This document shows positions 1 to 64,000 of a stretch of DNA of 64,000 nt, piece after piece. The notes under the pieces were generated by a model that had not been told where the DNA came from, ran no database searches, and saw nothing but the letters and a program-made list of their open reading frames with translations. The DNA comes from Pseudomonadota bacterium. Its GTDB lineage: Bacteria > Bdellovibrionota > UBA1018 > CAIMNF01. Each line of letters opens with the position of its first letter. Within the stretch, counting starts at the first letter, position 1. Position numbers and translations under genes: made by a program. Where the stretch lies: the NCBI GenBank assembly GCA_027486675.1, contig JAIXOQ010000005.1, forward strand, positions 248,001-312,000. The letters are read 5' to 3'.

Positions 1-1
1 A

Positions 2-616
2 ATGCGTCAGGGCCTTACGGATATGAAAGGTCTTTATGGGAAAGGTAAAAAGCAAATTCCGGCAGACCTATCGATGAACATTGATCGCGCGTTAGAGGAG
101 TTTGAAAAACTCTCTGAGGAGGAACGCCTCAATCTTTCAACACGAGCTTATCAATCTGCGCGCGACGTAGCCGCCCTTCGGTATGCAGTTTCCTCGGGGC
201 AGGAAGACAGAATCGTTTCTGCCCGAATCAACTTGATGGATGCCTACCAAGAGAGTGGCGCTGACTTAGGTGTTCTGATGAAGTTAACAAGCGTTCAGCT
301 ACTCGAGCACTCGATGAAAAATCCGCCTTTTGCCTCCAAGCACAATGGCGCAGTGGAATGGATCACGACGCTGTTCTTTGCATTCGCGACCACCTACCTT
401 GGCACCATTATGTCGGTGGACCTGTTCAGGACCGATATTGAGTGGTGGCCAAAAATTAGAGATGGCATTCTGATCGGAGGGGCGCTCTACACAGGTACGT
501 ACTATCTGCCTGAGGGACTGGACCTCGCCTCTAAGGCTTGGAAGAAGGCAAAAAAAGGCGCTTGCGCTCTTTTCGCTGAAGGCCGCCTACCACCCGCAGA
601 CGCCTGGGAGCCTTAA
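2..616 (+). CDS. hypothetical membrane protein, 5' end possibly cut
   Basis: The reading frame is open from the first bases, so the ATG at 2 may not be the true start. About 204 residues: a charged, helical N-terminal half, then two hydrophobic stretches (about residues 119-140 and 151-168) that look like membrane-spanning or re-entrant helices, then a Lys-rich stretch and a short tail. I recognise no domain or catalytic motif. It is on the same strand as the large lipoprotein gene downstream but 82 bases away, with TATAAT-like repeats between them, so it is probably a separate transcription unit. The frame is confidently coding; the function is unknown. Confidence 0.6.
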   Translation: MRQGLTDMKGLYGKGKKQIPADLSMNIDRALEEFEKLSEEERLNLSTRAYQSARDVAALRYAVSSGQEDRIVSARINLMDAYQESGADLGVLMKLTSVQLLEHSMKNPPFASKHNGAVEWITTLFFAFATTYLGTIMSVDLFRTDIEWWPKIRDGILIGGALYTGTYYLPEGLDLASKAWKKAKKGACALFAEGRLPPADAWEP

Positions 617-620
617 CTCT

Positions 621-646
621 TATAATTGCGCTATAGCTATAATTGC
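621..646 (+). promoter_or_regulatory. tandem TATAATTGC repeat, candidate promoter of the Bat operon
   Basis: The 9-mer TATAATTGC occurs twice (621-629 and 638-646), separated by the palindromic octamer GCTATAGC, so the period is 17. Each copy begins with a perfect -10 hexamer. No convincing -35 lies 16-18 bases upstream of either copy. The site is in the short gap before the long + strand operon that begins at 699, which makes a promoter or a two-site regulator target plausible. This is inference from position and sequence only. Confidence 0.3.
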
Positions 647-698
647 ATCCCCGACATTAATTGCCGGATATGGGGTTCTTAGGTAACCTCGGGGGGCT

Positions 699-3600
699 GT
701 GAAGTTTGCATCAAAATGGGCTGTTGTGCTGCTGCTTTTCTTTGCATCAGCCTGCTCAAAAGACAAAGGGTTAGATGGGGCTGCAAGCCGTCGAAGCGAC
801 GCGCCTTGCAATGCGTTGCCACTTGGCCAAGACCAACTCGATGCGGCCCTTTTACGTCGTGTGGTGGAGTGCTTAAATTCCGGTGGCGAATTAAATGGTA
901 TCGCAGCCCTCTTAGATGCAACCAGCGATGAGGCATTAAACGCTGTCGCACAACACGCGCAAAAATATTTCATCGATCGCCCGGAACGCCTCTATGCCTT
1001 AGACCGCCGATTCAAAGAACGCGAGCCGGAAGGGCCACGATCCTTGATGGGCCAGATGTCCCTCCTCATGTCCGACGAAGACGCCTTAAATGACGGGCTT
1101 TCATTGGTTCAAAAAATGGACATCCGTCCCTGGGTAGATGTGTCAGACAAGTACACACGTGATGACCTCTACAGCGCACTCAAAACAACTCGAAAACTTC
1201 TCACTTCTGTCTACACGACCGACACACTGTTTCACGAAAACTTGAATTGGAACTCGGACGCTCTGATTGCACTCCTGATTGAAATGGTGTCGCAAGATCG
1301 CACTGACTTTATCGGTAATCTGCGCGGCCTCATCGTTGAAGACCACATCTTAGACGACATTGCAAAAATCGCAGAACTTCCCCTGCAAAAAAGGAAATTA
1401 AACCCTGCCGACTGGAAAAAACTCAACGAGTTTTCAGACCTGGGTTCGCAAGCTTTGCAAGACGGAAGACTGCTTCTATTCCGCGACGCTTTGGTGCGTT
1501 TAGAAGATCCGCTTAAATGTTTCCACGGCACCGCAAATCTGACTGACATGGATCAGTTCGTCTTAAGCGAACTGGGCAAAGCCAAGGACTTCAGCGATTT
1601 AAGCGTTTTATTGTTTGCCAGCAAACCTTTCTGCGAAGTTCCTGAAATCCTCAAGAACGCGCTCCGCGTGATGTTCGATTTGGAGCGCCGTCCCGCCTGG
1701 CCACGCATCCGAGATGATCTGTCAGCATTATTAGATAAGCCCCGCGTCTTAAACTTGCTAAAAGCACCTGAGATTTCAATCGCAGAGCCCTACTTAAAAG
1801 ACTTAGGACTCACGGAACTGCGCCAACTCATGGGCGCCGCTCTCCTATTGGAAGATCCGAATGACTTAAAAAACATTGCACGTGAGGTCCGAAAGTTTTC
1901 TACCGATGAAATCGTAGGACTGCTTCGCACACTGAGACCTTTTGAAACGGAAGATTACAAGGCCGCAGATCGTTTCCTGAAATACTTCATGCGCGACGAA
2001 AACGAAAAGGGCCTAGCCACCATCGATTTCGCGCTTGAAACCTGGGATAGCAGTGACGAGGACTTTGGTCTTGCGATTGCCTCTGAAGCTTTAGATTCGA
2101 TGCGCGAAAACGAAGCCTTCTACGCTGCAGTCGAGGGAATTCTGAAAGCACCTGAACTGAAAGGTGCGGTCGTCAACATCGCAAAACTTTCTTTAGATGG
2201 AACCTTTGACGAAATCATGATGCGGGTGAGTCAGATGCTGAGCACCTTGATCGAATCCGGCAGTCACGATTTTGAAATTCGCCAAGTGTCTCTGCCTGAG
2301 GTTGAAGGAAATCGTCTTGAGGTTTCCCCAATCCGTGAAAATTTCCCTGCGATTATCCCACTTGCTAAAAACGCTTGCAGTGGAATCGATCTGGATTTTG
2401 ATTGGACTGTTTATTCGCCGAACAATGCAAAGTTCGGAACGCTTAAGGCCTGTCTGATCGGTGATGGATTTCCTAAAGGAGCTGAATGGGTGACGCGCTT
2501 AGCGGAAACGCCGTCGCCGAACGGGACTCCTTACCTTTATAGATTCTATCCATTCGTAAACACGTTGTTGTCTTGGGTTGAAGCAGCAGGGTCCAATGCA
2601 AAGAACAGAGTAAAACTTTTACTGAATATTGCAGATGCTGGCGCTGATATTTTGGTCAAAGAAGCGCCTCGGTTTAGGAATCTGCAAAGATCTTGGATGA
2701 AGGTTTATGCGGCCCTGAAAAATCAGCCCGCATTTAATAATCTTTTAAATTTGGGTGTTGAAGCGTCGTCCTGGCGGGAGGTGTATCAACTCGCTGCAAT
2801 CGCACTCAGGTCCGCGCCCGCGGGGATGCCGGTGCAGTTTAGGAAGGAGGAGGCCCTCTATCAAGAAATGTTAGGGCAAAGCCTGATTCGGTATGGAACC
2901 GTGAACAACGCCCTAGAAAAATCCGTAAGCGGGGCCGAGGGAATCAGGCAGTTGTTTGAATATTATTGCAAGGATCTAGACCCTGAGACTGATGATTGTC
3001 GCATTCATCCAGACCACGTAGCACTTTACAAAACTGCCGGTGCCGCGGGATTTCTGCGCCAATTGGTTCGAGAATACTGGAGTGCATCTAATAGCTGGCT
3101 GCCACGTGAGGTGAATTGGGAAATTTCACCTGATGCCAATGCATTGCCAACTCGCGTAGGGAACCTGCGTTATCACACGAATCCTCTGTTCCATTTGATC
3201 CACGACCAGCCCGACGGTGTCTTAGGACTGCTGAACGGAGCGCTATCATTCGTGAATTTCCCCGAGAAAGAGCAAAATCACATTCTACTTGGCCAGGCCC
3301 GTAACCGCGTGATCATTCCCTACTTCCCAATGAATCCGAACTTCAACTATGCGACTCCAGGCGGACAAGAACTGCAGCGCCGGATGAAGTTCCGCATCGT
3401 CAATGGTTACGATCAGCTTGAGATCCTGGCTGTAATGGCAGGGTTTAAAACGAACATTCTTGGAAGATCTCTGGGTGATTTAATAGGGGAAACAGGACTC
3501 GAGGACGTTCAAAATATTGGACACTTAGTGATGGGTGAATGGGCTCTTGCGTGGGGGGATGTGGATTTATCCACGGTGAGGCCAGAGATCAGAAATGCCG

Positions 3601-4874
3601 TGATGCGGGCCAAACCTGAGGGCCGTTGTCCTGACAAAGGTCCAGGCGACGCAGGCGGAGATAAGTGCATCCGGAATCTCAAACAGATTCTTGCAATGAT
3701 CGACAAACACATGAAGAAGTTTGGTGGATTTGGAGATCCACTGACCGACCGCTGTGATCCAAAGAGTGAGCTCGTCCTCTTCGGGCGTCCAACAAGCATT
3801 ACTGGAAACATCATTCCGGAGTTCTGCGACATTCACCGTCGCGTTTACAACGTGCGTATGGTGTCTAAGTCATTCGAATCCGAAACGCCACAAAAGCACG
3901 GCGGTTACGGGATGCTTGCCTACCTGCGGAATATCTTCATCGAGCTCTACATCGCGACCCCTCCCTCCCGACGTGAAGACTATGGATATGGTATGCGACT
4001 GGATCCGGTCTGTTTAACAAGTCCTAGAGGCGGGGCACGCTCTAAGTGTCAGCTGACGTTGTTAGATATTATTTTTAGGATCACCCGCTCTGGTTTGCTG
4101 CACCACAATGCGATGGCGAACGAAAAAGAGTTTTTTGATAGTACTCAGCTGATTCCAACCTTACGTCGGATGGTGAAGGATCAGAAGAATACGAAACGTC
4201 TCGCAAAGTGGCTTTCTTCCACTGAAGGACTAGTCACCTTAGATAAAATGGTGACCCACATGGTGAACTTTTCTAAGACCTCAAACGACGATCAGATTGA
4301 GGCCATCGCAAACTCCATGGATGCGATCTTTGGTATGGGGTACAAGATCACGGATGAAAACTTCTCGCAACTCTATGGTCAAGCCGTGACAGCGGGCGAA
4401 ACCACTCGTGCCCCTTGGATCAATGCAATGCCGACGATGCTGAATTTGCTTGGGATGGAGCAAATAGCGAAGTTAGTTCGGGTCAGTGAGGCATCTTACG
4501 GTCCAATGAACACCATCATCCCAAGGGTGAAAGATAAGACTTTCATCAATGACATTCTGACTCTAGCCCCGGTATTTGCGACTCAAGAGGCGACCGTCAA
4601 AGAAATGATTCGCGACGCAGGATCTCTTTCGCTGAGTCCGGCACAGAAAAAAGACCTCATCCCAGTTGTCGATGACTTGGCCAGCGAATCGGGCGCAGGA
4701 ACGCGAAATCAGCTCCATCAGAACATCCGCGACGGTGGTTTGACGGCTGGACTTGATGCTCTTTCTGACCCAGCGATGATGGACTTGACGCTGGACGCAA
4801 TGACCCAAGCTCAAAAAGAAGGTCGCTTGGATCGCTTTATCGATCGCGGGAAGCGTGCGTTTCAAATAAAATAA
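699..4874 (+). CDS. very large lipoprotein of unknown function (1391 aa)
   Basis: The start is GTG preceded by a run of six G that can serve as ribosome binding site. The N-terminus is a short basic segment, a hydrophobic core and a lipobox ending Ala-Ser-Ala-Cys at about residue 19, so the product should be a lipid-anchored envelope protein. The remainder is mostly predicted-helical and acidic, with scattered cysteines (clusters near residues 760 and 985), and I recognise no enzyme motif. It ends only 6 bases before the MoxR ATPase gene, so it is probably co-transcribed with the Bat locus and may be a partner or client of that machinery. The length and lipoprotein signal are seen; the link to Bat function is inferred from operon position. 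Confidence 0.8.
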   Translation: MKFASKWAVVLLLFFASACSKDKGLDGAASRRSDAPCNALPLGQDQLDAALLRRVVECLNSGGELNGIAALLDATSDEALNAVAQHAQKYFIDRPERLYALDRRFKEREPEGPRSLMGQMSLLMSDEDALNDGLSLVQKMDIRPWVDVSDKYTRDDLYSALKTTRKLLTSVYTTDTLFHENLNWNSDALIALLIEMVSQDRTDFIGNLRGLIVEDHILDDIAKIAELPLQKRKLNPADWKKLNEFSDLGSQALQDGRLLLFRDALVRLEDPLKCFHGTANLTDMDQFVLSELGKAKDFSDLSVLLFASKPFCEVPEILKNALRVMFDLERRPAWPRIRDDLSALLDKPRVLNLLKAPEISIAEPYLKDLGLTELRQLMGAALLLEDPNDLKNIAREVRKFSTDEIVGLLRTLRPFETEDYKAADRFLKYFMRDENEKGLATIDFALETWDSSDEDFGLAIASEALDSMRENEAFYAAVEGILKAPELKGAVVNIAKLSLDGTFDEIMMRVSQMLSTLIESGSHDFEIRQVSLPEVEGNRLEVSPIRENFPAIIPLAKNACSGIDLDFDWTVYSPNNAKFGTLKACLIGDGFPKGAEWVTRLAETPSPNGTPYLYRFYPFVNTLLSWVEAAGSNAKNRVKLLLNIADAGADILVKEAPRFRNLQRSWMKVYAALKNQPAFNNLLNLGVEASSWREVYQLAAIALRSAPAGMPVQFRKEEALYQEMLGQSLIRYGTVNNALEKSVSGAEGIRQLFEYYCKDLDPETDDCRIHPDHVALYKTAGAAGFLRQLVREYWSASNSWLPREVNWEISPDANALPTRVGNLRYHTNPLFHLIHDQPDGVLGLLNGALSFVNFPEKEQNHILLGQARNRVIIPYFPMNPNFNYATPGGQELQRRMKFRIVNGYDQLEILAVMAGFKTNILGRSLGDLIGETGLEDVQNIGHLVMGEWALAWGDVDLSTVRPEIRNAVMRAKPEGRCPDKGPGDAGGDKCIRNLKQILAMIDKHMKKFGGFGDPLTDRCDPKSELVLFGRPTSITGNIIPEFCDIHRRVYNVRMVSKSFESETPQKHGGYGMLAYLRNIFIELYIATPPSRREDYGYGMRLDPVCLTSPRGGARSKCQLTLLDIIFRITRSGLLHHNAMANEKEFFDSTQLIPTLRRMVKDQKNTKRLAKWLSSTEGLVTLDKMVTHMVNFSKTSNDDQIEAIANSMDAIFGMGYKITDENFSQLYGQAVTAGETTRAPWINAMPTMLNLLGMEQIAKLVRVSEASYGPMNTIIPRVKDKTFINDILTLAPVFATQEATVKEMIRDAGSLSLSPAQKKDLIPVVDDLASESGAGTRNQLHQNIRDGGLTAGLDALSDPAMMDLTLDAMTQAQKEGRLDRFIDRGKRAFQIK

Positions 4875-4880
4875 GAGGGC

Positions 4881-5855
4881 ATGTCCACCTCTGATCTCAT
4901 TCGCGAAAAAAGTGCATTTATTGATCCATTGATGAAAGAAGTTTCCAAGGTCCTGGTCGGCCAAAGGGAACTCGTCGAGCGCCTGGTTCAGGCTCTTCTC
5001 TGTGACGGGCACGTCCTCTTAGAAGGACTCCCCGGACTTGCAAAGACTCTGACGGTCAAGACCCTGGCCCAGTGTATTGATGCCGACTTCAATCGCATCC
5101 AGTTCACACCCGATCTTTTGCCTGCGGATCTGGTGGGCACGATGTTGTTTAATCAAAAAACATTCGAGTTCACGCCTAAAAAGGGCCCCCTTTTCACCAA
5201 CATTGTACTCGCCGATGAGATCAATCGAGCGCCTGCAAAAGTGCAAAGCGCATTGCTTGAAGCGATGGGCGAACGCCAAGTCACAATCGGAGAAATTTCC
5301 TATCGGCTGGCCGATCCGTTCATCGTTCTTGCAACACAGAACCCGATTGAACAAGAAGGTACCTATCCGCTTCCCGAAGCCCAGATGGATCGTTTTCTAT
5401 TTAAAATCAGTGTTGGGTATCCAACCCTATCCGAGGAAAAACAGATCTTAGAGCGTATGTCGGGTGCAGAAGTGCCGATTCCTGCCGCAGTTTGTAACCC
5501 AAAAGACATCTTGGAAGGGCGTAAGGCCTGTTCTGCGCTCCACATTGAGGAAAAAGTGAAGAACTATATCCTCAAAATCATTTTTGCCACCCGTGAACCT
5601 GAAAAACACGGCTTTGATCAGCTGAAGAAATGGATCTCAGTCGGAGCATCTCCTCGGGGAACAATCTCTTTAACAAAAGCCGCTCGTGCCACTGCTTTTA
5701 TGGAACATCGGGACTACATCACACCTGAAGATGTGAAGGCAGTCGCCTTAGATGTTCTTCGCCACAGAGTCATGGTTACGTATGAAGCAGAAGCAGAGGG
5801 CATGACGTCAGAAACCATCATTCGGAAGATCTTAGAAAACACCCAAGTGCCATGA
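4881..5855 (+). CDS. MoxR-family AAA+ ATPase
   Basis: A 324-residue AAA+ ATPase of the MoxR/RavA class. The Walker A motif GLPGLAKT is at residues 49-56, Walker B LADEIN at about 110-115, and sensor and arginine-rich segments follow (ATQNP near 155, GASPRG near 255). MoxR ATPases act as cytoplasmic chaperones for von Willebrand-A proteins, consistent with the two VWA genes downstream. The gene follows the large lipoprotein gene by 6 bases and ends in a 4-base ATGA overlap with the DUF58 gene, so translation is probably coupled. Length is typical for the family and no key residue is missing. Confidence 0.95.
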   Translation: MSTSDLIREKSAFIDPLMKEVSKVLVGQRELVERLVQALLCDGHVLLEGLPGLAKTLTVKTLAQCIDADFNRIQFTPDLLPADLVGTMLFNQKTFEFTPKKGPLFTNIVLADEINRAPAKVQSALLEAMGERQVTIGEISYRLADPFIVLATQNPIEQEGTYPLPEAQMDRFLFKISVGYPTLSEEKQILERMSGAEVPIPAAVCNPKDILEGRKACSALHIEEKVKNYILKIIFATREPEKHGFDQLKKWISVGASPRGTISLTKAARATAFMEHRDYITPEDVKAVALDVLRHRVMVTYEAEAEGMTSETIIRKILENTQVP

Positions 5856-6721
5856 AGCGCCTTCCCACTGCGGTAGAAAAACAAGTGAAGTTGATTGAGC
5901 TTAAGGCTCAGCACTTCATGAATGACTGGATGAGCGGCACTTACAAAAGTCGCTTCCGTGGGATGGGCTTGCAGTTTTCAGATCACCAACAATATACACC
6001 TGGCGATGACGTGAGACACATCGACTGGAAAGTGAGTGCAAGAACCCGAGAGCCGATGGTGAAGCGGTTTGAGGAAGAACGAGAGAGAACAGTTTTCATC
6101 GTGATTGATGTGTCCGCGTCGCAACTGTTTGGAAGTAGCAAATCGCAGAAGAGACAGATTGCTGCCGAGGTAGGCGGCTTACTTGCATTAGCTGCATCAC
6201 GAGTCGGCGATAAGGTTGGAGCATTGCTATTGTCGGGTGAAAAGCAGCAACTGATACGCCCAGCAAAAGGAAGAAATCATGTGCGTCGCATCGTGCATGA
6301 GATTCTGAATTCTGGGAATCATCCAGGACACATCAACCTCACGCGGGCGATCGAACAATTATCTCGAGTACTGGTTCATCGATCGATCGTGATCGTGCTT
6401 TCTGACTTCTTAGAGATGCATGGCTTAGATCGGCTGATGGAACTCGGAAAGTCCAATGACCTCATCGGACTGAGTACGACGGATGCTTCCGAAGGTGAAG
6501 TGCCGATCCGAGGCTGGCTGCCCCTCATGGATGCCGAATCCAATGTGCCGGTAGATACAGATACTGGAACCTACCGGGTACAAGCTCATTTAAAAGATGC
6601 CGCTGAGAAATCAAGAGTTGCAGCACGCGAAGCTTTTATCCGCGCGCGTGGGCAATTTGAAACTTTAATGACCCACGAGGATTACATTCATGCTTTGGCT
6701 CGTTTTCTCAATCGCCGTTAG
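5852..6721 (+). CDS. DUF58 domain protein, MoxR partner
   Basis: A 289-residue soluble DUF58 protein. The family signature Tyr-x-x-Gly-Asp-Asp-x-Arg-x-Ile-Asp-Trp-Lys lies at residues 48-60. A VWA-like fold follows, starting with a degenerate MIDAS segment (IDVSAS, about residues 89-94). DUF58 genes almost always follow moxR, and here the genes overlap by ATGA. The 3' end overlaps the next gene by 32 bases. Its biochemical role is not settled in any organism; it is usually considered an adaptor or effector in MoxR-VWA systems. Confidence 0.92.
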   Translation: MKRLPTAVEKQVKLIELKAQHFMNDWMSGTYKSRFRGMGLQFSDHQQYTPGDDVRHIDWKVSARTREPMVKRFEEERERTVFIVIDVSASQLFGSSKSQKRQIAAEVGGLLALAASRVGDKVGALLLSGEKQQLIRPAKGRNHVRRIVHEILNSGNHPGHINLTRAIEQLSRVLVHRSIVIVLSDFLEMHGLDRLMELGKSNDLIGLSTTDASEGEVPIRGWLPLMDAESNVPVDTDTGTYRVQAHLKDAAEKSRVAAREAFIRARGQFETLMTHEDYIHALARFLNRR

Positions 6722-7580
6722 TGCCGCTAACGTCGATCGCGAGATCGACTATTCAAGCGTGTACACACCGATCGATTCACTCACATTGGGGGATCGCCTG
6801 GAGCTCACAATATCTGCTCAAGACCCTGCATTAGTAGGTCAAACCGCGGTTCAAGTCGCCCTAAGTGATGAGTCCGTCAAAGACTCGTATTTTTTAGAAG
6901 AAGTAGCGCGTCTATCAAAAGACTCTTTCATCATTCGAATTGCCCCAATGAAAGCGGGATCCGTCACTATTCCAAGCTTGCTGATCAGCAGTCCGGGTGG
7001 TGATCTTTTAGGTAAAACGAAGCCGATTACGATTCAGGTGAAAGCCATCGACACAAGCGGGGAAAAACCCCCTGAACGCATTGGCCTAAGACTCAGTTCG
7101 TTCCCATTTGCTTACGTGTTGATCTATACCGTAATTGCTCTTTTGGTTTCTCTTGCCATGATCTGGCTCTATCGTAAGCGCCGGCCTGCACCTATGCCGG
7201 TACCTGTACCCGCAGAGCCGGAAAGAACAAAACTACAAATCGCTTGGGATCGAATCGACGCGATTCTTCACGCGCCCCAAGAATATTTAGGTGAAAAGAG
7301 CTTGCCCCGAACCGCTCATGAACTCAGCTATGTTCTACGAGTCATCTATGAAGAGCAGTACAAGACCAGTCTTCAGGAGTTGACGACTCGCGAGTGGCTT
7401 CTCAGGCTTGAAAATCTGAGCATCGATCGAACGGAACGGAACAAGCTGCGAGCACTGCTTAGGTCTTTAGACTATGTCCGATTCTCTGAGAGTCCAGACC
7501 TGACTTCGGCCGTAAAGGATACGACCGAGCAGCTCGAGGCTTGGACGCAAGAAATTCGCGGACGGGGGACCTCATCATGA
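6690..7580 (+). CDS. BatD/DUF4381-like membrane protein
   Basis: A 296-residue protein starting inside the 3' end of the DUF58 gene, with a GAGGA ribosome binding site at 6678-6682. It has a short signal peptide, an extracytoplasmic beta-rich domain (about residues 15-130), one transmembrane helix (about 137-160) followed by basic residues, and a cytoplasmic helical domain. The cytoplasmic part (LTTREW and a final VRFSES segment) resembles DUF4381, which occupies this operon position elsewhere. The larger periplasmic part looks like a BatD-type domain. It ends in an ATGA overlap with batA. The assignment rests on layout and short motif likeness, so it is moderate. Confidence 0.7.
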   Translation: MLWLVFSIAVSAANVDREIDYSSVYTPIDSLTLGDRLELTISAQDPALVGQTAVQVALSDESVKDSYFLEEVARLSKDSFIIRIAPMKAGSVTIPSLLISSPGGDLLGKTKPITIQVKAIDTSGEKPPERIGLRLSSFPFAYVLIYTVIALLVSLAMIWLYRKRRPAPMPVPVPAEPERTKLQIAWDRIDAILHAPQEYLGEKSLPRTAHELSYVLRVIYEEQYKTSLQELTTREWLLRLENLSIDRTERNKLRALLRSLDYVRFSESPDLTSAVKDTTEQLEAWTQEIRGRGTSS

Positions 7581-8569
7581 TTTTTCACTCCCCTTGGGTA
7601 CTTTTCTTTTTGGTGCTAATTCCTTTCCTCTTCTTCATTGGCCTTAAGCGAGGGCACCATCCTCGGATCCTATTCGGAGTTGGGATTCCAAAAATCCATC
7701 AAAATAAAATTCGTGCCGATACGATTCAGCTTCTTTTGAAGCTTTCGGCACTGACTCTACTCATTGTCGCGCTTGCACGTCCGCAATCTCCGTCTAAAAT
7801 TCAGGAACGCAAACTTTCAGGTGTCGACATCGTTGTACTGCTTGATGTCTCTCTCAGCATGCTGATCCAAGACATGGGTCGCGGCACACGCATGGATATC
7901 GCCAAAGAAACGATCGAGCAGTTTTTAGTAGGCCGCACAAGTGACCGTGTTGGACTCGTTGTCTTTTCAGGTGAACCTCTGACTCTAGCGCCACCGACGT
8001 TAGACTACGGACTCGTGCTGCAGCAGCTGCGTCTGGTACAGCCTGGAAAAGGCGGCATGCGAGATGGAACAGCAATTGGAGATGGCCTCTCTTTGGCCGT
8101 GCAACGACTCCATAATTCAACCGCTAAATCTAAAGTGATCGTGCTCCTCACCGATGGAGACTCTAATGTCGGAAAAGTTCCGCCGTTAAACGGTGGAGAG
8201 CTCGCTCAAGGTTTTGGCATCAAAGTCTACACAATCGCGGCAGGTACAGAAGGGACCGTAGAGCAGCCCCTTCCTCAGACCAATGCCCTAGGACAGACTT
8301 TTTACGTGAAGGTCCGCAAAGAAAACACACTCAATACCCAGCTTTTAGAACAGATTTCTGAAATGACGAAAGGAAAGTTCTACAGAGTGCAGGATGAAAA
8401 GACCCTGCGGCGCGTCTTTGACGAAATTGACCGTTTAGAACGAAGTGCCGTGACCCAAAGAGAGCGAACTCTTTATGAAGAGCTTTTTGAGCCGTTAGCT
8501 CTTGTAGCCTTGGCTCTCTTAGTTTTAGAGCGGCTCCTCGCTTTAGTCATCTGGAGGCAGTGGTCATGA
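7577..8569 (+). CDS. batA: BatA-type von Willebrand factor A membrane protein
   Basis: About 330 residues from the ATG at 7577, chosen because it forms an ATGA overlap with the preceding stop and has GGGGG at 7564-7568; an in-frame ATG at 7541 is less likely. Two N-terminal transmembrane helices (about residues 7-22 and 50-67) precede the conserved ALARPQ segment. Next comes a VWA domain with MIDAS residues DVSLS at about 90-94, and a hydrophobic C-terminal helix anchors it again. Bat (Bacteroides aerotolerance) proteins work in the envelope with MoxR ATPases in stress tolerance; the ligand of the VWA domain is unknown. Confidence 0.88.
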   Translation: MIFHSPWVLFFLVLIPFLFFIGLKRGHHPRILFGVGIPKIHQNKIRADTIQLLLKLSALTLLIVALARPQSPSKIQERKLSGVDIVVLLDVSLSMLIQDMGRGTRMDIAKETIEQFLVGRTSDRVGLVVFSGEPLTLAPPTLDYGLVLQQLRLVQPGKGGMRDGTAIGDGLSLAVQRLHNSTAKSKVIVLLTDGDSNVGKVPPLNGGELAQGFGIKVYTIAAGTEGTVEQPLPQTNALGQTFYVKVRKENTLNTQLLEQISEMTKGKFYRVQDEKTLRRVFDEIDRLERSAVTQRERTLYEELFEPLALVALALLVLERLLALVIWRQWS

Positions 8570-10308
8570 GCTGGGTCCACTTCTACTGGCTTTGGATTCT
8601 GGTGCCGATCTTGGTATTGATGGGCTTAGGATTTTTTCTGATTCAGAAGAACGAAATTCGAATTGGAAGTTGGATTGATCGAAGTTTCTGGCGCGAGGTC
8701 ATGCCAGGATTTATCCCCCGTCGCGGAAACGTAATCCATGCATTGCTTGGGTGCTCGGTTTTGTTTGCAGTGCTGGCCCTAGCGCGTCCGCAGTGGGGCG
8801 CTGAAGAAGAGTGGCTAGACAATACCGGATCAGATATTGCGCTGGTACTGGACGTCTCCAACAGCATGCTTGCCGAGGATTCTGCCCCCTCAAGACTGGC
8901 GCGTGCAAAACTCATGATCCGCAGGCTGACCCGAGAATTGGGTCAGGACCGAGTCGCAATCGTTATTTTTGCAGGTACTTCCGCGCTGGTTGCACCTTTC
9001 ACTTCAGACAGCGCTTATCTAGATACCGTTTTGGACATCGTCGAACCTCAGGCGATACAGAATCAGGGAACCAACATCGAGCTTGCGCTTGAAACAGCAA
9101 TCGATGCTTTTCAGCGTATTGGATCGCCTGAAGGCATGCACCGGTCGATCGTTTTGATCACGGATGGAGAGGACTTTGGATCCAGTGCGAAGGCTTTTAT
9201 TGAAAAAGCAATCAAAGATAAGTTTATATTTTTCGCGATTGGTGTCGGAACAGAAGAAGGCGCACCGGTTCCTCTTCGAACGGAGAATGGATCCTTGCTA
9301 ACCTATAAGAAAGATGGAAGCGGCAAACCCGTCGTCTCCAAGTTAAACCGCAAAGACCTTGTTGCATTGACCCAAGCGGGTCGGGGTGAGTATTTAGACC
9401 TCACCAGTCCCGACGCAGTTGCAGGAACAGTTCTAAAGTCTATGGACCGCACGAAACGTCAAGACGCGCTTCGAAAAGTCACACGGAAGATCGAACGCTT
9501 TCAATATCCCCTGCTGCTTGCCATTCTCTTCTTGATTGCAGCTCTCCTTCTAAGAAGGAATCAGAAGGAAGTCGCACGTATAGCGTTTACTCTGCTTTTG
9601 CTGCTTGTGAATCAAGAATCCTCTGCGGGCACATTAGGTGCGCTCGATAGATACATCCACGAACAAAGTGCTGAGCGGCGCATCCAGGCAAAAGACCTAG
9701 AAGGTGCAAAAAAAGACCTTGAGGCGTCTCTTGAACCCGATAGCCCAGAGACCGCCTACAATTTAGGGACCGTGCTGAGTACCGAAGAAGACCCCGAGGA
9801 CCGGCACAAAAAGCTCTTGGAAGAGAGCGCACGTGAAGCCCTAAAGATCGGGGACTACGATACAGCGGCCAGTGCGGAATATAATTTGGGCTCAAAGAGT
9901 TTAGACCGAAAGAAGCACGATGAGGCCATTCCCCATTTACTTGATGCAATTGAGATCGCAAGGCGTGGAGGAAATAGCGCACTTGAGAAGGTGGCCCGCC
10001 AACAACTCGCGCAGGCAATTGAACAAAAGAAACAACAGCAGCAGCAAAAACAGCAAGACCAACAGGACCCAAAAGATCAGAAAGAAGATCAAGCAAAGAA
10101 GGATCAAGATCAGGATCAAAAGCAGCTACAGCAAGCCAACAATGGTCGTGAACCTAAACCAAAACCTTTCAAAAGTGATTCACTCACCCGAGAGGCTGCC
10201 GAAGGAATTATGCGGCAACTTGCAGACAATGAAAAAAGATTGCAAATGAAGCAGCTACAATCAAAGACCAGAAAGCAGGAGAAGGATCAACGTGGTCAAG
10301 ACTGGTAA
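8566..10308 (+). CDS. batB: BatB-BatC fusion: VWA domain plus TPR and Gln/Lys-rich tail
   Basis: About 580 residues from the ATG at 8566 (ATGA overlap with batA, GGAGG 8 bases upstream). The first 330 residues are BatB: two N-terminal membrane helices, ALARPQWG near 71, a MIDAS DVSNS at about 96-100, and a further membrane helix near 310-325. A second hydrophobic segment follows near residues 339-352, then a TPR-like region (about 370-480) and a low-complexity Gln/Lys/Asp tail (about 485-530), which together match BatC. The two proteins are separate in Bacteroides. The product probably places its TPR domain in the periplasm for protein contacts. The 3' end overlaps batD by 17 bases. Confidence 0.88.
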   Translation: MSWVHFYWLWILVPILVLMGLGFFLIQKNEIRIGSWIDRSFWREVMPGFIPRRGNVIHALLGCSVLFAVLALARPQWGAEEEWLDNTGSDIALVLDVSNSMLAEDSAPSRLARAKLMIRRLTRELGQDRVAIVIFAGTSALVAPFTSDSAYLDTVLDIVEPQAIQNQGTNIELALETAIDAFQRIGSPEGMHRSIVLITDGEDFGSSAKAFIEKAIKDKFIFFAIGVGTEEGAPVPLRTENGSLLTYKKDGSGKPVVSKLNRKDLVALTQAGRGEYLDLTSPDAVAGTVLKSMDRTKRQDALRKVTRKIERFQYPLLLAILFLIAALLLRRNQKEVARIAFTLLLLLVNQESSAGTLGALDRYIHEQSAERRIQAKDLEGAKKDLEASLEPDSPETAYNLGTVLSTEEDPEDRHKKLLEESAREALKIGDYDTAASAEYNLGSKSLDRKKHDEAIPHLLDAIEIARRGGNSALEKVARQQLAQAIEQKKQQQQQKQQDQQDPKDQKEDQAKKDQDQDQKQLQQANNGREPKPKPFKSDSLTREAAEGIMRQLADNEKRLQMKQLQSKTRKQEKDQRGQDW

Positions 10309-12154
10309 ACTTATTTGTATTGCGCTCCTTTGGCTTTCTGCGTTTTCTGCGCAAGCGTCAAAACTGACAGCCGAGGTCGATCGAAATGAGGTCGCACTCG
10401 GTGAATCAGTCAATCTTGTCATAACGCTTGAAGCGGATGAGCTCTTTGATTTCAGCCCAAAATTTGAGGCCCCGGACTTTGATCCGATCAACCAGTATGA
10501 GCAGCAAAGTTTCTCTTGGATCAATGGTCAAACACAGAAGACTCGAAGCGTCACGGTTGTGCTCAATCCAAAAAAAACAGGCTCTCTTAAGATTAGAGAT
10601 ATCGCGACAAAAACGCCAAACGGCGACTTTCTGACTGCGGCGGATCTGGCGGTCACGGTGACGAGTGGTCAGGAGCCAGGGACCAAATCGATCGACGGTT
10701 CCGCACCCAAACTTTCAGGTGAAAACAAATATTTCTTTATCCGAGCCGAACCTACCAAGACGAAGGTCTATCGCGGTGAAACTTTCGTCGTGAGTTATTA
10801 TCTGTACCGACGGACACAAACGCAGATTCGTGATGTGGTTCGTTTTCCTACATTTACCGGCTTTACACGCGAAGACTTAGAAATGCCTGTCCTTTCCAAC
10901 CGCCTTAATTTCGAGGCCGTAAGTTTAGGTGGAGTGCCATTCGAACGCGCCTTGATTGCACGTTACGCTTTGACTCCCATCCAAACAGGGGCTCTAAAAA
11001 TTGATTCCCTTGGCTTGCGGGCTGACTATGTTCCACGTGAATCCAAGATGGACGACATGTTTAATGATCCATTCTTTCAATTTTTTCAGCAGGTGAATCC
11101 CCGCTCAACCGTGCAACGCTCAGAACCCATCAACATTGAGGTCGCAAGCCTCCCAGCAGGTGCATCAACGCTCTTTGGTGGCGGTGTCGGGAGCTTTACA
11201 GCTGTGTGGCGCAATGATGGCAGTAAAGCTAGTACCGGCAATCCAATCTCTCTATTCCTAGACGTCCGAGGACAAGGCAATGTACGTGAATTTGCCGAAC
11301 CCAAGATCAATTGGCCGAAAAGTTTTCGTGTCTTTGACTCACGGGGCTCTGTGAAAGAACAATCAGCAACTGAGATGACGAAGACCTTTGAGTTTGTGAT
11401 TATCCCAAATGAAGTTGGCTCGTTTTCAATCCCAGAAGTGAAATTTGAGACTTTCGATCCATCTACTAAGGAATATAAGACAGGCACCGTTCCGCCGCTC
11501 AATCTTACTGTCGTGAAGGGAATAGATGCCCCAAGCGATCCAAACCCACCGGGCGACTCAGAATCTGAGGATAATGCCACTCCACCTGCTGCAGCCGGAA
11601 ATGCGGCAGGCGGGGCGCAATTTGGGCTCAAGCCAGTCGACCAAACTTCTAAGGAGGCCCCACGCCTTTTCTTGGGACAGCCTTGGTGGCGGTGGTTGTT
11701 TTGGCTGGCGACTGCAACTCTGCTGATCACGCTCGGGATGGTGCTGTGGGATTCAACTCAGAGACAACGTAGAGAGGCGCAGAATGCCATTCTAGGTGCG
11801 CCTGATACGCTCGAACTTCTAAAAAAATGGCTCAAAGATGCGGAACGCGATGCAAATGCGGGGGCAAGTGACCCTGCGGGCCTGGCTAGCATGTTTCGGA
11901 AACTATCGGAAATGCTACCCCAAGCGATCGATCACAAATTTCAGCTGAAATCGGCTTCGATGCCCCGGCGGGACCTAGGAAGAGTCCTGATGGAACAAAA
12001 TGCTATGCCGGTTGAATCTTGGGCAGCTTTACGCTTAGTTCTTGATCGTTGTGACTCGGTATTGTTCGCGCCCCGCGCACGTTCCGCCGAAGAACTTCAA
12101 AGTGATCTCCGAGAAGTTGTGAAGAACGTTCAAGAAGTTCTGAAACTCTTATAG
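10292..12154 (+). CDS. batD: BatD-type oxygen-tolerance membrane protein
   Basis: A 620-residue protein. The GTG start at 10292 follows GGAGAAGG and overlaps the batB-C gene by 17 bases. A cleavable signal peptide (about 1-23) leads into several beta-sandwich segments (the BatD family pattern, with VALGESVNL near residue 35 and YRGETFVVSYYLYRR near 165). A single transmembrane helix lies at about 463-487 and a helical cytoplasmic domain ends the protein. A Pro/Gly/Ala-rich linker precedes the helix. It closes the Bat cluster; 24 bases later etfB begins, possibly on the same transcript. Confidence 0.88.
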   Translation: MVKTGKLICIALLWLSAFSAQASKLTAEVDRNEVALGESVNLVITLEADELFDFSPKFEAPDFDPINQYEQQSFSWINGQTQKTRSVTVVLNPKKTGSLKIRDIATKTPNGDFLTAADLAVTVTSGQEPGTKSIDGSAPKLSGENKYFFIRAEPTKTKVYRGETFVVSYYLYRRTQTQIRDVVRFPTFTGFTREDLEMPVLSNRLNFEAVSLGGVPFERALIARYALTPIQTGALKIDSLGLRADYVPRESKMDDMFNDPFFQFFQQVNPRSTVQRSEPINIEVASLPAGASTLFGGGVGSFTAVWRNDGSKASTGNPISLFLDVRGQGNVREFAEPKINWPKSFRVFDSRGSVKEQSATEMTKTFEFVIIPNEVGSFSIPEVKFETFDPSTKEYKTGTVPPLNLTVVKGIDAPSDPNPPGDSESEDNATPPAAAGNAAGGAQFGLKPVDQTSKEAPRLFLGQPWWRWLFWLATATLLITLGMVLWDSTQRQRREAQNAILGAPDTLELLKKWLKDAERDANAGASDPAGLASMFRKLSEMLPQAIDHKFQLKSASMPRRDLGRVLMEQNAMPVESWAALRLVLDRCDSVLFAPRARSAEELQSDLREVVKNVQEVLKLL

Positions 12155-12178
12155 AGTAGTAAGAAAAGGAACCACACC

Positions 12179-12952
12179 ATGAATCTTTACGTATGCATCA
12201 AGCGTGTCCCTGATACCGAAATGAAGGTGAAACTGAAGGCTGACAACAGCGGAGTCGACCTCGCTGGAGTAAAAACCATCCTTTCGCCCTATGACGAATT
12301 TGCGGTTGAAGAAGCACTTCGTGTGAAAGAAAAGAATGCAGGCAGCACCGTGACGGCAATCACTGCAGGTCCTGCTGAAGCCATCGAAGTATTGCGTACT
12401 GCACTCGCGATGGGCTGTGACAATGCGATCCACATCGAACTTGCGGATGGTTCAGACAGCAACATGGCAGCAAAAGCGATTGCAGAATGCTTAAAGAAAG
12501 AAGCGCCTGCTGATTTGATTTACTTCGGAAAAGAAGCCATCGATGATGGGGCAGCAATGGTTCCTCAGATGGTTGCAGCACGAATGGGAATCCCATCGGT
12601 CACCATCGTGACTGGCATCGAGTACTCGGGCGCGACGATCAAATGCAAACGCGAAATTGAGGGTGGATCTTCAGAGACCGTTGAAGTGACGTTGCCAACA
12701 GTCATCGCTGCATCCAAAGGCCTGAATGAGCCAAGATACGCAACTTTGCCCAACATCATGAAGGCGAAGAAAAAAGAAGTGAAAGCGATCAAAGCTTCTG
12801 ATCTTGGTGTTGCAGCTTCTGATCAGAAAGTGAAACTCAGTAACTTCCAGATGCCTCCGCCAAAAGCTGCGGGCAAAAAAATCGAAGGCGACGCTGCTGC
12901 TCAGGCAAAAGCGCTCGTTCAACTCCTCCATACAGAAGCGAAGGTGGTCTAA
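12179..12952 (+). CDS. etfB: electron transfer flavoprotein, beta subunit
   Basis: A 257-residue EtfB. It opens with CIKRVPDTE, the classic N-terminus of the family, and has the nucleotide-binding-type GKEAIDDGAAMVPQM segment near residue 120 and the C-terminal arm. ETF collects electrons from acyl-CoA and related dehydrogenases in the cytoplasm. AAGGA lies 9 bases upstream of the ATG. etfA follows after 3 bases and the membrane FeS protein overlaps etfA by one base, forming a compact electron-transfer operon. No unusual residues seen. Confidence 0.96.
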   Translation: MNLYVCIKRVPDTEMKVKLKADNSGVDLAGVKTILSPYDEFAVEEALRVKEKNAGSTVTAITAGPAEAIEVLRTALAMGCDNAIHIELADGSDSNMAAKAIAECLKKEAPADLIYFGKEAIDDGAAMVPQMVAARMGIPSVTIVTGIEYSGATIKCKREIEGGSSETVEVTLPTVIAASKGLNEPRYATLPNIMKAKKKEVKAIKASDLGVAASDQKVKLSNFQMPPPKAAGKKIEGDAAAQAKALVQLLHTEAKVV

Positions 12953-12955
12953 TTT

Positions 12956-13930
12956 ATGGCAAAAGTTTTAGTTTTTATTGAACAGCGCGACGGAAAAGCA
13001 AAGAAAGCAAGTTACGAGATCTTAAGTGCAGCAGCAGCCGCAGCAAGCAATGAAACGCATGCTGTCGTTGTCGGCGACGGTGTAGCAGGACTTGCCAAAG
13101 AAATCGGCACTTATGGGGCGGCGACGGTCCACGTTGTGGAAAATGCGGCGCTTAAACTTTACTCCTGCGAGGCGTACTCAAAGGCTGTAAAAGCCGCAAT
13201 CGACGCTGTGAAACCGGACATCTTCCTCGCTTCCCATAGCCCAATGGGGAAAGATTTTGTTCCAGCCGTTGCAGCACTTTGTGACGCGGGCCTAGTTACA
13301 GATTGCACCTCCGTGACCTTTGAGGGAGCGAAGCTGAAATTAAAGCGCCCTATGTACTCTGGCAAAGCGATTTGTGATGCAACGATTGTTGCCGCTGGGA
13401 TTCAAATGGCGACCGTGCGTGCAAATAGTTTGGGCGCACCAAAAATGGATGCTGCAAAAACTGCAACTGTGCAAAATGTCGCTGTTGACCTAGGTGGGAT
13501 GAAGACCAAAATCCTTGAGATCGTCAAAGGGAATTCTTCCCGTCCTGACGTGACGGAAGCTGGGATTGTGATCTCTGGTGGTCGTTCGCTGAAGTCCGCA
13601 GAAAACTTCAAGATGCTAGAAGATATGGCTGACGTCTTAGGTGCCGCCGTCGGTGCCTCGCGTGCAGCAGTCGATGCGGGCTACCGTCCTCACCGGGATC
13701 AAGTCGGTCAAACCGGGAAAGTGGTTTCGCCATCGTTATACATCGCTACTGGTATTAGTGGTGCGATTCAGCATCTGGCGGGAATGCGCACTTCAAAGAT
13801 CATTGTTGCGATCAACAACGACCCCAATGCGCCGATCTTTCAAGTTGCCGACTACTCGATTGTTGGAGACCTCTTCCAAATTATTCCTGCTTTGACTGCT
13901 GAATTCAAAAAACTCAAGGAATCGACATAA
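12956..13930 (+). CDS. etfA: electron transfer flavoprotein, alpha subunit
   Basis: A 324-residue EtfA that carries the FAD-binding C-terminal domain. The motifs [22 protein letters not shown] (split here as about residues 234-255), [12 protein letters not shown] near 263 and NNDPNAPIF near 288 fit FAD and domain-II contacts. With EtfB it forms the heterodimer that transfers electrons from several dehydrogenases to a membrane quinone reductase. The stop TAA shares its last base with the start of the next gene (TAATG), so the three proteins are made together. Confidence 0.96.
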
Positions 13931-15903
13931 TGCTACAGACCGTTGCTTTCGTGATTGTTGCTGGAATTGCTTTTGGTTATTCCGGCTTCCGTTTCGCTAA
14001 ACTCTTTCAGCTCTTAAAAAGCATGAAAGGAAGAACGCCCAAGTTTGGACGTGTAGCAGAACGTATCGTCACGGCGACGGTCGATATTTTAGGACAACGT
14101 GCCGTGCTGCGCGACCCCTGGATCGGGGTCGCGCACACGATGATCTTCTGGGGTTTCCTTATCATTACGCTGGGGACCTTAGAGCAGTTTGCGATGACGC
14201 TGAATGAAGGATGGACCTTTGAGTTTATCGGTCAGACAGCCTATTCAGCGCTGATTTGGTCTCAGGACTTCTTTACGGCTTTTGTCTTGTACGGAATTCT
14301 CTATGCCGCCTACCGCAGGTTGGTGAAGCGCCCGAAGAACTTAGGTCAGTCCCAGGATGCAAATAACATCCTGATGTTCACGGGCTCTCTAATGGTTTCC
14401 ATCTTCCTGATGAACTCGTTTCACGTCCTCGGGAGTGATCCTTGGTTTAAGGATTCGTACTTCATTTCAAAGCATCTGGCCTCAGTCTTTGGTGGTCTAG
14501 GTTTTAGCACAGAGACCAATCACGGCCTTTATATCTTCTTTAAGTGGCTGCACATGTCGCTCGTTCTTGGGTTCGCCATGTACATACCCGGCTCCAAGCA
14601 CTTGCATATCCTAGCGGCTGGACCGAATACTGCGTTGAAGCATTTAGATGTGGCTAAAGGAATGCGCACCCTGAACTTTGCGGATGAGACCCTGACGCAG
14701 TACGGGGCTGCGAAGATTACAGATCTGTCTTGGAAAGATGCGCTCGATCTTTACTCCTGTACGGAGTGTGGCCGCTGCGAGGCCCTGTGTCCGGCATGGA
14801 ACACGGAAAAGCCATTGTCCCCGAAGAGCATCATCATCGACATGAAGAAGAATCTTTATGCGAACAAGGATTTGATCTTAGCGGGCAAGGCAGATGAAGT
14901 GACGTCGCTCATTGATGCGCGCGTGACTGATGACGTGATCTGGGCCTGCACTTCCTGCCGAGCGTGTGAAGTGGCCTGCCCTGTGTTCATTGAACACACG
15001 GATAAGATTTTTGATGCACGTAGAAATTTGGTGATGATGGAGTCACGCTTCCCTGTGGAAGTGCAGCCCGTGTTTAAGAATATGGAAACCAACGGCACTC
15101 CTTGGGCCTTCAGTGCATCTGAACGCGCAAATTGGGCAGAGGGCCTTGGGATCCCAACTATGGCTGAAAATCCAACCATTGAAGTGCTTCTTTGGGTGGG
15201 ATGCGCTGGGTCTTACGATGAGCGCAATAAGAACGTGCTGAAGTCGTTTGTGAATGTTCTGAAACGTGCTGAAGTGAAGTTTGCGATTCTGGGCACTGAA
15301 GAACAATGCACAGGCGACGCGGCCAGACGGATCGGGAACGAGTATCTGTTTCAGTCACTGGCGCAGACCAATGTTGAAACGCTCAATCGTTACGCCGTGA
15401 AGGATATCGTGACTGCGTGCCCACACTGCTTTAACACGCTCAAGAACGAGTACAAAGATTTCGGCGGCACCTACAACGTGATGCACCACTCCGAATTCAT
15501 GGCAAAGCTTGTTGCGACCGGGAAGCTAAAGCCAACACAAGAAGTGGCCAAGAAAATCACGTTCCACGACAGTTGTTATTTGGGTCGATGGAACAATGTT
15601 TATGAAGAGCCACGCTCTGTGATCTCCGCCATTCCGAACGTTGAGCTGGTTGAGATGAAGCAGAACCGCAAGGATGGCATGTGCTGTGGCGCCGGTGGCG
15701 GCCGTATGTGGATGGAAGAGACCATCGGACGACGTGTGAACGTCGTGCGTACCGAGCAAGCTTTAGAAACGGGTGCGCCTGTGATTGCGTCTTCCTGTCC
15801 CTTCTGCATGACGATGCTTTCCGATGGGGTCAAGACCAAGGACAAGGTAGATAGCGTGCGGGTCTTAGATATCGCTGAGCTAATGGATGCGTCAACGAGT
15901 TGA
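13930..15903 (+). CDS. membrane iron-sulfur oxidoreductase, probable ETF:quinone electron acceptor (EtfD/HdrD-like)
   Basis: A 657-residue protein. The N-terminal third has about six hydrophobic segments with His residues, like a nitrate-reductase gamma/HdrE-type cytochrome b. Two [4Fe-4S] ferredoxin motifs follow (CTECGRCEALCP near residue 276 and CTSCRACEVACP near 339). Two cysteine-rich CCG domains complete it (CPHC near 497, DSCYLGR near 545, CCGAGGG near 585). This is the architecture of the EtfD/FixC-independent ETF dehydrogenases that sit next to etfBA in many bacteria and reduce menaquinone. The one-base overlap with etfA supports that role. Substrate and quinone type are inferred. 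Confidence 0.88.
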   Translation: MLQTVAFVIVAGIAFGYSGFRFAKLFQLLKSMKGRTPKFGRVAERIVTATVDILGQRAVLRDPWIGVAHTMIFWGFLIITLGTLEQFAMTLNEGWTFEFIGQTAYSALIWSQDFFTAFVLYGILYAAYRRLVKRPKNLGQSQDANNILMFTGSLMVSIFLMNSFHVLGSDPWFKDSYFISKHLASVFGGLGFSTETNHGLYIFFKWLHMSLVLGFAMYIPGSKHLHILAAGPNTALKHLDVAKGMRTLNFADETLTQYGAAKITDLSWKDALDLYSCTECGRCEALCPAWNTEKPLSPKSIIIDMKKNLYANKDLILAGKADEVTSLIDARVTDDVIWACTSCRACEVACPVFIEHTDKIFDARRNLVMMESRFPVEVQPVFKNMETNGTPWAFSASERANWAEGLGIPTMAENPTIEVLLWVGCAGSYDERNKNVLKSFVNVLKRAEVKFAILGTEEQCTGDAARRIGNEYLFQSLAQTNVETLNRYAVKDIVTACPHCFNTLKNEYKDFGGTYNVMHHSEFMAKLVATGKLKPTQEVAKKITFHDSCYLGRWNNVYEEPRSVISAIPNVELVEMKQNRKDGMCCGAGGGRMWMEETIGRRVNVVRTEQALETGAPVIASSCPFCMTMLSDGVKTKDKVDSVRVLDIAELMDASTS

Positions 15904-15976
15904 CGCTCCATGTGTCCATTCTGATACGGCTTGTGTGGATACGCATGCTTCCCTAAGCTATTACAGAGGGTTAGAA

Positions 15977-16357
15977 ATGTTAAAAATTTTTCTAGTTACT
16001 TTAATAAGCTCCGCGATCTATTCAACATCTGCCCAGGCTGCATTGTATTGCGACTCAGAAGGTTCGGGTGGGGGGTGCATCACTTATTGTGTGAAGAGTG
16101 TCGCTGAGGCGGTCGTTCTCCGCAACGTTTGTAGACCTTGGAATATGTATGGATCAGCCAGTACAGACTGCCCCAACCGTTTAGCTATCAATCCAAACAC
16201 CATTCCTTCTCGGTCTAACCCTTGGAGATTCACCAAGGCGAACTGGGCTCAGGTTCTTCAGGGAACAACAAAACGTAACTTGACGTCGGCAGAGCTCGAT
16301 CAACTCCTGAAAGAGGAACAAATGAAGAGCGGGATAACGGCACCTGCTGCGAAGTAG
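15977..16357 (+). CDS. small secreted Cys-containing protein, paralogue 1
   Basis: The start ATG 15977 follows AGAGGG, and a clear signal peptide runs to about residue 21 (ending Ala-Gln-Ala). The mature part of about 105 residues has five cysteines (YCD, GCIT, YCV, VCR, DCP) followed by a cysteine-free helical tail with the motif RFTKANW. It is clearly related to the next gene in cysteine spacing and in the W-R-F/Y-T-K-A-N segment. No known family is recognised. The odd cysteine number leaves one free or intermolecular thiol. Confidence 0.75.
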   Translation: MLKIFLVTLISSAIYSTSAQAALYCDSEGSGGGCITYCVKSVAEAVVLRNVCRPWNMYGSASTDCPNRLAINPNTIPSRSNPWRFTKANWAQVLQGTTKRNLTSAELDQLLKEEQMKSGITAPAAK

Positions 16358-16451
16358 GCTCAAAGCGAGCTTCCCAGATGCAGAATTTGTAGACTGTTAA
16401 AAAACCAATAAACCTGAATGTAATGGCACTGTGCCTGTAGGAGATTTCGTC

Positions 16452-16850
16452 ATGGCTTTAAAATCAAAACTTTTTGCGATCATTCTGTTTGCTCTAGGCG
16501 GCTATGCTACCGAAGCAAAGGCCGGCTGGTATTGCGATGTTGAGCTGGCGGATGGGAATTGCATCACTCTTTGCGGTCCAAATCTTGGATTCGTTATTGA
16601 TTTTGGGAGCGCTTGTACAGGGGGCTGGAGTCATTACGGTGTCGGGACTGAATGTCCACCTCGTATCCTTGCAACCAATCCCGAGGTCAGAGAACCATCA
16701 GTCTCTATGCCTTGGCGGTATACAAAGGCAAATTTCCAAAAAGTACTCGCAAATACGACCAAGAGGCGTGTCAGCGCTATTGAGATCAAGCAGCTGTACG
16801 TCGCCGAGCAGCAACGCGTAAAAGGTGTTGCTCTTCCTCCTAAGAAATAA
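16452..16850 (+). CDS. small secreted Cys-containing protein, paralogue 2
   Basis: The start ATG 16452 has AGGAG at 16438-16442. A 132-residue product with a signal peptide ending near Ala-Lys-Ala, then five cysteines with the same order as its neighbour (YCD, NCIT, LCG, ACT, ECP), the motif WRYTKANF and a basic tail. It arose by tandem duplication with the upstream gene; the two have diverged mainly between the cysteines. Likely periplasmic or secreted; function unknown. Confidence 0.75.
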   Translation: MALKSKLFAIILFALGGYATEAKAGWYCDVELADGNCITLCGPNLGFVIDFGSACTGGWSHYGVGTECPPRILATNPEVREPSVSMPWRYTKANFQKVLANTTKRRVSAIEIKQLYVAEQQRVKGVALPPKK

Positions 16851-16909
16851 GCTTGGACGTCCTCGGTCCTTTTTTGGTTTTTCGAAGGAAAATCTAAGCA
16901 GCACCTTGC

Positions 16910-17281
16910 CTACATATAGGACGGATCCGGCCCCTTATAGAGAACGTGTTTGCAGACTTTTCTGCGAACAAGATCGAGGAGTGCTGCATCTTTTTCGGCG
17001 GGCGGGACGTTCCTTCGCAGCACAGTTCTTCCCGGAATGAGCTGAATCTTCCAGGTTTTATCAAAAATGGGCGATCTGACTGTTGTTCCGTACACACAGA
17101 TCTTGGGTTTACATAGAGCGCGAGCTGTCAGAACTCCATCAACACTGAAATCAGTCTCAAGAACACCGTATTCATCCGGCTCACACCTTTGCACGGAAAC
17201 CTCGATGGAGTCCTGCGCGTGTCCGCTGAGCTCAACCGGAAAGGCGTGTGCAAGGGTGCTCAATAGAATCCCAAACAACAT
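16910..17281 (-). CDS. small secreted protein of unknown function
   Basis: A 123-residue product with a very short N-terminal hydrophobic segment (MLFGILLSTLAHA) that could be a signal peptide cut after Ala-His-Ala. The mature part has four cysteines (RCEP, LCKP, ICVY, VCKH) and a basic C-terminus. Neither neighbour is related. It is convergent with the tandem small-protein pair upstream and lies 53 bases downstream of the M1 aminopeptidase gene on the same strand, so the two might be co-transcribed. No family recognised. Confidence 0.6.
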   Translation of the reverse strand: MLFGILLSTLAHAFPVELSGHAQDSIEVSVQRCEPDEYGVLETDFSVDGVLTARALCKPKICVYGTTVRSPIFDKTWKIQLIPGRTVLRRNVPPAEKDAALLDLVRRKVCKHVLYKGPDPSYM

Positions 17282-17334
17282 AATAAGATTTAGTTTACTT
17301 TTACAGTTGATTCAGTTTCAACCCTAAACTGACC

Positions 17335-19260
17335 TCACTTGGAACACTTATCCTTAAGAACCTTCCCGATCTTCTTACGTGCGACCTCCATGTAACGCGG
17401 GGAATTCGCTTCAAACACCGCTTTGGCAGAGGCGCAATCCACCCCAGCCCAGGCACCGTATACGGGCGCAATCAAGTAGGTCCGGCCATACTGGTGTACA
17501 TAGTCCTTTGCCGTAACACCCGCATCGATACCCTTCTTAAACTGGGTCACCAGCCAACGAGAACGAATCATCGCACTCCGAAATTTGTGAATGGAGAGCG
17601 CGGCACCGAGCTCAGAAACACGGGAGGCCGGAATTTTTGCATCGCTGTCGCCGACAAACTCGATGAAGTCGACAAAAGCGACTGGCGATACGGACAATAC
17701 CTGCTTCACTTCAGCTGCTGTCAATGCCCGCGAATCAAAGACCCGAGCAAGCTCTTCGGCGACCTTCACCTCTTTGCTAGCAATACTGTCTACCGTCGGC
17801 ACAGCAGGCCATGCGTCTGTGTAAACAAACGTTTTGACGAGCGCATCAAACTCAGCACCAGGTAACGCGACATCACTCAGCACTGCAACACGCAGCATTT
17901 TTAGGAATTCTTCTGTGGAAACAGTCTTTTCCCGATTTTCAGCAAAGTAGGATTTCAGGAATGCATCCATCTTGGCCACGCCCATTCGGGCAGCTACAGA
18001 ATGAATAAAAAAAGCGCCTCGTCCATAGGGAATGCCCGAAGAAGCGTGCTCCGGGTCGTCGGTGGATCTCAGCGTCCCCTTGAGTGCTGCCACCATCGGC
18101 GCAGCCTTTTCTTTTGCCGCATCTGCAATCACTTCCTCAACCTGGGTTTTCGCCTCACGCACAGAGCTGGACAAAGTCGATTGCGCCAAGTCGTGGCCTA
18201 AGGTTTCATACACAACTCGGTGCTCTATGTAGGTATTGATTCCTTCGTTTAACCAAAAATCATTCCAAGAAGCATTCGTTGTTTGATTCCCCGCCCACGA
18301 GTGGGTGAGCTCGTGAATTGGAACATGAATCAAAGACCGATCACCCGCGATGATAGATGGATTTAAGAACGTGATGTTCGGGTGCTCCATCCCGCCGTAA
18401 GGGAAACTAAAGGGCAGAACCACTGAGTCGTAGCGACCCCAAATGTATTTTCCGTACAGGCGTTCCGCTACTGCTAAAGCCTTTTCTAGAGGCACAAGTT
18501 CGTTTGCAGCGGCAGCAACGACTTGAGGCTGAGCGTACACACCGGTCCTTGGACCGATTCCACGAAACTCTAAGTCACCGACAGCAATCCCAAGCAAATA
18601 GGCCGGAATAGACACTCTGTTGCCGTTAAACTTGGCCTGTCCTCTTTGCACTCGGCCTTCCAAGTTAGCCGCAGACATCAAGATCCCTAACTTCTCTGCG
18701 ACGCCTGGTTCAGCAACCAGCTGAACCTTTGCGTCGTACTTAAATCGCGCCGCCGGCGAATCCTGTGTGGGAAGCCACTCGCGTGCGCCGATCGGCTGAT
18801 TCTGGGAGAACATGAAAGGTTTCCCGGACTCGGTTTGGGAGCCATCCAGCCATGAAAGTGCACCGGTACCAGCGGAAGATGAATATTTGATCGCGACGAA
18901 GAAGTTTATTTTCGGCCCAAAACATCTGAGATCCGGGAGCGGGATGGTGAGCTTGCTTCCATAAGCATCGCCTGTGCGCCCGGTCTCTACCTTTGCTCCG
19001 GTGACCACCATCGCATCCGACAAATTCTTTTTGCAGCCGACCTTCACCGACTCGATGCGTAGGTTTTTAGCGTCAAGCTCAACCACATTCCCAGAAACCA
19101 GAGACATGGTATGAACCGCAGTTCCATAAATACGTTTTTCGAGGAGGTTCACCGTCAAATCAAAGCTGGAGTGGTGGAGCGTCACCTGATCTATATTTGC
19201 GTTCGTATGTACGTCGGAAATAGCGAGCGAGGTCAGGGCGGATAGCAGTAGGGTCAGCAT
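17335..19260 (-). CDS. secreted M1-family zinc aminopeptidase
   Basis: About 641 residues from the ATG at 19260, preferred over the in-frame ATG at 19293 because GTGGAG precedes it and it starts directly in a signal peptide. The M1 signature is complete: exopeptidase motif GGMEHPN near residue 290 and the zinc site HELTH near 316, with an 18-residue spacer to the third ligand Glu in FWLNEG. A C-terminal helical domain follows, as in leukotriene-A4-hydrolase-like members. The enzyme should trim N-terminal residues from peptides in the periplasm or outside the cell. In the first motif position Asn of the usual GAMEN is replaced by His, common in the GGMEH subgroup. Confidence 0.92.
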   Translation of the reverse strand: MLTLLLSALTSLAISDVHTNANIDQVTLHHSSFDLTVNLLEKRIYGTAVHTMSLVSGNVVELDAKNLRIESVKVGCKKNLSDAMVVTGAKVETGRTGDAYGSKLTIPLPDLRCFGPKINFFVAIKYSSSAGTGALSWLDGSQTESGKPFMFSQNQPIGAREWLPTQDSPAARFKYDAKVQLVAEPGVAEKLGILMSAANLEGRVQRGQAKFNGNRVSIPAYLLGIAVGDLEFRGIGPRTGVYAQPQVVAAAANELVPLEKALAVAERLYGKYIWGRYDSVVLPFSFPYGGMEHPNITFLNPSIIAGDRSLIHVPIHELTHSWAGNQTTNASWNDFWLNEGINTYIEHRVVYETLGHDLAQSTLSSSVREAKTQVEEVIADAAKEKAAPMVAALKGTLRSTDDPEHASSGIPYGRGAFFIHSVAARMGVAKMDAFLKSYFAENREKTVSTEEFLKMLRVAVLSDVALPGAEFDALVKTFVYTDAWPAVPTVDSIASKEVKVAEELARVFDSRALTAAEVKQVLSVSPVAFVDFIEFVGDSDAKIPASRVSELGAALSIHKFRSAMIRSRWLVTQFKKGIDAGVTAKDYVHQYGRTYLIAPVYGAWAGVDCASAKAVFEANSPRYMEVARKKIGKVLKDKCSK

Positions 19261-19410
19261 GGTTACTCCACAAATTAATTTGAGCTCCGCCATAGTTTAA
19301 TACGGAATCTCAGGCCACCAAACGCCAAGTTCTAGCGCACTTATGTTTTTGGGGATTTTAGCTCGTAGCACGAGATCGTTTGATCATCGCGCTTCAGGCG
19401 CAAGAGTAGC

Positions 19411-20196
19411 TTAAGGAACTACGATCGTCTTCTTGACCTTCGGGATTGCTACCATTGTCTTGCCCCAAAGGTGGAACGCGTAAATTTTACCCACCTGGAC
19501 CATCGCATCAGCTGGATCACGGTCCTCAAGAGGAATGATGATCTTTCTTTTGAAAAAGTCGCCTGCTCCTTCAGGTTCTCGTCTCCTCGGAAATTGGCTC
19601 GTGAAATAAAATCTAGAAAATCCAGGTAAGCGATAGAGAGCAAGGACCCGATTTTGTGCAAGCCAGTCTCGAAACTCAAGATAGATTTTCGATCCTAAAG
19701 CGAGTCCGGTGAGTCCAAGAGTGACGGATCTCGCATCACTTAAAAGACTGGCCAGGTCTGGACTGACCGCTTCCATACCTAAACTGAGGACAATCAGGCC
19801 CGCACTGAGTGCGATCAGTTTTCTAGAGACAGTCCAATACCGTGGCACTGCGGGATCGGTCGCTAACTTGTTCAAGTGTGTCTCTAATTCCGAAACACCA
19901 GATTTATCTAGAATCAAAAAGTGGTAATCCTTGAAGTGCGTACCTAAGTAGCCTGCTGCAATCGCACGCTCGGAACCTTCTTTGCTCGTTAGAAAGATTT
20001 GGGTTAACTGATGGTGAGCATTTGCACGCTCAGTTTTTGCTGCATACGCCAAACTCTGCGCCATTTTTTCAGCACCTTCACCCGCGGCCCGACACACCCA
20101 AGCCGGAAGAATGGCATAGGCAGGGGTCTGGCTGGACGTGATCCCTAAAACCATGACCAAAAAATGTAGGAATAGGCGAGCGTATGAAATTCCCAT
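19411..20196 (-). CDS. hypothetical protein with signal peptide and two membrane segments
   Basis: About 261 residues from the ATG at 20196 (a TTG precedes it in frame). A signal-like N-terminus (about 1-28) is followed by a helical region. Two hydrophobic helices lie near residues 123-141 and 153-168, and the rest is a basic C-terminal domain. No recognisable motif and no clear ribosome binding site. A small - strand gene lies 68 bases upstream. It is probably an inner-membrane protein; function unknown. Confidence 0.6.
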   Translation of the reverse strand: MGISYARLFLHFLVMVLGITSSQTPAYAILPAWVCRAAGEGAEKMAQSLAYAAKTERANAHHQLTQIFLTSKEGSERAIAAGYLGTHFKDYHFLILDKSGVSELETHLNKLATDPAVPRYWTVSRKLIALSAGLIVLSLGMEAVSPDLASLLSDARSVTLGLTGLALGSKIYLEFRDWLAQNRVLALYRLPGFSRFYFTSQFPRRREPEGAGDFFKRKIIIPLEDRDPADAMVQVGKIYAFHLWGKTMVAIPKVKKTIVVP

Positions 20197-20264
20197 CAAG
20201 TGGGGGTGAAGCTTACATATTTGAGGCTTTCTGTCTACCGCTTAAGGGGCGATTCGACGGGGAG

Positions 20265-20468
20265 TCACGAGCCAGACCGGGAACCGCCCGATTTCTCGGG
20301 GATAAAGTCCCTATGGGTCGCTATAAAGCGCTTAATGGCGGTATTCGCGATTTCAGCCTCTGAAAGCTTCGTGTGTTTCGCCATCACGGTCAGGAGTTCT
20401 GCCACCTTGACCTCTAATTTAAGCTTCACCTCAGTCGCGTCAGTCTTAAATGCATAGTCTTCGCGCAT
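20265..20468 (-). CDS. small charged protein, possible ribbon-helix-helix regulator
   Basis: A 67-residue product with a beta-like start (EVKLKLEVKVAELL) and two helices, the pattern of a ribbon-helix-helix DNA-binding protein: KLSEAEIANTAIKRFIATH would be the helix-turn-helix part. AGGGGG stands directly before the ATG. The likeness is in hydrophobic pattern and length, not a specific signature, so the function is only a suggestion. It lies upstream of, and on the same strand as, the hypothetical membrane protein at 19411-20196. Confidence 0.5.
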   Translation of the reverse strand: MREDYAFKTDATEVKLKLEVKVAELLTVMAKHTKLSEAEIANTAIKRFIATHRDFIPEKSGGSRSGS

Positions 20469-20616
20469 CCCCCTAATGTCCCCCAGCCAACGGATAGTGT
20501 CAAATACTTAGACAGATGTCAGACTCAGAACCTCTAAAATCGTCCTAATATATTGTTTTTATTGATCTTTTGCCTTGGCCTGACCCTTGCTTTGTTAGTC
20601 CGTAAGGAGTCTACCT

Positions 20617-22413
20617 ATGTTGTCGTATATCGTTTTATCTCTTTTAAGTGGCGCCGCCTGGGCAGGGGAAACCCCGCTCACGGCTGATGAAATTAATAAA
20701 TTTGGAATCAGCGTCGATCGCGACGCCAGCGGAGTTTTTTCGCTGAAAGCAGAAAAACCCCTCAAACAAGGCTGCTTGGACAATTTGAGCGTCAGCTACG
20801 GATCAGCCTCGGGTGACACCCTCAAGCTGGGCGTGAACTACAACGGCAAGGTCACAAGCCTAGCTGCTTGCAATAAAGCTCTGAAAAAGCAGACAGCAAG
20901 CGTGCTGTCCCCACGCGTAATCAAAGTCGAGTCGGCAGATCTTGCGAAACTCAAGGCAGACCTAACAAAGGTTCAACTCAACGATGCACCTGTGACCAAC
21001 CTCACAGCAAAGATCGCAAAGGCCGAAGTTAAAAAAGTCCCAGTTGCAAAAGACAAGGTGAAGTTTTCATTCAAAGACAAAAAACTCTTTGCAACGGTTG
21101 AAACAACCGAAGACTGCAAAGACGATGTGCTTGCTTCCATGAAGAGAAAAGATGGTGCTACTGAATACAAAAAATCAGACGGCCTTGAAAAGGTGGCTGA
21201 TGAAATCACAGTGGCTGTCACTGAACCGGAATCATGCACCGGGGATGCCGTGACTGTAGAGATCCCAGTCGGGTCCTTCGATAAGAATAATATCGCGACT
21301 GTGTCGTTAGCCGGCGAGGACGAGAAAACTAAAAGTCCGAGCTACCTCGCGGCTGAAAAACTGGAAGGAACAGTGAACTGCCCTTCGTGCCATCCGGAGG
21401 CAGACGAAACGAAAGAGCTCGCTCAGCTTCTCAAGAATGATGGCATCGCAGCATCAGAGATCGACGAAATCTCTGATTCGATCCTAAAGAAGGCAAGCCA
21501 AGATAAGGTCGATTCCTTCACGATCAGTTACAACAACCTCAAGACGCGCCTTGGGAGCAATCCTGGACAAACTCCTGCGGAACGCTTGGAAGACCGCGAG
21601 ATGCTCTTGGCCGATTACAATGACCTCTTAAAAAGCATGAGGAAAGCGAAGACCGACGGCCGCATATCTGCTGACGATATGAAGAACATCATTGGAAATC
21701 CCTCTGAGTTCACAACTCAGTTCGTGGCTTCAGTGGATGCTCTGGAAGGACTCACTCAGGGGCAACTCGATCGAGCCTTCGCATTACGCGGGGAATCTTA
21801 TGCGGCGGCAAGAGGCACTCCATTTTTGGACGAGAAAGCTTTGAATAGCCTGAAAACTCCTCAAGATGTGGCCGCCCGCCCATGGATCGCATCACGCGAC
21901 GCAGGCATGACCCACATCCAGACCTTCATGTACAAAGGTCAACTACAGACCTATGTAGCCAATGCTCAAAAGTATTTGGAAGCTTGCCAAACAAACCTGC
22001 CAGCAATTGCAAAGAACCCAACGGCACAAGGCATGGCATACGCTTACCAGTGTAACCAAGCCGCTGCGAAGTTGCCTGAGTACCAGAATACGCTTGCTGA
22101 ACTCGACCAACGCCAACAAGCAGTCTTGGGTAACCTCATGGGAACAGCTGCAAACACAGCAGGTTCAACCTACGGTCTAACCAAATTCATCAGCTCAAAT
22201 GGCGGAAACGTCAGCGCTCTTGGATTAACTGCTCAAGGTGCAAACGTGAGTGGGCTGCAAGGTTACAGCGCAATGGGTTTCAACCAGAACTCTGCAAATG
22301 CAAATGTGCAGAGTGCTTACAACCCAGGTGCATTGCAAACCCAATTCCAACAACAGGGAACAAGTGGTAACGCCATCAATTTCCTGAACAATGGAAACGG
22401 CCGACGCTTCTAG
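20617..22413 (+). CDS. large secreted protein with one CxxCH motif and Asn/Gln-rich tail
   Basis: A 598-residue product preceded by TAAGGAG. A signal peptide (about 1-16, ending Ala-Trp-Ala) leads into two Lys-rich segments, each with a pair of cysteines (about residues 52 and 88; 166 and 207). A single Cys-Pro-Ser-Cys-His at 255-259 could bind heme c covalently or just form a disulfide. A helical middle region follows, and the last 110 residues are rich in Asn, Gln, Gly, Ser and Ala. A strong terminator lies 60 bases downstream, so it is likely a single-gene unit. No known family recognised. Confidence 0.7.
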   Translation: MLSYIVLSLLSGAAWAGETPLTADEINKFGISVDRDASGVFSLKAEKPLKQGCLDNLSVSYGSASGDTLKLGVNYNGKVTSLAACNKALKKQTASVLSPRVIKVESADLAKLKADLTKVQLNDAPVTNLTAKIAKAEVKKVPVAKDKVKFSFKDKKLFATVETTEDCKDDVLASMKRKDGATEYKKSDGLEKVADEITVAVTEPESCTGDAVTVEIPVGSFDKNNIATVSLAGEDEKTKSPSYLAAEKLEGTVNCPSCHPEADETKELAQLLKNDGIAASEIDEISDSILKKASQDKVDSFTISYNNLKTRLGSNPGQTPAERLEDREMLLADYNDLLKSMRKAKTDGRISADDMKNIIGNPSEFTTQFVASVDALEGLTQGQLDRAFALRGESYAAARGTPFLDEKALNSLKTPQDVAARPWIASRDAGMTHIQTFMYKGQLQTYVANAQKYLEACQTNLPAIAKNPTAQGMAYAYQCNQAAAKLPEYQNTLAELDQRQQAVLGNLMGTAANTAGSTYGLTKFISSNGGNVSALGLTAQGANVSGLQGYSAMGFNQNSANANVQSAYNPGALQTQFQQQGTSGNAINFLNNGNGRRF

Positions 22414-22472
22414 TCCTGAAGTACGAAAATCAAAAAAGTTAGACTCCAAACAACAACAACGACAACAAAGAG

Positions 22473-22506
22473 ACAGGACCTTGGGCAACCAAGGTCCTGT
22501 TTTTTC
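22473..22506 (+). terminator. rho-independent terminator
   Basis: A perfect 12-bp stem (ACAGGACCTTGG at 22473-22484 with its complement at 22489-22500) closes a GCAA tetraloop and is followed by six T. It ends transcription of the large secreted protein gene, just before the cold-shock gene. Confidence 0.93.
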
Positions 22507-22507
22507 A

Positions 22508-22535
22508 TTGACGGATACGCCCCGCGTGGTATCCC
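22508..22535 (+). promoter_or_regulatory. candidate promoter of the cold-shock gene
   Basis: TTGACG at 22508-22513 matches a -35 box in five of six bases, and TATCCC lies 16 bases further on as a poor -10. It begins right after the terminator T-run and upstream of the AAGGGGA ribosome binding site. The -10 is weak, so this is tentative. Confidence 0.3.
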
Positions 22536-22560
22536 TTTTAATTAAGGGGAGTTAACTATT

Positions 22561-22776
22561 ATGGCGAAGGGTGCAGTAAAGTGGTTCAACGACGCCAAGG
22601 GTTTTGGATTCATCGTTGCGGAAAGCGTGCAAGGGGACATTTTTGTTCACTACACCGCGATCTCAAATGATGGCTTTAAAACTTTGTCTGAGGGCCAACA
22701 AGTCGAGTTCGAACTAACAACAGGTCCTAAAGGGCCACAGGCTTTCAACGTCCGAAAACTCGAAAACGAAGCTTAA
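22561..22776 (+). CDS. cold-shock domain protein (CspA family)
   Basis: A 71-residue single cold-shock domain. RNP1 KGFGFI is at about residues 13-18 and RNP2 DIFVHY at 26-31, and aromatic residues for RNA binding are in place (W8, F9). Such proteins bind single-stranded RNA and melt secondary structure in the cytoplasm. AAGGGGA lies about 10 bases upstream. It stands alone between a terminator and a convergent gene. Whether it is cold-induced cannot be told; the untranslated leader seems short. Confidence 0.95.
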
Positions 22777-22784
22777 AAATTGAT

Positions 22785-22814
22785 TTTCCGCTCTGGGGTA
22801 ACTCAGAGCGGAAA
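22785..22814. terminator. hairpin between convergent genes, probable bidirectional terminator
   Basis: An 11-bp perfect stem (TTTCCGCTCTG with its complement) around an 8-base loop lies between the ends of the cold-shock gene and the arginine N-succinyltransferase gene. On the - strand it is followed by a T-rich stretch, ATCAATTTTT. On the + strand the following T-tract is poor, so it probably works best for the - strand operon. Confidence 0.6.
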
Positions 22815-23840
22815 TCCTCTGACCTTTCCTAATTGCTTCACACTGAGCAAGCGTTGCACGGTTTCAAATTCAGGCTTTGCCAAAAATAAATCCCCGCCAT
22901 CCACTTTTCCCTCAATCATCACCGCTCGAAAATCTTTCGCCGCAACACCCTCCGGCGCAATCATGCCTCGCCAAACGGGAGCCTCACTGCGGGCTGCATC
23001 GGCCTTGACCGTAAATACCCGCGCCGATCGCACTGGGGCAATCTGATCCACTTTAGCTTTTAAGTGCGGCCCACCATCAAACGGATCGATCTCATTGTTG
23101 TAGCGGAAGCCGATCTTTTTCAGCATTTGAAACAAAGGCTCAGTCATCGGAGCCACTCTCCCTATGGCATTACGTGCATCGGCAGACAGGAAGGTGGTGT
23201 AGATCTTCCCGCGCGGAAAGAGGTCCGTAATGAACTCTTTATCTTTTGAGGCCAACGCGTCCGCCTCCCAATAATCTAAGTTCGTAAATCTTCTGCCGAT
23301 CGACTCCCAAAGTGGGGACTGACCATCCTTGTTCAAAGGCGGAAGCAACTCCGCAATCACCGATGGTTCAAAAAGGTCCCGGTGTTGGGCTAAAAACAAG
23401 AATCGCACTAAGGTGATCTGCTTCCCAACTCGCGATGAGTGCCCTCGGTGCGAAGCGCGAACGACCAGCGCGCCGAGCTCGCTCGGCCCATCCATATCGA
23501 TCTTTAACGTCAATGTCCCGTGAATGAATCCAGCCTGAACCGACTGTGAGTAACGCTTCTCTTGGCCGACTTTAAAATAATAATGCGGCACATCCGGCGT
23601 GCCGTGCTTTCCGGCAATCATGGACGTGCCGAGAACCTGCCCCGTAGAAACATCCTCAGCGACAAACACGTACTTCGACTGATCTTTGGAACCCGACTTT
23701 CTAGCGAACGAACGCTCTGAGATCGCTAAGCGATCCAATGCGAGTTCGCGCGTCTGAGGAAGATTGAACATCCCCGGCGTGCTCCCGAACTCTAAAAGGT
23801 CCGAGATGTCTTTCTCTTGCATAGGCCTGAGTAGGATCAA
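22803..23840 (-). CDS. astA: arginine N-succinyltransferase family protein (AstA-like)
   Basis: About 345 residues. AstA transfers succinyl from succinyl-CoA to the alpha-amino group of arginine, the first step of the AST degradation route. Family features are present in order: LLRPMQEKDISDLLEF at the start, LP and SERSF near residue 40, the GxxELGALVV and RG core, VIAELLPP, SPLWESIGRRF, AIGRVA, and IDPFDGGPHLKA. The TTG at 23840 is chosen because it overlaps the upstream stop (TTGA) and has GAGAGG 7 bases before it; a GTG at 23846 is an alternative. It is translationally coupled to an M20-fold gene. No astB, astC, astD or astE is in the window. Confidence 0.85.
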   Translation of the reverse strand: MILLRPMQEKDISDLLEFGSTPGMFNLPQTRELALDRLAISERSFARKSGSKDQSKYVFVAEDVSTGQVLGTSMIAGKHGTPDVPHYYFKVGQEKRYSQSVQAGFIHGTLTLKIDMDGPSELGALVVRASHRGHSSRVGKQITLVRFLFLAQHRDLFEPSVIAELLPPLNKDGQSPLWESIGRRFTNLDYWEADALASKDKEFITDLFPRGKIYTTFLSADARNAIGRVAPMTEPLFQMLKKIGFRYNNEIDPFDGGPHLKAKVDQIAPVRSARVFTVKADAARSEAPVWRGMIAPEGVAAKDFRAVMIEGKVDGGDLFLAKPEFETVQRLLSVKQLGKVRGFPL

Positions 23841-25264
23841 AAGCACACCTCTCGCAAGAAGTCCGAACAACTTTTCACTGCATCCAGCACTTGCGACTCA
23901 GAGATGCGTTCCGTTTCGCTTAAAGGACGGTCCGCTCCACCGCCGATGCCAGTGATTAGAGTTGGATAATTCTTTTGCGTGAAAACTCCTGCGTCGGTCA
24001 ACGCTAACGCCGGCAAATCGTCCCACGATTCACGGCGCGTTAAGGCCATGAGACTTTCCGGCTGCACTGTGACTCCAGGCGGCACGATCGATAAACGCTG
24101 CACGCTCGATCGCATGAGCTTCTTTTCACGACAGAGTGCGGTGGTGCGCTCTTTGAATTGTGCTTCCGCTTTGGTTAAGACCTCGGGCTGCAAAGAACAC
24201 ACCGTAATCCCGATCGCCATCTCATCCTGCTGCACGGACACCGAATGAATGCCGCCTTCAAAATCACCTGACATCTCTTGGCGTAAATCCTTGGCCAATA
24301 GATCAATTTCAAGAAGTGCTTGAATCAAGGTGTCCGGAAGAAATTGAGCACCCGCTTTCGCTTCGGCATCAAAGTTCACATCGAAATGATCATGTAAGCC
24401 ATGTTCGGTGAGCCATCCGTTCACAAACGCGCGGAAGTCCTCAAATTGGAAGGTGGCGATGTGCACTGATACCATCGCTATATCGGGGGGTTGATTTCTT
24501 GGCCCCTGAGCCTTCACATCCGTCCACTGAAAATCAAATCCGCGCTGCGAGGCCTGAAGTAGTACCGCAAGAGAGAGTTCCAATGCCCCGACAGAATCAG
24601 AAAGATCCAGCCAATCCCGGGTTCTGCTTTTGGCTTTGATGTCGATGCGCCGGGCGTAACCTTTTGTGTCGCGCGATCTTGCGCCCACCCAAAGCCGTAA
24701 GGACAAATGCAGCTGCCCAAAACTTTTGGAACAAAGCTCAAGTTGTGTGGGTCCCGTGCTAACCACCCAAGAGGGGTTCACGACCATAGAATCGGCCAAA
24801 AACCGAGACCCGAGCATGCCCAAGTGACTCCCGCACACGCCTGCTAAATACAAAGGAACTTTATGACGTTTGCCGACAAGAACGCGCGCAACTGAATAGA
24901 GTCGCACCAACAAATCCACTTGCCCTTGCAAAACCCCGGGCGCAAGCCACTCAGTCCCCTGACGCGCCAAGCCTGGCCCACGACGGATCAATGCACCCTC
25001 TGTGGTGTCGATGGCCGAAGTCATGAGCAGGCCCTTGCGTGTCGTGCGATCAGTGCGGTGCTCACCGCTAAAAAAAACAATGTTGCGCTGATCCTTAGAA
25101 ACGCCATCTAAGGAATGACTGACATGTTGCACTTGGGACTTCACACCCCACTCGGCAGAAAGGAGTTCAAGCATGCCCACAACACCCAGAGTGCCCAGCT
25201 CAGTTTGAGAGCGCGCTTCAAGGAGTCGGTCGATCGATCGAAAGAGTTGCTCGTCGGAAAGCAT
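23837..25264 (-). CDS. M20-fold protein lacking the catalytic and metal residues (pseudopeptidase)
   Basis: A 475-residue protein with the length and block order of M20 deacylases/peptidases such as ArgE and DapE. The final block ALTDAGVFTQKNYPTLITGIGG matches the family's last Asp-Ala/Gly-Ile-Pro-Thr/Gly-Pro-Gly motif (split: about residues 422-443). The His-x-Asp ligand block reads Ser-Ala-Ile-Asp. The bridging Asp position reads Gly-Gln. The Asp-Glu-Glu block reads Gly-Ser-His before LGMLGS, and the last His is replaced in GADRPLSETE. All usual zinc ligands therefore seem lost. It could be a binding or regulatory partner of the coupled AstA-like enzyme. Alignment is by eye. Confidence 0.7.
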   Translation of the reverse strand: MLSDEQLFRSIDRLLEARSQTELGTLGVVGMLELLSAEWGVKSQVQHVSHSLDGVSKDQRNIVFFSGEHRTDRTTRKGLLMTSAIDTTEGALIRRGPGLARQGTEWLAPGVLQGQVDLLVRLYSVARVLVGKRHKVPLYLAGVCGSHLGMLGSRFLADSMVVNPSWVVSTGPTQLELCSKSFGQLHLSLRLWVGARSRDTKGYARRIDIKAKSRTRDWLDLSDSVGALELSLAVLLQASQRGFDFQWTDVKAQGPRNQPPDIAMVSVHIATFQFEDFRAFVNGWLTEHGLHDHFDVNFDAEAKAGAQFLPDTLIQALLEIDLLAKDLRQEMSGDFEGGIHSVSVQQDEMAIGITVCSLQPEVLTKAEAQFKERTTALCREKKLMRSSVQRLSIVPPGVTVQPESLMALTRRESWDDLPALALTDAGVFTQKNYPTLITGIGGGADRPLSETERISESQVLDAVKSCSDFLREVCF

Positions 25265-25325
25265 TTTCCCGATTCTATCAGGTTTCTATTGCAAATGCGG
25301 TCCCGGTCTCCTGTACTGAACAGAT

Positions 25326-26045
25326 ATGCCGCTTTTTACAGCGATTTTCATTGGTGCGCTCAGCACGCTTGCGGCCCCTTCCGAAGAAGTCATAGCCCAG
25401 ATCCAAAAATTGCAGGAGGCCCCCTCTTACGATTCCGCCTACTTCTACAATTTGGCAGTTTTGCAGCTGAAATCAGGGAAAGAGGATTTGAGTTTTGCTT
25501 ACGCCACGAAGGCGGCACGCCTGAAATCTCACGACACCGAAGTGCGCGCGCTGACGCGCCATACGGAACAACTGTGGCGAAAGAATCATGCGGGCCTCGA
25601 TCCAAACCTAGCCGCGACATCCACAGAACGCTTTTCAGATCGAATGGCCGCCGAAGAAATCTACGGCATCCTTGCTTTGACGACGTTCTTAGTCAGTTTC
25701 TTTTGGGCGCGGGCCTACATCCGGCATCGAAGCATCCGCCGCGCGCTGCTTAGGCCCGCTGGATGGATCGGCGCCATTGCGCTCGCATTTGCCTACATCC
25801 TCTATGGGATCTACTTCGTGGGGTCAGCAGATGCGTCTGCGACAGTGGTAGTGACCTACGACGCCAGGTCGGGACCTGGACAAAGTTTCAGCAAGGTTCA
25901 GGAGGTTCCGACAGGGCAAATCATCCGGCGAGTCTCTATACCCGTGACGACCGGATCAGAGCGCTCCCCAGAGAGTTGGCAAGCCTTTCGTCTCCCAAGT
26001 GGGGAAAGCGCTTGGATTCCTGAATCCTGCTTGCTACCTCTGTAG
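25326..26045 (+). CDS. BatE-like protein: TPR region, two membrane helices, SH3 domain
   Basis: A 239-residue protein. A signal-like hydrophobic N-terminus precedes a TPR-type helical pair (about residues 25-75). Two transmembrane helices follow (about 116-134 and 147-166), then a C-terminal bacterial SH3 domain (about 172-239) with VVTYDARSGPGQSFSKV and a closing AWIPESCLLPL. TPR-TM-SH3 is the layout of BatE, the component missing from the Bat cluster at 7-12 kb. bamD begins 3 bases later. The identity as BatE is inferred from architecture and the presence of the other Bat genes. Confidence 0.65.
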   Translation: MPLFTAIFIGALSTLAAPSEEVIAQIQKLQEAPSYDSAYFYNLAVLQLKSGKEDLSFAYATKAARLKSHDTEVRALTRHTEQLWRKNHAGLDPNLAATSTERFSDRMAAEEIYGILALTTFLVSFFWARAYIRHRSIRRALLRPAGWIGAIALAFAYILYGIYFVGSADASATVVVTYDARSGPGQSFSKVQEVPTGQIIRRVSIPVTTGSERSPESWQAFRLPSGESAWIPESCLLPL

Positions 26046-26048
26046 TTC

Positions 26049-26693
26049 ATGAAGCGTTGGTTACCTACAATCCTGATTGCGCTTCTCGCAGCGTGCTCGG
26101 GCCATAATGTGAATGAGAACGATCCCGCCTCCTTGTTGCTTGATGCTGAGGAGGACATCGCATCGAGTCGATATATCATCGCCATCGACAAGTTGCGCAT
26201 GATCAAAAACAAGTTTTCCTACACCAGTTTCGCAGCCACAGCGCAAATTCGCATGGCTGATGTGTATTTCCTTCAAGAAAGTTTCCCGGAGGCCGCTGCG
26301 GCCTACGAAACCTTTGGGGACCTGCACCCCAAGCATGAACGCGTCGCTTACGCGATGTTTCGAGCGGGAGAGTCGTACTCACGAGATATCCCCGAAAACA
26401 CTTCGCGCGACCTAAAATCCGCTGACAACGCAATTCGAGCATTTGATGCCTTCATGCAACGTTTTCCAAAAGATCAGAACGTACCCCAAGCACTCAGTCT
26501 CCGGATTGTGGCTTACAACCGCTTAGCGCAAAAAGAACTCCAGATTGCACAGTTTTACCTCCGACGTGAAAAGTACGAATCTGCTCGCGGGCGATTAGAA
26601 AGAATTTTGGATATGTACTCGGATTCCAAAAGTGCGGAGGAAGCGCGTAAGCTGATAAAAGAGCTTCCTAACACAAAGGAATACAAGCAATGA
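26049..26693 (+). CDS. bamD: outer membrane assembly lipoprotein BamD
   Basis: A 214-residue lipoprotein with the lipobox Leu-Ala-Ala-Cys at residues 13-16. The mature protein is a chain of TPR-like helices in the YfiO/BamD pattern, with YEKAI-like spacing (SSRYIIAIDKLRMIKNKF, ESFPEAAAAYETFGDLHP, DNAIRAFDAFMQRFPKDQ). BamD binds BamA and helps insert beta-barrel proteins in the outer membrane. The gene begins 3 bases after the BatE-like gene and ends in an ATGA overlap with a TPR gene. Confidence 0.88.
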   Translation: MKRWLPTILIALLAACSGHNVNENDPASLLLDAEEDIASSRYIIAIDKLRMIKNKFSYTSFAATAQIRMADVYFLQESFPEAAAAYETFGDLHPKHERVAYAMFRAGESYSRDIPENTSRDLKSADNAIRAFDAFMQRFPKDQNVPQALSLRIVAYNRLAQKELQIAQFYLRREKYESARGRLERILDMYSDSKSAEEARKLIKELPNTKEYKQ

Positions 26694-27409
26694 ACTTTGT
26701 CGAACAAATCCAAACCCGAATCCGGGCTAGGGACTACATCTCTGCAGACCATGCACTTCGCAGCGGCATGGCTCAGGATCCAGAAAATGCGGATTATTAC
26801 TACCTGCGCGGAATTTTACGCAGTTACCAAAATCGCCTCAAAGAATCCGTGGATGACCTGAAGCGCGCTCTACATATTGATCCTAAACACACCGATGCAG
26901 CCATCTGCCTGTCGGTCGTGCTCAATGACTTCGGCAAGTACGATGAAGCCAAGCGGGTCTTTGAGCAGGCAAATCAAAGTGTGCTTCTCAAGAAGAACTT
27001 CCAAGACGACACGCAAGTGAATCGTCGTTTTGCGATCAAACACTTTGAAATCGGCGATCTTTACCTGAGGTACCGTCGCTTTGATGAGGCGATCGATGAA
27101 TTCACCCGAGCTGCAAATTTAGATCCTTCCATGATCGATGCCAGAATCCGCCGATCAAAAGCCTATGCAAAAAAGGGTTTCTTGATGCGCGCGATTCAAG
27201 AGCTGCAGCAATTGAAGTCTGAGAATCCTGGGAACCTGGCGGTGAAAGTTCAGCTTGGGTTATTGCATTACAGCCAAGGCAATCACTTGGATGCGGAACT
27301 GGAGTGGGAATCTATTCTTGAAGAAGACCCAACACACCGTGAGGCCCTGTCGTATTTAGAAACGTCTCGATCAAGAGGCCGAGGACGGGATTTGCTCGAT
27401 CGCCGGTGA
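26690..27409 (+). CDS. TPR-repeat protein coupled to bamD
   Basis: A 239-residue cytoplasmic-looking protein (no signal peptide) built of tetratricopeptide repeats. Two repeats lie near residues 24-85 and three more lie near 115-225, with the typical spacing of Tyr/Leu-Gly/Ala-Tyr and Pro at repeat ends (IDPKH, LDPSM, ENPGN, EDPTH). It is coupled to bamD by ATGA. The 3' end overlaps the convergent fliW gene by 39 bases. Function unknown; TPR proteins usually mediate protein contacts. Confidence 0.82.
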   Translation: MNFVEQIQTRIRARDYISADHALRSGMAQDPENADYYYLRGILRSYQNRLKESVDDLKRALHIDPKHTDAAICLSVVLNDFGKYDEAKRVFEQANQSVLLKKNFQDDTQVNRRFAIKHFEIGDLYLRYRRFDEAIDEFTRAANLDPSMIDARIRRSKAYAKKGFLMRAIQELQQLKSENPGNLAVKVQLGLLHYSQGNHLDAELEWESILEEDPTHREALSYLETSRSRGRGRDLLDRR

Positions 27410-27931
27410 TGGGTTCAGGGAAGAAACCTTGAGTGGAATCGCAACTGGTTTTGCGGATGATCCGTTCCCTGTTTTTGCTGGCCTCATTTGTAAAAGGGCA
27501 GCACGTAACTCTTTGAACATCGGGAACTGAATCGGAAGATCGTTCTCCTGAAGTACAACCTGTTTTGCCGTCTGAAGCACTGGATTGATGACAATCGGTG
27601 CTTTCAGATTCGCGGTCATTTCAGAAAGATTGGATGGGATGGTCAAGATCGTGAGCACGCTCGCTACACCTAAGCTTTGAATCTTGAGTTCGCGCGCTTC
27701 ACTTCCGGAGAGTCGGACACGGTAGTCACTTTTAAAAATTCTTGGTTCTAAAACGGGGAAGGCGAGCTTTGGGTTCGTCGTCGACTGAAGCCAAAGAATA
27801 AGTGTGTCATCGCCTGGATCGAATAAGACGTAAGTCTTTTCCTCTGGGAATCCTAAAACTCCACCCGGGATCTGGATCAGATCAGCAGGCGACACAGTCA
27901 TCTCTCCAAAACGCGAAGATTGTATGAGCAT
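27371..27931 (-). CDS. fliW: flagellar assembly factor FliW
   Basis: About 186 residues from the ATG at 27931 (a GTG just precedes it; GGGGGG upstream). The N-terminal 130 residues are FliW: IPGGVLGFPEEKTYVLF near residue 22 and the IPSNLSEMTANLKAPIVIN segment near 100. FliW binds CsrA and blocks its repression of flagellar mRNAs, linking translation to flagellin secretion. csrA lies just upstream on the same strand. A C-terminal extension of about 45 residues beyond the usual length ends in a Ser/Ala tail and overlaps the convergent TPR gene. Confidence 0.93.
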   Translation of the reverse strand: MLIQSSRFGEMTVSPADLIQIPGGVLGFPEEKTYVLFDPGDDTLILWLQSTTNPKLAFPVLEPRIFKSDYRVRLSGSEARELKIQSLGVASVLTILTIPSNLSEMTANLKAPIVINPVLQTAKQVVLQENDLPIQFPMFKELRAALLQMRPAKTGNGSSAKPVAIPLKVSSLNPSPAIEQIPSSAS

Positions 27932-28035
27932 CACATGCCCCCCAATGAAAAGAATAGACGAATGTTCTGGTCAAAGACAAGTCAGAATGTTGACAAAATT
28001 TGGGGACTTCGTTTATGGGAGAGGCGGGACCCGGA

Positions 28036-28260
28036 TCAGCCTTTGAGCTGCTTGGACATTTCGTCGAGAGGAACTGAGCCTGAACCTGCAACTTTGTTCT
28101 GATCTTGAATGGAGGTATAGACCTCTTCACGGTGGATTTTGGTCTCTTTTGGAGCCTGAATCCCGAGACGAACTTGTTTCCCTTTGATTTGAACGACCGT
28201 GATCTTGATATGGTCGTCGATGGCGATGCTCTCGCCCAGCTTCCTTGTGAGTACCAACAT
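28036..28260 (-). CDS. csrA: carbon storage regulator CsrA
   Basis: A 74-residue RNA-binding protein with the whole CsrA signature: MLVLTRKLGESI at the start, VRLGIQAPKE near 30-39, and IHREEVY near 42-48 with the key Arg at 44. CsrA dimers bind GGA motifs in mRNA leaders and change translation or stability. It follows flgL and precedes fliW, the usual partner-antagonist order. The tail is about 10 residues longer than in short CsrA proteins. Confidence 0.96.
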   Translation of the reverse strand: MLVLTRKLGESIAIDDHIKITVVQIKGKQVRLGIQAPKETKIHREEVYTSIQDQNKVAGSGSVPLDEMSKQLKG

Positions 28261-28357
28261 GTCTATCGCTCCATGACCGGATGGCAGTAATCCGTTACAG
28301 CGCTATTTGTTACCTTCTTGGAAGGCTTGAAGCAAGTCGGAACTCTGAATGCTGCGA

Positions 28358-29353
28358 TCATTTCAAAAAGTCCAACAGAGTTGGTTGAACTAAATGGCGA
28401 CTACTGGCGAGCGAATTGCGGTAAACCGTTTCCTGTTTTGCTAGGTCACTCATCACTTGCGCCATATCGGCGTCCTCAATTTGTGAGGTGAGCTGCGCGT
28501 TGGTGAGGTTGTGCCGCTCCATCGCCGAAAGCGTGCCATCCAGGCTGTTGACGCGGGCGCTGATTTTGGAGCGCACTGAGATCAACTGCCCATGCATTTC
28601 ATCAAAGCGCTCTAAGGTGCCTCGAATCGCGTCCAAATCCCCTGTATTGAGTGCAATTTTCAGCGCATTGAGCTCCTGAAAGAGGTTCACGTTTTGTGCG
28701 CCCATGGGCACAGGTTCGCCCTCTGGCCCTTCGGCCTCAGACGCGAGGGTACGTGCCGGTCCCTGCTGATTTTGCTGCAAATTTCTTTGGTCGAGTGAGG
28801 CCTTCACATTGGTATTAAAAACCTGGTGCCCGGGGACATTCATCCCGAGGTACACCTCTTTGGCGACCTCAATCATGATTTCGCCGTCGTCCCCCATGTA
28901 GCGACCTTCGGCACTGACAGGACTAGTTTGGTTTTTATATCCCCCAAATAAGTATCGATCGCCTATGCGGCGGTTAGCGGTGGAGATCGCACGTTGATAG
29001 AGCTGATTCACCTCTTCGGCCACCCCGCGACGAGATTCTTTGGTGGAAGACGCACCCGAGGCCTGGCCGACTGCGATCTCTTTAGCGCGCACTACAATTT
29101 CAGAGAGATCTTCCACAGCATGATCCGTGTTGAGTAAAAACGAATTCGCAAGTTTTGCATTCATCTGAAACTGTTCGTTGTTCACTTTGTCGGTGCGAAC
29201 TTCTAAAACTTTTGCCGCACCCACGGGATCATCTGAAGGACGGTTCATTTTCTTTAATGTGGCTGACTGAGTCTGAAGATCCTCAAGCTTGCTCTTACCG
29301 CGATGGATGTTCTCAAGCATCGTATTGTAGTTGGCGTTTTCAGTGACTCTCAT
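28358..29353 (-). CDS. flgL: flagellar hook-filament junction protein FlgL (HAP3)
   Basis: A 331-residue protein. The flagellin-like N-terminal helix is recognisable (MRVTENANYN, then LEDLQTQSATLKKMNRPSDDPVGAA near residues 24-47), as is the C-terminal helix with ALSAMERHNLTN and LVQPTLLDFLK. FlgL caps the hook side of the filament and is exported by the flagellar type III system, so no signal peptide is expected. It follows flgK by 6 bases. Confidence 0.93.
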   Translation of the reverse strand: MRVTENANYNTMLENIHRGKSKLEDLQTQSATLKKMNRPSDDPVGAAKVLEVRTDKVNNEQFQMNAKLANSFLLNTDHAVEDLSEIVVRAKEIAVGQASGASSTKESRRGVAEEVNQLYQRAISTANRRIGDRYLFGGYKNQTSPVSAEGRYMGDDGEIMIEVAKEVYLGMNVPGHQVFNTNVKASLDQRNLQQNQQGPARTLASEAEGPEGEPVPMGAQNVNLFQELNALKIALNTGDLDAIRGTLERFDEMHGQLISVRSKISARVNSLDGTLSAMERHNLTNAQLTSQIEDADMAQVMSDLAKQETVYRNSLASSRHLVQPTLLDFLK

Positions 29354-29359
29354 GGTCTA

Positions 29360-30790
29360 TCACCCTCGCCCCAGGTTCAGAATGGTATCTAACATTTCAT
29401 CCGCAACACGGATCACACGCGCAGAGGCATTAAAAGCATGCTGATACTGCAGTAACTTCGTCGTTTCTTCGTCGATCGAAACACCCGAAATTGTTTCTCG
29501 CATTTTTTCCAGCTGATTGGTGATCGTCTTTTGTTGCGAAAGTGCCTCGTTGTTTCGAGCGGCTGAAACCCCGACATCGGACACCATGGAGTTATAGAAA
29601 TCATCCATGGTGGTGGTTCCATCCATAAAGAATCGGGAATTCTGCAAATTAGCTAAAGCGTGCGCTAATCGGTTATCCCCGGGGGAATTGGGGGCCATAG
29701 CGGTTGCGATATTATTTGCTGATTCGTTGAGGTCATCCGACAGGCTGATCATTTCGGCAGCACGCTCGACCTGGTTAATAGGTTTAAAAAATGCGACTCC
29801 TTGACGACCCGTCGCAGTGAATCCCTGCTGGTGGATTTCATTCACCGCAGTGCTCACAGCATGAGCCATCTGATCCAAACGATCCATGATGCTCCCGATC
29901 GATTTATCTCGTGCTTCAATCAAAGCGCCTAATTTGCCGCCCTTAAATTGATTCGATATGTCGTCATGGCTGTAAGGCGATCGCATGATGGACAGGGAGT
30001 TTTCCGGCTTGCCGGACTCTGCATTGGCTGGAGTACGGCCAATGAAATACTGTTCCGACCGTGGCCCAGTCACCAGAGGCCCCACACCTTTCACATCAAG
30101 CGTCATCATCCCAAATTCGTCTTTGTGTGTAGAAAGATCGAAATAGGTCATCATCTTTTTTGCAACGACGTCCCTTCGGTCTAACAAATCATTCGGACTG
30201 TGACCCTGAATTTCAGACCTATGAATTTTAAGGTTCAGCTCACCCATCTCTTCAGAAAGCTGATTGAGCTCCTTCATGCCCCCTTCGATCCGGGAATCGA
30301 CGTGCTTCTGAAGTTCGACCAGTTCTTTTCGGATCCGTTGAAAGTCATTCACGATCGCTTTTGAAGCCTCGCGCACACTTTCACGGATGGCATGAGAGTT
30401 CGGTTCATTCGAAAGTTTTCTAAATTCGTTAAAGAATCGCGATACAAGCCGATTGAGGCCATCGCCGTTCATTTCATTAAAGACGTCCTCGATTTGACCA
30501 AAGACCATCTTCTTTTCTTCGTAATGGGCTAAGTCTCGCGTCCCTTCGCGCAAATGCTTTTCCACGTAAGAATCATTGATGCGTTCAATCTTACTGAGCT
30601 TCGCACCGCGTCCGATGTAGGGGCCGCCTTGGGCTGCCTTTTGTTCGGATGCATCTGCAGTTTGAGTCACTCTTTCGCGTGAAAACCCCTCGGTGTTGGC
30701 GTTCGTAATGTTGTGACCGGACGTAGCGATGCCTGCCTTCGAGGCATTCATCCCTGATATTCCGGTTTGGAGAACATTAGGAATGCCCAT
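29360..30790 (-). CDS. flgK: flagellar hook-associated protein FlgK (HAP1)
   Basis: A 476-residue protein opening with ISGMNASKAGIATSGHNITNANTEGFSR (the rod/hook axial-protein motif, about residues 10-37) and closing with the coiled segment LLQYQHAFNASARVIRVADEMLDTIL. The middle is shorter than in enterobacterial FlgK (about 545 residues) and should form fewer surface domains. The protein links hook to filament. It lies between the FlgN chaperone gene and flgL; the gap to flgN is 3 bases. Confidence 0.95.
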   Translation of the reverse strand: MGIPNVLQTGISGMNASKAGIATSGHNITNANTEGFSRERVTQTADASEQKAAQGGPYIGRGAKLSKIERINDSYVEKHLREGTRDLAHYEEKKMVFGQIEDVFNEMNGDGLNRLVSRFFNEFRKLSNEPNSHAIRESVREASKAIVNDFQRIRKELVELQKHVDSRIEGGMKELNQLSEEMGELNLKIHRSEIQGHSPNDLLDRRDVVAKKMMTYFDLSTHKDEFGMMTLDVKGVGPLVTGPRSEQYFIGRTPANAESGKPENSLSIMRSPYSHDDISNQFKGGKLGALIEARDKSIGSIMDRLDQMAHAVSTAVNEIHQQGFTATGRQGVAFFKPINQVERAAEMISLSDDLNESANNIATAMAPNSPGDNRLAHALANLQNSRFFMDGTTTMDDFYNSMVSDVGVSAARNNEALSQQKTITNQLEKMRETISGVSIDEETTKLLQYQHAFNASARVIRVADEMLDTILNLGRG

Positions 30791-30793
30791 CCA

Positions 30794-31309
30794 CTACGCT
30801 TTCTTCGAAATCATTCGAGGTCCGTTGTTAGTTGCTGATAGTGGGTTGGTTACCCCTTTTGCTGAATAGGTTCGGGTCGGCTGCACTTCGCCTAGGAGGT
30901 TGTCCTTCATCGCGAGCACATGGTGCAGAGACTTATCGATCACACCTGCATTGATGCGGCTCTGCATCTGGATACGTTCGATGATCACTTTTAGAGTATT
31001 GAGGGTGGACTGCATGCGATCGGCGAGGTTCGGAGCAATCCCGTGAAGATGGGCAATGATCTGGATCAGAGTATTTGTTGTACGGGGTAGATGACCGTCA
31101 AACTGCAACTGGTCCACAATCATTTGGCGCTGGTGATCTTCGATTCGGATGAGTGCGATCAGTGCCTCTTTTGCAAGTGAAGATTCGTGGAGAACTCGCA
31201 GATCTGCTTCCGCAAGCGCCTGCGCTTCCACCTTCACTTGGTCGAGGAGCTGCACGTGCAACCCAACTAACCTTTGTAGATATTCGTGTAGCGTTTCCAA
31301 ACCCCTCAT
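30794..31309 (-). CDS. flgN: FlgN-type flagellar export chaperone
   Basis: A helical protein of about 171 residues with the FlgN pattern: a long amphipathic N-terminal helix (LETLHEYLQRLVGLHVQLLD) and the KEALIALIRIEDHQRQMI segment. FlgN keeps FlgK and FlgL soluble and brings them to the export gate; flgK follows 3 bases downstream. The start is uncertain. AAGGAGG touches the ATG at 31309, so the in-frame TTG at 31300 has better spacing, while a TTG at 31336 has no such site. Confidence 0.78.
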   Translation of the reverse strand: MRGLETLHEYLQRLVGLHVQLLDQVKVEAQALAEADLRVLHESSLAKEALIALIRIEDHQRQMIVDQLQFDGHLPRTTNTLIQIIAHLHGIAPNLADRMQSTLNTLKVIIERIQMQSRINAGVIDKSLHHVLAMKDNLLGEVQPTRTYSAKGVTNPLSATNNGPRMISKKA

Positions 31310-31343
31310 CCTCCTTGATTCGGGAATCGATCTCAAACGACGC

Positions 31344-31667
31344 TTAAGCGATGCTACTCATGTGATCATCAACGAGCTTATCTGCGATTGCTTCCGCGCT
31401 AACGTTGTATTGTTTATTCTGAATTTTGGCCTTAATTTCAGCAATTTTTGATTCACGAACATCAGGCGCGTCTTGCGCAACTTGTTTCGCGCGCGCCATA
31501 TCTTTTGCGCGTGAGGAGATTTCGGTTTTAACTGAGCCTTCAGTCGAAACTTTTTTTCCTGCTGTTGCGCCTTCAGCGTTATCTGCGCTTTTGGACTTAT
31601 CCGTCTTCTTCGCGGATTGAGTTCCGTTCGCTTGTGCGTTCTGAACTGAGTTTGGATTCACTCGCAT
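31344..31667 (-). CDS. flgM: anti-sigma-28 factor FlgM
   Basis: A 107-residue protein with an excellent AGGAGG site. The N-terminal half is disordered (Lys, Ser, Ala, Asn) as usual for FlgM, and the C-terminal helices (about residues 50-105) contain SSRAKDMARAKQVAQDAPDVRESKIAEIKAKI and the closing ADKLVDDHM, which contact sigma-28 (FliA). It blocks late flagellar genes until it is exported after hook completion. It starts inside the flgJ gene (71-base overlap in another frame). Confidence 0.9.
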   Translation of the reverse strand: MRVNPNSVQNAQANGTQSAKKTDKSKSADNAEGATAGKKVSTEGSVKTEISSRAKDMARAKQVAQDAPDVRESKIAEIKAKIQNKQYNVSAEAIADKLVDDHMSSIA

Positions 31668-32016
31668 GAGTACCTCCTGTACGTGCGTCAGAGGACGTAT
31701 TTCCTCTAGGCTTAGTGTATGTGTCGCGGGTCAAGTAATCAATAATTTGCTGGGCAAGACCTAGCGAGTTCGTACGAGAAGCGACCTCGCTGTACTCCTG
31801 ATCTAACATTCCCTGATAGATATCTGACGCGGAGTTATCTAAAGAGAGATCGGATTTTTCAACGGTATTACGCATGGCGCGCAACATCTCATGCGCGAAG
31901 ACCGCTTCAAGCCCTTGGGCGGCTTCAACAATCCTGGGGTCAACATCCTGACGCTCAGATTTCTGGGTCTTTAAAGCAGGCTCAGAGGATGCGGGAGGAA
32001 CCCGCAAGGAGTTCAT
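31597..32016 (-). CDS. flgJ: FlgJ-type rod-binding protein without muramidase domain
   Basis: About 139 residues from the ATG at 32016, chosen for its ATGA overlap with the preceding small gene. The rod-binding core is LEAVFAHEMLRAMRNTVEKSD (about residues 36-56) and the GMLDQEYSEVA segment near 70. The glucosaminidase half of enterobacterial FlgJ is absent, as in many other phyla, so another enzyme must open the cell wall for the rod. The C-terminal 35 residues are a low-complexity Ser/Thr/Glu/Arg tail, encoded where the gene overlaps flgM. Confidence 0.82.
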   Translation of the reverse strand: MNSLRVPPASSEPALKTQKSERQDVDPRIVEAAQGLEAVFAHEMLRAMRNTVEKSDLSLDNSASDIYQGMLDQEYSEVASRTNSLGLAQQIIDYLTRDTYTKPRGNTSSDARTGGTHASESKLSSERTSERNSIREEDG

Positions 32017-32219
32017 CCCACATCCCCGGCCGCTTGAACGGTTGCGCTGTGGTGACGGTCTTCCTGACCCCCGTTCACCCAAGAGAAAGCGAAAATCGAA
32101 TCGATGTTGCCTGCCATCCTAGCAAGCCTGAGTTCTCGTCCGGTTTCCTGGAACGCCTTCGTCTTCTTTCCATCCTTGGAAGCAGGTGCCACCCGCATCC
32201 CGTTCAAATTTGTCTTCAT
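32013..32219 (-). CDS. 68-residue protein coupled between flgI and flgJ
   Basis: A small gene whose start overlaps the flgI stop as ATGA (32216-32219) and whose stop overlaps the flgJ start as ATGA (32013-32016). This double lock strongly implies it is translated. The product is basic at the start (NLNGMRVAPASKDGKKTKAFQ) with a central helix (about residues 22-46) and no signal peptide or membrane segment. I recognise no family. By position it could be a periplasm-ring assembly helper, a chaperone for FlgJ, or mainly a coupling device. Confidence 0.7.
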   Translation of the reverse strand: MKTNLNGMRVAPASKDGKKTKAFQETGRELRLARMAGNIDSIFAFSWVNGGQEDRHHSATVQAAGDVG

Positions 32220-33256
32220 AAAAGTTCTAGCTCCGCCTGGAGTGCGCCCGTTTCTTTTAAGGTTTGAAAAATGGCTGTGAGGTCTTTGGGCTGAACACCC
32301 AAGGAATTGAGCAGTTTTACAAGGTCTGCAACCGTAGGCGCACGTACCTCTAAGATACGATCGCCCTTTCCTTTTTGACCCTTCACTTCGATTGAAAGAT
32401 CCCCGTGGGATATCGCAACAGGAAGGAGTGTGACCCGGTCGCCGACAACGACAGTCCCTGTGCGTTCATTGAGCACAACGCGAGCGCGTGTATCCACAAC
32501 GACCCGAACATTTTCAATCCGGGACATGAGTTCGATCGTATTGCCCTCATAGTTAAACGGCACGACAATATCGATAGTCGCTCCGTCGCGGGCAGAAGCG
32601 AATTTTCCGCCCAGTTCACCATTTACCAAAGTCACAACACGCGCAGCTGTCGTGAAGTCCGGTTGTGAAAGGGTGAGGCGGAAGCTCTTTTTATCGTTAA
32701 AATTGTTCTCGATGTCTTTCTCAATCATGGCGCCTGAAACAACGCGCCCAACTGTTGGGAAGTTCTTCCCCTGGCCATCCGCATTCGCACCTAAAGTGAC
32801 TGAACCTTGAGCGACTGCGTACACAGCCTGATCACCAGCCCGAAGAGGGGTCACCAGCAACTGTCCGCCCTCCAATGAGGCCGCATCCCCGATAGAACTG
32901 ACGGTGACATCAATCGCGTTTCCGCTGCGAGCAAAGGCCGGCAAACGAGCCGTAACGATCACCGCCGCTGCGTTTTTGGATTTGATCGCAGCATTCTTTT
33001 CTACATCGAGGCCAAGTTTTCCGAATAATCGGCCGAGGGATTTCGCTGTGACATCCGCACTGGAATCACCCGTGCCCTTAAGACCGACCACTAACCCGTA
33101 TCCAATAAGAATATTTTCGCGCACGCCCTTCACTGTTGCGATGTCCTTAAGGCGCGCGCCTTGTGGGATCGCGACATCACTCGCCGCATGCGCGACGATG
33201 GCGGCCATGAGCATACCTGCGACTAAGCTAGCGATTGAGGCGGACTTGATACTCAT
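32216..33256 (-). CDS. flgI: flagellar P-ring protein FlgI
   Basis: A 346-residue secreted protein with a signal peptide of about 24 residues. It has the family hallmarks ARLKDIATVKGVRENILIGYGLVVGLKGTGD near residues 33-64 and VVVDTRARVVLNERTGTVVVG near 250. It forms the ring around the rod in the peptidoglycan layer. The gene begins 29 bases inside the 3' end of flgH and ends in an ATGA overlap with the small coupled gene. Confidence 0.97.
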   Translation of the reverse strand: MSIKSASIASLVAGMLMAAIVAHAASDVAIPQGARLKDIATVKGVRENILIGYGLVVGLKGTGDSSADVTAKSLGRLFGKLGLDVEKNAAIKSKNAAAVIVTARLPAFARSGNAIDVTVSSIGDAASLEGGQLLVTPLRAGDQAVYAVAQGSVTLGANADGQGKNFPTVGRVVSGAMIEKDIENNFNDKKSFRLTLSQPDFTTAARVVTLVNGELGGKFASARDGATIDIVVPFNYEGNTIELMSRIENVRVVVDTRARVVLNERTGTVVVGDRVTLLPVAISHGDLSIEVKGQKGKGDRILEVRAPTVADLVKLLNSLGVQPKDLTAIFQTLKETGALQAELELL

Positions 33257-34154
33257 AGAGTTTCCCCGACGGAATTTGATCTTGATCGTCGAAATCGGTT
33301 GCTGGAGCTATGCCGACAATCGACACAAGCTTCTGTCTGCCACGAAAAAATATGGACCTTGTAGCGCGTAACTTGAAATTCCCATTGGGATAACGATCAA
33401 TCACTTCAGCACGGACTTCTTCATCCGGCTTAAGACTGATTTCTTTGGAAAGGTCCACCTGCGACCACTTCACGGCCTTTTGAATCTTAGATAGTTCATC
33501 TTCTGCAGCCGAATCTTGCAGATCCTCCTGAGTAACGCTAGCTACGCCACGTGCTGCTACCGAAGCCGCTGCTGCGCCATCTTTAGCTGCAGCAATTGCT
33601 CCCGGAGCTTCGCCCTTGAGTAAGAGCGCCATTTCAATTTTTTGCTCTGCCGGTGTCAGACTACGCTTCATTTCGTCAGCAACCTGGCGTATCAAGTTAT
33701 CCTGAATTTTGATCGATACGATGTCGCCGAGATTCCTTGCTTTTGATTTCGTGAAAAAAAAGTTCACATCATTCTGGCCGAACCAAAGAGATCCATCAGC
33801 GGGTTTATTATCCCAAAGATCCTTCTTCGTTGTACGTCCACCTAAACGTTTCGAGTCACTGACAATACCGCGCTCGGCTTCGAGGCCTTCGCGCACATCT
33901 GGTCTGGTTGGATCTTTCGCCTCTTCTTCCACTTCGGAGGCTAGGTTTCTTTGATAGGGCGTTTCAAAGTTGTGATCACTTTTCGCAAAAGTCCCACGCT
34001 GGAATGAATCCCGCTGATTGTTTCCCCAAGGAGCATTACTTCCGGGAGCATCACCATAGGTGAGGACATTGTAGTCGTCCGAGTCCCTTTTTGAGAAAAT
34101 GGAACTACACGCACTGAGCATCAATGCCAAGACACCTGCGAGTAGGTATTTCAT
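33228..34154 (-). CDS. flgH: flagellar L-ring lipoprotein FlgH
   Basis: A lipoprotein with the lipobox Leu-Ser-Ala-Cys at residues 13-16. The FlgH core is visible: SLWFGQNDVNFFFTKSKARNLGDIVSIKI near residues 121-150, KRLTP-like linker, and a C-terminal GNFKLRATRSIFFRGRQKLVSIVGIA. It forms the ring in the outer membrane. At 308 residues it is about 70 longer than enterobacterial FlgH, with extra charged sequence before the core (about 50-115) and an Ala-rich insert near 195-215. It overlaps flgA by ATGA. Confidence 0.93.
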   Translation of the reverse strand: MKYLLAGVLALMLSACSSIFSKRDSDDYNVLTYGDAPGSNAPWGNNQRDSFQRGTFAKSDHNFETPYQRNLASEVEEEAKDPTRPDVREGLEAERGIVSDSKRLGGRTTKKDLWDNKPADGSLWFGQNDVNFFFTKSKARNLGDIVSIKIQDNLIRQVADEMKRSLTPAEQKIEMALLLKGEAPGAIAAAKDGAAAASVAARGVASVTQEDLQDSAAEDELSKIQKAVKWSQVDLSKEISLKPDEEVRAEVIDRYPNGNFKLRATRSIFFRGRQKLVSIVGIAPATDFDDQDQIPSGKLYEYQVRLNR

Positions 34155-34834
34155 AACTTTACCTCTACGGTGTCAGGTGCAGTGAGAGTCCCAGTGAACT
34201 CTTTTTTGCCCTTGGTTGTGAGTGTGCGAATTCGTTCACCGACGCGAACCGAATCTAAAGATGTTCCTTGGATACTGAGGATGAGCTCCCCACTTTGAAG
34301 CAAGATTTTTACACCATCTCCACGGAGGACATCTGGGGCATCTTGAATCGCGTTCGCTACCAGGGGTGAGCCCTCAAGTATCGTGTATCGAGATTCGGCC
34401 TTTTTAAGCCACTTTTCGTCGTGAATCAGGATTCCGCGCTGTGCAGAGTAGGGCGCTTGGGTGACGTCCACTCGATCGAACCGAACTAGATCTTGTGTGA
34501 TGCGCTCTTTCGGCTGAATACGGCGGGTTGCATGGGGCACCCTGAGCCACGCCTGATGGGGCACTTCGACTAAAGTGCTGCTTTGTGTCCCTGAATTGTC
34601 TGTCCCAGAGACTCGAATTAAAAGAACACCGGGTTCGATTTCGTTTTGAATTTGTGCTTGGGTGATATTTTCGATTGGATCTGCACGCCAACGAAAGGTA
34701 TTTTCTGAAACCTGAATTTCAGCGCCGGGATAGCGATCCTGAATCACGCGAACAATTGGCTTCACGCTAATTGCTTGTGCGTAGTGATTCGCTACAAATC
34801 CAAGTAATACGACCGCCGCGATCAAACGAAACAT
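34151..34834 (-). CDS. flgA: flagellar P-ring assembly chaperone FlgA
   Basis: A 227-residue periplasmic protein with a signal peptide (about 1-19) and a C-terminal SAF domain; the closing LRGDGVKILLQSGELILSIQGTSLDSVRVGERIRTLT segment (about residues 168-208) is characteristic. FlgA assists FlgI polymerisation around the rod. CAAGGAGGG precedes the start, and the 60-base gap to flgG holds a weak CTTAGT/ACTAAG inverted repeat. It couples to flgH by ATGA. Confidence 0.88.
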   Translation of the reverse strand: MFRLIAAVVLLGFVANHYAQAISVKPIVRVIQDRYPGAEIQVSENTFRWRADPIENITQAQIQNEIEPGVLLIRVSGTDNSGTQSSTLVEVPHQAWLRVPHATRRIQPKERITQDLVRFDRVDVTQAPYSAQRGILIHDEKWLKKAESRYTILEGSPLVANAIQDAPDVLRGDGVKILLQSGELILSIQGTSLDSVRVGERIRTLTTKGKKEFTGTLTAPDTVEVKL

Positions 34835-34894
34835 TCACCCTCCTTGGCGAACAGATAACTTAGTCATCCTAACTAAGCAGTTACCAGACTACTA

Positions 34895-35680
34895 TCATCT
34901 CCCAATATTCACGGTTGCTTCAAGCATCTTGTCCGCCACGGACATGACGCGTGTATTGGATTCAAAGCCTCTCTGCGCTTTAATCATATCGACCATGCTG
35001 TTGGCGACGTTGACGTTCGACGCCTCAAGTGCCCCTTGCATAACTGTCCCACTTCCGGCTTCACCCGGGATTAAGGTTTGAGGCTCACCGCTGGCGGGGG
35101 ATCGTTTGTAATAGTTCCCGCCTATGGACTGAAGTCCGTTTTCATTGGTGAATCTGGAAATTTGAATTTGGCCGAGCACGCTATCGCCTTGGTCGGGCAG
35201 CATCGCTTTTACCTCGCCGTTATCCTTGATCACAACACTCATGGCATTGGATGGAATAGTGATATTGGGCACCAAGAGGGATCCATCCGAGAGACTCACG
35301 CGACCTTGATTGTCTAACTTAAATGCCCCGGTGCGGGTGTAGACGGTTTCGCCGTTCGGGCGTTGAATCTGCAGAAAACCTTTTCCTTCGACCATCACAT
35401 CGAGCGGATTTCCGGTGACCCGGGTTGATCCTTGTTCGAAAAGTTTGTGCGAAGATCCGACCTTGACGCCTAAGCCTTTTTGCACGCCGGTGGGCGCACG
35501 ATTTCCTGCCCCATCCACCTTCCCAGCCTCGCGGACGTTTTCATACATGAGGTCACTAAACTCCGTGACACTGCGTTTGTAGCCATCGGTGTTGACGTTG
35601 GCCATGTCGTTGGCGATGTTGTCGATCTGCGCTTGTTGCGCCTCAAGTCCGGTCGCCGATGTTGAAAGTGCCTTTAACAT
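34895..35680 (-). CDS. flgG: flagellar distal rod protein FlgG
   Basis: A 261-residue axial protein. The N-terminal motif is ALSTSATGLEAQQAQIDNIANDMANVNTDGYK and the C-terminal one is SNVNVANSMVDMIKAQRGFESNTRVMSVADKML, typical of the flagellar rod family and closest in length to FlgG. The central GKGFLQIQRPNGETVYTRTGAF (about residues 91-112) also matches. It builds the distal rod through the P and L rings. It follows flgF by 13 bases. Confidence 0.95.
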   Translation of the reverse strand: MLKALSTSATGLEAQQAQIDNIANDMANVNTDGYKRSVTEFSDLMYENVREAGKVDGAGNRAPTGVQKGLGVKVGSSHKLFEQGSTRVTGNPLDVMVEGKGFLQIQRPNGETVYTRTGAFKLDNQGRVSLSDGSLLVPNITIPSNAMSVVIKDNGEVKAMLPDQGDSVLGQIQISRFTNENGLQSIGGNYYKRSPASGEPQTLIPGEAGSGTVMQGALEASNVNVANSMVDMIKAQRGFESNTRVMSVADKMLEATVNIGR

Positions 35681-35693
35681 AGTTTAATTCCCC

Positions 35694-36542
35694 TCAAAAT
35701 TTCCCGATTTCGTTCGCTTCTTTTCCAAGCATCGAATCCACAGTCTTCATCGCCTTTAAATCCATCTCAAACATGCGGTTGGCTTTGATGAGTTTTGTCA
35801 TCTCTTCAACAGGATTCACATTGGACTGTTCAAGCATCCCTTGGCGAACCATAGTCAAAGATGCGGGCGCTTCTGGATTCGTCGCTGGATCCCCAATGTT
35901 TTGATAGAGGCCATCGCCAACTTTTTTCATCTTTGGACCATTCTGAAACTCAACAATACTGAGTTTTGCAACCTGATCATCTTCCATATAAAGCTCACCG
36001 AGTTCATTGATGTGCACTGCTCCATCACGGCCGGAGAGATTAATGAGGCGTGCCTGCGGGTCAGAGGATGCTGCCGCCGGACTACGGGCTTCTGCTGCAG
36101 GCGCTGTTTTTGCGGAAAGGACCGGATAACCCTGCGTCGTAATTAATCTTCCGTCAGCACCCAGCTTTAAAGATCCTAAACGCGTGAAACGAATTCCTTG
36201 TGGAGTTGCGACTTCAATGAAGCCTGGGCCTTCCAGCGCAATATCGAGCGGATTTTCCGTTACTTTTAAGCCGCCTTGGCGAAAATTGGTGTGGGTCCCA
36301 CTGACCATCGTGTACGCCTGGTCGCGGCCTTCCATGGGGTAGAGATCTTTGTCTTTGATCGGGCTTCGGGGAATCCCTGGGGATGGATTGGGATTTTCTG
36401 AGCGGGCTAGAATTTCTTTAAAAGTCACATCGTCGGTCTTGAATCCTTGCGTATTCATGTTAGCAAGATTGTTTGCGATGGTATCAACCAGCTGATCTTT
36501 AGCGATTGCGCCCGACATGGGCACCCACAATGGACGTGACAT
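35694..36542 (-). CDS. flgF: flagellar proximal rod protein FlgF
   Basis: A 282-residue rod protein with VPMSGAIAKDQLVDTIANNLANMNTQGFK near the start and EMTKLIKANRMFEMDLKAMKTVDSMLGK near the end. The single cleft difference from FlgG is an Ala/Pro-rich insert (about residues 153-166). It is the first gene of the - strand flagellar operon, with GGAGGG upstream. A sigma-54-like promoter and a 7-codon leader frame lie just before it. Confidence 0.9.
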   Translation of the reverse strand: MSRPLWVPMSGAIAKDQLVDTIANNLANMNTQGFKTDDVTFKEILARSENPNPSPGIPRSPIKDKDLYPMEGRDQAYTMVSGTHTNFRQGGLKVTENPLDIALEGPGFIEVATPQGIRFTRLGSLKLGADGRLITTQGYPVLSAKTAPAAEARSPAAASSDPQARLINLSGRDGAVHINELGELYMEDDQVAKLSIVEFQNGPKMKKVGDGLYQNIGDPATNPEAPASLTMVRQGMLEQSNVNPVEEMTKLIKANRMFEMDLKAMKTVDSMLGKEANEIGKF

Positions 36543-36548
36543 AGGTAT

Positions 36549-36572
36549 TTACCCTCCTTCCCCAAGGTTCAT
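36549..36572 (-). CDS. possible 7-codon leader peptide before flgF
   Basis: Directly downstream of a strong AAGGAGGG site there is an ATG opening a frame that reads Met-Asn-Leu-Gly-Glu-Gly-Gly and stops with TAA. The last codons of this frame are the Shine-Dalgarno sequence of flgF itself (GGAGGG), so ribosomes on the mini-frame would cover the flgF site. It may be a chance product of two close G-rich sites; only ribosome profiling could show it is used. Confidence 0.3.
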   Translation of the reverse strand: MNLGEGG

Positions 36573-36608
36573 TATCCCTCCTTGTACTTGTTTGCGTATC
36601 CGGCAAAA

Positions 36609-36628
36609 TAAGCCGTGTATATGCCAAT
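36609..36628 (-). promoter_or_regulatory. candidate sigma-54 promoter for the flagellar operon
   Basis: On the - strand TTGGCATATACACGGCTTA has GG and GC doublets separated by exactly 10 bases and a perfect TGGCA at -24; the -12 box (CGGCTT) is less close to TTGCTT. It lies about 40 bases upstream of the mini-frame and 70 bases upstream of flgF. Early and middle flagellar genes are sigma-54 dependent in many bacteria. The site overlaps the start of folD. Confidence 0.4.
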
Positions 36629-37466
36629 TTCCCTTCGCGCCGATGCAGTGATAGCCAAAGAAATGCCTCTTTTACAGGAAAAGATGGCTACATTGCGCCG
36701 ATCTGGGACTGTCGCACCGCGTTTTGTCGTGGTGCTGGTGGGCTCAGCCCCTGCGAGCGAGATCTATGTGGCAAAAAAAATCAAAACTGCGAGCGACCTT
36801 GGGTTCAAGGCAGATCTGGTCCGTTTTTCTGCCGATGCAACTGTGAGCGAAGTGCGGGACGCGATCGGTGTCTTAAATCGAGACAACAGCGTGAATGGAA
36901 TTCTGATTCAGCGACCTTTGCCTGCGGACTTTCGCGAACAAGAAGTATTGCTGTGGGTCACCCCTGAAAAAGATGTGGATGGACTGCATCCAGAAAATCA
37001 GGGACTTCTTGCCACGGAAGAACCACGTTTTGTTTCGTGCACACCGATGGGAGTGATGAAGTTGCTCACGCACTATAAAATTCCTGTGGCTGGAAAGATT
37101 GCAGGCGTTGTGGGTCGCAGCTTTATTGTGGGTCGGCCCATGGCGCAATTGTTACTGCGGGCAGATGCAACAGTGATCACGATGCATTCGCGCACGAAGG
37201 ATCCGCAATCACTGGCGCGACAATGCGATATTTTGATTGTTGCTGCCGGAAAGATGAACCTGGTGGATGCATCGTGGATCAAGCCCGGCGCGACTGTGAT
37301 TGATGTTGGAATTCATCGCAACGCAGAAGGAAAGATTGTGGGCGACGTGGATGCTGTTTCTGTTGCTCCCGTTGCTGACGCACTGTCACCAGTGCCCGGC
37401 GGCGTCGGGCCGCTTACGATTCTGTCGCTGATGGAGAATTGCGTGCAGGCTGCGATGCGGGGGTGA
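36621..37466 (+). CDS. folD: bifunctional methylene-THF dehydrogenase/cyclohydrolase FolD
   Basis: About 281 residues; a GTG at 36615 is an alternative start and neither has a clear ribosome site. Motifs in order: YVAKKIKTA with the catalytic Lys near residue 53, NGILIQRPLP near 94, PEKDVDGLHPEN near 118, the NADP site VVGRSFIVGRPMAQLLL near 164, and the closing PVPGGVGPLTI. FolD interconverts 5,10-methylene- and 10-formyl-tetrahydrofolate, using one-carbon units such as those from the glycine cleavage system encoded here. It is divergent from the flagellar operon. Confidence 0.97.
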   Translation: MPISLRADAVIAKEMPLLQEKMATLRRSGTVAPRFVVVLVGSAPASEIYVAKKIKTASDLGFKADLVRFSADATVSEVRDAIGVLNRDNSVNGILIQRPLPADFREQEVLLWVTPEKDVDGLHPENQGLLATEEPRFVSCTPMGVMKLLTHYKIPVAGKIAGVVGRSFIVGRPMAQLLLRADATVITMHSRTKDPQSLARQCDILIVAAGKMNLVDASWIKPGATVIDVGIHRNAEGKIVGDVDAVSVAPVADALSPVPGGVGPLTILSLMENCVQAAMRG

Positions 37467-37477
37467 GAGGGGTTTAC

Positions 37478-40400
37478 CTATTCAGAAGGTTGACCGCTTG
37501 AACTCTTCAATTCCTTGATTAAGTTCAGATCAAATTCATCGACGCAGCGGTTTTCCTGCATGCGTTCCCACCCAATCTTTGAACTACATCGTTTGATCAT
37601 CGCCTGATAAATAGGAAGTCTCAAGGCTTCCAAATATTTTGGTGCACACTGATTAAATGCGAAGTTAAGGTGATCATCCAGATCTTCACAGGATATTGTA
37701 ACGAGTTGAGGGGTGAGGATGCTCACCGCTGCAGGTGTTGGGCAGAAGATTCTCCCAACGTTGTTTTTCCGACTGGATACAACACTATGCGAAATGCTTT
37801 CTCTCGGCCGAACTGCGCAATCGGTGCAATTCGGATCACGTAAATCCCCTTCAGAAGAAATTCCATTCAGTTTCGAAAGAACTTCAACATCATCAAAAGA
37901 ACACCGTTGGATCAGGTGTTCAGCTACTAAACCTAGCATCGATTTTGAATACTTTGGACGTGCAGAACCATTGGGTTTCTGGTTATGGAATGAAATCAAC
38001 TTTTCAGAATATTCTTTGCAATCTTCTCCGTTAGGATCATTCGGGTAGGAAATCTCTAAGTCTTTACATTGAAGTTTTTGACCAGCCTCTGGCGAAATTC
38101 TCTTAGCAGCCGCCTGATATTTCTCACACGCCTCTTCATCCCAGAAATTAATCCCCAGTTCATTCACGGCGTTTTCCTTTTTTAGGATATTGCTCTTTGA
38201 TGGGTCAAAGGATACTTCTGGATGAGATACCATAAACCTTTGAAACGCCTTCACTCCGTCGTCGTATTGGTCCGGCCTGCAGCTTGCGATGAAGATCAGC
38301 CAAATGTCTAAACTCCTGCTAGAGGCAGATTCTGGATGAGTGGTGAGGAGATATTCAGATACTGGATCGGCAGGACAGTAATTTTGGCCACGCATAAGCC
38401 TACCAACATCTCTTCCACTCACACCGGCTGCCTTGAGAACTTCGACATAGTCCGAATCCTGTTGCTCCCGATGTCTAACTAATTGCCGAGCAATGTCTTC
38501 GCGCAACTCTCCGCCAGTGCCCACGTCCCGCAGTAGCACACGTATTAGGTTCGGACTTTTAGCTTTCGCTGCAAGCTTGCCACATGCACCAACTGCGCCT
38601 TGCTCCCTATTTGAAAGTTCAGAGCTTCCTATTTGGAAGAGTCCGATCATGTTTGCAGCAAGAGTTGCGAATTTTTCAGGGTCACCTTCATTCGTCCCTC
38701 TTTCACACACCATAGAAATCACATTTCGATCTCTGAGAGGAGGTGTGTGCGCCAAAGGTTTCAATGAAGAGACGTACCGATTCATGAGACGTCCAAGGTC
38801 TTCAGCATTTAAATTCTTATTGAGTATGAGGCGCTCTAGCACCGTATTTCCATCAGCGTCCAGTTGATCTAACTCTTCCGGAATCAGCCCTTCATGACCT
38901 TTCATGAGTTCTTTGACGCCTGCGACCTTGCTCGGGAAAGACTTCGGATTGTAAGAGTGTGCTGTATGATTTTCCGGATCTAATTCCATTAACCTGGATC
39001 CGTCAGTTGAAACAAACATTTGAATGAATTGCGACAAACGTCCGCCCGCTTTAAAACAACTCCTCATACGCCTGTAATGATCTGTTCTAAGGAATATTGT
39101 TTCCAAGTTTTCATATTTTACGGTTGAAGAAATAATATCCCACAGCCAAAAACCCTGAGCCTCATTGCATTCATCAGGTAATCTTTGTGCTAAAGCTTCA
39201 AAAGCAGTAAGACCATCACCATTTCTATGATTCTTGCCGCTCATAAGCGCGCGAAGAACTGGCTCAGTCCTGTCCTTGTTAAACTTTCTACTCATACAAT
39301 CTTGCATGGACTCCTGAAGACGAAGTCTCGTCTGAACGCCCTCCCATGCATTCAATAAAGCATGCCGGATCGGCAAGTTGCCATCGCTATCCGGCGTTAA
39401 CGCCTCACCTTGTCGCATGAGATCTGGAATAAATGTTAAATATCCAATATCACTCGACCTCCTGCCTCCGTCCCAGTCGCTACCCAGTAGGCCTGCGATG
39501 TAGTGGGCTGGGGTGTGTCCCTGACTGTTGATGGATTGTTTCTGTTTGCTATCATTGAGAGCGGAAGCTACCCAATCTGGAGGATAAGCAAACTCCCCTT
39601 CGTCATCCACAAACTGAGTCATTCTAAGACCCGCCCAAGTCTTATTCACATCGGTTAAATTTGGCGCCTTTCGTTCGGTATCCTCTTGATCAGGGTCACC
39701 CCATGGTCGCGTAACCCTAATGGAGGAGATCTGATTGCCGATCTGCTCATCCCCTAAGATCTCAAGTTCCATCCGAGCTAAATCGCCGTCGGGAACGTCA
39801 GGGCCACCAGGGAGATCCCACGGCGTATGGATCTGATCGATCTTGGACTGATTGTCGCCTCCGACTTGTGCTGAATCTTGCGCTGAATTTGCGTATCGAC
39901 TTCTAAGAGCAGCTACATCCAGCGAATAATTCTTTAGAAGGTCAATTCCTGACTCAACGTAAAGCTTCCGGGCCTTCATCGGTTCAAGCTTCGCTCGTAA
40001 GTAGAACTCCATGGGAACCGGAATCGGTGGGTTCTTGATTGTCGATAGTCCACTCAGCGGTCCGTAGTCCTTACGCGCTTTTCCATAGGCTGTGCTTTCA
40101 TAACCGATCAAATGATCGCCATCAGGTCCGGATTCAATTGCACCAAAGAGAACATGGCCTGACTCCAAGATTGCGACTGGACGAGCCGACTTTTGTTTGT
40201 CCACAAGAGGCGGAAGAAGAGGGTTCGCATTATTGGGAACATCTTTTTTTGGCTTTAATCGATAGAGGAGAAGCTGATAATCCGTACTTCCATCGCACTG
40301 GGTCCGCCACTGGTAGATCACATCCAATGGATTTGCATATGCCTTGTTGTAGGGAATTTGTCCTTGCGTGTCTTTTGCAGCTCTTGCGAACTCTCCCAAC

Positions 40401-40801
40401 GGATCTTCGGACTCATTCTTGGTAGCCGCGGTCCATGCGCGATTTGCACGTCGAACAAGGATCTTTTTCGCCTCTTTAAACTCGATCGGCTTGGCTTCTG
40501 GGTCCTTCTTCTTTTCCCGAACATTGTACGCATCCACATACATCTGAATGAGGCGGTCTGTTTCTGCGGTGTATTCAGCTTGGGTCTGCACGGGGTAATG
40601 AAATGGGCGCGTATCCCCAGCGGGACGTGCACCTAAGGTCGCAGACGTCTTTAGTTCCTGCTTTCCCGCATCAACAGGGACTTCTTTTGAAACTCGCTGA
40701 GGTGTTTTTCTTGTTTGTCCCTGCGCTCCATGAAAACAGATCCCTACAATTGCTGTGCAAAAGAGAATCACAAATGTTCTGGAAACAAACCTATAAGACA
40801 T
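37478..40801 (-). CDS. very large periplasmic protein with ankyrin-like segments (1107 aa)
   Basis: The ATG at 40801 starts a clear signal peptide (about 1-29, ending Ala-Gln-Gly-Gln); longer in-frame starts give no signal. Several segments follow the ankyrin opening pattern of Asp/Asn-x-x-Gly-x-Thr/Leu-Pro/Ala-x-x-x-Ala/Leu: NSQGHTPAHYIAGLLGS near residue 425, DSDGNLPIRHALLNAWEG near 460, GDGLTAFEALAQRLPDE near 520, and DADGNTVLERLILNKNL near 650. A cysteine-rich C-terminal third (about 18 Cys) suggests disulfides. No enzyme motif is seen. It ends 11 bases from folD, convergently. Confidence 0.75.
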   Translation of the reverse strand: MSYRFVSRTFVILFCTAIVGICFHGAQGQTRKTPQRVSKEVPVDAGKQELKTSATLGARPAGDTRPFHYPVQTQAEYTAETDRLIQMYVDAYNVREKKKDPEAKPIEFKEAKKILVRRANRAWTAATKNESEDPLGEFARAAKDTQGQIPYNKAYANPLDVIYQWRTQCDGSTDYQLLLYRLKPKKDVPNNANPLLPPLVDKQKSARPVAILESGHVLFGAIESGPDGDHLIGYESTAYGKARKDYGPLSGLSTIKNPPIPVPMEFYLRAKLEPMKARKLYVESGIDLLKNYSLDVAALRSRYANSAQDSAQVGGDNQSKIDQIHTPWDLPGGPDVPDGDLARMELEILGDEQIGNQISSIRVTRPWGDPDQEDTERKAPNLTDVNKTWAGLRMTQFVDDEGEFAYPPDWVASALNDSKQKQSINSQGHTPAHYIAGLLGSDWDGGRRSSDIGYLTFIPDLMRQGEALTPDSDGNLPIRHALLNAWEGVQTRLRLQESMQDCMSRKFNKDRTEPVLRALMSGKNHRNGDGLTAFEALAQRLPDECNEAQGFWLWDIISSTVKYENLETIFLRTDHYRRMRSCFKAGGRLSQFIQMFVSTDGSRLMELDPENHTAHSYNPKSFPSKVAGVKELMKGHEGLIPEELDQLDADGNTVLERLILNKNLNAEDLGRLMNRYVSSLKPLAHTPPLRDRNVISMVCERGTNEGDPEKFATLAANMIGLFQIGSSELSNREQGAVGACGKLAAKAKSPNLIRVLLRDVGTGGELREDIARQLVRHREQQDSDYVEVLKAAGVSGRDVGRLMRGQNYCPADPVSEYLLTTHPESASSRSLDIWLIFIASCRPDQYDDGVKAFQRFMVSHPEVSFDPSKSNILKKENAVNELGINFWDEEACEKYQAAAKRISPEAGQKLQCKDLEISYPNDPNGEDCKEYSEKLISFHNQKPNGSARPKYSKSMLGLVAEHLIQRCSFDDVEVLSKLNGISSEGDLRDPNCTDCAVRPRESISHSVVSSRKNNVGRIFCPTPAAVSILTPQLVTISCEDLDDHLNFAFNQCAPKYLEALRLPIYQAMIKRCSSKIGWERMQENRCVDEFDLNLIKELKSSSGQPSE

Positions 40802-40810
40802 ACCAAGTCC

Positions 40811-40839
40811 AGTATCCGGAATGTGCATACAACTGTGAA
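40811..40839 (-). promoter_or_regulatory. candidate promoter giving a nearly leaderless mRNA
   Basis: TTCACA (-35, five of six bases) and GATACT (-10, four of six) with a 17-base spacer lie so that the expected start site is about two bases before the ATG at 40801. The gene lacks a clear Shine-Dalgarno, in agreement with a leaderless transcript. Tentative, as the -10 is only moderate. Confidence 0.4.
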
Positions 40840-41279
40840 ATGCCAGAAAAGTGACGCAGAAGAGATCAAAATGAGAAAAATGAAAAATAGAAACCCTCAC
40901 CTCGAAATCTTGCTGCACAGCTCCGTACAGTGATTGTTTATAGAGGCGATGGAATGAAGGCCGAGAACAAAGGATTTTTATGAACTGAAAAGCTCGTCAA
41001 GGGCAGCGAAAAATATTTTCAAAAAACAAAAACGAACTCCGACTCTACTTCGATTCAGTTTGAATCCTATAGCGGGAGCACTCATCACCTGACTGGCCTG
41101 GTTTCACTTCCGGCCGAGTTCGTATGATTACTGAAATTCGAATCGACCGCATATTCCCGAAGGTAGTTCACTTCTCTAAAATTCAGCCGTGAATCGAACA
41201 AAAATAGTTATTGTCGGGATATTTTTCCAAGAGATACGATTAAGACTCATTGAAGCGCATCCCCCGGGAGGAGATCAGC
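40840..41279. other. intergenic region with no gene seen
   Basis: About 440 bases between the divergent 1107-residue gene and the first DUF3015 gene. No protein-like reading frame, RNA fold or repeat stands out. The 3' end holds GGGAGGAG, the ribosome site of the DUF3015 gene. A loose TTGTCG/TACGAT pair with an 18-base spacer near 41213-41242 might be its promoter, but it is weak. Confidence 0.5.
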
Positions 41280-41762
41280 ATGAGGAATATAAGTTTTCTG
41301 ACTCGGCTACCCATAGGCATAGCTTTGTTGTTTGGACAGGCTGCATTAGCAATGCCTTACGGTACCGCAGGTTGCGGAATTGGCGCCTTGGCCTTTGAAG
41401 ATAAGCCAGGCCAAGTTCAAATTTTTGCAGCTACTTTGAACAACCTGATATCTCCTCAGACTTCAGCGATCACTTCTGGAACTTCAAACTGCTATGATGC
41501 CCCGGACACAAAAGTCGCCATGTTTCTGATCGTGAACGAACAGGCCCTTCGAACAGACATTTCCCGTGGAGAAGGGGACGCTCTTTCGGGCCTGTCTCAG
41601 ATCATGAATTGCAAAGACTCCCAGGCATTGGGGATCACACTGCAAAAGAATTACGAATCTATTTTTCCAGCGGAATCAGTCGATGCAAAAGCTGCTCAAC
41701 AGGCAATTCAAGGTGCTGTGAGATCAAATCCTGAACTTGCGAGCCAGTGCGGTTCGGTTTAA
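41280..41762 (+). CDS. DUF3015 family secreted protein, copy 1
   Basis: The ATG at 41280 has GGGAGGAG upstream. About 160 residues with a signal peptide (about 1-25) and the DUF3015 core: YGTAGCGIGALAF near residue 27, QIFAATLNN near 47, and the SITSGTSNC-type motif near 63 (here AITSGTSNC). Two to three cysteines probably form disulfides. DUF3015 proteins are common in proteobacteria and are of unknown function. A second copy follows 12 bases later, making an operon. Confidence 0.85.
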   Translation: MRNISFLTRLPIGIALLFGQAALAMPYGTAGCGIGALAFEDKPGQVQIFAATLNNLISPQTSAITSGTSNCYDAPDTKVAMFLIVNEQALRTDISRGEGDALSGLSQIMNCKDSQALGITLQKNYESIFPAESVDAKAAQQAIQGAVRSNPELASQCGSV

Positions 41763-41774
41763 GAGGAAAATACG

Positions 41775-42329
41775 ATGAAAGTTCAAAAACTATTATTTCT
41801 AGCGTTACTCACCAGCATATTTGCAGCTCCTGCTTCAAACGCTCAAACCAAGAAACGCCCAGCGCAAGGGGCCTATACTGTAAGGACGGGGCCAAAACCC
41901 TTCGTCAGAAAGTACGGTATGGCGGGTTGCGGTTTCGGGAGCCTCCTCATTGGAAAACAGGGTGGACAAATCTTTGCAGCCACCACCAATGGAACATCCA
42001 TCAACCAATCCTTCGGAATCACCTCTGGAACCTCCAACTGTGAAGATCCAATGTCGATGAATGCGGTGGCCGGAAGAGTCGATGTTTTTGTGAATGGCAA
42101 TCAGGTTGCCCTTGCAAGTGACATCGCCCGCGGTAGCGGCGAAACACTACAGACCCTGGCAAAAATCATGAAGTGCTCAAATGAAAGAAAACTAGGCCAA
42201 GAACTTCAGGGTAGTTTTGGCGAAGTATTCCCAAGCGCTGTGGTCACGCCCAACGAGGTGACGGACTCGATCCTCAATGTGATCGTCAATCAGCCAGAGC
42301 TTGCAAGTACCTGCCAGTTCCAAAGCTAA
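41775..42329 (+). CDS. DUF3015 family secreted protein, copy 2
   Basis: A 184-residue protein with a signal peptide (about 1-24) and a basic, Pro-rich linker before the DUF3015 core (AGCGFGSLLIGKQGGQIFAATTNGTSINQSFGITSGTSNC, in blocks at about residues 56-95). It aligns over the full core with copy 1 and keeps the final ELAS.C segment. The pair likely came from tandem duplication. Its stop is followed within 2 bases by the DUF4105 frame. Confidence 0.88.
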   Translation: MKVQKLLFLALLTSIFAAPASNAQTKKRPAQGAYTVRTGPKPFVRKYGMAGCGFGSLLIGKQGGQIFAATTNGTSINQSFGITSGTSNCEDPMSMNAVAGRVDVFVNGNQVALASDIARGSGETLQTLAKIMKCSNERKLGQELQGSFGEVFPSAVVTPNEVTDSILNVIVNQPELASTCQFQS

Positions 42330-42331
42330 AC

Positions 42332-44338
42332 GTGTCTCTTTGGAATCGAAGTTCTAGGAAGGGTAGGGGTCGAGTGATCCCTGCCCTTCTTTTTTTGTAC
42401 GCATTCGGAGGCACTCATGGTGCGACCGCAGCGACGGCCGATGAGCGCCTCCATACGATTGCCTCAGGGAAAGCATGGCTGCGCTTACTGCACTATGAAA
42501 ACCGATGGTTATCGGCGGATCGATCTGAAGCTGAAGGAAAGCTGTTCTTCTTAGCCCCGAACGGGCGGGATGAACCTCTGGCAGAACTTCAGGCTGACTT
42601 AAAAGCATTCCGCGATCCAAACAGTGGCCTCGCTGATCTTTCGACAGAAAAACCTTTGGATGAAGAAATCATCCTCAAACTTCATCCTCTGTGTCGGTTT
42701 CCAGCAAGGGCTCGATACTTAGAAAAAGAACTCGGTGAGACATTCCCTAAGGTTGCGTGCGCACACTTAGAGCAATTTTTGAGAATTCTGTCTCCGCATT
42801 CTGTATCCCTGGTTTTCTCTTCCTTCTTTCTTGGCGGGCCCTCTTCCACTTTTGGTCACACGTTACTTCGTATCAATAACCAACGCGCGATGGACCAATC
42901 CGGCCGGCATCACGAACTCTTAGACTTCGGAGTGAATTTTGCGGCCCGGGTCACAGTAGATAACCCGTTGCTGTACGCCATTTATGGGCTAACTGGGCTT
43001 TTTCCAGGGGAGTTCACCAATGTTCCTTACTATTACAAAGTACGGGAATATCACGATTTTGAGTCGCGCGATCTTTGGAGCTACGACCTCAATCTCACAC
43101 CTGAAGAAGTGATCGCCGTCACGAATCACGTTTGGGAACTCAGCAGCACTTGGTTTCGTTATTTCTATTTTACTCGAAACTGTTCCTATCACATGTTCAC
43201 GATCTTAGACGCTGCGGCACCTAGGCTGAACCTCACGGAAACAGTGCCTTACTATGTCATTCCATCGGACACCGTCCGCGCCTTGTATCGCTATCCGGGA
43301 CTCGTAAAATCGATTCAATACCGGCCCTCGGCCTTGACGCAGTTTACCGAACGTAAAAAGGATCTCAGTCCGAAAGAAGAGGGACTACTCAAAGAAATCG
43401 TTCGCAAAAAACAGACTTTCTTTGAGAAGCCCGTCGTCTCAGACTTCAGTCGGGAAAGCCTTGCTCGTGTCTATGATTCCGCCCTCGATTTTGTGGAGTT
43501 TCAATCTCCCAGCGAAATTCTAAAACCTGAGACTGATGCTGCTCGTTTCAAGCAGAGTCTTTCCATAAACCGAGCGCGCCTTGGAATCATCGCACCGGAA
43601 TTCAATATGTCTCCTCCACCTGAACGACAAACACACTTAAGCCATGGCATACGGCGAGTCGGCTTAAAGACGGGTTATACAGATTTGCGCGGTGGGTTTA
43701 AGCAGCTTTCTTATCGATTTGCGCTCCATGATCCTTTAGATCCTGAGATGGGATATCCCGAGAGTGCCCAGATTGAGTTCATGCACCTGAAGGCCCGCTA
43801 TCAGTTTCGCCAAAAGCAGTTTGAGTGGGAGGACCTGAGATTATTCAAGGTACTGTCTTTAGATCCAATCGATGCATTCCGCTCGCCATTGTCCTATAGA
43901 GTTGAACTTGGAATGCGACGAGCGACCCATTCGAATTGTCGCGCAGGACCGAACGAAACCTCGCCCGCCTGCCTCATGGGTGCATTGAATGTCGCAATGG
44001 GTTGGGCAAGCAAGCTCAGTCAGGGTGAGGGCTGGCTTACCGGGTACGCGATGTCTAGCTCTGAATTTTCTTTTTCTTCAGACTACACAGGGTCTCCGAT
44101 CAAAGTAGGGGTTGGGCCAAGAAGTGGTGTGATCCTACGTTTAGGAAAGGATTTTTTAGCGGAAGGGTCGGTCTTCTATCACTGGCTTGCTTTTGCACAG
44201 AACTCAGCTGACTTTGAACAGCAGCTTCAATTGCGCAAAGCATGGAATCAACAACTCGGAGCCGATCTTTCTTGGCGACGACAACAAAATACGGCGACAT
44301 CAAACGAATGGGCTCTGCAACTGCTGTACTACTTTTAA
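42332..44338 (+). CDS. DUF4105 (Lnb N-terminal periplasmic domain) protein
   Basis: Up to 668 residues; the GTG at 42332 is 2 bases after the previous stop, while an in-frame GTG at 42374 follows GGTAGGGG and also starts a good signal peptide. The DUF4105 core has SLVFSSFFLGGPSSTFGHTLLRINN near residue 162 and the KVREYHDFESRDLWSYDLNLT region with RNCSYHMFTILD near 285, which carry likely catalytic Cys and His. The C-terminal half is beta-strand-like and may form a barrel or surface domain. The family resembles NlpC/P60-type peptidases in pattern, but substrate is unknown. Confidence 0.85.
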   Translation: MSLWNRSSRKGRGRVIPALLFLYAFGGTHGATAATADERLHTIASGKAWLRLLHYENRWLSADRSEAEGKLFFLAPNGRDEPLAELQADLKAFRDPNSGLADLSTEKPLDEEIILKLHPLCRFPARARYLEKELGETFPKVACAHLEQFLRILSPHSVSLVFSSFFLGGPSSTFGHTLLRINNQRAMDQSGRHHELLDFGVNFAARVTVDNPLLYAIYGLTGLFPGEFTNVPYYYKVREYHDFESRDLWSYDLNLTPEEVIAVTNHVWELSSTWFRYFYFTRNCSYHMFTILDAAAPRLNLTETVPYYVIPSDTVRALYRYPGLVKSIQYRPSALTQFTERKKDLSPKEEGLLKEIVRKKQTFFEKPVVSDFSRESLARVYDSALDFVEFQSPSEILKPETDAARFKQSLSINRARLGIIAPEFNMSPPPERQTHLSHGIRRVGLKTGYTDLRGGFKQLSYRFALHDPLDPEMGYPESAQIEFMHLKARYQFRQKQFEWEDLRLFKVLSLDPIDAFRSPLSYRVELGMRRATHSNCRAGPNETSPACLMGALNVAMGWASKLSQGEGWLTGYAMSSSEFSFSSDYTGSPIKVGVGPRSGVILRLGKDFLAEGSVFYHWLAFAQNSADFEQQLQLRKAWNQQLGADLSWRRQQNTATSNEWALQLLYYF

Positions 44339-45177
44339 GAGCTTGTGTGTTCCTATTTTTGTCGGGATGCACCACTCTCGTCTTTCAACCCTCAAAAGAA
44401 TCTTTCTTTGAGTTAGATCCAAAACGCGTCTTGATGGAGGAACGCTGGATCTCTTCTACCGACGCAGTGCAGCTGCATTCCTGGTACTTTCCAGCACAGC
44501 GAGATCTTCAGAAAACGAAATCTAAGGGCCTTGTGATTCAGTTTCACGGGAATGCTCAAAATCTTACGGCTCATTTTCTTTCTATGGTCTGGGTGATTGA
44601 GGAAGGTTTTGATTTTTGGGCCGTGGACTACCGAGGGTACGGAAACTCCACTGGAGCGCCCGATCCGGAGGGGGCGGTCAAAGACGTAGAGAGCGTGATT
44701 CGCGAGGCAATCACAACTGCCCCAGGGCCCATCTATCTGATCGGTCAAAGTTTGGGTGGTGCCTTGCTCATGAAGGCCATGATCAATTTGCGCCAAACGA
44801 ATTCTGATTTAGCAAAAGTGCAGTCCGTTGTGATCGACAGTAGCTTCTATTCCTATTCCAAAATAGCTACCGATGTCCTGTCGCGTTCATGGCTGACCTG
44901 GCCTTTCCAGTGGCTGGGCTACCTCCTCATTTCGGACCAGCAATCACCGGGTGACTCGATTTCAAAGATCTCTCCTACTCCACTGTTAGTGATTCACGGC
45001 GATGCAGATTCTGTGGTGCCGCAAAAGTTTGGCAAAAGAATCCATGAGCTCGCCGCAGAACCAAAGACCTTTTGGCCCGTGGCAGGTGGGCGACACATTG
45101 ACACGTTTGTTTCCCCGGTTCACGGGGAGGAGTATCGGGGTCGGCTTCTTAAGTATTGGGAAGGACTTAAGCGATAG
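44308..45177 (+). CDS. lipid-anchored alpha/beta hydrolase
   Basis: About 289 residues from the ATG at 44308, which starts a lipoprotein signal peptide (LFLSGC near residue 20); it overlaps the DUF4105 gene by 31 bases. The alpha/beta hydrolase triad is visible: oxyanion segment HGNAQN near 89, nucleophile GQSLGGAL near 149, Asp in HGDADSVVP near 230, and His in AGGRHID near 260. It could be a lipase or esterase of the periplasm or outer membrane. Its position at the end of the DUF3015-DUF4105 unit suggests a shared envelope role. Confidence 0.85.
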   Translation: MGSATAVLLLRACVFLFLSGCTTLVFQPSKESFFELDPKRVLMEERWISSTDAVQLHSWYFPAQRDLQKTKSKGLVIQFHGNAQNLTAHFLSMVWVIEEGFDFWAVDYRGYGNSTGAPDPEGAVKDVESVIREAITTAPGPIYLIGQSLGGALLMKAMINLRQTNSDLAKVQSVVIDSSFYSYSKIATDVLSRSWLTWPFQWLGYLLISDQQSPGDSISKISPTPLLVIHGDADSVVPQKFGKRIHELAAEPKTFWPVAGGRHIDTFVSPVHGEEYRGRLLKYWEGLKR

Positions 45178-45188
45178 AAAGCCACGGG

Positions 45189-45217
45189 TTGTTGTTTATA
45201 TCGTCTTATGATATAGT
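45189..45217 (+). promoter_or_regulatory. higBA promoter, overlapping an operator-like inverted repeat
   Basis: TTGTTG (-35, 45189-45194) and TATAGT (-10, 45212-45217) are 17 bases apart. The inverted repeat TATATC-N7-GATATA (45197-45215) fills the spacer and touches the -10, as expected for a HigA-binding operator. The expected start site falls at about 45224, the A/G of the higB GTG, so the toxin mRNA may be leaderless. Confidence 0.55.
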
Positions 45218-45223
45218 GGTATA

Positions 45224-45514
45224 GTGATTCGGTCATTTAGGGGCAACCTGACTCGCGATATCTTCGATGGAAAGAACTCGAAGGAGTCGCGGAGACTGAG
45301 TTCGAATTTGCATGTGATTGCCAAACGCAAACTCGACCAACTGAATGCTGCAGTGGAGTTAAAGGATCTGCGTATTCCACCGGGAAACCGACTGGAACTT
45401 CTTGCGGGTGACCTCAAAGGCTTTCACAGCATCCGAGTCAATGATCAGTGGCGGATTGTATTCCGCTGGACACGAACCGGGCCGGAAGAGGTTGAAATTT
45501 GTGACTACCATTAG
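45224..45514 (+). CDS. higB: HigB-type toxin (RelE/ParE superfamily)
   Basis: A 96-residue toxin beginning MIRSFRGNLTRDIFDG, the standard HigB opening, with AKRKLDQLNAA near residue 34, LRIPPGNRLELLAGDLKG near 48, and the closing WRIVFRW with the conserved Arg and catalytic-type residues. HigB cleaves mRNA on the ribosome. It precedes its antitoxin, as in other HigBA pairs. The start is GTG without a clear ribosome site. Confidence 0.9.
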   Translation: MIRSFRGNLTRDIFDGKNSKESRRLSSNLHVIAKRKLDQLNAAVELKDLRIPPGNRLELLAGDLKGFHSIRVNDQWRIVFRWTRTGPEEVEICDYH

Positions 45515-45525
45515 GAGGTATTGCC

Positions 45526-45807
45526 ATGTTGCCAAAATATAGGAAGCCCACTCATCCTGGCGAAATTTTAGCTGAGGATTTCCTTAAGCCCATGGGCATA
45601 TCGCAAACTAAGCTTGCGGCTCATCTAGGCTGGTCCCACGCGAAGGTGAATGAAATCATTCACGGAAAACGCGGCGTCAGCATTGAAGCAGCTCTTGCTT
45701 TCGCTGATGCCTTTGGCACCTCCGCGCAGTTCTGGATCAATCTCCAAATGAATTATGATCTTTGGGAAGCGCAGCAGGACCATAAGGTGCGCAAGAAGAT
45801 TGCCTAA
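45526..45807 (+). CDS. higA: HigA-type antitoxin, HTH-XRE
   Basis: A 93-residue protein with the HigA opening PTHPGEILAEDFLKPMGIS and an XRE helix-turn-helix (TKLAAHLGWSHAKVNEIIHGKRGVS, about residues 25-49). The C-terminus contains FWINLQMNYDLW. It neutralises HigB and represses the promoter. TTAGGAGG lies 8 bases upstream and the gap from higB is 11 bases. Confidence 0.93.
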   Translation: MLPKYRKPTHPGEILAEDFLKPMGISQTKLAAHLGWSHAKVNEIIHGKRGVSIEAALAFADAFGTSAQFWINLQMNYDLWEAQQDHKVRKKIA

Positions 45808-45829
45808 AGCGCATCGAAGGATCGCTGGC

Positions 45830-46144
45830 TTAGAAAGTAGCCCCCGCACACGCCCGATAGTTCAGCGCGTGAATGGAGTCTTGAAAAGGAAGTCCGGCCG
45901 CAAAGTTTCGCTCATAAAGCTTGATCGATCGGTCGTTGCAGTATTTTTCTTGATCTAAATCGCTTGCAGACATTTTTTCTTGCTTACGCGCTTTCAATAA
46001 AAATTCACGGCAATGATCTATAAATTTTTGTACAAAATGCTCCTCGGGAGGGAGAGCTCGGAGGACTCTTTCAAGTGCGACACCATCGCGCGGCATAAAA
46101 AATTGATTTCCAAACTTCAAGCTACCACTGGTGGACTCCGCGCC
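45830..46144 (-). other. in-frame continuation downstream of the caspase-like gene's stop
   Basis: About 104 codons remain open in the same frame after the TAA at 46145-46147, ending at 45830. The encoded sequence is protein-like (ALERVLRALPPEEHFVQKFIDHC, then a basic helix and a Cys-containing tail), but no start with a ribosome site exists: the TTG at 46120 and ATG at 46096 lack one. It may be the C-terminal part of a longer protease split by a nonsense change, or a separately read small gene (46120-45830, 96 residues). A convergent higA ends 22 bases away. Confidence 0.5.
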
Positions 46145-46891
46145 TTAGGTAATCCCGCCTCTAAGAATAAGCTTTTCTAAACGATCTAAGCTCTCCTCCG
46201 CAGTGTCAGGTGATGGCGTCCTCTTTTCTTGCAAACTTGTTCTCACCAGATTTTCTTTCCCTGGGTCACTTTGTTGAAAGGCTTCGGCATAAGTCGATCC
46301 GTGAGAGAGATCGGTGAGAATCTTTACCAAGCTGTTCGATGTATACCCCACGGCGCCACTGGGTGCAGACGACCACCCACAAACATAAGGACTATCTACC
46401 ATGGCCTTGAGCGATCTTGCGCCGTAGCAGGCATCGATCATCACTCGAAAGTACACTCGACGGGCATGCGCAATTGCGGAAACCTCACGCACGAGTTCTG
46501 ATGTCATCAGTGGAATGAATGCCAATACGCCTCGGGTTCCACCGTCGCCATTCCCGTGCGTGCTGAGGATCAGCTCTACCGAATCTCCGGCGCGAGCTGC
46601 GAAAACGGCATTCTTGATCTGCACTTCAAAATCCCGAGGAGCCTGAACGGCCGCCTCAAGGGAAGTACGATCATGGATCGTTTCGTAAAGCTCCTCAACA
46701 TCCAGCAAATAAAAATCAGCATGGCGGAACTCGGCATAACGCCTTGCTGCAGCCACTGCCACCTGTGATCGTGATTCACGCTCGGCCAAGTCGCGGTAGC
46801 CGGTGATCATAAAGACTGTGTGAGTTTGCGGTATTACAGAGGCCTGCGCAGAAATCCCATAAAGGAAGCCAATCAGCGTAAAAATCCCCAT
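46145..46891 (-). CDS. caspase-like (clan CD, C13/C14) secreted cysteine peptidase
   Basis: About 248 residues from the ATG at 46891 with GGGTGGG upstream; a longer in-frame start would overlap gcvT. A signal peptide (about 1-18) precedes the catalytic domain. The clan CD dyad is present: His-Gly in LILSTHGNGDGG (about residue 108) and Cys in MIDACYGARS (about 150), each after a hydrophobic beta-strand. The domain could be legumain- or metacaspase-like. The reading frame remains open past the stop for about 104 codons. The gene is divergent from gcvT by 100 bases. Confidence 0.75.
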   Translation of the reverse strand: MGIFTLIGFLYGISAQASVIPQTHTVFMITGYRDLAERESRSQVAVAAARRYAEFRHADFYLLDVEELYETIHDRTSLEAAVQAPRDFEVQIKNAVFAARAGDSVELILSTHGNGDGGTRGVLAFIPLMTSELVREVSAIAHARRVYFRVMIDACYGARSLKAMVDSPYVCGWSSAPSGAVGYTSNSLVKILTDLSHGSTYAEAFQQSDPGKENLVRTSLQEKRTPSPDTAEESLDRLEKLILRGGIT

Positions 46892-46990
46892 TTTTATCAC
46901 CCACCCCGGCCTGACAGTAGCGTGCTTTCGTTGAGCTGTCGAGAGGATCCCTAGAAGACCCGAGCATTCCTTGATAAACTTCGGGCTCCC

Positions 46991-48100
46991 ATGTTGAAAC
47001 GCACTCCCCTCTATGAACATCACCTTGCGCTGAAAGCAAAACTCATCGACTTCGGTGGGTGGGAAATGCCGGTGCAATATTCCAGTCTGGTTCAGGAACA
47101 CAACGCCGTTCGCGAGCGTGTAGGGCTATTTGATGTCAGTCACATGGGCGAGTTTTTGGTTTCTGGACCAGGCGCAGTGGAATTTACGAATCATGTCGTA
47201 ACCAACGACGTCGCGACTCTGGTTGTGGGGCAAGCCCTTTACACCGTGATGTGTCGTGAAGACGGAACTATCGTCGATGATCTTGTGATCTATCGCACTG
47301 CAGAGCAGGAATTTCTTTGGGTGGTGAATGCGTCCAACATCGACAAGGACTTTACTTTTGTCCGCGAATGTTTCGACTCCTACCCAGAGACAAAACCGAA
47401 ACTCAGTAATGAGTCTCAGAACTATTTTCAGGTCGCACTTCAGGGACCGAAGGCTGTTGAAGCCTTGTCGACGCTGACCAAGACGGATCTTACTGGGATC
47501 AAAACTTATCACTGTGCTTATGGATCGGTTGCGGGCGCTCACTGCCTGATCGCACGCACGGGATATACCGGAGAAGACGGCTTTGAGATTTATGGATCAC
47601 CGAAAGATGCGGCCACAGTATGGACCGCACTTTTTCAAGCGGGTGACCCGCACGGAATTTTGCCTTGTGGTTTAGGTGCTCGTGACACTTTACGCACCGA
47701 AATGAAATACCCACTTTATGGGCACGAAATCAATGACAGCACTCATCCGCTAGAAACAGGACTGGCTTGGGTCGTGAAACTTGGGAAAAAGGACTTTGTC
47801 GGTAAGAGTGCACTTGTTGGTGTAAAGGCTTCGGGGATCAGAAAAACACTCATTGGCCTTCAGGGCGAAGGTCGCATCATCGCGCGTCAAGGCTACAAGG
47901 TGCTGAGCACCGATGGCGTTGAGATCGGATCAATCACTTCAGGCACACTTTCACCGAGCTTAGGCTTTCCAATCGCCGTCGCTTTTGTGAATAAAGAATT
48001 TTCAGAGAAGGGAAAAACCTTGTTGGTGCAAGTGCGTGACCAGCAAGTTCCTTTCAAAATTTGTGAAACCCCATTTCTAAAACTGAGGAGCAAGAACTAA
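46991..48100 (+). CDS. gcvT: glycine cleavage T-protein (aminomethyltransferase)
   Basis: A 369-residue protein with the family motifs FGGWEMPVQY near residue 20, VFDVSHMGEF near 46 (here LFDVSHMGEF), TGYTGEDGFEIY near 190 and GLGARDTLR near 230. It transfers the methylene of the H-protein-bound intermediate to tetrahydrofolate, releasing ammonia. gcvH follows after 1 base. gcvP is not next to it but 10 kb away on the other strand. No glycine-riboswitch-like core is seen in the 100-base upstream gap. Confidence 0.97.
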   Translation: MLKRTPLYEHHLALKAKLIDFGGWEMPVQYSSLVQEHNAVRERVGLFDVSHMGEFLVSGPGAVEFTNHVVTNDVATLVVGQALYTVMCREDGTIVDDLVIYRTAEQEFLWVVNASNIDKDFTFVRECFDSYPETKPKLSNESQNYFQVALQGPKAVEALSTLTKTDLTGIKTYHCAYGSVAGAHCLIARTGYTGEDGFEIYGSPKDAATVWTALFQAGDPHGILPCGLGARDTLRTEMKYPLYGHEINDSTHPLETGLAWVVKLGKKDFVGKSALVGVKASGIRKTLIGLQGEGRIIARQGYKVLSTDGVEIGSITSGTLSPSLGFPIAVAFVNKEFSEKGKTLLVQVRDQQVPFKICETPFLKLRSKN

Positions 48101-48101
48101 C

Positions 48102-48488
48102 ATGAGCTATCCATCCAACCTTCGTTACACCAAAGATCACGAATGGGCCGAGCTGACGTCTGATACGACTGTGAAGGTGGGCATCACGGACCACGCGCAA
48201 AACGCGTTAGGAGACGTCGTTTATTTAGAGCTACCAAAAGCGGGACGAGAGCTGAAGAGCCATGAAACCTTTGGTGTCGTAGAAAGTATCAAAGCGGTGT
48301 CGGATCTCCTATCGCCAGTTGCTGGAAAAGTCGTTGAAGTGAATGCCGGTCTTGCGGCTGATCCAATTCGCATCAATCAGAATCCCCACGGCGAATGGAT
48401 GCTTGTCCTAGAAGCGCCTGACGCTAAGGCGCAGTTTGCTGGCCTTCTGGATGCTACAGCTTACGAAACCTTCGTAAAATCGCTGTAG
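48102..48488 (+). CDS. gcvH: glycine cleavage H-protein
   Basis: A 128-residue lipoyl carrier. The lipoylation site is the Lys in VESIKAVSDL (about residue 64), and LRYTKDHEWAE at the start and GDVVYLELPKAG in the middle are typical. It shuttles the aminomethyl group between P-, T- and L-proteins. It is one base from gcvT, so both share a transcript; lpd is not in the window. Confidence 0.97.
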   Translation: MSYPSNLRYTKDHEWAELTSDTTVKVGITDHAQNALGDVVYLELPKAGRELKSHETFGVVESIKAVSDLLSPVAGKVVEVNAGLAADPIRINQNPHGEWMLVLEAPDAKAQFAGLLDATAYETFVKSL

Positions 48489-48553
48489 TTTCGGTAGTTC
48501 TCTGACAGGCACCTTCGCTGGTACTGATCGCCCTATTTGAGCGAAAATGGTGC

Positions 48554-50479
48554 GTGGTGTTGTCTCGAGTGATCATCCTCTTGCTTATTACTTTATGGCA
48601 GGTGTCGTCATGGGTGCATGCAGCCGAATGTGATCCGAAGATCGCAGAAGGCGCTGCTGCGATGGCGCTCGCTGAACAGAAGAAAAAAATTGAGCTCGAG
48701 TGGGATAGCCTCACTTACGAACTCGCAAACTACAAAGTCCTAGGCCCAGAAGTAGTCCCAATCCGTCTTGATCAATGGGTCATGACGCCCGATGGAACAA
48801 GCGGCAAGGTCCAACGCATTGAGAACGCGCGGAATATTGCAATCCTGGACCGTCAGACCTCAGAAAATCGATATGTAGCTGTAGATCTTCAGAAGATTCA
48901 CCCGGTTGAACACGGTGCAAAACCGATCAGGAAGGGCGGGATGGTTTGGTTTAAGGTAGATCGAAAACCAAAGTTTGGACATGTTGAAGACATCATCGAG
49001 TCTCAGTCGTCTGCTGTAGTGATCGATAACGAAGGAGTTCGGGAGACCATTCCCTTGAACTTGCTTGCAAAAGACATCAGTGGTGCAAAAAGGATATTCT
49101 ACGCTTCGTACCTCCCTACCTTAACGGGGACCAACTCCATTTTGGACATGCAGAATATTCATGATTTTTTAAACAAAGACGCATTTAGAACTCGTAAGGG
49201 GATTGACCAGCTGAAGGATGGCCTTGCTCTTTATGGGCTAGTCACGAACGACACAAGAGACATGAACAGCCTGGAGTATGTCCTTCACCTGGACCTAAAA
49301 GCTTCTGATCCAGAGAATTCTTTGGTGAAGTTTTGCGTGAGAGCAAATCAGCATAGGGCTCTAGAAGGAATCAGTCCGATTGAAGTTTATATTGCTCCGA
49401 CTGTAGAGACTTACGAAGTTTCTATCGTCAATAAGGCGGACAATACATTTGTAGAGACGTTTAGCGTCAAAGATTTAGAAGACTTTGTCCCGCCAGAATA
49501 TTTTGATACTAAAATCCATCGCATAGAACATGAGAGCTTTGTTACTCATGCTCAGTATCATCCAGATCAAACTGCAATCACGCTCTCGCACAAGAATCTC
49601 ATGTACATCCTGCTTGAAGGTCACCTTGGACAATCGCTTCATCACGAATTTGGTCACGCAAATTCGTTTGTATTCCAGGATTCATTTGACCGTGGTCGTG
49701 TCGACTCCTTGATACCGTTTTTAGAAGGCTATCCCAGCATGTCATTCGACGAGAATCGCCAGCACCTCCGAAACGTAAGGGACCGTCTCAATCAAAGCAT
49801 CAAACGAAAATCTATAACGACTTATCGGTTGAACCAGGCAAAAAAGGTGCTGAATTCTATACGAAGAACAGCCCACTTAAACAGTAGGCTGGTGGATGCT
49901 GTCGTCGACGGAGGAAAGGATAGGTTCGGGATTCTGCACAAAACCATCATCTACAAAATTGCAGATGAAGCATCAGCGGTATTCACATTGCCTGGCGGGA
50001 CCGTGGCCGCGTTTCCAAACTCCAAGGCCAAGGCATTCTACTCCAATAAATTTTTGCGTTTATACAGATCACTTCATGCAGAGGCAAAGTTACTGCTGGG
50101 TGACACCCACACTCGACTTGTTTTAACTTCCGATCTGCAACTTTCCCTCTATAAAACTGCGAAAGATGCTCTATCCCGTCAAGCTGTCCGTGATTATATC
50201 ACCGAACACGTTCGTATTTCTGATCTAGTCAGAGCGTCGTTGTCTTCCATGCTTCTAGAGATGAATTGGGTCTACCAACCGATGGTTGGACCAGCAAGCA
50301 AGGCAAAAGAGAAAATTGATTACCTCCTGAAGAATTTCGGGGCACTGAGGGCTCAAGAGAAAATAGCGATCCTACAGGGAGAGATTCTTCCCGAGGTCGT
50401 CTCAGTCTGGAAGATTTTTGTGATCCACCGTAACACCCAATCGAAGAGCATTCGCGCTAAACGGCCAGTTCCTCAATGA
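48554..50479 (+). CDS. secreted zinc metallopeptidase-like protein (HEFGH)
   Basis: A 641-residue product; the start is GTG at 48554 with no strong ribosome site. A signal peptide (about 1-22) is followed by a coiled region. Two SH3/KOW-like beta segments follow (about residues 72-120 and 128-170: MTPDGTSGKVQRIEN, MVWFKVDRKPKFGHV). A metalloprotease-type site HEFGH lies at about 362-366, followed by Asn-Ser and, about 25 residues on, Glu in LEGYPS as a possible third ligand. The C-terminal 220 residues are helical. Family unknown to me; zincin activity is inferred from HExxH alone. Confidence 0.72.
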   Translation: MVLSRVIILLLITLWQVSSWVHAAECDPKIAEGAAAMALAEQKKKIELEWDSLTYELANYKVLGPEVVPIRLDQWVMTPDGTSGKVQRIENARNIAILDRQTSENRYVAVDLQKIHPVEHGAKPIRKGGMVWFKVDRKPKFGHVEDIIESQSSAVVIDNEGVRETIPLNLLAKDISGAKRIFYASYLPTLTGTNSILDMQNIHDFLNKDAFRTRKGIDQLKDGLALYGLVTNDTRDMNSLEYVLHLDLKASDPENSLVKFCVRANQHRALEGISPIEVYIAPTVETYEVSIVNKADNTFVETFSVKDLEDFVPPEYFDTKIHRIEHESFVTHAQYHPDQTAITLSHKNLMYILLEGHLGQSLHHEFGHANSFVFQDSFDRGRVDSLIPFLEGYPSMSFDENRQHLRNVRDRLNQSIKRKSITTYRLNQAKKVLNSIRRTAHLNSRLVDAVVDGGKDRFGILHKTIIYKIADEASAVFTLPGGTVAAFPNSKAKAFYSNKFLRLYRSLHAEAKLLLGDTHTRLVLTSDLQLSLYKTAKDALSRQAVRDYITEHVRISDLVRASLSSMLLEMNWVYQPMVGPASKAKEKIDYLLKNFGALRAQEKIAILQGEILPEVVSVWKIFVIHRNTQSKSIRAKRPVPQ

Positions 50480-51590
50480 TCCGCGATTTCTGCGCATTGG
50501 ATAGCCGCAATCATCTTTCTTCTGAAGGCCCCTGAGCTGAGTGCTTTAACAAAAAGTCGGTAGTTCGAATGGAGATAGCCAGCCCCCTGAATGAATAGTC
50601 CATCCTGGCCATCACCCGCTTTTGCGCTATACGTCAATCCAAGGGGTGTGCCTCCTAGATCCTTTTTTGATGTGACTGCTTCATTCATATATCGTCCTAC
50701 TCGGATCAACCCCTTTTTTGAATTCTTCTGGTCGAGGGGAGTCCTGTATTGATTAACCAAATCCACAAGCCTGATTTCCTTTTTCCTATAATGCTCAAGC
50801 TCTATTGGGCTGAGCTCTTCGTCCCTCAGAGGTCTGTGCGAGTTAAATGCCTCCTGAACCTCAATACTCTTTCCACCCGCCATCATATCAATACGCGCTA
50901 GCCGCCTGGCATGCATCACGACCATGCGATTGCCGAGCTCACTATTGATACTGCTCAGAACGGTCAGGAGTCTAAAATCTTGTGCCGCATGGATCGGGAT
51001 TCCAAATTGGGGTTTTCCAAAATAAGGATGTAGCTTAAGCGCCTCGGAACCTGCAAAAAATGATTTCGGAATATCATCAAATAGCTGAAAGACACTTTCG
51101 CTGTTGTAATCATTGGGCCGAAATACTGCGCGGCTTATGATGGGATGGCCCTCATCGATAAACTTATTTAACGCCTTCGCTTCAAATTCAAACGGGGTAG
51201 TTATCCCAGATGTGACGGAATTCATGTGGGCGTTCTACCGATGCGTGACAGGGTACGCATTTTGGTGCTGCATCGATGACTGGTTTTCGTGTCGGATTCT
51301 GGGGATGAAACGTGAAAGTCGCGGGTTTGATCCTCCAGGTGGCTTCATCCCACTCGGCAAGTTCCACTCCCTCATCTCCATGAAATGCGAAAATTTTCGT
51401 CGCATCCACTGTCCGCACAAGGACACGGGGATCATCTATGGTGGCTTTGCACGCTATGGACTTGGCCGGATGAGATTAATGCGGAAGGAGAATAGAAGTC
51501 GCGGACAAACTCCTTTCCTCCAGCGGTTGAGGAGTAAGCAACAAGAGTAGTGCCTAGGAGTACCTTTGTTTTTATCTTAGCGCACACCAT
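50473..51590 (-). pseudogene. decayed paralogue of the 53.7-kb gene
   Basis: Three homologous pieces lie in three frames. The first, from an ATG at 51590 with CGGAG upstream, encodes a signal peptide and KEFVRDFYSPSALISSGQVHS, matching the N-terminus of the intact gene at 52465-53730. The second (about 51188-51447) matches residues near 70-145, including IVRTKDA/VLVRTVDA. The third (50473-51225) matches the C-terminal 230 residues. Two internal deletions (roughly 25-35 residues each) removed sequence and broke the frame at each join, so no full product can be made. The 250-residue last piece could still be translated from an ATG at 51225. Confidence 0.85.
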
Positions 51591-51632
51591 TGGAATGCTC
51601 CGAGGTCTCCCCTCCTTGAAGCGTTACGGGCA

Positions 51633-52280
51633 TCAATCTTCTTGTAAGACATTGAGACACTTATAATCGCGATCGATCGTCCAATCGAGGAGTGACGGGA
51701 ATCCATTGCGAGTGATTACCGCATTGCGGTTCCAGCCGGCCGAAAGGCAATCAATTCTTTCGGATACCAACGGTGTTTGAGCGAGGACAATTGAGGTTTG
51801 TTTCTCAATTCTTGAAGCAAAAATTTCATAGATTCCACACGCGCTCGTTGCCGTTACTCCAGCTGCAAGTGCCTGTGGAGTGATTTTCATAATGGCATAA
51901 CCAATAAATCGTTCCGTATTTTGCGTTTCCTGTTCCGATGTAGCGTTCACTCCGAAGTAAAGCAGGAGGTGATCCGTCGCGTTTTTCCCAAACTCAGGGG
52001 CGGGAAGTCGGCGAGCGACCTGCTGATCGATCCGTTCATGTCGGACATTGAACTCAGCCTCCAGTGTGGAGCGAGTGATAGTCAGAAGCTTCTCATTCAC
52101 AAACCCAAACTTTCCGATCTTCACACGTTCGCCTGCATTCGCTTTCAGCTCTTGCACGATGCGGGACTTGATCGCCTCTTCTGCATCCTGCCTACAGCGC
52201 TGATGCAGTGTCATGGGTGTTGCGGAAGCGAAAGTGCATAGAAGCAGGGGAATGAATGCGAATGCGGTAGAAAGTTGCAT
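51633..52280 (-). CDS. secreted protein of unknown function
   Basis: A 215-residue protein with a signal peptide (about 1-20, ending Ala-Ser-Ala). The mature part has four to five cysteines and ends in a Trp/Arg/Asp-rich segment. It lies between the decayed and intact paralogues but resembles neither. A near-consensus promoter ends 7 bases before its ATG and no Shine-Dalgarno is visible, so the mRNA may be leaderless. No family recognised. Confidence 0.7.
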   Translation of the reverse strand: MQLSTAFAFIPLLLCTFASATPMTLHQRCRQDAEEAIKSRIVQELKANAGERVKIGKFGFVNEKLLTITRSTLEAEFNVRHERIDQQVARRLPAPEFGKNATDHLLLYFGVNATSEQETQNTERFIGYAIMKITPQALAAGVTATSACGIYEIFASRIEKQTSIVLAQTPLVSERIDCLSAGWNRNAVITRNGFPSLLDWTIDRDYKCLNVLQED

Positions 52281-52287
52281 GGGCCGA

Positions 52288-52315
52288 ATTCTACTAGGGT
52301 GATCATATTAGTCAA
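52288..52315 (-). promoter_or_regulatory. strong sigma-70-like promoter for a probable leaderless mRNA
   Basis: TTGACT (52310-52315) and TAGAAT (52288-52293) each match the consensus in five of six bases, with a 16-base spacer. The -10 ends 7 bases before the ATG at 52280, so transcription should begin on or next to it. Confidence 0.7.
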
Positions 52316-52341
52316 CATTAAAGCTCAGGAGTAGATTCCAC

Positions 52342-52379
52342 TTCTCATTTTTGAGAAATGCATTTCTCAAAAATGAGAA
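52342..52379. repeat. 38-bp perfect palindrome
   Basis: Both halves are exact reverse complements with no unpaired loop, centred on ATGCAT. Each arm begins TTCTCATTTTTGAGAAATG. It lies 27 bases upstream of the -35 box of the 215-residue gene and 85 bases past the end of the 421-residue gene. It might bind a dimeric regulator or extrude a cruciform; no T-run follows on either strand, so a classical terminator is unlikely. Confidence 0.9.
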
Positions 52380-52464
52380 TCGGCTCTAACCTCATGTTTT
52401 TATGAGTTATTTTGGTCATTTAGAGGCTGAAGATTCTCAGCGAAACCATACTCCTTCAGGGGCT

Positions 52465-53730
52465 CTAACGCGACCCTTCCGCAATCTCCACACACCGAAT
52501 GGCTGCAATCATGCGTTTCCTGACTCGTGGATTCTCTAATCGATGCAGCGCTGCCAAATAAAACTCCTTCAATTCCCCCTTACCTTGATTCGTAAGGCCG
52601 CTGATATCTAATTTTTTATTCGCACTCATGGTCAAGCCTAACGGGATCCCACCTAGATCTTTTTCGGCGACAACTTTCGTGTCTGGATGATGGTGCACAT
52701 AGATGAGGCCATTTCTCGCACTCTTCTTATCTAAGGCCGTTCCATATTTTCTCACTAAGGATTTGAATCTCGCTTGCTTCTTCTTGAAGTAAGCTTCTTC
52801 AATCGGGCTGACATGAGAGCGATCATCGCTCCTGTAAGAGACTTTGATGGCAAAGCGGTCTGCCATCATATTCAAGCGAGCGAGACGCTTTGCGAGCATC
52901 TGAAGCATTCGAACCCCAAGCTCCATATTCATGGTGCTTAAGATCGGCAGCAGTCGGAATTCTTGTGCGACGTTCAAAGGAATTCCGAACTGGCCATGGC
53001 CAAAATAGCGATAGGAGTTTGCAATCCTAAGCACAGCCTTGGACGGCTGCGGAATATCAAATTCACGAAGTGCTGCTTTACTCACACCATCAATGGGCTT
53101 AAAAATAGCCCGACTGATGATCGGATGTCCTTCAGCTATATATTTGTTAAGCGCCTTCGCCTCAAACTGAAAGGGCGGCAAATATCCCGCGCCTTCTTTT
53201 TGACCCAACCACATGTACAGATTGTGACTTGACCCAATGAATCCCGGCCAGTCGGGGTAGGTATCAAATACGTGCCGATACTCTCCCGGACGATTTTCTG
53301 TTGTATGAAAGGGAATGTACTGAGGTCTTGAATCAATAATCGGTTTACGGGATTGATCTTCAGGGTAGAAAATGAACTTGGCGGGTTGGATTCGCCAGGT
53401 TTCTTCATCCCACTCTTCAAGTCGAATTTCATCACTTCCGTGAAAGGTGAAAATCACACTTGCATCCTTCGTGCGGACTATGACGCTAGGGTCTTCGATA
53501 GTCGCCTTAGGAAATAGATTGGGAGAATCGTAAATGATATGAACACGTTCAAAGAATTCCGGATCCAGGTGATCGATGAAGCTTTGGCGGCTATGAACCT
53601 GTCCAGATTCGATCAGCGCCTGTGCGGTTTTTAAGTTGCGGATGAATTCTTCTGCCATCGAAATGGCCGGTTGCATTGCAAAACAAGAAACCATCGCCCA
53701 AAAAACAATAGCTGGACCAACAATCCGCAT
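52465..53730 (-). CDS. secreted protein, intact paralogue of the decayed gene
   Basis: A 421-residue protein with a signal peptide (about 1-27). It has an N-terminal region (EEFIRNLKTAQALIESGQVHS), a beta-rich middle with EEWDEETWRIQPAKFIFYP, then RPGEYRHVFDTYPDWPGFIGSSHN and a helical C-terminal half. Related proteins of this group, as I recall them, carry a CxxCH motif before this Arg-Pro...Tyr-Pro-x-Trp-Pro-Gly segment; here the spot reads Tyr-Ile-Pro-Phe-His. The decayed copy has Cys-Val-Pro-Cys-His. Its Shine-Dalgarno lies in a hairpin. Function unknown. Confidence 0.75.
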   Translation of the reverse strand: MRIVGPAIVFWAMVSCFAMQPAISMAEEFIRNLKTAQALIESGQVHSRQSFIDHLDPEFFERVHIIYDSPNLFPKATIEDPSVIVRTKDASVIFTFHGSDEIRLEEWDEETWRIQPAKFIFYPEDQSRKPIIDSRPQYIPFHTTENRPGEYRHVFDTYPDWPGFIGSSHNLYMWLGQKEGAGYLPPFQFEAKALNKYIAEGHPIISRAIFKPIDGVSKAALREFDIPQPSKAVLRIANSYRYFGHGQFGIPLNVAQEFRLLPILSTMNMELGVRMLQMLAKRLARLNMMADRFAIKVSYRSDDRSHVSPIEEAYFKKKQARFKSLVRKYGTALDKKSARNGLIYVHHHPDTKVVAEKDLGGIPLGLTMSANKKLDISGLTNQGKGELKEFYLAALHRLENPRVRKRMIAAIRCVEIAEGSR

Positions 53731-53767
53731 TGAGCCTCCGATGCCCCTTTTTACTTAAGTCGGAGGC
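53731..53767 (-). promoter_or_regulatory. hairpin that pairs with the Shine-Dalgarno of the 421-residue gene
   Basis: On the - strand GCCTCCGA (53767-53760) pairs perfectly with TCGGAGGC (53741-53734) across an 18-base loop. The second arm contains GGAGG, the ribosome site, four bases before the ATG at 53730. Folding of the mRNA leader would hide the site. Confidence 0.55.
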
Positions 53768-53811
53768 AGACCGCGAGTCCAAACTTCTATTCACCGTCCA
53801 AATTGATCCCC

Positions 53812-56800
53812 TTACGGACAAAACGCCGTCACAAGAGATGTCGTGCTGCTGAACCTGGAATCGGTCGCAGAGAACTGCAACTGAACCGAAGAGACCCCTG
53901 GGCCACAGAGATTCGGCAATGCCGCACGGTAATGGAAGAATGCAGAGCCTGAATACATAGGAACGACTGGCAGCGTTTGCCATGTATTTGAGGTTATGGC
54001 TCGCGCTTGCACAGTCACCGAAGTGAGCGTGTCTGGGGTACCATCGCTATTCGTTCTAAAACGTACACAGCCGACCCGAATATTCTCTTGAGTGGACAAG
54101 ATCGTCCCAGAAGAGGCAAGAGTTGAGCACGGAACGATCGGATACGACGAATTTAAGATTCCACGCCGCTGGGGATCAGATGAAAATGGGCCTGGATTCT
54201 GACTCTCAGTATAGCGTGTGGTGAAGAAGTCCGCGTACTGCATAAAGTTTGCTTGTGGATCAATGACAAAGTCCAAAGCATTTACATTGCCCGGACTCAG
54301 GGTGTCGCTCTCTTCGTTGTTTTGCGTATTGATGAGTTTAATCGTTTCAAACTTAGGAGGTGAGTTCAACATCCTGTCGTCAATCATCGTAAAGTTTTGA
54401 GTCAATGTATTCACAAGAGGAGACGTGCGCCAAGGAACGACGTTGCTGGATGTAGTCCTTATATTTACAGACTGATTTGCGAATGAAGTAAAATTTGCGA
54501 GCGCTAAACAAGTGAATGGGCTAACAATACAACCCTGAAGAACGAGTGAGCCATTCACGGTGATGTCGGTGCTGTAATTCACAGCTGTACTTCGATTTGC
54601 ACTTCCAAATCGGGATCGCGCAGAACCGCCATAAAGATTCTCTATTCCAGCCCCAACATCAGCGCTCACATTCGTAAGAGAGGAACTCCCGCTTCCTAGT
54701 CCCCTTGCCCCCAACACACTATTCGGATTAGAAAACAAAGTACCGCCTAAGACGATGCTCCTCACATTGGTATGATCGATTTGATTCCGTCTATAAAATG
54801 CACCTTCATTCAAGCTGGTGTAGCGATTGCCTCGCGTGTCCGAGTTTCTGAGCTCCCAGTTCTTCACCGTCAGCATTCGTGTCGGAGTGAAGAAGTAGGA
54901 CGGCAGATTAAAACCATTATAGAACTCCTCAAATCCGATCAGAGGCGTCCGCCCATAAGGATCACTCGCGAAGTCATTCGTATTGGTCTCGTTACTATAA
55001 AAGAAGATAGAACTTTCATCTCTGAGGTATTGTCCAACGAACCAACCCATACCCGTATTATCGGCCACCTCGCGGTCATAAATAGAGATTTCAAAATTCT
55101 GTCCAAGAGGTCCCTTCAATTTTCTTTGAATGAGTTGAGCCGGTGTGTTGGTCAGAGTAACATTGGAAGAGATTCCAAGGAGTTTGTAAGACCAAACCAA
55201 AGTCTTTTGATTCGCAGTTGAAATCCCAGCATTTGGAACCAGGTCATAGATCATGCTCTTTGAGCCGGTAAACCTAAAGTAACTTGGGAGCTGATTGACT
55301 TTGATTTGCCTCTTGAGCGGCGGCAAACGGCCCATGATTCCTGTTCGGTAGTCACGACCATGAAATCCATAACTTAGATAATCAGGCTGTGAAACTCCAT
55401 TCAGATCTTTTGGGTCAAAGGTCACTGTAAACAGTGGTGTATTTGTAGGGTAACTCTGATCAAAAGTATTCAGAGGTGCAGGGTAGTGAAAAGCAAGCGG
55501 TTGTCCTTGCAGATTTTTATCTCTGATGATCCACGAAGCATGCACCGAAGATGAAAGAGGTGCTAACCATGCTGCATAAACGTCCACAGAGTGGGGATCC
55601 TGGCTGACAAAAGTATATGAGCTTGGATTCGTGTAACCTGAACCCACACTCTTCCACTGCCCACGGTTTCCACCCGGTGGAACACCCGCTGCATGATCAA
55701 TCCTGGTATTGCCGACCACACTTAATGCATCAATCGGCCACCCTGATTGAAGGCGCAAAGCGTATCCACGGTAGACTCTTAAGACCCTGGAATGCAGTAT
55801 CCCATTTGGACTGGATGAAAAACTGACCTGGCTCCGGTAAGCATAGGGCTTCACATCTGCCGCTAAATTTGCGCGGATATCAATAATTCGGGATTGATTG
55901 GGAGCCAGGGAAATCGAACTGATGGGCGTGCCTCCATCCAAAAGTTGAAAGGAGATGTTAGGAGTAGCAGCGCCCCTAGAGCTGTAAAAAGTTCTTTGAT
56001 CGTCGTAACTGGAGGGATCAAAGGATGCAGTGACATTTAAGGGATAATCAGTCAGTAGGTTTTGAATAGAAATGGTCTTCAGTTGCGATTCGGCCGTCGC
56101 TGTTGGGGAAAATATGGGGAACTCGAGCTCATCCCCGAGGAGCACCCGGATATATTCACCCACTCGGATGTAGGTCCCCACAGAAACAGGATAAGCAGAT
56201 GAGCCAGTGGGCTGAATATTAAACCGGAGCTGGTTCAGATACAGCTTACTTGCTGAAAGAACTGCATGATCGAGAGTGAACTTGAGGATGATATTGCCCT
56301 GCTGATTTGCGCCCAGGTTGTTGATGTTTGTGCCTTGAACACTGACCCCCTGAGGCAATCCGCCTGGAAGTAGAGACACATTGACTGCAGTGCTATTGCC
56401 GTTTCTAAACGTGACGGTTCGGGAATACTCCTGAATTCTAGTGGTGGGTACGTCAAAGAGCAGGATCGGTCCGGTCGTTACTTCCATCCGGTCCCGTGGG
56501 GCTTGAAGCAAATTCAGCGCATTCGAAAGTTGTGCGAGCCCCTTCCCTTGGCGATAGACGTTTACCCCAAGACTTTGAGCGCTATTCATTAAAGCATCCT
56601 TGATTGCTTGCGGACCAAGGGCAGGATTTACTTGTTTCAGGATAGCGGCAAGGCCACTCACGTGGGGCGCTGCCATCGACGTGCCTGAAATTGCGATATG
56701 ATTCGCATCGTTGCATTGAGAGGGCTGTTGCCAAAAATCAAGCTGCGCTGCACAGATTTGGTTACCGGGTGCGACGAGATCGGGCTTTTGGAGCGTGAGG

Positions 56801-58038
56801 TACTCATCAAACCCTGTGGTGGGATTGACCGCGATCCAATTCACTGGTCCCGAAGATGAATAGCTTGCAACACTATCCGCACAGGAGGGATCGATCCCAA
56901 TCTGATTTGGCTTGCAACTTGCGCCAACGGTCAGAGCCCTCCGCGCAGTACCTGGACTACGAATCCCTTGGCTGCCGTCGTTGCCTGCTGAAACCACAAA
57001 GAGAACACCTACTCCTGTGGTTTGATCCACAGCGACAGACATCGCATCATCGGGGTAGCCCGGTCCACCTAAACTCAGATTGCAAACATCCAACCGATCA
57101 CTTGGGGAGAGATCCCCATTGGGATCAGCGCAGTCTTCAACCGCAGAGATAATGTTGTCACTTGTGCCGCTATTATTTGAACCAAGAACCTTGAATGGAA
57201 CGAGGAGTGCCCCAGGGGCTACACCCAAAATATTCACAAGGCTGTTGTTCTGAGAGATCTGGCCCAGGCCGGCCGCAATGGACGCAACATGAGTACCATG
57301 GCCATGGTCATCGCTTGGATCTAGGTCCTGATTGACGTAATCGTACCCACGGATCACTTTGCAACTTCCACAATACTGACCGCCTAAGTCCGGGTGTGTG
57401 AAGTTAATCCCAGTATCTACAATCCCAATGCGCACACCAAATCCGTCGCGATTGCTCCTTTGATTATTGAGTACTGAGAAAACTTTATAGTTTTGTGGCG
57501 CCTGAACCAGCGTTGTGGAATTGAGGAGTGTCCCAGACACGGTGACATTGGGATGAATCTTTTTAATGTCTTTTGCGTGCGTCTCTGCATAGAGCTTCAG
57601 TGCTTCATAAAGTTTTCCGACTTCAGATTCCCCAGCACTTGTGCGGACAAAATTAAAGCCAACGGCATTGATCCCTCGGAGATACTTCTTAATCTGAACC
57701 CCAGGCAGTTCGAGGATTTCTTTAATCTTTGGATCCCGGCGTAGCTCGCTTAAGAATGCGTCTTGCTCATCCTCTAGAAGATTCTTTTGTTTGTTCGCCG
57801 CATCCAGGATTTCACGCTCTGCCGTAGCTACTGAAACCAGTGGAGCCAGGACTTGGAACACAGGCGCAGACTGGAACTCTACGATAAATCCATTTCTTAC
57901 ATCCCCAAGATCCACCTTGGTTTGGACTTCAGTCTTCTTACCAGACGGTGCGGGATGGAGCAGATTCAGTGCATAGGCACTCCAAGGGAAACAGACCAGC
58001 AAATAACTCAAAGTGTATTTGAGCAGAAAATCTTTCAA
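53812..58038 (-). CDS. large secreted subtilisin-like serine protease (S8)
   Basis: A 1408-residue protein with a signal peptide (about 1-23) and an N-terminal pro-region. The S8 triad is complete: Asp in RIGIVDTGINFTHPD near residue 205, His in DDHGHGTHVAS near 243, and Ser in SGTSMAAPHVSG near 450; the oxyanion Asn is in VSAGNDG. Over 900 residues follow the catalytic domain, mostly beta-strand-like with many Asn, Ser and Thr, and I recognise no repeat unit. AGGGAG precedes the ATG. It is probably exported to the surface or medium. Confidence 0.92.
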   Translation of the reverse strand: MKDFLLKYTLSYLLVCFPWSAYALNLLHPAPSGKKTEVQTKVDLGDVRNGFIVEFQSAPVFQVLAPLVSVATAEREILDAANKQKNLLEDEQDAFLSELRRDPKIKEILELPGVQIKKYLRGINAVGFNFVRTSAGESEVGKLYEALKLYAETHAKDIKKIHPNVTVSGTLLNSTTLVQAPQNYKVFSVLNNQRSNRDGFGVRIGIVDTGINFTHPDLGGQYCGSCKVIRGYDYVNQDLDPSDDHGHGTHVASIAAGLGQISQNNSLVNILGVAPGALLVPFKVLGSNNSGTSDNIISAVEDCADPNGDLSPSDRLDVCNLSLGGPGYPDDAMSVAVDQTTGVGVLFVVSAGNDGSQGIRSPGTARRALTVGASCKPNQIGIDPSCADSVASYSSSGPVNWIAVNPTTGFDEYLTLQKPDLVAPGNQICAAQLDFWQQPSQCNDANHIAISGTSMAAPHVSGLAAILKQVNPALGPQAIKDALMNSAQSLGVNVYRQGKGLAQLSNALNLLQAPRDRMEVTTGPILLFDVPTTRIQEYSRTVTFRNGNSTAVNVSLLPGGLPQGVSVQGTNINNLGANQQGNIILKFTLDHAVLSASKLYLNQLRFNIQPTGSSAYPVSVGTYIRVGEYIRVLLGDELEFPIFSPTATAESQLKTISIQNLLTDYPLNVTASFDPSSYDDQRTFYSSRGAATPNISFQLLDGGTPISSISLAPNQSRIIDIRANLAADVKPYAYRSQVSFSSSPNGILHSRVLRVYRGYALRLQSGWPIDALSVVGNTRIDHAAGVPPGGNRGQWKSVGSGYTNPSSYTFVSQDPHSVDVYAAWLAPLSSSVHASWIIRDKNLQGQPLAFHYPAPLNTFDQSYPTNTPLFTVTFDPKDLNGVSQPDYLSYGFHGRDYRTGIMGRLPPLKRQIKVNQLPSYFRFTGSKSMIYDLVPNAGISTANQKTLVWSYKLLGISSNVTLTNTPAQLIQRKLKGPLGQNFEISIYDREVADNTGMGWFVGQYLRDESSIFFYSNETNTNDFASDPYGRTPLIGFEEFYNGFNLPSYFFTPTRMLTVKNWELRNSDTRGNRYTSLNEGAFYRRNQIDHTNVRSIVLGGTLFSNPNSVLGARGLGSGSSSLTNVSADVGAGIENLYGGSARSRFGSANRSTAVNYSTDITVNGSLVLQGCIVSPFTCLALANFTSFANQSVNIRTTSSNVVPWRTSPLVNTLTQNFTMIDDRMLNSPPKFETIKLINTQNNEESDTLSPGNVNALDFVIDPQANFMQYADFFTTRYTESQNPGPFSSDPQRRGILNSSYPIVPCSTLASSGTILSTQENIRVGCVRFRTNSDGTPDTLTSVTVQARAITSNTWQTLPVVPMYSGSAFFHYRAALPNLCGPGVSSVQLQFSATDSRFSSTTSLVTAFCP

Positions 58039-58137
58039 AAGAGCTCCCTATGATCCAACTCGTGGACCAATAAAGAGTGTAGCAAAAAAGCATCTAACCT
58101 TAGGGCGTCAAGCTTCCGTCAGCCGAGCAGCTGATCC

Positions 58138-60975
58138 TTAAGCGTAATCTTCAATCGGAGGGCAGGAGCACACCAAGTTTCGATCCCCAAATACGTTGTC
58201 GATTCGGCTGATTGGCACGTGGAATTTCCGGTCCCTAACAAATGGAAGTGGGAATGCCGCGCGTTCCCTGGGATATGGGAATGCCCACTCGGTTGCCATC
58301 AACACATCTGTTGCGTGAGGCGCATTCTTAAGAATATTGTTCTTTGCGTCCGCTTTCCCCGATGCAATTTCAGAAATCTCTTTTCTAATTTCGATCATCG
58401 CGTCACAGAAACGATCTATCTCGCTTAGGTCTTCACTCTCGGTTGGCTCGATCATCATCGTGCCCGCGACAGGAAAAGAAACGGTCGGCGCGTGAAATCC
58501 ATAATCCATAAGCCGCTTTGCAACATCTTCGACCTCGATACCGGTCTCTGCTTTGATCGGACGCAGATCAATGATGCACTCATGGGCAACAAATCCATTT
58601 TCTCCGCGATAAAGAACGGGGTAGTGATCATTTAATCTGGAAGCGATGTAGTTTCCACTCAGGATCGCAACCTCAGTCGCTTTACGCAGGCCATCCATAC
58701 CCATCAACTTCATGTACACATAGGAAATCGGAAGGATCGAAGCGCTACCCCAAGGCGCCGCACTGATTGCAGATATCCCTTTTTCCCCCCCCACTTCAGC
58801 AAAAAGGTGGCGCGGTAAAAATGGTGCAAGATGTTTCTTAACACAAATAGGGCCCATCCCAGGACCACCACCGCCATGCGGAATACAAAAGGTTTTGTGC
58901 AAATTGAGGTGGCAGACATCGGCACCAAATTCACCCGGCTGACAAAGGCCAACTTGTGCATTCATGTTTGCCCCGTCCATGTAGACCTGACCCCCGTTTA
59001 AGTGGACGAGTTCGCAAATCTCACGGATGCGGCTTTCAAAAACTCCGTGCGTGGATGGATACGTCACCATGAGCGCTGCAAGATCATTCTTGTGGGCTTC
59101 ACACTTAGCCTTGAGATCTGCTACATCCACATTACCTTCGCGGTCACAATCGACAACGACCACTTTCATTCCGGCCATGGAAGCAGACGCAGGATTAGTT
59201 CCGTGTGCGGATTTTGGAATCAGACAAACATTGCGCCGCGAATCACCACGGTCCGCGTGATACGCACGAATCACGAGCAGGCCTGCGTATTCCCCCTGCG
59301 ACCCGGCATTGGGCTGTAATGAAGTCGCATCAAAGCCCGTGACCTTGGTCAACATGTCTTCAAGCTCAGTCAGCATTTCGCGGTATCCGACCGTGTGCGC
59401 CGCAGGTGCTGCAGGATGTATCGAACCGAACTCTGGCCAAGTGACAGGAGTCATCTCAACCGTCGCGTTCAACTTCATCGTGCATGAGCCAAGAGCGATC
59501 ATGGAAAAGTTCAGCGACAGGTCTTTGCGTTCTAAGCGGCTCATGTAGCGTAGCATCTGATGCTCAGAGTGATGTTGATTAAAGACCGGATGAGTCAGAA
59601 TCGCATCGGCACGAAGGAACTTTGCATCGAGTTGCGGGACTTGATCCGTAAGCTTCACGCCAAATCCTTCAGCGATTGCCAATAACTCGGATTCATCGGT
59701 GCGTTCATCGAGCGCAATCACTAGGGAATTTTCCCCCGTTTTGCGTAGGAAAATATTCTTCTGCTCTAGCTTGCTTGCAGCCTCGCGGACGCCGCTCCCA
59801 CTGACATGAAGCGTATCAAAAATTGCAGTGGACACGGTGAACTGGCCACTTGTTCTGATGGCTTGTGCAAGCTGTGCCGCCGACTTATGAACTTTCTGAG
59901 CAATGGCGCGTAATCCTTTCGGCCCATGATAGACGGCATACATCGAAGACATCACAGCAAGCAGCACCTGTGCGGTACAGATGTTGGATGTCGCTTTTTC
60001 CCGTCGAATATGTTGTTCGCGAGTTTGTAATGCGAGGCGAATGGCCATCTTCCCGCGGATGTCTTTCGAAACACCGACGATTCGGCCGGGGATGCTGCGT
60101 TTGTATTCATCTTTTGTTGCAAAGAATGCCGCCGCTGGCCCACCAAATCCCATTGGCACGCCGAATCGCTGCATAGAGCCGACCGCAATATCAGCGCCCC
60201 AGGATCCAGGTGACTTCAACATCACCAACGAAAGTGGATCACAAGCAAACGTCACGAGCGCGCCCGCTTTGTGAGCGGCTTCAACAAATGAGGAAGGATC
60301 TTCAATGCGTCCATGAGTTCCTGGATACTGATAGATGGCTCCGAAGAACTCGGCTGTGATTGGATTTCCTTGCTTTTCACCTACAACCACTTCAATCCCG
60401 AGTGGTTCCGCGCGAGTTCTTAACACAAACGCGGTTTGTGGATGTACTTCTGGGTGAAGATAGAACTTTTTTCGATCTTCACTCTTTCGCAGACTGTAAG
60501 ACATCGCCATCGCTTCCGCAGCGGCCGTCGCTTCATCGAGCAAAGACGCGTTTGCGACAGGTAGGCCGGTCAAGTCAGACACTAAAGTCTGGAAGTTCAG
60601 CAATGCTTCAAGGCGACCCTGGGCGATCTCGGCTTGGTAAGGAGTGTACTGAGTGTACCAACCCGGATTCTCCAAAATGTTTCGCTGAATCACAAGAGGG
60701 GTAACTGTGTCGTGATAGCCCAACCCGTAAAGGCAGCGTGCTACGCGATTTTTTTTTGCAAGGATCCGAAGCTCCTCAAGAATTTTTTCTTCGGATGCGG
60801 AGGATAGAATCAAATTGCTAGGCGAGCGGCGTAAAATAGAATTCGGAACTGTCCGCTCGATTAAGGTGTCAAGCGAAGAGAGCTTCAACTGAGAAAGCAT
60901 TTTTTCTACTTCAGACGGGCTGGGGCCAATGTGTCTGTCCGCGAAAGTACTCATGAATTCCGACTTTTGAGCCAT
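58138..60975 (-). CDS. gcvP: glycine dehydrogenase (decarboxylating), P-protein
   Basis: A 945-residue single-chain P-protein (fusion of the GcvPA and GcvPB halves). RHIGPS near residue 15 opens it, the PLP Lys is in HLNLHKTF near residue 694, followed by [10 protein letters not shown], and [10 protein letters not shown] lies near 500. It decarboxylates glycine and loads the H-protein. The first ATG at 60975 is used here, but a TATAAT ends 5 bases before it, so the in-frame ATG at 60954 (with GGA upstream) may be the true start. It lies on the strand opposite to gcvT-gcvH. Confidence 0.96.
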
Positions 60976-60980
60976 TACTT

Positions 60981-60986
60981 ATTATA
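60981..60986 (-). promoter_or_regulatory. perfect -10 box in front of gcvP
   Basis: TATAAT lies five bases before the first gcvP ATG. The matching -35 position (TTTCTG, 17 bases upstream) is poor. The expected start site is inside the first ATG codon, suggesting that the ATG at 60954 is used or that this hexamer is coincidental. Confidence 0.35.
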
Positions 60987-61063
60987 ACTGTGAGAAGTCC
61001 CATCAGAAAAGATCTTCCCAAGATTCAATGGGTCTCCTATGATCATGGTTTCCGTCTGCTTCT

Positions 61064-61390
61064 ATGAACAACCTTGAGCTGCAACACCAGATACCTACAA
61101 CGATGAGCACTCCGCATCAAGAATCCTCAGAAGACTGGATGGCGGCTTTTAATACGTCGCTGGTCTCCACACGCTCTAAAAACACTCGGGATAAATCAGA
61201 CGAACTCCAGGCACTCATGGGGACCCCCGAATTTGCCTGTTTACTGATTGCGTCCCAAGAGCTTGCAGAACGCTTAAATCTCTCGAAAGAAGACGCCACC
61301 GAGCGCATGATCACGACATTTAGGCAAATCGATCGAGCCTGGAAGCAATACCTGATCCAAAAAGGCATCGATAAATTGTCCGAAGAATAG
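61064..61390 (+). CDS. small helical protein of unknown function
   Basis: A 108-residue product, acidic at the start and helical at the end (LIASQELAERLNLSKEDATERMITTFRQIDRAWKQYL, about residues 60-97). No signal peptide, membrane segment or motif. A second in-frame ATG lies at 61103; neither start has a good ribosome site. It is divergent from gcvP and convergent with the TonB-family gene. The amino-acid composition looks coding, but support is moderate. Confidence 0.55.
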   Translation: MNNLELQHQIPTTMSTPHQESSEDWMAAFNTSLVSTRSKNTRDKSDELQALMGTPEFACLLIASQELAERLNLSKEDATERMITTFRQIDRAWKQYLIQKGIDKLSEE

Positions 61391-61419
61391 GCCAATTTGG
61401 GATCACCTTTGGCAGCCAC

Positions 61420-62253
61420 TTAAGTTTTAAGTATAAAGTCCCACCGGATCTCGACTTGTCGATTCGAATTGATCAGTCCCTGCGGGGGATTGGGGTAGGG
61501 GCCCGCCCGATTGAGCGCATCGACTGCAACTTGGTCTAAATCGATGGTTCCTGAAGTACTAATCATGCGCACGCGGACCACCTCACCCTGATCATCCAGA
61601 GTCACTACGGTGCGCGTCACGTAATCCGTATCGCGCGCAAGCTTCCCCCCTAAACGGTAGATCTTCAGGATTTCTTCGCGCAGTCTTGGCTGCCACGCTT
61701 GATCGAGCTGCCGGCGCACGCGTTCGTAGTAGCTATAGAAAATGAATTCCTTGGTATTGAGTGCCGAAACTTCCCCTTCACGGAGACCTTTTACGTACTC
61801 ACCCCCCTGCATGCCTTCGCCCGTGTTCTGTTTGGCCCAATTGCGTTCTTCTTCGAAGGACTTCTTCGTTTGCTGCGTGAGTTTCACGCCCAGGTCCGAT
61901 AGCTGAATCTTTTTAGCCTTAGGTTCTTCACGCCTCACTACTTTTGGACCAACGGTTTGCACTTGTCCGGGAACTTTAGCCGACCTCTCCTCCTGTGTTT
62001 GACGATTCTTATCACTCAAATAAGAATCAGGTCGCGCTAAAGCGGTCTCCATATTTGTTGGAGCTGTGACAATACGCTTAGACCTAGCCTCAAGTTCCTC
62101 TTCCGTGGGTGATTCAAAGACTTCGACAGGGATGTTTTCAAAAACACGGGATAGCTTTCCAAGCGGTGAACGAAGCAGGAGGAAAAAGAAAAAGGCGAGC
62201 GCGAGATGAATCGCAACTGACCAACTCCAATTTTCTCTCAGCTCTGTCGTCAC
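61420..62253 (-). CDS. TonB/TolA-family envelope protein
   Basis: A 277-residue protein with one N-terminal transmembrane helix (about residues 11-28), a charged, Arg/Glu-rich linker (about 50-170) and a C-terminal TonB domain (about 190-277) in which VVTLDDQGEVVRVRMISTSGT and a closing QVEIRWDF are typical. TonB-domain proteins span the periplasm and transmit energy to outer-membrane partners; no ExbB/ExbD genes are in the window. The gene lies 19 bases after a class A penicillin-binding protein gene and is probably co-transcribed. Confidence 0.82.
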   Translation of the reverse strand: MTTELRENWSWSVAIHLALAFFFFLLLRSPLGKLSRVFENIPVEVFESPTEEELEARSKRIVTAPTNMETALARPDSYLSDKNRQTQEERSAKVPGQVQTVGPKVVRREEPKAKKIQLSDLGVKLTQQTKKSFEEERNWAKQNTGEGMQGGEYVKGLREGEVSALNTKEFIFYSYYERVRRQLDQAWQPRLREEILKIYRLGGKLARDTDYVTRTVVTLDDQGEVVRVRMISTSGTIDLDQVAVDALNRAGPYPNPPQGLINSNRQVEIRWDFILKT

Positions 62254-62272
62254 GGGTGAGTCATGCTCCCTC

Positions 62273-64000
62273 TTACTGCTCCTTCAAAAATTCATCTTCG
62301 GCGGCGGCCGCTCCTTCAGGTTGATCATTTCCAGGATTTGCCCCCTGACCCTCTTTGGACTGCCCGATTTGAATTGGTTTTTGCAATGCGCCAGGCTCCG
62401 TTCCCGCTACAAAAGCCTCCATCACCGCACTCGCGCCAGAGGACTTCTTTCCGGTCTTTGGGTCAATCGACACCAGGGCGACCCCTTCAGGGATAGGGAA
62501 TTCTTCGGATGGGTTGTCTTTCAACATCGAGCGCATGTAACGGATCCAAATGGGAAGAGCGATATTAGCGCCGGTTTCACCCCGTTCCAAATTGCGTTGA
62601 TCATCAAAACCAACCCACACTCCAGTGACATAGCGTGGACTATAACCAACAAACCACGCGTCATGAGAATCCTGAGTCGTCCCTGTTTTTCCGGCCAAAG
62701 ACCCGCCTAAAGAAGTGGCGCGCCTTGCCGTTCCGAACTCGACCACCTCTTTCATGAGGTGAGTCATGACGTATGCAACGCGCGGATCAAGTCGCAACTG
62801 AGGATCTGTCGGCGCATAAGTACCCGAAGAGTGAGAGCTCGCAGTGGGTGGCGTAGCTGTTGGCTGGACTGCATTCCCTGCATTGGCTACGTCGCTTGCG
62901 CTAGTTGGAATCCCAGCTTTTGCAAAGGTCTCAAGTACGTTGCCGTCTCTTCCAGATATCTTTTCGTACAAGATGGGAGTGAATTGTTGTCCTAAGAGCG
63001 GAAATGTAGTGAATGCGTGAACCACCTCATCGAGTGAGGCATTTGAAGAACCTAAGGCAATGGAGAGATCCTTCGCAAACGTCCCCGTAAATCCGACCCT
63101 TTGAGCGAAAGAGATAATATTCGGAACTTTGACTTCCTGTACGATTTTGATCGTTGGGATGTTTCTTGAAGCGATGAGCGCTTGACGCAGAAGAGTGTCG
63201 CCATTAAATTTTTCGTCGTAATTTTCAGGCTTCCAAGTCGTGAGATCTTCGTTTTGATAGACAACAGGGGAGTCTACAATCACTGTCGCAGGCGTAAGCC
63301 CACGTTCGATTGCCGCAGCAAAGATGAAGGGCTTAAAGGTGGAGCCCATCTGGCGCTTGGCTTGAGTGACACGATTAAATTCAGAAATAGAAAAGTCGTA
63401 GCTGCCAACCATGGCAAGAATTTGTCCGGTTTTTGTGTCCACTGAATAGAGGGCACCTTGAACCTGAGGAATCTGAGTCAAGCGCCCTGTGAATATTCCT
63501 GGCTTAGTGCCGGGTTGAACCCGTACGTAAACCAGATCCCCGGCCTTAAGGACATCCGACACCTTTTTCACCATGAACTTCGGATCCGCCTCTGGGTGTG
63601 CCCAGGTCAGCCCAGTGACAGGAATCTCAACGGTAAGTGGCCCGACCTGAGCAATCGCTTTTTCTTTGGTGTCATCCACCTCTAGAACAAGCGCTTCAAA
63701 CTTTCGTTGCGCTAAGGCTTTCTGATAGTTGGGGTCATATTCCTTTAATGCAGACTCAACATCTAATACGCCGCTTGGCTTTAGATTTCTGTAGGGGAGG
63801 GCTACATCTAAGAACTTCTTCTTCAGCTCTTCTTTCTTTGCTTCCCACTCTTCCTGTTTGATCTGAGCGATCGGGCCGCGATATCCGCGCTTCTGATCGA
63901 CTTCTTCAAGTCCCTCTTGTAACGCATTTGCTGCATATTCGAATGACTTCTTCGCACCTGGGACGACGACGTTCATGCCATCTTCGTAAACGGCTTTTTC
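62273..64000 (-). CDS. class A penicillin-binding protein, C-terminal part (cut by window end)
   Basis: The frame runs off the window at 64000, so only about 575 C-terminal residues are visible. They hold the linker and the transpeptidase domain: active Ser in GSTFKPF (near 63340), the SRN motif in ASRNIPT, and the KTG triad motif in AGKTGTTQDSHDAWFVGY (near 62690). The glycosyltransferase domain lies beyond the edge. This protein cross-links peptidoglycan on the outer face of the inner membrane. The tail after residue 530 is low-complexity (Gly, Ala, Glu, Gln). Confidence 0.93.
   Translation of the reverse strand, partial: EKAVYEDGMNVVVPGAKKSFEYAANALQEGLEEVDQKRGYRGPIAQIKQEEWEAKKEELKKKFLDVALPYRNLKPSGVLDVESALKEYDPNYQKALAQRKFEALVLEVDDTKEKAIAQVGPLTVEIPVTGLTWAHPEADPKFMVKKVSDVLKAGDLVYVRVQPGTKPGIFTGRLTQIPQVQGALYSVDTKTGQILAMVGSYDFSISEFNRVTQAKRQMGSTFKPFIFAAAIERGLTPATVIVDSPVVYQNEDLTTWKPENYDEKFNGDTLLRQALIASRNIPTIKIVQEVKVPNIISFAQRVGFTGTFAKDLSIALGSSNASLDEVVHAFTTFPLLGQQFTPILYEKISGRDGNVLETFAKAGIPTSASDVANAGNAVQPTATPPTASSHSSGTYAPTDPQLRLDPRVAYVMTHLMKEVVEFGTARRATSLGGSLAGKTGTTQDSHDAWFVGYSPRYVTGVWVGFDDQRNLERGETGANIALPIWIRYMRSMLKDNPSEEFPIPEGVALVSIDPKTGKKSSGASAVMEAFVAGTEPGALQKPIQIGQSKEGQGANPGNDQPEGAAAAEDEFLKEQ

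Follow-up and report, generated by a model that had tools for sequence, protein, structure and literature searches.

A candidate CsrA-binding RNA inside a coupled leader reading frame between flgI and flgJ, and its relationship to APsRNA1 of Bdellovibrio

What is the role of a reading frame of only 68 codons set between flgI and flgJ in a flagellar operon? The frame lies at 32013-32219 on the minus strand of a stretch of 64,000 nucleotides (the window) from a member of the Bdellovibrionota. The gene order on that strand is flgF, flgG, flgA, flgH, flgI, the 68-codon frame, flgJ, flgM, flgN, flgK, flgL, csrA and fliW, where flgF, flgG, flgK and flgL were named from reading their translations. 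Both flanking genes are on the minus strand and are identified by domain matches, flgI (32216-33256) by FlgI PF02119 (5.9e-107) and flgJ (31597-32016), with a rod-binding domain only, by PF10135 (1.7e-12). The leader ORF shares an ATGA with each neighbor. At 32216-32219 its ATG (32219-32217) overlaps the TGA of flgI (32218-32216), and at 32013-32016 its TGA (32015-32013) overlaps the ATG of flgJ (32016-32014). The coordinates and strand of the frame and both four-base overlaps, as reported in a preliminary description of this DNA, are exact in the window sequence.

That description also held the arrangement to be unlikely by chance and to imply tight translational coupling, and relatives bear this out. 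In 43 relatives, members of the window's order that carry the core motif discussed below, the reading frame containing the motif terminates at a start codon, presumed to be that of flgJ, in 39 cases (4-nt overlap in 33, 1-nt overlap in 5, and abutting in 1). The remaining two frames over the same stretch average 3.6-3.8 stops. Toward flgI, in 35 of the 43 genomes, the motif frame stays open beyond the stop codon of flgI. With FlgI as the anchor, flgI was located in 52 of the 55 order genomes, and a small frame with the peptide stretch IQET..PARMVG, the kind of conserved frame that the preliminary description proposed to look for, fills the flgI-flgJ gap in nearly all order genomes where the gap is readable. 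With 39 of 43 frames stopping at the start of flgJ, the leader ORF is very probably translated, coupling flgI to flgJ. For family f4 (L021), flgI directly overlaps flgJ and the element is absent. A search of genome contigs with back-translated FlgI gave no confirmed locus. In L039 (family f6), the reading frame beyond the core continues in phase into the rod-binding domain of FlgJ by way of a signal-peptide-like stretch, so that this FlgJ may start differently.

One explanation of such a frame is an ordinary small flagellar protein that is itself the functional unit, any nucleotide conservation being incidental. Retention of the frame in nearly all order members speaks for it, as does the sister family f5, where the N-terminal MIxWxDFxLDDxxGPxL keeps its residues and the synonymous codons vary freely (Gly appears via four codons, Leu via five). 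Loci with this motif at the leader ORF start include L034, L029, L037 and others. Judged by its codons, the f5 N-terminus is a selected peptide, the sole part of the leader ORFs with real peptide-level conservation. The motif is missing from the window's own frame. The 68-aa product of the latter has no family match in Pfam or PHROGs; protein searches with it detected no relative in 12 other genomes of the family and nothing credible outside its own locus. An "unknown flagellar protein" is unsupported for the window product. The small-protein reading of the leader ORF would be half the story at best.

Through the middle of the frame the conservation is, on codon usage, one of nucleotides and not only of peptide. 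The DNA underlying IQET..PARMVG is a bipartite core, CAGGAAAC-N19-GCTAGGATGG (exact pattern at 32114-32150, minus strand), with the box CAGGAAAC at 32143-32150, minus. By this exact pattern, the sole means of counting the window element across whole genomes, 40 of the 55 order genomes have one copy each, and the other phylum genomes searched have none. A scan of approximately 85,000 species gave 41 stretches, nearly all from the window's group. Third codon positions of the core are frozen, more so than anywhere in FlgI. For example, in 31 coupled frames the codon counts are CAG 31/31, ATC 30/30, AGG 28/29 and GCT 27/28, compared to a FlgI control from 28 of the same genomes where the top-codon share is below 0.93 in all conserved non-Met columns (the highest is 0.89). 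The box-to-box spacing also varies, with 17 and 20 nt in f6 versus 18 elsewhere, and the reading frame of the first box shifts there against that of the second. Genus g19 retains the first box and has lost the GCTAGGATGG core. A promoter reading of the two boxes was dropped, since hairpin covariation and matches to an RNA model explain the boxes better; the spacer moreover holds part of the stem of hairpin B.

Three hairpins, each with GGA in the loop, are found in the minus-strand transcript of the window element. Hairpin A (UUCC-AAGGAU-GGAA, 32168-32181) and hairpin C (GGUC-AGGAA-GACC, 32057-32069) have stems that covary in relatives. Variants of A with a constant GGA loop include GCGUC-AUGGAA-GAUGC as well as the window form, and those of C include CCGGC-AUGGAA-GCCGG, GCUGGC-AAGGAA-GCCAGU and GAAC-AGGAU-GUUC. 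Hairpin B (GCUUGC-UAGGAUG-GCAGGC, 32109-32127) has an invariant loop in 32 relatives; as a whole it is nearly invariant (GCYUGC-UAGGAUG-GYRGGY), so that its stem yields little covariation. With shuffled 3' arms as the null, the first five pairs of hairpin A are paired in 137 of 160 cells (shuffled mean 102, maximum 119), and those of hairpin C in 128 of 160 (shuffled mean 99, maximum 110). Double changes number 32 for A and 30 for C versus 11 when shuffled. For the whole structure, 92.5% of cells are paired, with 39 double-changed cells versus 10.7 in shuffles. Changes in the hairpin stems alter amino acids yet keep the pairing. This, together with the frozen third positions, spacer lengths of 17, 18 and 20 nt across the motif, the lack of a protein family match and the absence of the f5 motif from the window product, makes a small protein as the functional unit very unlikely. 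Neutral filler, an accidental open frame between coupled genes, would fit the lack of homologues in protein searches with the window product. It is contradicted by the order-wide, once-per-genome core, the covariation and the retention of the frame, and can hardly be credited.

GGA hairpins with stems of at least 4 pairs occur at 3.07 per element in the 43 relatives versus 0.99 in dinucleotide shuffles. In the window itself the element is one of three 127-nt stretches of such density on both strands of the 64 kb (0.09% of positions). One cluster of GGA-in-loop hairpins lies at 35604-35850 (minus), at the end of flgF and the start of flgG, and is either a further CsrA site or chance; another dense stretch is at 38754-38920 (minus), within a frame of 1146 aa. 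In overall folding energy the window segment does not stand out (z -0.43), and the case for an RNA element is one of comparison rather than of stability. Not all relatives keep every loop. In part of the window's own family, the loop of hairpin C has AUGAA, ACGAU or AAGAG in place of GGA. Family f9 (L136, L140, L141, L143) has a flgI-flgJ gap of only ~95-145 nt with, by eye, apparently two GGA hairpins beside the flgJ start (e.g., CCC-AGGAU-GGG and UACC-AGGAA-GGUA in L136), which suggests a shorter cis-only form.

Other families of the phylum have a longer RNA, of ~195-205 nt, between flgI and flgJ. Its hairpins are ACAC-AUGGAU-GUGU, CC-AUGGAU-GG, GUUUC-UCGCAG-GAAAC, GGUC-AAGGAUU-GACC and GUGC-AGGAU-GCAC, the last being the counterpart of hairpin C, and it also has a long-range helix and a U-tract. 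A covariance model of this RNA, R1, was built from ten sequences of other phylum families with nothing from the window's order; its alignment is 91.5% paired, with 21 double-changed cells versus 6.4 shuffled. Of 369 phylum genomes, 120 have an R1 match, each a single copy, across families f10-f20 (at least 11 families). Most have E values of 1e-10 to 1e-50, and a handful near 1e-3 are doubtful. In G187, which we take to be Bdellovibrio bacteriovorus HD100, the R1 match is at 499,379-499,583 on the plus strand. This identification of the genome is supported by a coordinate check, since the published interval of merRNA in G187 contains a c-di-GMP-I riboswitch on the expected strand. The HD100 transcript APsRNA1 was mapped to 499,375-499,581, plus strand, 207 nt (attack phase 50,451 RPKM, growth phase 3,181 RPKM); no FliA promoter was marked and no function was reported for it (Karunker et al. 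2013, Table 2, PMC3627812). By these coordinates, the phylum-wide flgI-flgJ RNA coincides with the APsRNA1 transcript in the genome read as HD100. Here too the RNA is between flgI and flgJ, and flgM, flgN, csrA and fliW lie behind it. When eight published attack-phase sRNAs were compared, a small sample, APsRNA1 was the only one enriched in GGA hairpins (3 versus 0.68 shuffled).

The sole R1 match in the window is at 32053-32179 on the minus strand and covers model positions 58-171, collinear. Its score is weak (10.8 bits, E 0.06 over 151 kb), but it lies where expected, on the right strand and with its parts in the right order. R2, a model from the window's order, likewise gave weak matches (E ~0.01) between flgI and flgJ in two sister-family genomes, L142 and L137. 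The window element shares with APsRNA1 the box CAGGAAAC (which reads GCAGGAAAC in APsRNA1-family RNAs), collinear GGA hairpins, gene neighbors and, with the family in general, a location between flgI and flgJ. By this comparison it is collinear with, and related to, APsRNA1-family RNA. APsRNA1 is 207 nt long and has its own start site, a first hairpin and a closing helix with U-tract. In the window form, that hairpin, the helix and the U-tract terminator are all missing, and no terminator or promoter of its own was recognized at the element. Because the R1 match covers positions 58-171 only and a terminator was not found, the window form is classed as a reduced relative of the APsRNA1 family, not a full member. 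An Rfam search with the window and its relatives gave no credible family; the Csr/Rsm families were unmatched, and the element is absent from Rfam 15. No riboswitch class was recognized in the element, the c-di-GMP-I aptamer of merRNA being found only elsewhere in HD100.

What such an RNA might bind is suggested by its loops and by its neighbors. An apical-loop GGA is the recognition signature of CsrA/RsmA (PMC4894983, PMC7652899). The window has csrA, the presumed binding partner, at 28036-28260 and fliW at 27371-27934 (both minus strand), ~4 kb downstream of the element in the same gene run; in HD100, too, csrA and fliW belong to the gene run of the RNA. FliW is a protein antagonist of CsrA in other bacteria. 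The CsrA of the window retains Arg44 (E. coli numbering), as read from its sequence. In the phylum, 334 of 369 genomes have csrA, almost always as a single copy and in many cases close to the RNA. The segment is a good candidate for, and probably is, a CsrB/RsmZ-style CsrA-binding RNA within a short leader ORF coupled to flgI and flgJ. The small gene appears to be mainly RNA, linking the global regulator CsrA to flagellum building phylum-wide. A structured RNA for another ligand or protein (e.g., a riboswitch, a ribosome-stalling element or a site of mRNA-end processing), its GGA loops having nothing to do with CsrA, is improbable. It gains from the absence of an Rfam match, from CsrA binding being a prediction from sequence, and from the CAGGAAAC box, which is strongly conserved and in most sequences outside the GGA-loop hairpins. 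However, CsrA recognizes just such repeats of GGA in apical loops of 5-7 nt on unrelated stems (PMC4894983, PMC7652899), and this reading leaves aside the wide occurrence of csrA, often close to the RNA.

How CsrA might act at this site can be outlined with the help of known systems. In E. coli, CsrA represses iraD through a coupled short ORF with a stop overlapping the next start (PMC5574718). By analogy, ribosomes finishing flgI would re-start at the ATGA, unfold the hairpins in crossing the leader ORF, and re-start at flgJ. CsrA dimers would bridge the GGA hairpins, and hairpin-bound CsrA would block the passage of ribosomes, so that output of flgJ and the genes downstream would fall as with the iraD leader ORF. 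Action purely in cis, in which CsrA would control flgJ and the genes after it through this RNA as an operator, with no titration in trans, is a rather unlikely alternative, although it draws on the overlap of the leader ORF stop with a start, presumed to be that of flgJ, in 38 of 43 relatives (4 nt in 33, 1 nt in 5), on the window element having no recognized terminator or promoter of its own, and on the best-studied precedent acting in cis. A decoy fits better the related RNA in HD100, with its match to a separate and abundant transcript and a conserved U-tract. Untranslated copies of the element may serve as a CsrA decoy; the Bdellovibrio RNA, with its own start site and terminator, could then be set free as decoy RNA, and in the window's order the terminator may have been lost with only the mRNA-embedded form remaining.

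In 8 of 16 genera of the long-RNA families the frame from the flgI stop is open through the RNA and U-tract, versus 0 of 32 counts for the other frames (Fisher p 3.4e-5), and in all eight open genera, HD100 included, the ORF ends beyond the U-tract. Translation arriving from flgI would therefore run through the entire RNA, terminator included. Ribosomes from flgI may in this way prevent the terminator from forming, and transcripts from the RNA's own start would go untranslated and terminate. Tentatively, then, the element may be a CsrA decoy nested in a coupled ORF with its fate decided by translation: transcripts crossed by ribosomes from flgI would have their hairpins and terminator opened and would read into flgJ-flgM and on to csrA-fliW, and those from an internal promoter, free of ribosomes, would fold, terminate and be set free to trap CsrA.

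Several known systems resemble parts of this arrangement. Csr-family decoy RNAs are best known from Gammaproteobacteria, and to our knowledge FliW is absent from that group. CsrB/CsrC and RsmX/Y/Z also have several hairpins with apical-loop GGA, and the long form of the element shares their terminator-like 3' end. These are established CsrA/RsmA decoys, whereas CsrA binding by the element is predicted only; the latter is unmatched in Rfam, overlaps an ORF that is very probably translated and occurs in a flagellar operon of FliW-bearing bacteria. The idlP-iraD leader of E. coli has a short ORF with a stop overlapping the next start and several CsrA-type sites (PMC5574718). In the present case the sites are in the ORF body, the ORF is also coupled upstream, and a relative exists as a free sRNA. 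The flaA mRNA of Campylobacter jejuni, a CsrA sponge, is a flagellar message with GGA hairpins from a bacterium that has FliW; CsrA regulates it and is in turn titrated by it (PMC4894983). Its sites are in the 5' leader of a flagellin mRNA rather than between structural genes, and C. jejuni is without a Csr-type sRNA. In the literature searched, no link between Bdellovibrio APsRNA1 and CsrA was found, nor was the combination of a CsrA-binding RNA and coupled leader ORF phylum-wide before flgJ.

A 2020 review noted that joint action of FliW and sRNAs on CsrA in any species 'remains to be determined' (PMC7652899). Across a phylum of predators, this locus brings csrA, fliW and a Csr-type RNA candidate together within a single run of flagellar genes, and in a strain amenable to genetics one of the copies coincides in position with an abundant transcript. 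If the nested decoy were real, these bacteria would pair an RNA antagonist and FliW against CsrA. The orphan sRNA APsRNA1 gains a testable role, and the leader ORF is a clear example of a small protein gene that conceals an RNA element. The gene behind the RNA also differs in its domains: flgJ of HD100 (L191:2643-3350) encodes a rod-binding domain with a weak Peptidase_M23 match, and FlgJ of the window is rod-binding only.
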